DNA of 33,131 bases. Source: an uncultured Methylophaga sp. (GTDB lineage Bacteria > Pseudomonadota > Gammaproteobacteria > GCF-002020875). The DNA lies in contig CALEHW010000047.1 in the NCBI GenBank assembly GCA_937877715.1, forward strand, positions 1 through 33,131, in the 5' to 3' direction. The position numbers were made by a program, and so were the translations under genes. The notes beneath the pieces are model-generated. The model saw only the letters and a program-made list of their open reading frames with translations, was not told where the DNA came from and ran no database searches. The first letter of the stretch is position 1, and the number at the start of each line of letters is the position of its first letter. This document shows positions 1-33,131 of the stretch, in pieces.

Positions 1-37
1 CTGGACATGTTGGGTAGTCTACCGCAATCTCGCTAAT

Positions 38-55
38 CTTGCAGGCCTGACCCCA
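38..55 (+). repeat. Diverged partial copy of the dispersed GCCTGACCCC repeat
   Basis: About 14 of 18 bases match the 3' half of the 25-bp repeat found intact at 646-670. The copy ends two bases before the pgsA stop codon (minus strand), so it sits directly downstream of that gene. It is too short and diverged to be certain on its own. The same placement against a stop codon as in other copies supports it. Confidence 0.4.
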
Positions 56-56
56 G

Positions 57-614
57 TTATTGTTGGTTCAACACGGGCCATGCGGCACGTAGGTACATCA
101 CCATGGACCAGAGTGTTAGCAGCATTGCCACGTAGAGTAGTACCATGCCGACAACGGCTGTCGGGATCTCGCCAATCGGCTCCCGGTAGAGCAGTAGCAG
201 GATGGCAACCATCTGTGCTGTGGTCTTGATCTTGCCGACCATTGATACCGCCACATTGGTGCGGTTGCCCATCTCTGCCATCCACTCCCGCAGTGCTGAT
301 ATTGCGATCTCACGCCCGATAATGACGATGGCCGGAACTGCCGCCCAGAGGGTCAGCATGTCGCTTACCAGCAGTACCAGTGCTGCTGCCACCATCAGTT
401 TGTCTGCAACCGGGTCGAGGAAGGCGCCGAATGCTGAGGTCTGGTTCAGCTTTCTTGCCAGAAAGCCATCCAGCCAGTCGGTCACTGCTGCGAGCACGAA
501 GATGGCTGCGGCAGCTGTTCTCCCCCACTCGACCGGCAGGTAGAAGGCGATAATGAAGAAGGGGATCAGGATGATCCGCAGCAGGGTTATCATGGTAGGA
601 ATATTTAGCTTCAT
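57..614 (-). CDS. pgsA: CDP-diacylglycerol--glycerol-3-phosphate 3-phosphatidyltransferase
   Basis: This 185-residue integral membrane enzyme makes phosphatidylglycerophosphate from CDP-diacylglycerol and glycerol-3-phosphate, the committed step to phosphatidylglycerol and cardiolipin. The CDP-alcohol phosphotransferase signature is complete: D46, D49, G50, A53, R54, G63, D67 and D71, within the stretch beginning [10 protein letters not shown]. Several hydrophobic segments surround it, and the length is normal for the family. It lies downstream of uvrC on the same strand, and uvrC-pgsA adjacency is common in gammaproteobacteria. The 64-bp gap to uvrC contains one copy of a dispersed repeat. 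The ATG at 614 has only a weak Shine-Dalgarno sequence, but the N-terminus MKLNIPT matches the family. Confidence 0.95.
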
Positions 615-645
615 CTCGTCTTGGGGTTGGGGTCATGATCAAACA

Positions 646-670
646 AGTCAAATGCGCAAGCCTGACCCCA
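646..670 (+). repeat. Dispersed 25-bp repeat, copy 1 (single)
   Basis: This copy carries the core TCAAATGCGCAAGCCTGACC and lies between uvrC (stop at 679) and pgsA (start at 614), inside a probable uvrC-pgsA transcription unit. The same sequence recurs at 3613-3637 (inverted), 3652-3676, 3688-3712 and 25672-25696. Placement only in short gaps against gene ends resembles REP-type elements moved by Y1/RAYT transposases. No such transposase gene is visible here. Confidence 0.85.
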
Positions 671-678
671 TTGTCTCC

Positions 679-2493
679 TTATGTTTCGTGAAATCTATCA
701 TAAATCCGCTGTGCAATCTCGAGATTGATCCCGGGAACCGCCGAAAGGTCTTCTACTCCTGCTCTGGCCACCTCTTGCAGCCCCCCAAAGTGGTTTAGTA
801 GCTGTTGTCTGCGTTTGGGGCCCACCCCGGCAACTCCCTCCAGCGGGGAGCGGTTTCTTTTTTTGGCGCGCCGTTGACGGTGGCCGGTGATGGCAAAACG
901 GTGGGATTCATCCCTGATCTGCTGAATCAGCAATAGTGCTGGGGAGCCTGCTGGCAGGGTCTGTGGTGGTGCGCCATTCAAGAAGAGCTTCTCTTGCCCT
1001 GCTTTGCGGTCCGGCCCCTTGGCTACACCAAGAGTGGTTACCCCTTCGACCTGAAGCTCTTCAAGCAATTTGCGGGCCTCACTGCACTGTCCGGGGCCGC
1101 CATCAATCAGCAGCAGGTCTGGCAGTTTTCCCTCCCCCTTGATTAGGCGTGTGTAGCGTCGCTCCAGGGCCTGGCGCATGGCTGCATAGTCATCTCCCCC
1201 GGTGATATCGCGGATATTGAAGCGTCTATAGTCAGATTTTAGTGCTGCGCCATCCTCAAATACCACGCAGGAGGCGACTGTCTCTTCCCCCATGGTGTGG
1301 CTGATGTCGAAACACTCCATCCGTTGTGGTAGCTGATCAAGTTTTAGTGCATCTTGAAGTGCCTCTACCCTGGCCACTGCACTGGCAGCATGGGAGAGCC
1401 TGGTGCTGAGGGCGAGCTCTGCATTCTCTAGTGCCATTCTCATCCAGCGGGCCCGATCACCGCGGAGCTGGTGGCGGATTGAGACCTTGTGTCCTGTATG
1501 TGCAGAGAGCACTTCCTGCAGTAGTTCCAGCTGTTCTGGCCTGCTGTTTAGCAGAATCTCTGAGGGGGCGTGATGTTGCAGGTAGTGTTGGGAGATGAAG
1601 GCGTAGAGGAGATCCGCTTCGCTCTTGCCTTGTACATTCTGCGGAAAGTAGCTGCGATTTCCGAGGTTTTGGCCATGGCGAAAATTGAATAGCTGGATGG
1701 AGGCGTGACCCCCGTTCATCGCCACTGCTACCACATCGAGATCTCCCCGCTCACCAGTGATGTACTGTTTCTCCTGGATACGTCGCAGGCTGGAGATCTG
1801 GTCTCGGGTGCGGGCCGCCTCTTCGTAGTGCAACTCAGCTGCTGCCTGCTCCATCTGTCTGATCAGGTTGTTGATGACCTCGCCACTTTTGCCCTCAAGG
1901 AAGAGCACGGCGTGGTCTACATCATGTTGGTACTGCTGCGGGGTGATCAGCTCGGTACAGGGGGCGGTGCAACGCTGGATCTGGTGCTGCAGACAGGGGC
2001 GAGAGCGGTTACGGAAGAAGCCATCCTCGCACTGGCGCACCGGGAAGAGCTTCTGCATCAATCTCAGGCTCTCGCGCACCGCTCCGGCACTTGGGTAGGG
2101 GCCGAAATAGCGCCCCTTACCTTTTCTGGCGCCACGATGGAATCCCAGACGGGGGAATTTGGTGTGGGTGGATAGGTAGATGTAGGGGTAGCTTTTGTCA
2201 TCCCGCAGCAGAATATTGTAGCGGGGGCGATGCTTTTTGATGAGATTACTCTCTAGAATCAGCGCCTCATTCTCGGTATGGGTGGTCGTCACCTCGATGG
2301 AGGCAACATGTGACATCAGCGCCCTGGTTTTTGGGGCCAATCCGCTGGAGCGAAAATAGCTGGAGACCCGCTTTTTGAGGTTGCGTGCCTTCCCTATATA
2401 GAGAATATCGCCATCCGCATTCAACATCCGATAGACCCCGGGGCGTGTGGTCTCTGTTAGGGTTGGCCTCTCCATAAAAATGGATGGTATCAT
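679..2493 (-). CDS. uvrC: Excinuclease ABC subunit C
   Basis: UvrC makes the dual incisions around DNA damage in nucleotide excision repair after UvrAB loading. The 604-residue product has the expected order of domains. An N-terminal GIY-YIG nuclease (about 16-95) carries TRPGVYRML and ILYIGKARNLKKR. A UVR/UvrB-binding helix lies near 205-235. The central and C-terminal RNase H-like endonuclease includes MECFDISH and LLLIDGGPGQ. A helix-hairpin-helix tail (GVAGVGPKRRQQLL, LSAVPGI) ends the protein. The ATG at 2493 leaves 17 residues before PGVYRM, as in E. coli UvrC, which favours it over an internal ATG at 2475. The start is only 8 bp from the divergent ATG at 2502, so each promoter must lie inside the other gene. 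Confidence 0.95.
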   Translation of the reverse strand: MIPSIFMERPTLTETTRPGVYRMLNADGDILYIGKARNLKKRVSSYFRSSGLAPKTRALMSHVASIEVTTTHTENEALILESNLIKKHRPRYNILLRDDKSYPYIYLSTHTKFPRLGFHRGARKGKGRYFGPYPSAGAVRESLRLMQKLFPVRQCEDGFFRNRSRPCLQHQIQRCTAPCTELITPQQYQHDVDHAVLFLEGKSGEVINNLIRQMEQAAAELHYEEAARTRDQISSLRRIQEKQYITGERGDLDVVAVAMNGGHASIQLFNFRHGQNLGNRSYFPQNVQGKSEADLLYAFISQHYLQHHAPSEILLNSRPEQLELLQEVLSAHTGHKVSIRHQLRGDRARWMRMALENAELALSTRLSHAASAVARVEALQDALKLDQLPQRMECFDISHTMGEETVASCVVFEDGAALKSDYRRFNIRDITGGDDYAAMRQALERRYTRLIKGEGKLPDLLLIDGGPGQCSEARKLLEELQVEGVTTLGVAKGPDRKAGQEKLFLNGAPPQTLPAGSPALLLIQQIRDESHRFAITGHRQRRAKKRNRSPLEGVAGVGPKRRQQLLNHFGGLQEVARAGVEDLSAVPGINLEIAQRIYDRFHET

Positions 2494-2501
2494 GGCAAAC
2501 T

Positions 2502-3107
2502 ATGAGTTCCGCAGATAGAAGCCTGAAAAGGCTGCACAAGCTTCTACAGAGCAGCGACACAATATCTGGCAGGCCAGAGCGTTCGCTGCGCCCCAGAAAG
2601 GAGCTGCCGGATGATTTTGTCGAGGCCAGTCTGCCGCCATTGAGAAACCTGAAGCCACGTGGAAAGAGCCCCTCATTTTTTCTCTCCAGGGGGGAGGTTT
2701 CAGGTCAGCTACTGAAGAGGGCGTACTATATTAACCGGCTGAACCGCAGGGTTATAAATCGGCTTGGGCTCCCCTACTCTGCCCATCTGCGGCTGAGCTC
2801 GATTACCACCGCCGGGGTTGCTATTGTCCATGCGGACTCCCCCAGCTGGGCCCAACGTGGGCACTTTCTGCAGCAGAATATTCTTGATCTACTGCATCAG
2901 GAGGGGGTTCGCCAGGCTAAACGGGTGAGGCTGAAGGTTCGCTTCTCCAATGAGCCTCCGCAGCGCAGGGCAATCAACGCAAAACAGGTCTCCATCAAGG
3001 TTGCGGAGCAGCTCTCCAGCCAAGCGCGCTCCACCAAGGGGGAGCTGGGGCAGTCGATGCAGCGGCTCTCCAATACACTATTGCGCAATAGACAGCGAGG
3101 ATCGTGA
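2502..3107 (+). CDS. DUF721/DciA-like protein
   Basis: The product is 201 residues from the ATG at 2502. An in-frame ATG at 2484 would overlap uvrC. The middle to C-terminal part matches the DUF721 pattern: a helical stretch, then LGLPYSAHLRLSSI, then VAIVHADSPSWAQRGHFL, then a basic strand ending VRLKVRF. DUF721 includes DciA, which assists loading of the replicative DnaB helicase in bacteria lacking DnaC-type loaders. The N-terminal 60 residues are basic and probably disordered. The protein is longer than typical gammaproteobacterial DciA and is not in the usual lpxC/secA context, so function as the main DciA is inference. It is divergent from uvrC with no room for a separate promoter region. 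Confidence 0.7.
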   Translation: MSSADRSLKRLHKLLQSSDTISGRPERSLRPRKELPDDFVEASLPPLRNLKPRGKSPSFFLSRGEVSGQLLKRAYYINRLNRRVINRLGLPYSAHLRLSSITTAGVAIVHADSPSWAQRGHFLQQNILDLLHQEGVRQAKRVRLKVRFSNEPPQRRAINAKQVSIKVAEQLSSQARSTKGELGQSMQRLSNTLLRNRQRGS

Positions 3108-3116
3108 ACAGTAGGG

Positions 3117-3122
3117 TATAAT
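3117..3122 (+). promoter_or_regulatory. Putative -10 box for the FKBP gene
   Basis: A perfect TATAAT lies 51 bp before the start codon at 3174, ten bases after the upstream stop codon. The best -35 match (TAGACA at 3089-3094) is 22 bp away, which is too far, so only the -10 element is supported. Confidence 0.4.
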
Positions 3123-3173
3123 GCCCCCTTTTTCAGAGGGGAGGCGATCCCCGTTTTTCAGGGAAGCAGGCCG

Positions 3174-3602
3174 ATGTCCAAAGCAGAAGATGGCAATACC
3201 GTAAAGATCCACTACACAGGAACACTGGAGGATGGCTCCCAGTTTGACTCGTCAGAGGGGAGAGAGCCTCTTGAATTCACTATTGGTAGCGGCCAGGTTA
3301 TTCCCGGCTTTGACAAGGCCTGCTGCGGAATGGCAGTTGGCGATAAGGTTACCGTAACTCTTGCCCCCGAGGACGCGTACGGTGAACACAACCCGGAGAT
3401 GATTGCGACTGTTGATCGCTCAATGATGCCTGATGATCTCAATCCTGAGGTAGGGATGCCGATGAATGCATCTGGACCAAACGGTGAGACTCTAAATTTC
3501 GTCATCACCGCATTTGATGATGAGACGGTTACTGTTGACGGTAACGCCCCACTGGCCGGCAAGGCGCTCACCTTCGCAGTTGAGATGGTTGAGATTAGCT
3601 AA
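3174..3602 (+). CDS. FKBP-type peptidyl-prolyl cis-trans isomerase (SlyD/FkpB-like)
   Basis: This 142-residue cytoplasmic prolyl isomerase or chaperone has no signal peptide. The FKBP half is seen in VKIHYTGTLEDGSQFDSS, GSGQVIPGFDKA and GMAVGDKVTVTLAPEDAYGE. An inserted-in-flap chaperone domain (roughly 70-120) follows. The chain then returns to the FKBP core with NAPLAGKALTFAVEMVEI. This arrangement is the SlyD/SlpA (FkpB) type. It lacks the His- and Cys-rich metal-binding tail of E. coli SlyD. It stands as a single gene with its own -10 box. Downstream, before prfC, lies a perfect 30-bp hairpin made of the dispersed repeat, which may end its transcript. Confidence 0.9.
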   Translation: MSKAEDGNTVKIHYTGTLEDGSQFDSSEGREPLEFTIGSGQVIPGFDKACCGMAVGDKVTVTLAPEDAYGEHNPEMIATVDRSMMPDDLNPEVGMPMNASGPNGETLNFVITAFDDETVTVDGNAPLAGKALTFAVEMVEIS

Positions 3603-3612
3603 AGAACTCATA

Positions 3613-3676
3613 GGGTCAGGCTTGCGCATTTGACTATTGTTACGCATAACAATAGTCAAATGCGCAAGCCTGACCC
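3613..3676. repeat. Perfect 30-bp inverted repeat with 4-base loop, made of two dispersed-repeat copies
   Basis: Positions 3613-3642 are exactly complementary to 3647-3676 around the loop CGCA at 3643-3646. The outer 25 bp of each arm is the dispersed repeat in opposite orientation, and the inner arm (ACTATTGTTA and its complement) extends the stem. The first arm starts 11 bases after the FKBP stop codon. The pair resembles a BIME/REP doublet. It could also act as an mRNA 3' end or a terminator, although no T run follows. Confidence 0.9.
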
Positions 3677-3686
3677 CATAATACAT

Positions 3687-3716
3687 AATAGTCAAATGCG
3701 CAAGCCTGACCCCATA
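3687..3716 (+). repeat. Third tandem copy of the dispersed repeat, abutting prfC
   Basis: Thirty bases here repeat 3651-3680 exactly at a 36-bp period. The copy ends six bases before the prfC start codon at 3722. The region where a Shine-Dalgarno sequence should lie is therefore repeat-derived and shows no good GGAG. Confidence 0.9.
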
Positions 3717-3721
3717 ATGAG

Positions 3722-5302
3722 ATGAGTCAACTCCAGGATGAGATTGCCAAACGGAGGACGTTTGCCATCATCTCGCACCCCGATGCGGGTAAAACAACCA
3801 TTACCGAGAAGTTGCTGCTGTTTGGAAAGTTGATTCAGCAGGCTGGTACTGTCAAGGGGCGCGGGTCTGATCGCCATGCGACTTCTGACTGGATGGAGAT
3901 GGAGAAGGAGCGTGGGATCTCGGTCACCACCTCGGTGATGCAGTTTCCTTACAAGGATCGGATGGTAAATCTGCTGGATACTCCCGGGCATGAGGATTTC
4001 TCTGAGGATACTTATCGTACTCTAACCGCGGTGGATTCTGCGCTGATGGTGATTGATGGTGCCAAGGGTGTTGAGCCGCGCACTATCAAGCTGATGGAGG
4101 TGTGCCGGTTGCGCACCACCCCTATTCTTACCTTTATCAACAAGATGGATCGCGATATTCGTGACCCTATTGAGCTGCTGGATGAGGTGGAGGAGATACT
4201 TAATATCAAATGCGCCCCCATCAACTGGCCCATCGGTATGGGCAAGGAGTTCAAGGGGATCTATCAGCTGGATCGGGATCGCACCATTCTCTACCAGAGG
4301 GGTCAGGGTCATACCATCCAGCAGGAGCAGATTATCGAGGGGCTGGATAATCCGGAGCTGGATGAGGCGATCGGCAGTCTGGCAGAGGATCTGCGTGAGG
4401 AGTTGGAGCTGGTTCAGGGGGCGAGTCACACATTCAACCTGGATGAGTATCTTGCCGGGGAGCTGACCCCAGTCTATTTTGGTACCGCGCTGGGTAACTT
4501 CGGGGTAAAGGAGATGCTGGATGGCTTTGTTGAGATTGCCCCCACTCCTCAACCACGTGACACCGAGAATCGCACAGTCACTCCTGATGAGGAGCAGTTC
4601 ACTGGTTTTGTCTTTAAGATCCAGGCCAATATGGACCCAAAGCATCGTGATCGCATCGCCTTTATGCGAGTCTGTTCCGGCAGTTTTCAGCAGGGGATGA
4701 AGCTACGCCATAGCCGCATCAATAAGGATATTGCGATCCCCAATGCCCTCACCTTTCTGGCTGGTGATCGATCTCACACAGATGAGGCGTGGCCAGGGGA
4801 TATTATCGGGATCCATAACCATGGCACCATCCAGATCGGGGACAGCTTCAGCCAGGGTGAGCTGCTACGCTTTACCGGCATCCCCCACTTTGCCCCGGAG
4901 CTGTTCCGTCTGGTTCGTCTCAAGGATCCACTAAAGAACAAACAGCTACAGAAAGGGCTGAAACAGCTCTCTGAGGAGGGGGCGACCCAGCTCTTTATGC
5001 CGCTCAACAATAACCATCTTATCCTCGGGGCGGTTGGCATACTGCAGTTTGATGTGGTTGCCCACCGGCTGAAACATGAGTACAAGGTTGAGGCGATCTA
5101 CGAGAACGTTTCGGTAGCCACCGCACGCTGGGTTGAATGTGAGGATGGAGTTGAGCTGGAGCGGTTCAGAAAGAGAAGTAGTGACAACCTGGCAATAGAT
5201 GGTGGAGGCAATCTGACCTACCTGGCGCCAACCAGAGTCAACCTTGATCTGACCATAGAGCGTTGGCCCAAGGTTGGATTCCACGCCACAAGAGAGCACT
5301 AA
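3722..5302 (+). CDS. prfC: Peptide chain release factor 3
   Basis: RF3 is a translational GTPase that removes RF1 and RF2 from the ribosome after termination. The 526-residue product has G1 (HPDAGKTT, about 19-26), a switch I region followed by [11 protein letters not shown]3 ([15 protein letters not shown]) and G4 (NKMD). EF-Tu-like and C-terminal domains follow (GVLQ-type [11 protein letters not shown], then VATARWVE). The length equals that of E. coli RF3. The ATG at 3722 begins [20 protein letters not shown], the normal N-terminus. The dispersed repeat comes to within six bases of the start and has left no recognisable ribosome-binding site, which is unusual. Confidence 0.97.
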
Positions 5303-5410
5303 CACTCTTCTGATGTTTTCTCTCTGCTAGCTGTTGCCAATTTTTCAATAGATAATGGGTGCGGTTGGATTGTAATTAAATGCATATATTGGCCTATTCA
5401 CACATTCTAT

Positions 5411-5438
5411 TTTACTATTCAACGTTTTTCTTTATAAT
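5411..5438 (+). promoter_or_regulatory. Putative sigma-70 promoter for the Gly-rich exported protein
   Basis: TTTACT at 5411-5416 and a perfect TATAAT at 5433-5438 are separated by 16 bp in a very AT-rich gap. This gives a leader of about 75 bases before the ATG at 5521. The consensus -10, the AT-rich upstream DNA and the strong downstream terminator all suggest high expression of a monocistronic mRNA. Confidence 0.6.
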
Positions 5439-5520
5439 GGGCTGCAAATGTTGAGGAGCAACCGCTCTGATTCAAATTTTTTAACCATTTTTTAGTTTTT
5501 TAAATTTAAAGGAAAATATC

Positions 5521-5838
5521 ATGAAAAAGATTATTGCTACTATCGCCCTCGTTGCTTTTGCTTCTAGCGCTTCTGCTTTCTTCGGTGGGTCTGATGACAA
5601 CCAGTCTGGTTACGGAACTGGTGCTGCTGATGGTGCTTTCGACGGAAAGGGTCGTGGTGCTGGTAAGGGAAATGCTGACGCAGAGGGTAACTTCAGCATG
5701 ACTATCAATGCTTCTGGTAAGGGTTCTTCTAACATGGAAGCTGACATGGACGCTGCTGAGAATGCTCGCATGAACGGTACTACTGACGTTCGCACTGAGA
5801 ACACTCCTGCTTATGCTTATGCTCCTGTTGCTAAGTAA
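5521..5838 (+). CDS. Small exported Gly/Ala/Asp-rich protein, candidate sulfur-globule envelope protein
   Basis: The product is 105 residues. A clear Sec signal peptide (MKKIIATIALVAFASSASA) has an ASA cleavage site after residue 19. The mature part starts FFGGSDDN and is low-complexity, rich in Gly, Ala, Asp and Asn, with GKGRGAGKGN and ASGKGSSN, a Tyr-containing end and no cysteine. This composition, the exported location and a dsr-bearing genome fit the sulfur-globule proteins that coat periplasmic sulfur in Chromatiaceae and relatives. The assignment rests on composition, not on a domain I can align. The ribosome site AAAGGA lies 7 bases before the ATG. Codon use is strongly biased (GCT, GGT, AAC, CGT), as in highly expressed genes. 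The gene is flanked by a good promoter and a strong terminator. Confidence 0.55.
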   Translation: MKKIIATIALVAFASSASAFFGGSDDNQSGYGTGAADGAFDGKGRGAGKGNADAEGNFSMTINASGKGSSNMEADMDAAENARMNGTTDVRTENTPAYAYAPVAK

Positions 5839-5857
5839 GTAGTTAGAAGTAAGTATC

Positions 5858-5899
5858 TAAAAAAGGCCCCGATGCACTATCTGCATCGGGGCCTTTTTG
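5858..5899 (+). terminator. Rho-independent terminator
   Basis: A perfect 12-bp stem (5865-5876 with 5882-5893) encloses a 5-base loop and is followed by five Ts and preceded by seven As, so it can act in both directions. It lies about 20 bases after the stop codon of the Gly-rich exported protein. Confidence 0.95.
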
Positions 5900-5961
5900 T
5901 TGAACAAAATCCGTTTTGGGGTGGCGATTCGGGGTGTAATCTCGTAGAATTGCGTCCCTCT

Positions 5962-6053
5962 GGAGAGGTGACAGAGCTGGTTGAATGTACCGGTCTTGAA
6001 AACCGGCGTAGGTTAATAGCCTACCCAGGGTTCGAATCCCTGCCTCTCCGCCA
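5962..6053 (+). tRNA. serT: tRNA-Ser (anticodon UGA)
   Basis: The 92-base sequence folds as a class II tRNA. The acceptor stem GGAGAGG pairs with CCTCTCC (6043-6049). The anticodon stem CCGGT/ACCGG encloses the loop CTTGAAA with anticodon TGA at 5997-5999. A long variable arm (about 6007-6026) follows, then a T arm with GGTTCGAATCC. The discriminator is G, and the CCA tail (6051-6053) is encoded. It reads UCA codons. In E. coli the matching serT gene lies beside yccA and tusE. Here it is followed by a yccA-like gene and then the locus holding dsrC. Confidence 0.97.
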
Positions 6054-6162
6054 ATTGGTTTTACTTTTCAGTATGCTATCCACTTCATGTTGAAATTCAG
6101 GGGAACAATCCCCATGTTATATGTTCTAATAGCAGACGATTTTATTTTTATTGAGGAAAATC

Positions 6163-6831
6163 ATGAACCCAGTTGAACAGACGCTTACTCGTGGCCAGGA
6201 ATCTACCCTTGCCACCAACAAGGTAATCAAGAGCACCTATACTCTATTATCAGCCACACTCATCTTCAGCGCCCTGATGGCTGCGCTATCGGTGGTGATA
6301 CAGACATCACCAGGGGTTAGCCTAATGTCCTCGCTGGGGGCTCTGGGGCTGATCTGGATGGTTTTGCCACGCACTGCCAACTCCACCAGCGGGCTTGGGG
6401 TTGTATTTGCCATTACTGGTCTTCTTGGCTTTGGCCTTGGACCTATGTTGACCCAGTATCTGAGTCTTCCTAATGGTGGTGAGCTGATCGCAACAGCATT
6501 TGGTGGAACCGGCATTATCTTCTTGGGGCTCTCTGGTTACGCTTTGACTACCCAGAAGGATTTCAGCTTTATGGGCGGATTCCTGATTGCTGGGCTACTG
6601 ATGGCGCTGGTGGTTATGCTGGCAAATATCTTCTTTGCCATTCCAGCACTCTCACTGGCAATATCCGGAGTAATTATCATGTTGATGAGTGGATTCATCC
6701 TCTACGATACCAGCAGGATGATTCATGACCCTAACGCCAACTACATCATGATGACGGTTGGCCTCTATCTGAACATTTTCAACCTGTTTATCCATCTGCT
6801 CCATATTCTGGGCGCAATGAGGGATAGGTAA
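6163..6831 (+). CDS. yccA: Bax inhibitor-1/YccA family membrane protein
   Basis: This 222-residue protein has about seven hydrophobic segments and almost no soluble domains. The C-terminal part (SGFILYDTSRMIHDPNANYI, then LYLNIFNLFIHLLHILG) is the BI-1/YccA signature, with the paired Asp residues of the family. In E. coli, YccA interacts with the FtsH protease and modulates degradation of membrane proteins. Family members elsewhere are proton-sensitive calcium-leak channels. The ATG at 6163, preceded by TGAGGA at 6 to 7 bases, is preferred to a TTG at 6151. The next genes on the same strand are two small ORFs beyond a terminator at 6859-6884. Confidence 0.9.
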   Translation: MNPVEQTLTRGQESTLATNKVIKSTYTLLSATLIFSALMAALSVVIQTSPGVSLMSSLGALGLIWMVLPRTANSTSGLGVVFAITGLLGFGLGPMLTQYLSLPNGGELIATAFGGTGIIFLGLSGYALTTQKDFSFMGGFLIAGLLMALVVMLANIFFAIPALSLAISGVIIMLMSGFILYDTSRMIHDPNANYIMMTVGLYLNIFNLFIHLLHILGAMRDR

Positions 6832-6858
6832 GATTTGCCGTAAGCGCTGACGATTGAT

Positions 6859-6884
6859 AAGCCCCGAACCTTCGGGGCTTTTTT
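6859..6884 (+). terminator. Rho-independent terminator after yccA
   Basis: A 10-bp GC-rich stem (AAGCCCCGAA/TTCGGGGCTT) is followed by a run of six Ts at 6879-6884. It lies 28 bases after the yccA stop codon. Confidence 0.9.
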
Positions 6885-6946
6885 CATCATAATCGCCCAG
6901 CCTCGCCCCGCACAGAGAGAGGCCAACAACCTGGAGAGACAATATA

Positions 6947-7126
6947 ATGGACTGGATGAAGATTGGGTCTGCCCTGCTGCTATTGATGATGATTGTATAT
7001 ATCTTCCCCAGGGCACGACAGATGATGACCAACAGCCCAAAGGCAGAACCTGGGGAGTGGCGCAGCGCTCTACTCCCCATAGCCGCAGTGGTGCTGTTTG
7101 TGATGATTTTGATAGCTCTGGTCTGA
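6947..7126 (+). CDS. Small two-helix membrane protein, uncharacterised
   Basis: The ATG at 6947 opens a 59-codon frame beginning MDWMKIGSALLLLMMIVYIF and ending VLFVMILIALV. It has two hydrophobic helices (about 5-20 and 43-59) joined by a polar, basic loop of about 22 residues (RARQMMTNSPKAEPGEWRS). A Shine-Dalgarno-like GGAGAG lies at 6932-6937, 9 bases upstream. It sits after the yccA terminator and 18 bp before the next small gene, so the two probably share a transcript. I do not recognise a family. The hydrophobic, membrane-like composition and the ribosome site support a real gene. Confidence 0.6.
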   Translation: MDWMKIGSALLLLMMIVYIFPRARQMMTNSPKAEPGEWRSALLPIAAVVLFVMILIALV

Positions 7127-7144
7127 TGAGGTTCTGAGGGTATA

Positions 7145-7366
7145 ATGGAGCAGACCATGACCGAGATGAGTTACTACGATGCAGTCTGCAGAATGATTGA
7201 GCTCAATGTCGACCCCGAGTATATGGAGGGGTGGATGGGTGGATATCTACGCAACCCTCACCGCGAGGAGCGGGAGATCACGCAGGAGTACTCATCAGGC
7301 TTTGAGGATGGGCTGGAGCGCGACACCCGCCACTTCTGCAGCTGGGTTATTCCACTTAATCACTAA
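7145..7366 (+). CDS. Small soluble acidic protein, uncharacterised
   Basis: The 73-residue product starts at an ATG with GAGGG five bases upstream. It is rich in Glu, Tyr and Met, with MIELNVDPEYMEGWMGGYL and EEREITQEYSSGFEDGLE. There is no signal peptide or membrane helix, and two cysteines (in AVCRM and HFCSW). The protein has charged amphipathic helices and aromatic residues, perhaps for binding a partner. I recognise no family. It lies 18 bp after the small membrane-protein gene and converges on dsrS. The large palindrome at 7379-7493 begins 13 bases after its stop codon. Confidence 0.6.
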   Translation: MEQTMTEMSYYDAVCRMIELNVDPEYMEGWMGGYLRNPHREEREITQEYSSGFEDGLERDTRHFCSWVIPLNH

Positions 7367-7378
7367 CTATTGATAGCC

Positions 7379-7493
7379 TCACAAGCGGCGGCACCCTCCT
7401 GCAGGCAGCGCGCTCAGGCACATCCATGTGGCGCTCGTCTGTGGCCGTCCTGGCCACAGACGGCTGCCCGCAGGAGGGTGTCGCCACTTGTGA
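7379..7493. repeat. 115-bp imperfect palindrome able to fold as a three-way junction, between convergent genes
   Basis: Outer arms 7379-7409 and 7463-7493 (31 bases each) are complementary except for three transition mismatches that allow G-U pairs. Between them are two further hairpins. One is perfect, with 11-bp arms 7436-7446 and 7452-7462. The other is a shorter GCGC-flanked stem at about 7408-7434. The element starts 13 bases after the small-ORF stop and ends 11 bases before the dsrS stop codon. It may end transcripts from both sides or be a non-autonomous mobile element. There is no T tract. Confidence 0.85.
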
Positions 7494-7503
7494 TGTGAGG
7501 GGG

Positions 7504-8070
7504 TTACCCCAACTCAACTCCGACAAGTCCCTCAATAGATTTTTTCAGTGTACCGATAGCCTCCGGGGCCTCTATCTCCATGATCTGATCGATAACCCAG
7601 CGGTTGTCCTGATCATCACCCATAATTAATCCCACCCTGTCTCCAAGGTAGCGTAGAAAGGGGTAGCTGGGGCCATCATCACCATAGCTGAATTCAGCGT
7701 AGTCGGAACCACGCCCATTGATGAGACCAACCAGATCGGTGCGCTCCGGCCCCTGCTCTGGCAGATCCTCGTAGTTGTCCAGAACAATATCCAGCAGGCG
7801 ATAGGCCATGGCGCCGATAAACTGGGCACGCATCTCGGGCTCCATGGAGTCGTATAGCAGACGATCAGTGACCTGGAGCAGAAAGATCAGAATCTCCGTC
7901 ATCACCTCCAGCCCCTGTGCTTTGGAGGTGAAATGGAACTTCTCATCCTGCAGGTTTCTTACCGCCTTCAGCGAGAACTTCCAGCAGTTGTAGGCCAGTG
8001 ACCCTGCCAGCTCACCAATTTCATGCTTATCCTCCTTGTGCCACTTATGGGCGATCCTCATGAAGGCCAT
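7504..8070 (-). CDS. dsrS: DsrS, accessory protein of the dsr operon
   Basis: This 188-residue cytoplasmic protein has no signal peptide and no cofactor motif I recognise. It is mainly helical, with IGELAGSLAYNCWKFSLKAV, then an acidic middle and QGPERTDLVGLINGRGSDYAEF. The identification rests on its position as the last gene of a dsr cluster with the A. vinosum gene order, directly after dsrR, and on its size. In A. vinosum, DsrS is not essential but affects sulfur oxidation, apparently after transcription; the mechanism is not known. The ATG at 8070 is three bases from the dsrR stop codon, indicating translational coupling. Confidence 0.85.
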   Translation of the reverse strand: MAFMRIAHKWHKEDKHEIGELAGSLAYNCWKFSLKAVRNLQDEKFHFTSKAQGLEVMTEILIFLLQVTDRLLYDSMEPEMRAQFIGAMAYRLLDIVLDNYEDLPEQGPERTDLVGLINGRGSDYAEFSYGDDGPSYPFLRYLGDRVGLIMGDDQDNRWVIDQIMEIEAPEAIGTLKKSIEGLVGVELG

Positions 8071-8072
8071 GG

Positions 8073-8396
8073 CTATTTTCTCTTTTTGGCTTGGGGGCTG
8101 TAGGTTGGGTCGTTGGGATTGATAACAATCAGATTCATCTCACCGCTATCCATCTCCACATAGTCCAATGTTGCATCCTCCAGGTAGTCTCGCAGCTCTT
8201 TATTGATGAATACCTTTACCCCACCAAAGCTGAAATCGAGATCACTCTCTCTCATCTCATCAAAGCCTATTCCATAATCATATCCGCCATCCGGGGCCTT
8301 CTTGATGGCAATCCTGAGACCCAACTCATCCTCGATAGCACCGCTATCCATGGAGAGGCGGATGAATTCAAGTGCATTTTCCGTAACTGTGATCAT
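8073..8396 (-). CDS. dsrR: DsrR, cysteine-less A-type scaffold homologue
   Basis: This 107-residue protein has the IscA/HesB fold pattern (MITVTENALEFIRLSM at the start, LGLRIAIKKAPDGGYDYGIG in the middle, a late hydrophobic strand). It has no cysteine at all, whereas true A-type iron-sulfur carriers have three. That is the known hallmark of DsrR, which does not assemble a cluster and influences dsr expression or maturation after transcription in A. vinosum. Its ATG overlaps the dsrN stop codon by four bases (ATGA), and dsrS begins three bases after its TAG. The C-terminus is basic (SPQAKKRK). Confidence 0.93.
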   Translation of the reverse strand: MITVTENALEFIRLSMDSGAIEDELGLRIAIKKAPDGGYDYGIGFDEMRESDLDFSFGGVKVFINKELRDYLEDATLDYVEMDSGEMNLIVINPNDPTYSPQAKKRK

Positions 8397-9763
8397 CTTT
8401 CTTCCTTGTTAAGTCTGTTTTTTATCTCTCTGACGCGAGTGACGAACTCTTTAACCCAGGGATTTTGTCTGGTATTCCTCTGGTGAACATAGCTTGCCAG
8501 GAGATTTTTGTAAACAATTCCATCTCTCTTCCCATCAATGCCAAAACCACGGTTAATGGTGTAGATAAACTCGACATCATCCGGCAAATTTTCAATCGAT
8601 GAGTAGTGAAACTCATGAGCAGGAGTGTCGTGTTCCTCACCCTTGCGCTGAAAACGGGCATACCCCTTGCCTTGTGGACGCTTGTGCATCTGACAGTCAC
8701 CAGCAACCGCACCTACCATCTGGTGAGAGTGGCCGTCCCAGCTGATCTGACGGGAGAGGTACATCAGCCCTCCACACTCCGCGTAGACTGGAAGGCCAGA
8801 CTCAATGGCATCCCTGATCTCTTTGCGCATGGAGCTGTTCTGCTCCAGCTGTTCCATGTGGGTCTCGGGAAAACCTCCGCCGATAAAGAGCCCATCAACA
8901 GTAGGCAGGGTCTGGTCGTGAAGCGGGCTGAATGATATCAACTCAACCCCCTGCTGGCGAAATGCCTCGAGATCGGTCGCATAGTAGAAGCCAAATGACT
9001 CATCCCTGGCAACTCCTATCCGTAGTGTTGGGGATGGGATATCTATTGGTGCCTCATATTGTGGTAATGATGCAGACCCATCGTCCTCTCTTGAGAGCTC
9101 CAGTATCCTGTCCAGATCCACCTGGGCCTCAATGGCCTTACGTATGGTCTCAATCTTGTTGCAGGCCTCATGAGCCTCATTACTGGGAACCAGCCCCAGA
9201 TGACGCTCTACAATCTCCAGATCAGGGTGACGCCTTATGGTTCCGAGAATAGGGAAATCAGTATAGTGCTCAACCACCTTCTGTAGTTTTTTCTCATGGC
9301 GGCTGTTACCAGTCTGGTTGAGAATGACCCCGGCAAAATCGATCTGCAGGTCAAAATTCTGATAGCCAAGCAGTAGCGGGGCTATTCCACGGGTAATCCC
9401 GTTAGTATTGATTACCAGCACAACAGGAAGCTGCAGAAGTTTTGCCATTGCCCCATTGCTGTCACTGCCATCGGTGGAGAGGCCATCAAACAGCCCCTTG
9501 TTCCCCTCTATGAGGGCGAGATCTGCATCTCTGCGCTCACCGTGGTAGATAGAGAGGATCTCCTCTCTCTCCATTGTGTAGAAGTCGAGGGTATGACAGG
9601 GAAGTCCTGAGGCCATAGAGAGCCACATCGGGTCGATATAGTCTGGGCCCTTCTTGAATGGGGATACAGAGAGGCCCCGTGCAGCATATGCTGCACAGAG
9701 GCCTAGAGTTACGGTTGTTTTCCCTGAAGATTTATGGGCTGCAGAGATGTAGATCTGCTTCAA
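8393..9763 (-). CDS. dsrN: DsrN, siroheme amidating enzyme (CbiA-type a,c-diamide synthase)
   Basis: This 456-residue glutamine- and ATP-dependent amidotransferase resembles cobyrinic acid a,c-diamide synthase. In sulfur bacteria it is thought to amidate siroheme to the siroamide used by DsrAB. The N-terminal ATP-binding domain has the P-loop region SSGKTTVTLGL (12-22), GPDYIDPMWL and EGNKGLFDG. The C-terminal class I glutaminase domain has the nucleophile C330 in YAECGGLMYL, preceded by GGGFPETHMEQ. The start codon appears to be TTG at 9763, because the family N-terminus KQIYISAAHKSSGKTT follows directly and no in-frame ATG is available; the ribosome site is poor. It begins 18 bases after dsrP and overlaps dsrR by four bases. 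Confidence 0.95.
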   Translation of the reverse strand: MKQIYISAAHKSSGKTTVTLGLCAAYAARGLSVSPFKKGPDYIDPMWLSMASGLPCHTLDFYTMEREEILSIYHGERRDADLALIEGNKGLFDGLSTDGSDSNGAMAKLLQLPVVLVINTNGITRGIAPLLLGYQNFDLQIDFAGVILNQTGNSRHEKKLQKVVEHYTDFPILGTIRRHPDLEIVERHLGLVPSNEAHEACNKIETIRKAIEAQVDLDRILELSREDDGSASLPQYEAPIDIPSPTLRIGVARDESFGFYYATDLEAFRQQGVELISFSPLHDQTLPTVDGLFIGGGFPETHMEQLEQNSSMRKEIRDAIESGLPVYAECGGLMYLSRQISWDGHSHQMVGAVAGDCQMHKRPQGKGYARFQRKGEEHDTPAHEFHYSSIENLPDDVEFIYTINRGFGIDGKRDGIVYKNLLASYVHQRNTRQNPWVKEFVTRVREIKNRLNKEER

Positions 9764-9781
9764 TGGCAGGCTGTTCCACGC

Positions 9782-10996
9782 TTAGGCTGGAACCTCAGTG
9801 ACGTTCTCTGTGTGCTCGGCATCAAGATTTTCTGGCACCAGGCGCAACATCTTGATTGCAAACAGGAAGAGTGCAACAGCAACGGCAACTCCACCAAGCC
9901 CTAACAGAATTTCTGGCAGTGATGGACTATAACTATTGACCACACCCTCATTAAAGCTACTGCTCACCTCTTTACCTGGGAACAGCACCAATGGGAAGGC
10001 CTGACCACCAACCACGATACCGTAAATATGTGCAATACCACCAATTATGACCAGTGATGATGCAGCAATAAGTGATCTGATGTTATAACGAAACGCGGGA
10101 TGGTAGATCAACACCAGAGGTACAACTCCTCCCAGCAGAACCTGAACAACCCAAAACAGGAAGGTGTAGACTCCGCCATCCATCAGAATAAAACGCTCAA
10201 AATCACCATGCTCTGCAGCGTAGAGATTGGTCAGATGGAACACTACGGTAAAGTAGAGTACCGCAGCCACAAATACGCCAAACAGGTTATTCAGCCGCTC
10301 TATAAGATCCGCACTAATGGAGCGATCGGTATAACGGTAGGTTCCAATCAACAGAATCATGAAGATTGCCTTACCGAAGGCGAATGACATAATAATAAAC
10401 ATGGGGGCCATGATTGCCGCATCGTAACCCTGCCTTGCTGATAGGAAACCAAAGATTGATCCAGTACCTGTAGTAAGCACAAGTCGCCAGATAAATGCTG
10501 CTGTACCAGCCTTACGGGTATGTTTATGCAGCTTTGGATCAAACATACTCCAAAGATAAGCAAGAACAATCACAAAGAACCCGGAGTACAGGATAATATT
10601 CCACGCAAAAATGGACTTAAAATTGTAGTTAGTTACCGCAGTAATCATGCGATCTGCACGCCCCAGATCGAGCAGTAGAACCACAAGTCCACCAGCCAAT
10701 AGTGTCAATGCCAACATGGCTGACATTCTTGCTAGTGGTTTATAAATTTTCTGGTTAAAGACTGATGATATCGAGGCAACATTCAATGCGCCTGATGCAG
10801 CAACAATAAGAAAAATTGCAAAAACATGAGGCATTCCCCAGACAACCTGATTATTCATCCCGGTTACATGATGGCCACTATGCTCCATATATAGAAATGA
10901 ACCTGCCGCAAGGAGGATGAAAAACCCAAGAGCCCCCATCAAACCCCAGTACCCAAGGCTACGACCCTCTATTCCACTGTAGACGACTCTTTTCAT
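9782..10996 (-). CDS. dsrP: DsrP, NrfD-like membrane subunit of DsrMKJOP
   Basis: This 404-residue integral membrane protein has about ten hydrophobic helices and little soluble sequence. It belongs to the NrfD/PsrC family of quinone-interacting subunits and pairs with the periplasmic iron-sulfur protein DsrO. Features include an early polar loop with HSGHHVTG, repeated aromatic-rich helices and a short polar C-terminus. The ATG at 10996 is preceded by AAGGA at 8 bases, 11 bases after dsrO. In the complex it is expected to exchange electrons with the quinone pool. Confidence 0.95.
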   Translation of the reverse strand: MKRVVYSGIEGRSLGYWGLMGALGFFILLAAGSFLYMEHSGHHVTGMNNQVVWGMPHVFAIFLIVAASGALNVASISSVFNQKIYKPLARMSAMLALTLLAGGLVVLLLDLGRADRMITAVTNYNFKSIFAWNIILYSGFFVIVLAYLWSMFDPKLHKHTRKAGTAAFIWRLVLTTGTGSIFGFLSARQGYDAAIMAPMFIIMSFAFGKAIFMILLIGTYRYTDRSISADLIERLNNLFGVFVAAVLYFTVVFHLTNLYAAEHGDFERFILMDGGVYTFLFWVVQVLLGGVVPLVLIYHPAFRYNIRSLIAASSLVIIGGIAHIYGIVVGGQAFPLVLFPGKEVSSSFNEGVVNSYSPSLPEILLGLGGVAVAVALFLFAIKMLRLVPENLDAEHTENVTEVPA

Positions 10997-11007
10997 CTTT
11001 ATTTTCC

Positions 11008-11754
11008 TTAAATCCCGCTGTAACGGATACTTGGGTTTAGCCCAAGATCGGCGCGAATCTGGGTGGAGTCAACCTCTGCCAGTTTCTTGGAAATATCGCT
11101 ATTGGGATCATTCAGATCACCAAACATCATTGCACCACTGCTGCATTTTTCAACACAGGCGGGCTGGTCGCCATGATCAACTCTATGCACACACATGGTA
11201 CATGCCTCAACTGTTCCCTTGCCACGAGGTGAGTTACTCTTCTGGTCATGCAGTGACTCATGGACAAAGGAGCGTGCCTTGTAGGGACAAGCCATCATGC
11301 AGTAACGGCAACCAATACAGATATGTTTATCAACCAATACAATTCCATCTACTCGCTTCATCGACGCACCAGTTGGGCAGACATCTACACAAGCAGGGCT
11401 TTCACAATGCTGACACATCATAGGTAGCTGATTGGTATGACCGGTCTGCTTATCACGGATAGTTACGGTACGAATCCACTGCGCCTTCTGTTGTGGATTG
11501 GATAGTGATTCATCACTTGAACCATCTCCCCAACCATTCTCCTGCTGACAAGCAGAAACGCAGTCGGTGCATCCATCTGTACACTTGTTGGTATCAACCA
11601 GCATACCCCAACGCTTGCTGCTACTTGCACCATGTGGCTGATCCTGATTTGCCTGGGCAATAGTCATCAGGGTGATTCCTGGGGCAATCACTGCAGTTGT
11701 AGCGGCAGCCTGACCCAGGAAGTGACGACGTGATTTGTTATGGTCTTGACTCAT
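11008..11754 (-). CDS. dsrO: DsrO, periplasmic iron-sulfur subunit of DsrMKJOP
   Basis: This 248-residue ferredoxin-like protein carries a Tat signal: SRRHFLG at 8-14, then a hydrophobic stretch to about residue 35. Sixteen cysteines fall into four [4Fe-4S] motifs. They are C58/62/65/69, C114/117/122/126, C146/149/152/156 and C185/188/200/204, as in NrfC/HybA relatives. It passes electrons between the triheme cytochrome DsrJ and the membrane subunit DsrP on the periplasmic side. The start codon overlaps the dsrJ stop by four bases, so the two are translationally coupled. Confidence 0.97.
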   Translation of the reverse strand: MSQDHNKSRRHFLGQAAATTAVIAPGITLMTIAQANQDQPHGASSSKRWGMLVDTNKCTDGCTDCVSACQQENGWGDGSSDESLSNPQQKAQWIRTVTIRDKQTGHTNQLPMMCQHCESPACVDVCPTGASMKRVDGIVLVDKHICIGCRYCMMACPYKARSFVHESLHDQKSNSPRGKGTVEACTMCVHRVDHGDQPACVEKCSSGAMMFGDLNDPNSDISKKLAEVDSTQIRADLGLNPSIRYSGI

Positions 11755-12173
11755 TTTGCTGCCCTCTTCACGGAATCAGGCGTTGTTGCGTGACACTCAA
11801 AGCAGTCTATACTTACAGACGTAAAAGCGTGGCAACTACTACAGAATTGGTTCTCCGCATTGATCGCAACAGTGTTGCCATGATCATCCTGCTGAACATG
11901 ACACTCTACACATCCCTTGATGCTGCCATCTACTGAGCGGATTCCCTGACGTAACGTGCGATCACGATCATGTTGCAACAGCTCCATATGGTTGCGTCGC
12001 ATCCATGATGTCTCCCGCACACAAGAGTCCCCTGCGTTTGGGCTGATAGATGATCTTACCCCATCGCGGTCACCACTCTGAGCGATCGAGGCATAACCCA
12101 TCAATGAACCCAGAACCAGTGCCACTACTGTGACACGCTGCCTTGAAATCTGTTTTAACATTTGTGACAACAT
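11751..12173 (-). CDS. dsrJ: DsrJ, triheme cytochrome c of DsrMKJOP
   Basis: From the ATG at 12173 the product is 140 residues. An N-terminal hydrophobic segment (about 13-31) exports or anchors it in the periplasm. There are three CxxCH heme c sites: CVECH 88-92, CSSCH 111-115 and CFECH 124-128. C51 in GDSCVRETS matches the cysteine proposed as the unusual His/Cys heme ligand of A. vinosum DsrJ, a possible sulfur-chemistry site. Longer in-frame starts up to 12263 would overlap dsrL; 12173 is chosen because AGAGG lies about 10 bases upstream and the signal segment is then normal. It is 25 bases after dsrL. Confidence 0.93.
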   Translation of the reverse strand: MLSQMLKQISRQRVTVVALVLGSLMGYASIAQSGDRDGVRSSISPNAGDSCVRETSWMRRNHMELLQHDRDRTLRQGIRSVDGSIKGCVECHVQQDDHGNTVAINAENQFCSSCHAFTSVSIDCFECHATTPDSVKRAAK

Positions 12174-12198
12174 CACATTCAACCTCTGGTTGTGGTAT

Positions 12199-14178
12199 TT
12201 ACTCACCGAGTCCCATCTGGATATAACCTGTTGGACATACATCCTCACAGATATTGCAGCCAATACACTTGGAGTAATCTGTATCTACATAGCGACCAAT
12301 GGCACTCTCATTCTTGCGAACCCTGAATACTGCCTGTTGAGGACAGAAGATAATGCAGTTATCGCACTCAAAGCACATTCCACAGCTCATGCAGCGCTTA
12401 GCCTCTGCAATCGCAGCATTCTTGTCCAAGCCAATCATGCGCTCTTCAAAGTTCTGCAGAACTGCGTCGGAATCAACCTCCTTAAAGCTACGGTGGTTGC
12501 GTGGAGTGCTTTCAAAATGACCCAGGAACAGCTTCTCATGGGTAATTACCGAAGCAAAAGAGCGATCCTCATAATTATGAATTGCAAATTTACTGCTATC
12601 GGTACCACGATGTCCGTCCTCTTTCTCCTTGCCATCTCCCTCTGGCTCGAAGTGCTCAGGATCAAGGCCTGCTCTCTCCAGTTGCTCCATTAGCTGGAAG
12701 TGATGTACATCAACTTTTGGTCGAACCGAAAGTTCCTTATCCTTCAAATACTCATTAATGGACTCAACCGCAACTGATGCCTGTCCAATTGCTGTAGTAA
12801 GCAGGTGTGGGCGAACAATATCACCAGCAACAAAGTGTCCTAGCTTACCCTTTACCTCATAATTCTTGGTTGCATTAATAAGGCCACGACCATTATCAAG
12901 ATCCTCATAACCAGTGAAGTCGCCAGTCTGGCCAATTGCTGATGCAATAAGTGAGCACTCAAGAATCTCTTCCGTACCCTCGATAGGCTCTGGCTTACCA
13001 GATTCGTAGCTGAGATGTATAACCCTCAGTCCTGTGGCGCGGCCATCTGCATCGACAACTACCTCAACAGGACTAAGTGAACCACGGATTTCTACACCCT
13101 CACGCAGTGCATCATCAATCTCGTGCTGTGCTGCACTCATATTCTCGATCGGCTGACGAGAGATAAGCAGAACATCGGCACCCTCACGAGCTGCAGTATC
13201 TGCAACATCATGTGCAGTATCACCCATAATGATGCGCTCTGGACGATCGTTATCATGAGCTGTATCAATGTGTCCGATTCGGCGAGCAACAGAAGCAACG
13301 TCAATAGAGGTGTCACCACCACCAACTACAACCACCTTGCCGGATACATGTTTCAGACGACCTGAGTTAAATGCGCTAAGGAAGGCAACACCAGTAATAC
13401 AGTTTGGAGCCTCTGCACCATCAATAGGTAGTGGACGGCCAGCCTGAGCGCCAATTGCCCAGAAAATAGCATCAAACTCTTTCTCAATATCCTCTAAAGA
13501 GACATCGGTTCCAACACGAGTACTGAGACGAAGCTCAACACCCATATCAGTAATACGTTTGACCTCGCCTGCCAGCATCTCACGTGGGGTACGATATCCA
13601 GGAATACCATAGACCATCATTCCACCAAGGGTGTCATGATCATCAAATACGGTTGCACCATGGCCGATCTTACGAAGCTGATAAGCGGCTGCCAATCCTG
13701 CTGGGCCGCCACCGATAATGGCAACCTTCTTTCCGGTATCCTCGCCAGACTCAAAACCGAGCTCATTCTCTAGAGCACTATCACCGATAAACTGGTCAAT
13801 AGAGTTGATACCAACAAAATCCTCGACCTCATTACGGTTACAACCATCCTGACATGGTGCAGGGCAGACGCGCCCCATGGTTGATGGGAAGGGGTTTGCC
13901 TTTGAATAGAGACGGAATGCATGCTCCTCCATAGAGACGCCCTCAGGTGGGGTATCAATGCCACGAACGATATCCAGCCAGCCACGAATATCATGCCCTG
14001 AAGGGCAACTAGCCTGACAAGGCGGAGTCTGGTTAACGTAGGTAGGACACTTATGGGTCCAGCTCGCCTGCCAGATCATCTCATCATTATCATAGAAACG
14101 TCCAAACTCCTCACGAGGATAGTCCTCATAACGTCGGAAATTCATCTCTTTGTTCATCTCATCACTTGGCGTTGCCAT
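12199..14178 (-). CDS. dsrL: DsrL, NAD(P)H:acceptor oxidoreductase partner of DsrAB
   Basis: This 659-residue iron-sulfur flavoprotein resembles the glutamate synthase small subunit. The N-terminal cluster domain has cysteines 44, 54, 58, 105, 109 and 113. The FAD fold begins KVAIIGGGPAGLAAAY (151-166) and the NAD(P) fold contains VVVVGGGDTSIDVA. DsrL carries an extra C-terminal ferredoxin domain with CMSCGMCFECDNC and CIGCNICEDVC (about 638-648). In sulfur oxidisers DsrL takes electrons from DsrAB during sulfite formation and reduces NAD. Its presence is a marker of the oxidative pathway. AGGAG lies 10 bases before the ATG. It is 36 bases after dsrK. Confidence 0.97.
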   Translation of the reverse strand: MATPSDEMNKEMNFRRYEDYPREEFGRFYDNDEMIWQASWTHKCPTYVNQTPPCQASCPSGHDIRGWLDIVRGIDTPPEGVSMEEHAFRLYSKANPFPSTMGRVCPAPCQDGCNRNEVEDFVGINSIDQFIGDSALENELGFESGEDTGKKVAIIGGGPAGLAAAYQLRKIGHGATVFDDHDTLGGMMVYGIPGYRTPREMLAGEVKRITDMGVELRLSTRVGTDVSLEDIEKEFDAIFWAIGAQAGRPLPIDGAEAPNCITGVAFLSAFNSGRLKHVSGKVVVVGGGDTSIDVASVARRIGHIDTAHDNDRPERIIMGDTAHDVADTAAREGADVLLISRQPIENMSAAQHEIDDALREGVEIRGSLSPVEVVVDADGRATGLRVIHLSYESGKPEPIEGTEEILECSLIASAIGQTGDFTGYEDLDNGRGLINATKNYEVKGKLGHFVAGDIVRPHLLTTAIGQASVAVESINEYLKDKELSVRPKVDVHHFQLMEQLERAGLDPEHFEPEGDGKEKEDGHRGTDSSKFAIHNYEDRSFASVITHEKLFLGHFESTPRNHRSFKEVDSDAVLQNFEERMIGLDKNAAIAEAKRCMSCGMCFECDNCIIFCPQQAVFRVRKNESAIGRYVDTDYSKCIGCNICEDVCPTGYIQMGLGE

Positions 14179-14214
14179 TATCAGATGCTCCTATCTATAT
14201 CTATCTATTAAATG

Positions 14215-15753
14215 TTAATCGTTGTTCTCAAACACCAATGCATCACCCACTAACTGGTGGACACTGGTAATCATGTGCATCGGCATATCGTAGTAAGGTA
14301 GCACCTTGCTGAACTGGCTCTTGCAGATTGCACAGATCGCAGCCAAGGTATCTACTCCCTCTTCATCAAAAACCTTCTTCAGTGCATTCATGCGGGGCAT
14401 TGCCCCCTTAACACGTAACTCCATAAGATCATCGGTCAGCAGACCACCGCCACCACCACAACAGAGGGTCTCCTCATACATTGTGGAGCCATCCATCTCT
14501 ACATAATTATTGACTACACCCTTGATCACCTCACGAGGGAGAATAAACTGTCCACGCTCAATATTACCCATACCAGATCCACGCGCCACATTACATGAGT
14601 CATGGAAGCTAACAGTACGGTGATCATTGGCAGACTTGTCTATATTCAATACGCCACGCTGCATCAGGTCATAGGTAAACTCGACGATGTGCTGGGGGGC
14701 GGGATAGCGTGGATCAAGCTGTTTCTGCAGCATCTGTGCATATTTGTCATCCGCGGCTGCACCATGTCCTGTACCGGTAAGGGTGTTCCAGAAACTATAG
14801 GCAACACGCCATGCATGTCCACACTCACCGACAATTATCCGCTTCACACCCAGATCAAGGGCTGCAGTACGGATACGCTCCGCAACCTTCTTCATGGTTG
14901 CGTAGTTACCAATAAACATTCCGAAATTTGCGCCCTCAGAGGCGTATGAACTCATGGTCCAGCTGATTCCAGCCTGATGGAAGACCTTGGCATATCCCAT
15001 AAGGCCATCAATATGAGGCTCAGCAAAGAAGTCAGCTGATGGGGTGATTAGCAGCACATCTGCGCCCTTCTCATCGAGAGGCATGCGAATCGGTAGACCG
15101 GTCTCATCCTCCAGATCCTCTTCAAGGTCTTCCAGAGTTGCTTTCAGTGCAGGGCCGGGAAGACCAAGATTATTGCCAATCTTCAGTACCTTGCCTAGAA
15201 TTTCATTGTCATATTTCTGACCATAACCAACTGCATCAAGAATATCTCTGGCAGCCATTGTGATCTCTGCGGTATCAATACCGTATGGGCAGAAAACGGA
15301 GCAACGACGACACTCTGAGCACTGATGGAAGTAGCTATGCCACTCATCAAGAATCTCACGAGTCAGATCACGCGCACCAACCAGGTTAGGGAAGAATTTT
15401 CCGGCAAAGGTAAAGTAACGGCGGTAGACACTGCGTAGCAACTCCTGACGAGCCACTGGCATATTTTTTGGATCCGCTGTGCCGAGGAAATAGTGACACT
15501 TGTCTGTACAGGAGCCACAATGGACACAGATATCCAGGAACAAGCTAAAGCTACGAGAGGTCTTTTTCAGATCCTCCATCTTTGCAATTGCCTGATCATG
15601 CCAATCCTCAACCAGTTCACCAGGGAAGTTTAGTACTTCCTGATGGTCTGGCTTGGCCACAAATGGTGAGGAGTGAGCCATTGACCCCTCCTGCAGCACC
15701 GGAATCTCTACATACTCTGTAAGCTCTGGAGCCTGAATTTCTACTCTAGCCAC
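14215..15753 (-). CDS. dsrK: DsrK, catalytic HdrD-like subunit of DsrMKJOP
   Basis: This 512-residue cytoplasmic iron-sulfur protein is related to heterodisulfide reductase HdrD and is thought to act on the DsrC disulfide or trisulfide. Two [4Fe-4S] motifs are visible, C76/79/82/86 and C145/148/151/155. A CCG-type domain for the catalytic noncubane cluster has C387, C431-C432 in ETLCCGGGGG, and C474/C477. The start codon is GTG at 15753, two bases after the dsrM stop, with GGAGA about 9 bases upstream. The start gives ARVEIQAPELTEYVE after the initiator. Confidence 0.96.
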   Translation of the reverse strand: MARVEIQAPELTEYVEIPVLQEGSMAHSSPFVAKPDHQEVLNFPGELVEDWHDQAIAKMEDLKKTSRSFSLFLDICVHCGSCTDKCHYFLGTADPKNMPVARQELLRSVYRRYFTFAGKFFPNLVGARDLTREILDEWHSYFHQCSECRRCSVFCPYGIDTAEITMAARDILDAVGYGQKYDNEILGKVLKIGNNLGLPGPALKATLEDLEEDLEDETGLPIRMPLDEKGADVLLITPSADFFAEPHIDGLMGYAKVFHQAGISWTMSSYASEGANFGMFIGNYATMKKVAERIRTAALDLGVKRIIVGECGHAWRVAYSFWNTLTGTGHGAAADDKYAQMLQKQLDPRYPAPQHIVEFTYDLMQRGVLNIDKSANDHRTVSFHDSCNVARGSGMGNIERGQFILPREVIKGVVNNYVEMDGSTMYEETLCCGGGGGLLTDDLMELRVKGAMPRMNALKKVFDEEGVDTLAAICAICKSQFSKVLPYYDMPMHMITSVHQLVGDALVFENND

Positions 15754-15755
15754 AA

Positions 15756-16481
15756 TTATTTCTCCATCTCTGCTGCCCAGGGAGCGACATGCCGCTTCTC
15801 ACGTGAATCATCGATCTGATTCCGTGTAGGGCTAAAGAAGATACCAGGGGCGTGCATCAATTTACTGATTGGAAAAATCACCATCAACAAAATAACCAGC
15901 GAAAGATGGATAACCAGAATTGGGTCTGTCGGCATCTCATGAGACAGATCAAATGAGATTACCCCCAACATAAATTCCTTCAGGGCAACAATATCGGTAT
16001 GGAAATACTGAGTCATTGCCATCCCACTAACAGTAATCCCAAGAAGCAGCAGCAACATCAGATGATCTGATGGAGTACTGATATAGCGAATCCGCTCCAC
16101 AATAAAACGACGTGCCCAGAGCCCACCAAGACCGGCAATCATGGCAAAACCTGCATATTTGCCGAAGGGTTGAACTATGTTCACCCAGAACCATGCAGAC
16201 TCCTGAAAATAACGGAAATGACGTGCAAACACCAGGAACAGTGCCATATGGAACATCCAACCAAAGATCCAGATCCACTTATTGGATTTGAACAGGCTCT
16301 CAAACAGCACAACCTCACGGGCCATACGGTAGACCATTCCTGTCTGTGTTCTAGGTGCAGGCATGGTAGGAATTTTGAGCGGAGCCGGTGTGCGCCAGTA
16401 GACAACGACTCTCAGTGCGACGCCAATCACTAGAATGGCAGTGGCTACATAAAAAAGTATGGCAAACAGTTCAGTTAACAT
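15756..16481 (-). CDS. dsrM: DsrM, heme b membrane subunit of DsrMKJOP
   Basis: This 241-residue membrane protein of the NarI/DsrM type has about five to six hydrophobic helices. Histidines in the second and last helices (WMFHMALFLVFARHFR, VIHLSLVILL) are likely heme b ligands. It anchors DsrK and links it to quinones. It follows dsrC after an unusually long 226-bp gap holding a large palindrome. Its GGAGG ribosome site lies within a small hairpin at 16487-16502. dsrK starts two bases after its stop codon. Confidence 0.95.
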   Translation of the reverse strand: MLTELFAILFYVATAILVIGVALRVVVYWRTPAPLKIPTMPAPRTQTGMVYRMAREVVLFESLFKSNKWIWIFGWMFHMALFLVFARHFRYFQESAWFWVNIVQPFGKYAGFAMIAGLGGLWARRFIVERIRYISTPSDHLMLLLLLGITVSGMAMTQYFHTDIVALKEFMLGVISFDLSHEMPTDPILVIHLSLVILLMVIFPISKLMHAPGIFFSPTRNQIDDSREKRHVAPWAAEMEK

Positions 16482-16486
16482 ACGCC

Positions 16487-16502
16487 TATCGCCTCCGCGA
16501 TA
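16487..16502 (-). promoter_or_regulatory. Short hairpin enclosing the dsrM ribosome-binding site
   Basis: TATCGC and GCGATA form a perfect 6-bp stem whose loop is GGAG, the dsrM Shine-Dalgarno sequence. The stem ends five bases from the ATG. It could tune dsrM translation, but a stem this short may also be chance. Confidence 0.4.
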
Positions 16503-16563
16503 ACATCTCTACAGGTGATTACGGTACAAAATCAGAAGATAACAGCTAGACTAAATCCTGAAT

Positions 16564-16708
16564 AAATTATTACTCAGATTGCCGACTGTAGGGTTCCAGT
16601 GCAAGGCAGAAAATGTAAATTTATCTTGATGCCCGTGGGTACAAGTGTAAATGATCATTTTCAAACGCCGCAATGGGGCGCTACAGTCGGTAAGCTGAGT
16701 AAGAATTT
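16564..16708. repeat. 145-bp imperfect palindrome between dsrC and dsrM
   Basis: Arms 16564-16591 and 16681-16708 (28 bases) are complementary except at three positions. An inner pair, GAAAATG with CATTTTC, continues the fold towards a central hairpin around CTTG...CAAG. The right arm ends on the first base of the dsrC stop codon region, so the structure begins where dsrC ends on the mRNA. It may be a processing or stabilising element that sets dsrC transcript levels apart from dsrM onward, or an inserted MITE-like element. Confidence 0.8.
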
Positions 16709-17043
16709 TAGATACAGCCTGTTGGCTTGGGTAGCCCACCAATCTTACAAGCCTGCTTTGCTGGACCATATGGGAACAGCTCGTAGAGATACTTGCTATT
16801 ACCCTTGTCCTTGCCAAGCTTCTTACCAATTGCCTTGGTCAGTACACGTACTGCAGGGGCAATCTGATACTCGTCATAGTACTCACGCAAGAAGTCAATG
16901 ACCTCCCAATGTGAATCAGTCAGTTCAACCTCTTCAGTCTCAGCCAATGCTGTTGCAATTTCCCTATTCCAGTCATTGATATCAGCGAGGTAACCTTCCT
17001 CATCTACTTCAACTTCACTTCCGTTTACGTCCATACTTGGCAT
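16708..17043 (-). CDS. dsrC: DsrC, sulfur carrier of the Dsr pathway
   Basis: This 111-residue cytoplasmic carrier has both redox cysteines of true DsrC. They are C99 (KQACKIGG) and the penultimate C110 (KPTGCI), ten residues apart on the flexible C-terminal arm. The DsrC-type loop (KLGKDKGNSKYLYELFP) is also present. It accepts sulfur from DsrEFH and delivers it to DsrAB, and the oxidised form is the substrate of DsrMKJOP. The ATG at 17043 has AGGAG 7 bases upstream. The 51-bp AT-rich gap after dsrH includes a possible TATATT -10 element, so a separate promoter is conceivable. A large palindrome follows the stop codon. Confidence 0.98.
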   Translation of the reverse strand: MPSMDVNGSEVEVDEEGYLADINDWNREIATALAETEEVELTDSHWEVIDFLREYYDEYQIAPAVRVLTKAIGKKLGKDKGNSKYLYELFPYGPAKQACKIGGLPKPTGCI

Positions 17044-17094
17044 AACGTCTCTCCTAAAAAATATACGAAAAAATAAAATCTAAAAACCTGTTAT

Positions 17095-17382
17095 CTATAC
17101 CCAGGATTGAACCCCGTCACCATTGGCGACAAGATCAACAAAATCTGGGTAGTCAATAAGATCAATTCCATCAACCAGATTACCCTCGATTCCTCGAGCA
17201 GCCACGTCACTTTGTAACGCCACAACCTTTGCCCTGGAGAGCTGATCCTCAACTGAACTGCCTTTCAGTGCTGCGTAGACACCATCCTCAATCAGCAGGA
17301 CCGTACTACTTTCAGCAGCATGGGCCATACAAGAGGTAAATGAATCCTTCTCGAAAGGCGACTTGTTTACAATATGTAGCAT
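17095..17382 (-). CDS. dsrH: DsrH, sulfurtransferase subunit (TusB homologue)
   Basis: This 95-residue subunit belongs to the DsrE2F2H2 hexamer that passes sulfur to DsrC. The N-terminus MLHIVNKSPFEKDSFTSC matches the TusB/DsrH pattern with C18 in the conserved position, and the C-terminus ends QSWV with the conserved Trp. AGGGGA lies 8 bases before the ATG at 17382. It is 19 bases after dsrF. The trio dsrEFH is characteristic of sulfur oxidisers and is not found in sulfate reducers' dsr clusters. Confidence 0.95.
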   Translation of the reverse strand: MLHIVNKSPFEKDSFTSCMAHAAESSTVLLIEDGVYAALKGSSVEDQLSRAKVVALQSDVAARGIEGNLVDGIDLIDYPDFVDLVANGDGVQSWV

Positions 17383-17401
17383 AATTTAATCCCCTTCTAT
17401 C

Positions 17402-17809
17402 CTAGAAACTGAGAACCACTTCACTCTCTTCCATGAGATCACGAACCTCATCAGCAGAGACAAGATGCATAGATGATTTTTCAGCCCAATCATCATCCTC
17501 ATCCTCATAGGTAAGTGCCATCAGATCATCCATGGTCATACCACGAGCCTCTAACGACTCTTTTTCAACATAGATCTTGTTAACATCATAATCACCCAAC
17601 GCGTTGAACGTTGGTGAGAAGTTCTTCATTCCTGAAGCTTCACTATTTTGATCCTTCTTCAGCTGAAAAACGCCATCATCCATAAATACCAGGCTTACAT
17701 CCTGATCAAAAGCTGCACCAATCAGAACCACCTCAAGTGATTCCAACGCATATACAGTTCCGTAAGGGGCTCTACGATTCACATAGAGAAACTTTTTAAT
17801 ATCAGACAT
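17402..17809 (-). CDS. dsrF: DsrF, sulfurtransferase subunit (TusC homologue)
   Basis: This 135-residue protein has the DsrE-like fold and no cysteine, as expected for the non-catalytic DsrF/TusC partner. Recognisable segments are PYGTVYALESLEVVLIGAAF and SLVFMDDGVFQL. The C-terminal third is acidic (YEDEDDDW). AGGAG lies 8 bases before the ATG. The 14-bp gap to dsrE indicates co-translation in the DsrEFH complex. Confidence 0.95.
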   Translation of the reverse strand: MSDIKKFLYVNRRAPYGTVYALESLEVVLIGAAFDQDVSLVFMDDGVFQLKKDQNSEASGMKNFSPTFNALGDYDVNKIYVEKESLEARGMTMDDLMALTYEDEDDDWAEKSSMHLVSADEVRDLMEESEVVLSF

Positions 17810-17823
17810 TTGTGCTTCTCCTA

Positions 17824-18216
17824 TTAATCACCAAAGACAACTAGACGATCAGACTGAACCCCAGCCTCAATCAGCTGACCAAGACCAGAGATGCGAAAAC
17901 CATCCATGATATTGGTCGCATCCTTGCCATTACGCTCTGCCTCACCATCGTCCACAATGCCGCGACGCTGGGCTGCTGCAACACAGATCACCAGATCAAG
18001 CTCATGCTCCTTGGATAGATCACTCCAGCGCTGCTGAACATTACGATCATCCTGTGGCGGGGTTGCCAGACGGGTCCCGTTGTTTACACCATCGTGGTAG
18101 AAGAAGACACGAAAAATCTCATGTCCCTTCTCCAATGCTGCCTTTACAAAATTATAGGCACTATCAGAGGCCTGATGCTGATATGGCCCCTCATTTACCT
18201 GAACTGAAATTTTCAT
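17824..18216 (-). CDS. dsrE: DsrE, catalytic sulfurtransferase subunit (TusD homologue)
   Basis: This 130-residue subunit carries C78 in DLVICVAAAQRRG, the same position as the sulfur-carrying Cys78 shown for A. vinosum DsrE. The N-terminus KISVQVNEGPYQHQASDSAYNF and the segment VFFYHDGVNNG are typical of the TusD/DsrE fold. AAGGA lies 8 bases before the ATG at 18216. It follows dsrB by 57 bases and is followed closely by dsrF and dsrH. Confidence 0.96.
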   Translation of the reverse strand: MKISVQVNEGPYQHQASDSAYNFVKAALEKGHEIFRVFFYHDGVNNGTRLATPPQDDRNVQQRWSDLSKEHELDLVICVAAAQRRGIVDDGEAERNGKDATNIMDGFRISGLGQLIEAGVQSDRLVVFGD

Positions 18217-18273
18217 CTAAACAATCCTTTTTAATACTTAAAAAACAGGTTAAAGATTCTTGTTACAATAGAA

Positions 18274-19347
18274 TCAGAAACGGATATGTGTAGAGGCATT
18301 CAGTCTGGCAGTTGCGCCACGCCAGGTATCAATATGGTATTTAGTGAATGGAAGACCTGTCTTCTCAAAGAATGCTGGCCAGCCAATACGCTCAGCCCAC
18401 TCACCCATACGCTCCCAATCTCTCGCATCCTCTTTGTAGACTGCAAGAATCTTCTTGACCACAGCGCCAACCTCGGGCCAGCGTGGAGGATTGTTGGGAA
18501 GGCCAGCTGCAACCAGCTTGTGGAACATCGGCTTGCTACGTGCGTTGGAGTGTTTGCCACCAACCCAAACAGCCAGCTTGGAGTGCTCAGGATCATTGAT
18601 CAACATTGGAGGACATGGTGGGAAGCATGCACCACAGCAGACACATTTCTTCTCATCAACCTCAAGTGAGGGCTGACCATTTACCACTGCTGGACGAATC
18701 GCCGCTACTGGACAACGTGCCACAACAGTTGGGCGCTCACAGACGCCGGAAACCAGATCATGGTTAATTTTTGGTGGCTTGGTATGCTGAATATTGATTG
18801 CAATATCGCCTTGGCCACCACAGTTGATCTGACAGCATGAAGAGGTAATCTTCACACGATTAGGCATCTCTTCACGAATAAATTCTTCATGCAGCTCATC
18901 CATTAGGGACTTAACCGCACCAGATGCGTCAGTTCCAGGAATATCACAATGCATCCAACCCTGGGTATGGGAGATACTTGTAATGGAAGGTCCGGTTCCG
19001 CCAACAGGGAATCCCTCTTCATTCAGGCGCTCAATAAGTGGTGCCACACGGCTCTCATCCTTACAGAGGAACTCAGCATTATTACGCACAGTAAAGCGGA
19101 TATAACCATCACTAAACTCATCAGCAATATCTGCCAACATGCGAATAGTGTATAGATCCATCTGACGCTGGGTACCACAACGGACACTCCAGATCTCATC
19201 ACCAGATTTGGCAACATGGTGAAGTACGCCAGGACGAGGGCGATCATGGAACTTCCATGCTCCATAGTTCTCTTTCATGATTGGGTGCATAAACGGTATT
19301 GCGCTTGGTACACCAGTCTCCTCCGGCATGCGGGGTGCTTCTGCCAT
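18274..19347 (-). CDS. dsrB: DsrB, reverse dissimilatory sulfite reductase beta subunit
   Basis: This 357-residue subunit of the siroheme enzyme works with DsrA to oxidise DsrC-bound sulfur to sulfite. The cluster/siroheme region has C134 (GWMHCDIPGTD) and SSCCQINCGG (169-178). The inserted ferredoxin domain has C212 (RCPVAAI) and CVCCGACFPPC (235-245). The pattern MKENYGAWKFHDRPRPGV near the N-terminus is typical. GGAGAA lies about 8 bases before the ATG. The gap after dsrA is 53 bases. Confidence 0.98.
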   Translation of the reverse strand: MAEAPRMPEETGVPSAIPFMHPIMKENYGAWKFHDRPRPGVLHHVAKSGDEIWSVRCGTQRQMDLYTIRMLADIADEFSDGYIRFTVRNNAEFLCKDESRVAPLIERLNEEGFPVGGTGPSITSISHTQGWMHCDIPGTDASGAVKSLMDELHEEFIREEMPNRVKITSSCCQINCGGQGDIAINIQHTKPPKINHDLVSGVCERPTVVARCPVAAIRPAVVNGQPSLEVDEKKCVCCGACFPPCPPMLINDPEHSKLAVWVGGKHSNARSKPMFHKLVAAGLPNNPPRWPEVGAVVKKILAVYKEDARDWERMGEWAERIGWPAFFEKTGLPFTKYHIDTWRGATARLNASTHIRF

Positions 19348-19400
19348 AATTCTTCTCCAATTACTCTATTGTTTTAACTCAATAAACTCTTAAGATTGCT

Positions 19401-20753
19401 TTACGCGCTCTCTCTTTCTTCCCACTTGGCCACCTCGTCATCCCAATCATCCATACGGACATATGGGGTTGTACGCGGCACAGAAACCATATTGGGATCA
19501 ATCTCCAGATCCATCCCCTCTAGGTAAGCAGGCAGACCAATACGTTCGATCATCTCACCAGAGCGCTCATGCTCCAGGGCATTCTCTGCAAAGAAGTCTA
19601 CATGGTCACCACAGATCTCGAGGAAACGCTCCTTGTCTTCCTCAGTCTCCAACCTCATGAATGGAACAATAACGTTACCGAAGAGATCTCCAATCTTCAG
19701 GGTACGCTTACCACCCATCAGAATAGTGACTCCCTTGTCATCACCCTGGGCAAGAATGGCATCTCCATCCTTACCAACATACTTTTGGCTCTGTGAAGAG
19801 ACAACGTTGATACAGTGCATACACTTAACACACTCTTTATTAGTTATTTCAAGAGCTGTATCCTCACCCATGCTCATGCACTGTGTTGGGCAGCGACTGA
19901 TAATGTTATCAGTGACATACTTAGCGCCCTTATCTGCAACAAATGCCTTCCACCCGTCTTGGTTAATCTTGATGTCATCACGCCAGGTACCAATCACTGC
20001 CATATCGGCACGCTGAATGGCGTTAGTACAGTCATTTGGACAACCAGAGAACTTCCACTTCATCTTGTATGGAAGTGCAGGACGGTGCATGTCATCGAGG
20101 AACTCATTAATTGTGGCCTGCAGGAGGTCACCTTCATTGTAGCATGACTGCTCACAGCGGGCAGCGCCAACACAGGATGCCGCAGTACGGACAGCTGGGC
20201 CTGCACCACCGAGATCAAAACAGAAGTCTTCAACACCAAGATCCTTAAAGGTCTCAGTATCATTCAACTTATCAAACGCAACCTGTACACCATCTGTATC
20301 AGTACCCTGAAGCAGAATGTCGCCAGACTGGCCATGCAGGCACATAAGACCGGTTCCAGTTTCACCCCAGACATCACACATTTTTCTGAGAAGATCCGAA
20401 GTATAGTGCAGACCCGCAGGTGGCATGATACGTACTGTATGGAACTCCAGCGCATCGGGATACATGGTCTCGCCACTCTCGTTCTTCAGCTCAGAGAAGC
20501 GGGGAATGATACCGCCACCATAACCGATAACACCTACAGTACCGCCCTTCCAGTAACCGCGACGGTTAACGAAGGATTGCTCCAGGGTACCAGTAACGCC
20601 ACGCATCATCTTACTGTGCTTGGTATCTGATGCCGCAATACGTTTCAATGAACCAACATAACTTGGCCAAGGACCATTTTCCAGCTCATCAAGGTTAGGG
20701 GTTGGAATATCCAGCTCAGGGATATTTGTATTCAGCTTGGTCTTCTCTGACAT
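19401..20753 (-). CDS. dsrA: DsrA, reverse dissimilatory sulfite reductase alpha subunit
   Basis: This 450-residue subunit is the first gene of the dsr operon. The siroheme-[4Fe-4S] ligands follow the C-x5-C and C-x3-C pattern at C194, C200, C238 and C242 (SCVGAARCEQSC; SGCPNDC). The ferredoxin insertion has C288, C292, C308, C311 and C314 (RCPTQC; ECVKCMHC). Length and layout match oxidative-type DsrA. The ATG at 20753 has AAGGAG about 10 bases upstream. A candidate promoter lies far upstream near 21046-21074, giving a leader of nearly 300 bases with two mutually exclusive hairpins. Regulation by the divergent NarX/NarL-type pair is inferred from position. Confidence 0.98.
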   Translation of the reverse strand: MSEKTKLNTNIPELDIPTPNLDELENGPWPSYVGSLKRIAASDTKHSKMMRGVTGTLEQSFVNRRGYWKGGTVGVIGYGGGIIPRFSELKNESGETMYPDALEFHTVRIMPPAGLHYTSDLLRKMCDVWGETGTGLMCLHGQSGDILLQGTDTDGVQVAFDKLNDTETFKDLGVEDFCFDLGGAGPAVRTAASCVGAARCEQSCYNEGDLLQATINEFLDDMHRPALPYKMKWKFSGCPNDCTNAIQRADMAVIGTWRDDIKINQDGWKAFVADKGAKYVTDNIISRCPTQCMSMGEDTALEITNKECVKCMHCINVVSSQSQKYVGKDGDAILAQGDDKGVTILMGGKRTLKIGDLFGNVIVPFMRLETEEDKERFLEICGDHVDFFAENALEHERSGEMIERIGLPAYLEGMDLEIDPNMVSVPRTTPYVRMDDWDDEVAKWEERESA

Positions 20754-20905
20754 TTGTAAGGCGCTCCTTAACGTTTACCAGTCAATCACTTTCTCGTTAT
20801 GCTCGTCGCCCGCCTCCAGCACAATCGGCTACAGGGACAACAGATAGCACAACGCCAAAAAAATCACTTTCCAATTCGGGCTGAAGTTCTACCTCCAGCG
20901 ACAAT

Positions 20906-20938
20906 GAGAGTTATATCAGAACTCTCTTAAATTGAGAG
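20906..20938 (-). promoter_or_regulatory. Overlapping alternative hairpins in the dsrA leader
   Basis: GAGAGTT (20906-20912) pairs perfectly with AACTCTC (20920-20926) around a 7-base loop. The same CTCTC (20922-20926) can instead pair with GAGAG at 20934-20938 around another 7-base loop. Both lie in the expected untranslated leader of dsrA, 150-185 bases before the start codon. The two stems exclude each other, as in attenuators or switches. Confidence 0.4.
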
Positions 20939-21001
20939 CTGAAGTATGTCAGAGCAATCTGGACGATTCAACGCGATTAACCTCTTTTTCGACAGGCAAT
21001 C

Positions 21002-21030
21002 GGGATACCCTACATACCCCCAATGGGATA
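21002..21030. promoter_or_regulatory. Cluster of four TAYCCC motifs, candidate NarL-type operator
   Basis: Reverse-oriented GGGATA at 21002-21007 and 21025-21030 alternate with TACCC at 21006-21010 and TACCCC at 21015-21020. The right half reads TACCCCC-AA-TGGGATA, close to the 7-2-7 inverted heptamer layout of NarL sites (TACYYMT and its complement). It is centred about 35 bases before the start predicted from the plus-strand TATAAT. Confidence 0.45.
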
Positions 21031-21044
21031 TATTTGATATTGTT

Positions 21045-21050
21045 TATAAT
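21045..21050 (+). promoter_or_regulatory. Putative -10 box for the plus-strand operon
   Basis: This is a perfect TATAAT about 115 bases before the ATG at 21165. The 17-bp-spaced -35 position (AATGGG) does not match consensus, as expected if an activator is required; the TAYCCC cluster occupies that position. Confidence 0.5.
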
Positions 21051-21074
21051 GAAATCATTATATTACGGCCTCAA
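21046..21074 (-). promoter_or_regulatory. Putative dsrA promoter
   Basis: On the minus strand, TTGAGG (21069-21074) and CATTAT (21046-21051) are 17 bp apart and each matches four of six consensus bases. The -10 overlaps the divergent TATAAT, so polymerase binding to the two promoters would be mutually exclusive. The resulting leader of dsrA would be about 285 bases. Confidence 0.4.
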
Positions 21075-21081
21075 CCTCGAT

Positions 21082-21115
21082 ATCGGGACAATATATCCTC
21101 TTGTGTCCGCCCGAT
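21082..21115. promoter_or_regulatory. Interrupted dyad in the divergent region
   Basis: ATCGGGACA at 21082-21090 is mirrored by TGTCC at 21104-21108 and CCGAT at 21111-21115, with a 3-base insertion in the right arm. It lies just upstream of the dsrA -35 candidate and in the leader of the plus-strand operon. It could bind a dimeric regulator; a chance match is possible. Confidence 0.35.
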
Positions 21116-21164
21116 CCGCCCTAATATATACTGAATAAGTTGGTTATTAGCGAGAGATAGAATC

Positions 21165-21350
21165 ATGTTGAATTTGAGCGAGGTGCTGATGGAACGGCAG
21201 CACCAGATGGATGGCTTTGAGGATCTGGTCCGGGCAGTACATGAACAGGCGCGCGCCAAAAACGAGCGCTTCTTCCGCATGGATGTCCGCCCACCCTTCG
21301 CGGATACCCCGGAGAATTGGGAGGATAGACTAGAGGCAGCCTTTTACTAG
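21165..21350 (+). CDS. Small charged protein, first gene of the dsr-divergent operon, uncharacterised
   Basis: The 61-residue product begins MLNLSEVLMERQHQMDGFED and ends DTPENWEDRLEAAFY. An amphipathic helix rich in Arg, Glu and Gln (about 4-36) is followed by a Pro-containing linker (DVRPPFADTP) and an acidic tail. It has no cysteine, signal peptide or membrane helix. The ribosome site GAGAG is weak to fair. It is followed after 17 bases by the next gene. I do not recognise a family; size and charge suggest an adaptor or partner of the proteins encoded next to it. Confidence 0.7.
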   Translation: MLNLSEVLMERQHQMDGFEDLVRAVHEQARAKNERFFRMDVRPPFADTPENWEDRLEAAFY

Positions 21351-21367
21351 GCATAGGTTAAGAGATA

Positions 21368-22030
21368 GTGGAAAATTTTAATATCGAAGAGAGTGAAGAG
21401 AGCATGGAGTCACGCCTGGCCGATCTGGAGGCAAGACTACAAGAGCTCTCTCCCTCAACTGAACGTGCCGAGCTACTGCTTGATTACGGCACCCTGCTAC
21501 TCGGATTGCAGCAGAAGAGGGAGGCCTGGGATGTTGCCTGGGAAGCGTTCAACATATTCACTGCAGAGGAGGTTTGGGAGCTGGCTGTGGTTGCTACCGA
21601 TATCCTGGTCTCTGCCGATCAGGATGACTCCATGATTGCCCTGGCCCATGGGATCTGGCTCGGCATCACCTATCCTATCAACCCGGAAACCACTACCGCC
21701 ATTCTGCAACACATGATCGATGAGTCCCCTGTGGGTTCTGATACTGCAGCAGTTGCCGCCGTCACCTCACACTTTCTCGCCGACCATCGGCGCCGGGAGG
21801 GACAGAGTGGAGACAACCTCCTGTTTTTAACCAGTCAGCGCCTAGCCGAGGTTGCTGCCCAGCACCGCAACATCAAGAGTCAGGATGAGTTTGATATCTG
21901 GATGGCGGGCAACGAGTTTGACAACCCCGACTCATTCCTCCCCAAACTCTCTGCCGCTGTCGATGCCCTGGCCGATGGAACATGGTGGATAAATCGTGAT
22001 GCGCTACGTACAGCACTACCCAAGACATAG
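21368..22030 (+). CDS. TPR-like helical protein, uncharacterised
   Basis: The product is 220 residues from the GTG at 21368; an internal ATG at 21404 would shorten it by 12. The sequence is almost entirely helical. The stretch LLDYGTLLLGLQQKREAWDVAW has the spacing of tetratricopeptide-type repeats. The C-terminal half includes AEVAAQHRNIKSQDEFDIWM and GTWWINRDALRTALP. There is no cysteine, signal peptide or membrane segment, so it is probably a cytoplasmic scaffold or regulator. It ends 14 bases before the Cas6-like gene, which suggests that the two proteins work together. I know of no named family. Confidence 0.75.
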   Translation: MENFNIEESEESMESRLADLEARLQELSPSTERAELLLDYGTLLLGLQQKREAWDVAWEAFNIFTAEEVWELAVVATDILVSADQDDSMIALAHGIWLGITYPINPETTTAILQHMIDESPVGSDTAAVAAVTSHFLADHRRREGQSGDNLLFLTSQRLAEVAAQHRNIKSQDEFDIWMAGNEFDNPDSFLPKLSAAVDALADGTWWINRDALRTALPKT

Positions 22031-22044
22031 AACCGGGCCATCAA

Positions 22045-22737
22045 ATGACATTTTGGGAAGAAGATGAAGATGAGAAGCTGGCTACAGTCTCGAATGAGAT
22101 TGTGGATCTGAGCTTTCGGATCCAGTGCAAGATCCTGCCGGTTGATCATGGCTGGGAGCTTGGTCAAGCTATCGTCAAATACCTGCCGTGGCTACCAGAT
22201 GAACCAGATGCAGCCCTACACCAGATTCTAGTGGCAGAATCCGGCAATGGCTGGCTCTCTCCAGAGGGTGGAAATGCCATGCTCTACCCATCCCGCAGAA
22301 CAAGATTGGCCCTGCGCCTGCCAAAACAGCGGGTGGATGAGACCATTGCCGCACTTGACCGGCAGACCCTGAACCTTGCAGATCGATATGAGATTCTGCT
22401 GACCAATCCAGAGCTCCACCAACTGAGCAGACTGACCACACTATATACCCGCTTCGCCATTTTTCATGAGGGAGAGTCGGAAGAGCAGTTCCTTGAGAGA
22501 ACTCAACACCAACTTGCGACACGGAATATTCATCCACGCAAGATGGTTTGTGGACGCATAAACCTGTTGAACAAAGATGGCAAAGAGGTAGTTACTAAAA
22601 GCCTGATGCTGGCAGAGTTGACCCTCAAGGAGTCCATCGCACTACAACAGAGAGGGCTTGATGAGGGAAAAGATTTCGGCTGTGGGTTGTTTTTACCCCA
22701 TAAAACAGTGGAAAATCTCCTCTCGGAAGATAATTAA
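22045..22737 (+). CDS. Cas6/Cmx6-like RAMP protein outside a CRISPR locus
   Basis: The 230-residue product matches the pattern I know for the type I-MYXAN Cas6/Cmx6 family along most of its length. It has an early strand then LPVDHGWELGQAIVKYLPWL (31-50, with H35). RRTRLALRLP (84-93) follows, then LYTRFAIF and QFLERTQHQLATRNI. Near the end are LTLKESIALQQRGL and the glycine-rich loop ending DFGCGLFLP (210-218). Cas6 proteins are RNA endonucleases that cut CRISPR transcripts. No repeat array or other cas gene is present, and the operon is linked to sulfur metabolism, so a different RNA or regulatory role is likely. Here the first loop glycines are partly replaced (GLDEGKD). C169 and C213 are its notable late cysteines. 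Confidence 0.75.
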   Translation: MTFWEEDEDEKLATVSNEIVDLSFRIQCKILPVDHGWELGQAIVKYLPWLPDEPDAALHQILVAESGNGWLSPEGGNAMLYPSRRTRLALRLPKQRVDETIAALDRQTLNLADRYEILLTNPELHQLSRLTTLYTRFAIFHEGESEEQFLERTQHQLATRNIHPRKMVCGRINLLNKDGKEVVTKSLMLAELTLKESIALQQRGLDEGKDFGCGLFLPHKTVENLLSEDN

Positions 22738-22811
22738 TCGAATTCACCGTCCGCTGGAGCTGTTGGACAGTGATATTTTTTTGGAACCAGCTTGAAAGGA
22801 GAAACCAAACC

Positions 22812-23150
22812 ATGAGCTATGAAGTCAATGGAGAGACCATCGAAACCAACCCCAACGGCTATCTTGAGAACATCGATGAGTGGAATAAGGACGTCGCCAG
22901 TGTGATTGCCGAGGAAGAGGGGATCGATATGAGTGACAAGCACTGGGATGTTGTTAACTATCTGCGCGATGAATTTGTAAACAATGGGGGCAATCAGCCC
23001 AATGACCGCCACATGATGAAGGCGCTGGGAGCGGCCTGGGGTGAGAAACTTAAATCCAAGGATCTCTACATGCTATTCCCCAAACAGCCATCCAAACAGG
23101 CCGGCAAGATTGCGGGGCTGCCTGAATCACGTCGCAAAGGCGGGTACTGA
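22812..23150 (+). CDS. Cysteine-less DsrC/TusE-family paralogue
   Basis: This 112-residue protein aligns with DsrC over its whole length. Shared segments are NPNGYLENIDEWNKDVA, the helix MSDKHWDVVNYLRDEF, then LYMLFPKQPSKQAGKIAGLP. It has no cysteine: the inner Cys is Gly98 and the penultimate Cys is Gly111 in a rewritten tail (ESRRKGGY). It therefore cannot carry sulfur as DsrC or TusE do. Such proteins have been set apart as a putative regulatory group (called RspA, as I recall). AAAGGAG lies about 10 bases before the ATG at 22812. It sits between the Cas6-like gene and a NarX-type kinase. Confidence 0.92.
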   Translation: MSYEVNGETIETNPNGYLENIDEWNKDVASVIAEEEGIDMSDKHWDVVNYLRDEFVNNGGNQPNDRHMMKALGAAWGEKLKSKDLYMLFPKQPSKQAGKIAGLPESRRKGGY

Positions 23151-23164
23151 GTATAGCTATTTAA

Positions 23165-24517
23165 ATGGCTGCATCTTCCCCACACTCAAATCTCGCCAGC
23201 CTGATTGAGTCACTTCGAGGCCGCTTTGATGATGGGGAGAGTGTTCCCGAGCTGGATCAGCTGGAGCAACGCCTGCTCAACCTTGAGCAGGAGACGGAGC
23301 TACAGATTCGCAACAAGACGCGGCACCTTGCGCAGCAGGCCGCCTCACTGCGAATCCTCTATGATGTAGTTGCCAGCCTCAACAGCTCGGCAAATGTACG
23401 GGAGCTGCTGCTCCGGTTCCTCTCCTTCCTCAAAGAGATGGTTGGTGCCGATGCTGCCACCATCCGCCTGCTGACCTCTGACCAACAGATGAAGCTACTC
23501 TCCAGTATCGGCATGGATGAAGAGCTGGTAGAGCAGAAGGGGGTTATCCCGGTAACCAACAGCCTCTGTGGCAAAGCCCTCTCCAGGCAGACCATTCTCC
23601 ACCAGGAGAATCCATGCGACTGTCGGGACGAGGATGGAGTTGAGCTCCCCTGCTCACAGCACGGCGTCATCATCGTCCCCCTCCAGCATCAGGAGCGCAT
23701 CCTGGGGGTCTACACCCTCTTTGTCTCTCCACAACGGCAGAATGTCAGCCAGGAGATGGATAGGCTGCTGCTCAATATTGGACAGAATCTGGGGATGGCG
23801 ATCGAGAAGTTCCGCCTTGAGCGCGAGGCTCAGAAGAGCAAACTGGACCAGGAGCGCGCCCATATTGCCCATGAACTGCATGACTCTCTGGCCCAGACCC
23901 TAGCCAGTCTGCGTATTCGTACCCAGATCATGGAGGAGCACCAGAAGCAGGCAGAGAAGGAGGCACCACAGGGTATCCAGAGGGGGGGGCACCACTATGA
24001 GATTCTCCATATTCAGCAGGGGCTCTACCAGGCCAACCGTGAGCTCCGCAGCCTGATCGCCAACTTCCGCGCCCCCATCCACCAACAGGGGCTGATCCAG
24101 GCCATCACCACGCTAACTGATGACTTCAGAAAAGAGACCGGAATCAATACCTACTTTCAACACCAGTGCGAGACCATTCAGCTGCCATCGGAGGTCGAGG
24201 GCCATCTGCTGCGAGTGATTCAGGAGGCCCTGACCAATATACGCAAACATAGCGAGGCCCAGACTGTACGCATCCTTGCGGACTGTATCGAGGAGCAGAG
24301 ATTTCGGGTTTTAATTGAGGATGACGGGATCGGTTTTCTACCCGAAAACAAAGTACCAATTGCCGGAGAGCATATCGGGCTCTCCGCCATGCAGCAACGG
24401 ATGGAGGCTATTGGTGGTACACTCGACATCGAGAGCGAGCCCGGCGAGGGTACCCGCATCACGATCACTGGAACCGTCAACGACAGCAGCGAGAAAGATA
24501 TCTTTGATCTGTTATGA
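23165..24517 (+). CDS. Soluble NarX-type sensor histidine kinase with cysteine-containing GAF domain
   Basis: This 450-residue kinase has no membrane segments. An N-terminal coiled coil (about 25-62) leads into a GAF domain (about 65-215). That domain holds C135, C151, C153 and C163 (SLCGKAL, then PCDCRDEDGVELPC). The HisKA_3 dimerisation helix follows with the phosphoacceptor H239 in AHELHDSLAQTL. The HATPase domain has N358 (QEALTNIRKHS), D387/G388 (EDDGIGF) and GEHIGLSAM. The four GAF cysteines resemble the Cys cluster of NarX/NarQ-type sensors and could bind a metal, heme or cluster, or react with sulfur species. It is 14 bases after the DsrC paralogue and overlaps the regulator gene by four bases. 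Confidence 0.95.
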   Translation: MAASSPHSNLASLIESLRGRFDDGESVPELDQLEQRLLNLEQETELQIRNKTRHLAQQAASLRILYDVVASLNSSANVRELLLRFLSFLKEMVGADAATIRLLTSDQQMKLLSSIGMDEELVEQKGVIPVTNSLCGKALSRQTILHQENPCDCRDEDGVELPCSQHGVIIVPLQHQERILGVYTLFVSPQRQNVSQEMDRLLLNIGQNLGMAIEKFRLEREAQKSKLDQERAHIAHELHDSLAQTLASLRIRTQIMEEHQKQAEKEAPQGIQRGGHHYEILHIQQGLYQANRELRSLIANFRAPIHQQGLIQAITTLTDDFRKETGINTYFQHQCETIQLPSEVEGHLLRVIQEALTNIRKHSEAQTVRILADCIEEQRFRVLIEDDGIGFLPENKVPIAGEHIGLSAMQQRMEAIGGTLDIESEPGEGTRITITGTVNDSSEKDIFDLL

Positions 24518-25161
24518 AAGTCCTGCTAATTGATGACCACACCCTGTTTAGAACCGGTATCGGAGCCCTGCTCCAGGGCCATGACATCCAGCTTGCAGCT
24601 GCTGTCGGCACTGGTGAGGATGGGATCCAGCTGGCGGCCGAACTGGGGCCCGATATCGTCCTGCTCGATCTGCGAATGCCGGAGATGGATGGCCTGCGGG
24701 TTCTGGTAGAACTCAAGAAACAGCATCCCGATCTTCCTGTGGTGATGTTGACCACCAGTGAGGATGAACATGATCTGCTGGCTGCACTGAAAAGTGGCGC
24801 CCAGGGTTATCTGCTTAAAGATATGGAGCCGGAGGAGCTAGTCTCCTCACTGACTCGCGCCCTGCAGGGAGAGGTTGTTGTGGCCCCCTCCATGACCCCG
24901 TTGCTGGCACGTGTTGCCCAGGGAGAGATTCTGCGGAATCATCAGAGAGATGACCTGCAGTCCCTGCTGACCCCACGAGAGTATGAGATCCTCTCTCATT
25001 TGGCAGAAGGACAGAGCAACAAGGTGATCGGCAAGGAGCTCAGCATATCTGATGGGACGGTAAAACTGCATGTAAAATCGATCCTTCGCAAGCTCGATAT
25101 CCATTCCCGGGTAGAGGCAGCCGTTATCGCAGTGGAACGTGGCATCACCAGACACCAATAG
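24514..25161 (+). CDS. NarL/FixJ-type response regulator
   Basis: The 215-residue product has an intact receiver domain with D7, D8, the phosphorylated D52 (LLDLRMPEMDG), T80 and K102. A LuxR-type helix-turn-helix (about 150-210; LTPREYEILSHLAEGQSNKV, then GTVKLHVKSILRKLDIHSR) follows. The start codon overlaps the kinase stop codon (ATGA), so the two form a cognate pair. Motifs resembling NarL heptamers occur in the dsrA divergent region, which makes the dsr promoter a plausible target. That link is inference. Confidence 0.95.
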   Translation: MKVLLIDDHTLFRTGIGALLQGHDIQLAAAVGTGEDGIQLAAELGPDIVLLDLRMPEMDGLRVLVELKKQHPDLPVVMLTTSEDEHDLLAALKSGAQGYLLKDMEPEELVSSLTRALQGEVVVAPSMTPLLARVAQGEILRNHQRDDLQSLLTPREYEILSHLAEGQSNKVIGKELSISDGTVKLHVKSILRKLDIHSRVEAAVIAVERGITRHQ

Positions 25162-25180
25162 AGATACCAAAGGATAGACG

Positions 25181-25672
25181 ATGAAACTTTTTACCGAAAT
25201 GGTCAAGGAGATTACCCCCAACATCACCGAGATCTTTCCCTGGGATCTGACAGACAGACTCTCCACAGAGGATGAGATCCTGATCGTTGATATCCGTGAG
25301 CCCTATGAGTTCGAGAAGATGCACATCCGAAATTCAATCAATGTGCCGCGGGGAATTCTGGAGACGGCCTGTGAATGGAACTATGAGGAGACTGTTCCCG
25401 AACTGGCCAGCGCCCGCAACCAGGAGATTGTAATCGCATGCCGCTCAGGCAGCCGCAGCATCTTTGCCGCCTACACCATGCAGCTGATGGGATACAAAAA
25501 TGTTGCCTCCCTGAGAACCGGGCTGCGGGGGTGGAATGATTACGAGCAAGAGATGATCTGCGGCAACTGTAGTGAGGAGGGGGTGGTGATGGATATCGAC
25601 GAGGCCGACGAGTACTTCAGCGCCGGCCCACGCCCAGATCAGATGAGACCACACGAACAGCCTGAGAAATAA
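25181..25672 (+). CDS. Rhodanese-domain sulfurtransferase
   Basis: The 163-residue single-domain rhodanese has the active-site loop CRSGSR with C87 (IVIACRSGSRS). The segments VDIREPYEFEKMHIRNSINVPRG and GLRGWNDYEQEM are typical. A second cysteine pair lies in a C-terminal extension (CGNC, 127-130), which is unusual and could be a redox or metal site. Without a signal peptide it is cytoplasmic. It is the last gene of the operon, 19 bases after the response regulator, and probably generates or relays persulfide sulfur. Its stop codon shares its last base with a dispersed repeat copy, and lptG converges on it. Confidence 0.95.
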   Translation: MKLFTEMVKEITPNITEIFPWDLTDRLSTEDEILIVDIREPYEFEKMHIRNSINVPRGILETACEWNYEETVPELASARNQEIVIACRSGSRSIFAAYTMQLMGYKNVASLRTGLRGWNDYEQEMICGNCSEEGVVMDIDEADEYFSAGPRPDQMRPHEQPEK

Positions 25673-25705
25673 GTCAAATGCGCAAGCCTGACCCCACCTG
25701 ACCCC
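25672..25705 (+). repeat. Dispersed 25-bp repeat, copy filling the gap between convergent genes
   Basis: A full copy at 25672-25696 overlaps the last base of the rhodanese TAA. A partial second end (CCTGACCCCA) follows to 25705-25706, directly against the lptG stop codon at 25707. The whole 34-bp intergenic space is thus repeat sequence. Confidence 0.85.
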
Positions 25706-25706
25706 A

Positions 25707-26867
25707 CTAGAGGCCGCGGCGGCGAATCATCCACAATGCAGCCCCAAGAAAGAGTAGCGGGATCGTAAATACGGTAACAATCGGATTGAACTGGTAGATC
25801 TCTCCGGTGTTCATCAACACCTTGTTTAGCAGGTAGAATCCCGCCCCTACAAAAACCCCGATCACCACCCGCTTGCTGGCAGAAAGGGACCTCCCCTCAG
25901 TGACTGAGAACGGTAGCGCCAGTACCAGCATCACTATCAGCCCAAGCGGCATGGTCATACGGTACCAGAAGGTGTGCCAGTAGCTGCTGGCATTCAATCC
26001 ATTACTCTCCAGATACTCGCCGTACTGTAGCAGTTCAGCAGTGGAGAGATCTGCAGGGCTACGCGAGGCCAGTTTTATCATATCCTCTGAAACTGTGGAG
26101 TGGCGTTCCATCTGCTCCAGCTGGGTGACAGTCACCTTCCCAGGTTCGGTTTTGGTTGTTAGCACCTCCTCCAGTCGCCACCCTCCGCTCTGGTGGGAGG
26201 CTCGCTCAGCATAACTGAACTCGGAAAGTTCACCATATTGCGGAATCTTCATCCATAAAACACCGGCAACCACTCCATCATCCTCCACATTCTTCATACG
26301 GACAAAATCATCGCCATCCCGCAGCCAGAAAGCCTCTCCAGCATACTCCATGACGGGCTGATGCAGTGCGGTTGCCTTAACTATTTTAGCCACACGCTCA
26401 GCCACGGGGACAACCCACTCCATATTTACCACTGCAACCAGCAGCAACAGAATCACCCCTTTGCGAACCTGCCACAACATTCCTATAACAGAGAGTCCAG
26501 TTGCACGCATGACAGTCAGTTCATTACTCGCTGCCAAACCACCAAAGGCAAAGAGCCCGCCAACCAGGGTTGCTGCCGGAAACATCTCTTGGATAATTTT
26601 CGGCATCTTCAGCAGCACATACCAGACCGCAGTATTGGCAGTGAAATCTTGCTGCCCGATCTCTCCCATCTCTGCGGCAAAGGTGACGAAGTAGGCGATA
26701 GAGATCAAACTCAACAGAGTGACTCCTATCCCCCACATCAACTCCCGTCCAAGATAGTGATCCAGAATAGTATTATTGCCAAAACTGGAGATCAGCTCTC
26801 TGCCACGCATGGCTGCGCTTGTGACTGCTTTGGTGAGGAGTGGAACTATAGTGGAGAGCTCTCTCAT
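25707..26867 (-). CDS. lptG: LPS export permease LptG
   Basis: This inner-membrane permease of the LptB2FG ABC transporter extracts lipopolysaccharide for transport to the outer membrane. From the ATG at 26867 (four-base overlap with the lptF stop) it has 386 residues. Three N-terminal helices (from ILDHYLGRELMWGIG) come first, then a periplasmic jellyroll domain (GDDFVRMKNVEDDGVVAGVL onward), then three C-terminal helices. Alternative starts are 26879 and 26810; the latter gives a length closer to E. coli LptG but has no ribosome site. The gene converges on the rhodanese gene with only repeat DNA between them. Confidence 0.92.
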   Translation of the reverse strand: MRELSTIVPLLTKAVTSAAMRGRELISSFGNNTILDHYLGRELMWGIGVTLLSLISIAYFVTFAAEMGEIGQQDFTANTAVWYVLLKMPKIIQEMFPAATLVGGLFAFGGLAASNELTVMRATGLSVIGMLWQVRKGVILLLLVAVVNMEWVVPVAERVAKIVKATALHQPVMEYAGEAFWLRDGDDFVRMKNVEDDGVVAGVLWMKIPQYGELSEFSYAERASHQSGGWRLEEVLTTKTEPGKVTVTQLEQMERHSTVSEDMIKLASRSPADLSTAELLQYGEYLESNGLNASSYWHTFWYRMTMPLGLIVMLVLALPFSVTEGRSLSASKRVVIGVFVGAGFYLLNKVLMNTGEIYQFNPIVTVFTIPLLFLGAALWMIRRRGL

Positions 26868-27997
26868 CTCCTTATCCATTTGGGAAGCAGCAAAATTCCC
26901 TCGCGCCGGTAGAGCAGAAAAACCAGAAGCAGGATCAGCAGATAGACCCATACCATACCCATCCAGCTCTCCACCACCCCCCTCTCGATCCAGCCGTAGG
27001 AGATGTTGAAGAGATTGCTGAAGAGCATATAAAGCAAGACCCCAGGCACCATCCCTGCATATTTTCCACCCCGCGGTGAGGCTCTGCTCAATGGAACCGC
27101 TAGCAGAACCAACAGTATCGTCATTACTGGCAGTGAGAGGCGCCACTGTAGTTCAGCCTTGTACTGCAACCGCTCCGACCCCCAGAGATCCCTGAACGGT
27201 ATCGCCCTCCCTTGCGGCTCCCCGCTAGTTGTTTTTTTCAGGTTCAGTTTTACTCCATACTCTCTGAAGTCAACAATCTCCACATCAGCATCCCCAGGAT
27301 TACCGTCATACTGCCGCCCCTCCAGCATCAGTAGCCACTTGCCCCCACTATCCTCATCCGGCAGCAATTTACCAAACCTCGAGGTGATCAGACGAAATCT
27401 GTTATATGGCATCGACTCATAAAAAAATATCCCTTTCATATCACGCTGATCAACGGAAATCTCCTCTGCATAGAAGATCCTCTCATCACCTCCTGATAGG
27501 GATTTGAAGCTCCCTGGGACCAACCCCACCAGGTTTGCATTGGCATTGATCTCATCATGGATACGGTTGATCTCTGTCTGCGCCCATGGGGTTACATAGA
27601 GCACCAACATGGTCACAACAACTGCCGCCCCGCTGGAAAACCAACGCACCCCACGCGATGCTCTGAATATATCAACCCCACCTGCGCGAAAGGCTGTCAC
27701 CTCACTCTCCTGGTAGAGCTTGCCGAAGGCGAGCAGCACCGAAAAGAATAGGGTCATCGGCACCACCATCCCCAGATAGGCCGGCACCTTGAGCCAGACC
27801 AGCTGCCACACATACTCAAGCGGGATCTGTCCCGCCGCCGCCATGGCCATCATCTTGCTCACCCGCAGGGTCAGTAGCAAAGTTATCAGAACCGGGGTTG
27901 CCACCACCCACGTCCACGCCACCTGTCGCACCAGATAACGCTCCAGCGTAGTAAACAGGCTGGTAGAGCCTTTTTTCTCTGGTACCTTTGATCCCAT
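26864..27997 (-). CDS. lptF: LPS export permease LptF
   Basis: The 377-residue partner of LptG has the same plan. Three N-terminal helices (RYLVRQVAWTWVVATPVLI and following) precede a periplasmic beta-jellyroll (about 135-265; DERIFYAEEISVDQRDMKG, SRFGKLLPD). Three C-terminal helices end the protein. The amphipathic N-terminal segment before the first helix is slightly longer than usual (MGSKVPEKKGSTSLF). It is divergent from pepA with 49 bases between the start codons. The lptF-lptG pair beside pepA and valS is a common gammaproteobacterial arrangement. Confidence 0.95.
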   Translation of the reverse strand: MGSKVPEKKGSTSLFTTLERYLVRQVAWTWVVATPVLITLLLTLRVSKMMAMAAAGQIPLEYVWQLVWLKVPAYLGMVVPMTLFFSVLLAFGKLYQESEVTAFRAGGVDIFRASRGVRWFSSGAAVVVTMLVLYVTPWAQTEINRIHDEINANANLVGLVPGSFKSLSGGDERIFYAEEISVDQRDMKGIFFYESMPYNRFRLITSRFGKLLPDEDSGGKWLLMLEGRQYDGNPGDADVEIVDFREYGVKLNLKKTTSGEPQGRAIPFRDLWGSERLQYKAELQWRLSLPVMTILLVLLAVPLSRASPRGGKYAGMVPGVLLYMLFSNLFNISYGWIERGVVESWMGMVWVYLLILLLVFLLYRREGILLLPKWIRR

Positions 27998-28046
27998 TCG
28001 CTAATAATATCCGTTTTACCGGATCAATAAAGCGGAGATTGAAAAT

Positions 28047-29549
28047 ATGGATTTTACTGTTACCAACAGCGCGTTGGATAAGAGCAGAAGCGACTGCATC
28101 ATTTGTGGCATCCATCAGGGGCAGAAGCTGACCTCTGCCGCTGCAATCCTGGACCAAGCGACCGGAAACAGTATCCAGCAGCTGATCGACCGTGGCGATC
28201 ATCGCGGCAAGATTGGTGAGACTCAGTGGATTCACTCCCCCAGTGGTATTCCCGCTCAACGCATACTTCTACTCGGTATGGGAAAGGAGCCCTCCCCTAG
28301 AGGCCGAGAGCTCGGCAAGGCGCTCGCAGCAGCCGCAGCAGCCCTGCAGAAAAGTGGCAGCCGTAATGCAGTGGTTGTCCTCTCAACCCTGACCTCAGCC
28401 ACCGCTCCAGATCAGATGCACCACCTGGTCCGCAGGGCCGTGGAGACCATTGAGTCCACGCTCTACCATTATGATGTTCCAAGCGCAGAGAAGAAGAAGA
28501 GAAAGCCCGCCCTGAAAAAGATCACCTTTGCCGTCACCGATCGCAGGGAGATGAACGAGGCAAAAAAGGCCATTGCAGAGGGTAAGGCGATTGCAGATGG
28601 GGTCTCACTGGCCCGCACCTTGGGTAATCTGCCAGGCAACATATGCACCCCAGGATATCTAGCCACTCAGGCCCGCAAGATTGGCCGCAACGAGAAGGGG
28701 GTCACTGTTCGTGTTCTTAGCGAAAAGGAGATGGAGAAGCTGGGGATGGGGGCGCTACTCTCTGTGGCCCGTGGCAGCGAGCAGCCAGCAAAACTAATCA
28801 TCGCCCACTACAGCGGGGCACCGAAAAAGGAGCAGCCCATTGTGCTGGTTGGCAAGGGGGTCACCTTTGACTCCGGTGGCATCTCCCTCAAGCCTGGGGG
28901 CAAGATGGATGAGATGAAGTTTGACATGTGTGGTGCCGCCTCGGTTCTCGGCACTCTGCAGACAGCCCGTGACCTAAAGCTTCCACTCAATCTGATTGCC
29001 ATAATTCCCGCCACTGAAAACCTGCCTGACGGCAGGGCTACCAAGCCTGGGGATGTGGTTACCAGCCTCTCCGGACAGACTATCGAGATCCTCAACACTG
29101 ATGCCGAGGGACGGTTGATCCTCTGTGATGCACTCACCTATGCAGAGCGCTTCAAGCCCGCAGAGATTATCGATATCGCCACCCTCACTGGGGCCTGTGT
29201 TGTCGCCCTCGGCAAACATGCCTCCGGTCTTCTAAGCAACGACGATGGGCTGGCAGGTGACCTGCTGCAGGCTGGCGAGGAGAGTGGTGATCGCACCTGG
29301 CGGCTGCCTCTATGGGATGAGTACCAGCCACAGCTAGACTCCAATTTTGCCGATATGGGAAATATTGGTGGCCCCGAGGCGGGCACTATCACCGCTGCCT
29401 GCTTCCTCTCACGCTTTACCAAAAAACAGCGCTGGGCCCATATTGATATCGCTGGGGCAGCCTGGAATCAGGGCAAGGATAAGGGTGCCACAGGACGTCC
29501 CGTCTCCCTGCTGGTTCAGCATCTATTGAACCGGGTTAGAACCAAATAG
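28047..29549 (+). CDS. pepA: Leucyl aminopeptidase (M17)
   Basis: The 500-residue cytosolic aminopeptidase needs two metal ions and removes N-terminal residues from peptides; in E. coli PepA also acts as an accessory DNA-binding protein in Xer recombination. Metal and catalytic motifs are intact: [16 protein letters not shown] with the Lys and Asp ligands, DMCGAASV, and the signature NTDAEGRL. Length matches E. coli PepA. GGAG lies about 9 bases before the ATG at 28047. The next gene, valS, follows after about 28 bases; the usual holC between them is missing. Confidence 0.97.
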
Positions 29550-29577
29550 CATCAACAAAATGGTAGAATCGCCCGCC

Positions 29578-32370
29578 ATGGAAAAACGATACGATCCCCA
29601 CGCCATCGAGCAACATTGGTACCAGAGCTGGGAACAGCAGGGCCACTTCTCACCCAGTGGTGAGGGTGCCCCTTACTGCATCATGATCCCGCCACCAAAC
29701 GTGACCGGGACCCTCCATATGGGCCACGCCTTCCAGGATACCCTGATGGACACCATGACTCGCTATCATCGGATGAAGGGGGACAACACCCTCTGGCAGC
29801 CAGGTACCGACCATGCCGGAATCGCCACCCAGATGGTAGTAGAGCGTCAACTCAATGCCGATGGAGTGACCCGCCATGATATAGGGCGTGAGAAGTTTAT
29901 AGAGAAGGTGTGGGAGTGGAAAGGTGAGTCCGGAGGGACCATCACCCGTCAGCTTCGTCGTATGGGCTCCTCTCTGGACTGGCCGAGAGAGCGATTCACC
30001 ATGGATGAGGGGCTATCTGATGCAGTACAGGAGGTCTTTGTCCGACTCCATGACGAGGGGCTTATCTACCGTGGCAAGCGGTTGGTCAACTGGGATCCAG
30101 TACTCCATACCGCAGTCTCTGATCTGGAGGTTGTCTCCGAAGAGGAGAACGGCCACATGTGGTACATCCACTACCCCATCGCCAATGAAGATGGTAATGC
30201 CACCAGCGAACATCTCACCGTTGCAACTACCCGCCCAGAGACCATGCTGGGCGATAGCGCAGTGGCGATACATCCAGACCACCCAACCCTCTCCAGGCTG
30301 ATTGGGAGTAGTGTAGTGCTGCCACTCTGTGGCCGTACTATCCCAATTGTCGGTGACGAGCACGCTGATCCTGAAAAGGGGACCGGTTGTGTCAAGATCA
30401 CCCCGGCCCACGATTTCAACGATAACGAGGTGGGGAGACGCCACAACCTGCCGCTAATAAACATCTTTACCATTGATGCAAAAATCAATGAGGAGATGCC
30501 AGAAAAGTACCGGGGCATGGACCGCTATGATGCACGCAAGGCAATCGTTGCAGATCTGGATACCGCCGGCCTGCTTGAAAAGGTAGAACCCCACAAACTG
30601 ATGGTGCCGCGTGGCGACCGCTCCCACACCGTTATCGAGCCATACCTGACTGATCAGTGGTATGTAAAGGTGGCCCCACTGGCGGAACCTGCAATTGATG
30701 CAGTCAAGGATGGCAAGATCAAATTTGTCCCTCAGAACTGGGAGAAGACCTACTTCGAGTGGATGAACAACATTGAGGACTGGTGCATCAGTCGCCAGAT
30801 CTGGTGGGGCCACCGTATCCCCGCCTGGTACGATACCGAAGGTAACGTCTATGTTGCCCGTGACGAGGAGGAGGTGCGGGAGAAATATAGCCTTGATAGC
30901 ACTGTAACTCTGACTCAGGATGAGGATGTGCTCGACACCTGGTTCTCCTCTGCCCTCTGGCCCTTCTCCACCCTGGGGTGGCCCGAGAAAACCCCTGAGC
31001 TAGAGACCTTCTATCCCACCAGTGTGCTGATTACCGGCTTCGACATCATCTTCTTCTGGGTGGCACGGATGATCATGATGGGGCTCAAATTCATGGATGA
31101 TGTCCCCTTCAAGGAGATCTACATCCACGGACTGGTGCGCGACTCCCATGGACAGAAGATGTCCAAATCCAAAGGTAATGTGCTCGACCCAATCGACCTG
31201 ATTGATGGCATTGAGCTGGATGATCTGATCGCCAAACGGGCCACCGGACTAATGCAGCCGCAGATGCGCAAAAAGATTGAGAAGACGACCCGCAAGGAGT
31301 TCCCCGACGGGATCCCCTCTTTCGGTACCGATGCACTGCGCTTTACCTTTGCTGCACTGGCCTCCACCGGCCGTGACATCAACTTTGATCTGGGCCGGAT
31401 CGAGGGCTACCGCAACTTCTGCAACAAGATATGGAATGCAGCCCGCTACGTTCTGTTAAATAGCGAAGATCAAGACTGCGGCCAGGATGGTGGGGGTATT
31501 GAGCTCTCCACCGCCGACCGCTGGATCATCTCTCGCCTACAGCAGACCGAGGCTGAGGTAGAACGGGCAATAGAGCAGTATCGACTGGACCGGGCTGCCA
31601 ACGCAATTTACGAATTCACCTGGAACGAATACTGCGACTGGTATCTGGAGCTATCCAAGCCGGTTCTCTACAGTGATGAGAGCAGCGAGGCCGCCATGCG
31701 CGGTACCCGCCGCACCCTGGTTCGTGTACTGGAGACAATTCTGAGACTCGCCCACCCCATCATGCCATTTATCACCGAGGAGATCTGGCAACGGGTTGCA
31801 CCGCTGGCTGGCAAACAGACCGTTGATATTGAGTCCAGCATCATGCTGGAGTCATACCCCTCTGCCGATGAGTCAAAGATAGATCAAACCGCAAACAGAG
31901 AGATGGAGTGGGTCAAGGCCTTCATCCTCGGCATCCGCAGCATCCGTGGCGAGATGGATATCGCCCCGGGCAAACCACTGGCGGTACTGATACAGGATGG
32001 GTCTGATGAGGATCTGGCGCTGATTACAACCCACCGTCCCACCCTCAATTCGCTGGCCCGTCTGGAGTCGATGGAGATCCTGAATGGTGGTGCCGAGGCA
32101 CCAGAATCGGCCACTGCGCTGGTGGGCGAGATGAAGATCCTGATCCCGCTTGCCGGACTGATCGACAAGGATGCGGAGCTCCAGCGACTGGAGAGAGAGA
32201 TTGGCAAGATCGATAGTGAGATCGCCCGCTCCGAGGGTAAACTTGGTAATGTCAACTTTGTCGACCGTGCCCCCGAGGCGGTAGTTGAGAAAGAGCGCAG
32301 CCGTCTGGAGGAGATCCGTAAACGGCAGCAGCAGCTCCAGGCCCAGAAGGAGAAGATTGAGTCACTATGA
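29578..32370 (+). CDS. valS: Valyl-tRNA synthetase
   Basis: The class I synthetase charges tRNA-Val. From the ATG at 29578 it has 930 residues and begins [15 protein letters not shown], matching the family; an in-frame ATG at 29560 adds six residues. Visible elements are the HIGH motif as HMGH ([13 protein letters not shown]), the editing domain ([22 protein letters not shown]) and KMSKS ([10 protein letters not shown]). The C-terminal coiled coil is Lys-, Glu- and Gln-rich. Its stop codon overlaps the next start codon by four bases, coupling the two genes. Confidence 0.98.
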
Positions 32371-33053
32371 GAACCTTGCTCCTGATCCTCGCCCTCCTCC
32401 CCATAACCCATGGTGCCTCTGCCGCAGAGCGTTACATCTCTGGCATACCCATCCCGTTACGTGCAGAGCCGGACTCCTCCAACCGCCAGATCATTCAACT
32501 GCTCTCGGTTGGTGATAGCGTCTCCCTCAACAACAGCAGCAAAAATGGGTTCTCCTCAGTAACTACCACTGCAGGGAAGAGAGGGTGGATCCCCAGCCGC
32601 TACCTGAGCAAGACCCCACCTCTTACATCGACAGCGGGGAGCCAACCAGTTAACGGGAGAGCCGCCGCCGACAACCAGAAGCAGGTACAGATCAAACTTG
32701 AGAACAGCCGCCTGAAGAGCAGGGTTGCCAGCATCAAACAGGAGAAACAGATCCTGGAGTCAGAGATACAGAAGCTGAAAGAGGTTGCCCGCAAGGCGAC
32801 CCAGGAGGTTGAGGCCATCCGTGGGGTCAGTGGCAACGCCCTGGAGTTGGAGAACCAGAACCACGTGCTGCGTGATCAGGTCAGGGTCCAGAAACGGGAG
32901 CTGGATGCACTACAGCAGGAAAACGGGGCATTGCAGGACAGAAAAGATCGTGACTGGTTCCTGGTTGGAGTGCTGGTAACCTTCCTGGCCCTGCTGACCG
33001 GGTTCCTCCTCTCCAGAGTGCGCAGTAGTAACGTTAGGAGAGGACCCCTCTGA
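32367..33053 (+). CDS. SH3-domain membrane protein (YgiM/TIGR04211-like)
   Basis: The 228-residue product has a Sec signal ([19 protein letters not shown]). A bacterial SH3 domain follows (about 22-85; [20 protein letters not shown] and [11 protein letters not shown]). A long coiled coil (about 108-195) and a C-terminal membrane helix ([19 protein letters not shown]) with a short basic cytoplasmic tail end the protein. This layout is that of the YgiM/TIGR04211 group, whose function is unknown. The start overlaps the valS stop (ATGA). Confidence 0.9.
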
Positions 33054-33087
33054 TGCATCATTGTGGTGCGTATATGTTAAAAAATCA

Positions 33088-33131
33088 CTACCCCAGCTGA
33101 TCCACATCCCGTACTGCTCCCCTGGCCGCGC
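33088..33131 (-). CDS. Possible C-terminal end of a gene running off the window
   Basis: A minus-strand frame enters from the right edge and stops at TAG (33088-33090), encoding AARGAVRDVDQLG. With 13 codons it cannot be identified. The composition looks like coding sequence and convergence with the SH3 gene would be sensible, but the evidence is thin. Confidence 0.2.
   Translation of the reverse strand, partial: AARGAVRDVDQLG

Follow-up and report, generated by a model that had tools for sequence, protein, structure and literature searches.

The Cas6 proteins described to date that come closest to the solitary protein analyzed here stem from CRISPR systems. Type I-MYXAN Cas6/Cmx6 shares its family (at the curated cut-off) and its fold, but the solitary protein lacks cas3, cmx8 and cas7 neighbors and has an extra N-terminal W motif, an invariant NGW loop and a PHK tail. 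Cas6 proteins on cyanobacterial plasmids, where cas3 together with cmx8 or cas8a1 was located beside four of the five examined, have D34, H35, R91, Q201 and the glycine-rich loop in common with the solitary family but are missing W4, N68-G69-W70 and the PHK tail. A Cas6/Cmx6 without cas neighbors was also seen on plasmid pGMOR1 of Gloeobacter morelensis (locus L146), where it adjoins a PAPS-reductase-family gene and a cupin gene. The nearest solved structure is the Cas6 of a type I-B CRISPR-transposon (PDB 8fcj chain B, TM-score 0.75-0.82), which is only 22% identical, has no NGW loop and carries N at the site of the presumed catalytic histidine. Among the neighboring genes, the one encoding a protein of 112 amino acids belongs to the DsrC/TusE family, but its product lacks both redox cysteines and ends in (R/G)KGGY. 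To our knowledge, most CRISPR exaptations known so far are linked with mobile elements or make use of guide RNAs. A precedent for a cas gene that is often found outside of CRISPR is given by solo Cas4 and other cas genes (PMC5704561); in contrast to these, the solitary Cas6 is tied to one pathway of the energy metabolism across many families.

Family, fold and conserved residues

The solitary gene is located on a window of 33,131 nucleotides, i.e. the whole stretch of DNA that was analyzed, from an uncultured Methylophaga sp. (table 1). An earlier note, made from the sequence alone, had proposed a Cas6/Cmx6-like protein on the basis of three motifs, all of which are present (DHG at residues 34-36, RTRLALRLP at 85-93 and GCGLFLP at 212-218). 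Profile searches gave a hit to TIGR02807 ("type I-MYXAN Cas6/Cmx6") with 108.5 bits, above the curated cut-off of 98.85 bits, and to PF09559 with E=1.1e-50 (172.8 versus a cut-off of 26.7). A profile of 47 relatives retrieved PDB chain 8fcj_B at 9e-26, and an AlphaFold model computed with the alignment of these relatives as input reached a pLDDT of 89.4. All 47 matches of this model in a Foldseek search against the PDB (E<=0.001) were Cas proteins and nearly all were Cas6, among them Pyrococcus Cas6 with substrate RNA; the best TM-scores were 0.75-0.82. The model shows the tandem ferredoxin-like RAMP fold, and the outcome that would have refuted the proposal, namely no match to Cas6 models and an unrelated fold, did not occur. 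Judged by profiles and predicted structure, the protein is a genuine Cas6.

Table 1. Position of the solitary Cas6 gene, its neighbors and the promoter palindrome on the window.
Feature	Position	Strand	Remarks
Canonical dsrC	16708-17043	-	product ends in KPTGCI, in contrast to the paralogue
dsrB	18274-19347	-	profile match
dsrA	19401-20753	-	divergent from module
Palindrome TACCCC-CAAT-GGGATA	21015-21030		between dsrA and module; consensus TATCCC-N4-GGGATA
Undescribed small protein	21165-21350	+	61 aa; first gene of putative operon; consensus ML.LSE...FF..DVKPP..DTP..WED.LE.AF
All-helical TPR-like protein	21404-22030	+	208 aa; open frame from GTG 21368; no Pfam/NCBIfam family
Solitary Cas6 (PF09559/TIGR02807)	22045-22737	+	230 aa; presumed catalytic His35, NGW loop 68-70, glycine-rich loop 204-214
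Cysteine-free DsrC/TusE paralogue (RspA type)	22812-23150	+	112 aa; ends in ESRRKGGY; frame extendable to GTG 22770
GAF histidine kinase	23165-24517	+	genus-level neighbor
LuxR/NarL-type response regulator	24514-25161	+	genus-level neighbor

Cas6 enzymes carry their general-base histidine between the first strand and the first helix. In the model, His35 lies between strand 19-27 and helix 36-46 and thus at the expected start of helix 1. In a survey of 125 distinct solitary proteins with about 40% identity, this residue was H in 123 and N in the other two, and H35 is also found in all five cyanobacterial plasmid members. Its retention at such identity argues for catalysis, an argument resting on residue conservation only. 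Residue 34 was D or E in 122 proteins, R85, R91 and Q201 were kept in all 125, and G204, G212 and G214 were each kept in at least 124, in line with the glycine-rich loop expected of Cas6. The loop had been described as partly altered, and correctly so for the window species, where D206 replaces the G found in 117 of the 125 relatives while the other three glycines are retained. The NGW loop (N68-G69-W70) is invariant in the solitary family.

Within the genus, dN is far below dS for the window gene, and the solitary Cas6 is under purifying selection. A quick maximum-likelihood tree with few outgroups separated the solitary group from the cyanobacterial one (SH-aLRT 98), with groups that largely track taxonomy, and on this limited basis the solitary family forms a branch apart from the CRISPR Cas6 proteins compared. 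An origin from mobile elements or phages was also considered and was rejected in view of these largely taxonomic groups and of a scan of viral contigs with the window protein alone, in which no relative was confirmed.

The dsr locus and its distribution

The module genes share one strand and are divergent from dsrAB. Neighbors were counted at 150 Cas6 loci, some of them from overlapping genomes. A protein of about 60 amino acids was encoded near Cas6 at 135 of these loci (it was found at 136 loci in another count), a DsrC-family protein at 127, a TauD-like dioxygenase at 101, a TPR-like all-helical protein at 79, and a sulfurtransferase at one divergent locus. The ~60-aa protein had no match above cut-off in Pfam or NCBIfam, and substitutions in the gene for the 61-aa protein are concentrated at third codon positions; its family is strongly conserved in sulfur oxidizers. 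The TPR-like protein was modeled with a pLDDT of 93.8 and had no PDB match below 0.001. The dioxygenase resembles TauD/gamma-butyrobetaine hydroxylase (e.g. L061:8908-9840 and L165:9655-10575) and was not seen beside Cas6 in the window genus, where a GAF histidine kinase and a NarL/LuxR-type regulator are located just downstream of the module.

The DsrC paralogue was identified by TIGR03342 (99.3 bits). Since it is devoid of the C-terminal redox cysteines that would qualify it as a sulfur carrier, it should not relay sulfur. Its C-terminus RKGGY did not vary among the 46 relatives that were aligned first, and GKGGY was found at three divergent loci. The name RspA was reportedly given to cysteine-free DsrC proteins by Venceslau et al. 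in 2014, who suggested a regulatory role for them. In Allochromatium vinosum, DNA binding of DsrC upstream of the dsr cluster is documented in work cited by PMC5944118, and one DsrC-family paralogue, Alvin_1508, dropped about 7-fold along with dsrAB on pyrite (PMC11267869).

The solitary gene was present in all six genomes of the genus and in 118 of 369 genomes across the class, with one match each except for G002 (copies on two contigs) and G267 (a split gene). Cas6 and dsrA occurred together in 111 of the 369 genomes, Cas6 alone in 7, dsrA alone in 8 and neither in 243 (Fisher p=7e-75, odds ratio 482). No link to CRISPR was detected, with cas1 in 50 of 118 Cas6 carriers and 85 of 251 non-carriers (p=0.13); 68 carriers had no cas1. 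As genomes share ancestry, the p-value overstates their independence, yet with a spread over many families and no link to cas1 the pattern is clear. The exceptions to the pairing are mostly due to incomplete genomes or contig breaks. Five of the genomes with dsrA only (G075, G084, G215, G241, G357) are 55-88% complete, in two more the contigs stop about 110 (G211) and 410 (G114) bases upstream of the dsrA frame, and in G127 the small protein and the dioxygenase are still present at a contig end. All seven genomes with Cas6 only encode another module gene on the same contig.

Beyond the class-wide set, a scan of GTDB species genomes yielded at least 540 encoded relatives. The best 80 of these were taken as named loci and include Halochromatium, Lamprobacter, Thiothrix, Leucothrix, Cocleimonas, Sulfuricaulis, Thiogranum and two betaproteobacterial MAGs. 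Although many contigs end early, 64 of these 80 loci had a cysteine-free DsrC within 1.5 kb of Cas6 and 63 a divergent dsrA within 5 kb. Cas6 also adjoins dsrAB in three further genomes from a phylum-wide draw. In two small genomes (L054, L055) the Cas6 gene is beside neither dsrAB nor the DsrC paralogue, so that physical partnership at the gene level is not obligatory. Cas6 accompanies the genes for stored-sulfur oxidation as a constant partner in nearly every sampled dsr-bearing Gamma- or Betaproteobacterium, with or without CRISPR. The suggestion of an exapted Cas6/Cmx6 linked to dsr is borne out by family, fold, the lack of a CRISPR partner and the nearly perfect pairing with dsrAB irrespective of CRISPR, and we hold it with great confidence, while the RNA processing implied by that suggestion remains an inference. 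The further step, that Cas6 departed from CRISPR and now belongs to a conserved accessory module within the reverse dissimilatory sulfite reductase (rDsr) pathway, is one that we favor with some reserve.

Candidate RNA targets and the promoter palindrome

Two RNA substrates had been suggested in the earlier note, a structured dsr leader and the dsrC-dsrM element. An Rfam search of the window returned a tRNA as the single match, and no obvious hairpin was shared by the gaps between cas6 and the DsrC paralogue among the sequences listed. The dsrC-dsrM gap (16482-16707, minus strand) contains a strong long hairpin, with a z-score of -7.7 over the first 140 nt past the dsrC stop. Hairpins in this gap are strong in many genomes, but their sequences are unrelated even within the genus. 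The element was set aside as the Cas6 target on these grounds, although it is still not excluded as a substrate; it may be an mRNA stabilizer of dsrC.

A palindrome (consensus TATCCC-N4-GGGATA) was matched at 11 or more of 12 positions in 48 of 73 dsr promoter regions, taken upstream of dsrA from loci L044-L160, versus 0.3% of shuffles. As an RNA hairpin for Cas6 it was rejected: many half-site changes are uncompensated, which points to a DNA operator, and the 4-bp spacer is fixed. The spacing resembles that of a NarL-type dyad. From sequence comparison, the palindrome is a probable DNA operator of NarL/LuxR type for the dsr genes.

Possible functions of the solitary Cas6

An ordinary Cas6 might serve CRISPR arrays in trans. 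The matching profile is named after type I-MYXAN Cas6/Cmx6, type III systems are able to rely on a Cas6 supplied in trans (PMC12669027), and the host genome (1.89 Mb, 74 contigs, 99.8% complete) does contain an array. The earlier note had stated that neither an array nor another cas gene was visible in the 33 kb. This holds in so far as no other cas gene was found among the window ORFs scanned, nor the type I-MYXAN context of adjacent cas3, cas8a1/cmx8, cas7 DevR and array among the window genes scanned. The genome does have CRISPR in other places, namely a full type I-E operon (cas3, cse1, cse2, cas7, cas5, cas6e, cas1, cas2) on contig 34 and 31 exact repeats spaced 61 bp apart on contig 1, with one more repeat at the end of contig 34. 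Arrays were sought via the I-E repeat and cas families and not by a de novo genome-wide scan. The I-E operon has its own Cas6e (L042:8160-8738 on contig 34; TIGR01907, 129.6 bits), which is distinct from the window gene, so the solitary Cas6 is not needed for a visible CRISPR system, and an array elsewhere that is served by the window gene, which the note had named as a refutation, was not encountered. Neither a type III RAMP gene nor a DevR-type Cas7 (I-B/MYXAN) was found in the host genome, the latter family being absent from all six genomes of the genus; one genus mate (G004) has a type I-F cas1. On this gene content, service in trans was rejected for the host genome, and with more than half of the Cas6 carriers being without cas1 we give it hardly any credence.

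Three other readings keep Cas6 within the dsr context or move it to a different RNA. The nuclease might be lost or unused, leaving a protein that merely binds RNA as a scaffold or as an antiterminator for the module; the fold and the glycine-rich loop would be preserved even if RNA were bound but not cut, two of the 125 members have N instead of the histidine, and the CRISPR-transposon Cas6 as closest solved relative likewise reads DNG at this site. The histidine of the other 123 members at about 40% identity argues for catalysis, and we consider a mere scaffold unlikely. A structural adaptor between proteins in Dsr complex assembly, without any action on RNA, would suit the fixed company of the DsrC paralogue and the TPR-like protein, but the RNA-contact features (histidine, conserved arginines and glycine-rich loop) rank with the best conserved positions, which leaves this reading quite improbable. 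We are just as doubtful of a module acting on tRNA or another stable RNA, e.g. in a sulfur- or oxygen-dependent modification by a TusE-like protein, Cas6 and a 2-oxoglutarate dioxygenase. The E. coli DsrC homologue TusE does work with the tRNA thiolase MnmA (PMC3397948), and both the frequent TauD-like dioxygenase and the sulfurtransferase of one divergent locus would fit; however, a paralogue without sulfur-carrying C-terminal cysteines should not relay sulfur, and Cas6 is tied to dsrAB and not to the far more widespread tRNA thiolation.

The best reading of the data is that Cas6 belongs, as a subunit that binds and probably cuts RNA, to an accessory module of dsr whose role is most likely regulatory; both binding and cleavage are inferred. 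That the solitary protein acts on RNA at all is an inference that we consider likely; that this RNA is a dsr transcript, or the regulator of one, is a tentative suggestion. Cas6 would bind a stem-loop in a cellular RNA and, to judge from its conserved residues alone, would probably cleave it. It may work in complex with the DsrC paralogue, which might report on, or dock to, the Dsr machinery, and the outcome would be post-transcriptional control of a dsr-related RNA that tunes dsr expression. A wider proposal, which we advance as no more than a conjecture, is that sulfur-oxidizing Gamma- and Betaproteobacteria possess a ribonucleoprotein module consisting of the Cas6 endonuclease, the cysteine-free DsrC, the ~60-aa protein and often the TPR-like protein and/or the 2-oxoglutarate dioxygenase, which senses the state of the Dsr pathway, processes a specific RNA and sets the output.

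No report of a link between Cas6 and dsr or DsrC was found in the open-access literature searched, including searches for RspA and A. vinosum locus tags. Within this literature, the Cas6 family itself is known and the role tied to rDsr is new. The curated profile labels the solitary protein as CRISPR machinery, yet hundreds of genomes carry it and more than half of those sampled lack cas1. Provided that the protein belongs firmly to the rDsr pathway, it would clearly exemplify how a Cas RNase is domesticated for core metabolism. Its gene would then mark reverse-type Dsr in these bacteria, and a defined set of genes would make it possible to test how stored-sulfur oxidation is regulated. Should the RNA-processing module prove true, it would represent a regulatory system of the energy metabolism derived from a CRISPR enzyme, in contrast to the exaptations known so far. 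Our findings suggest that energy metabolism long ago took an RNA enzyme of the immune system into its service.
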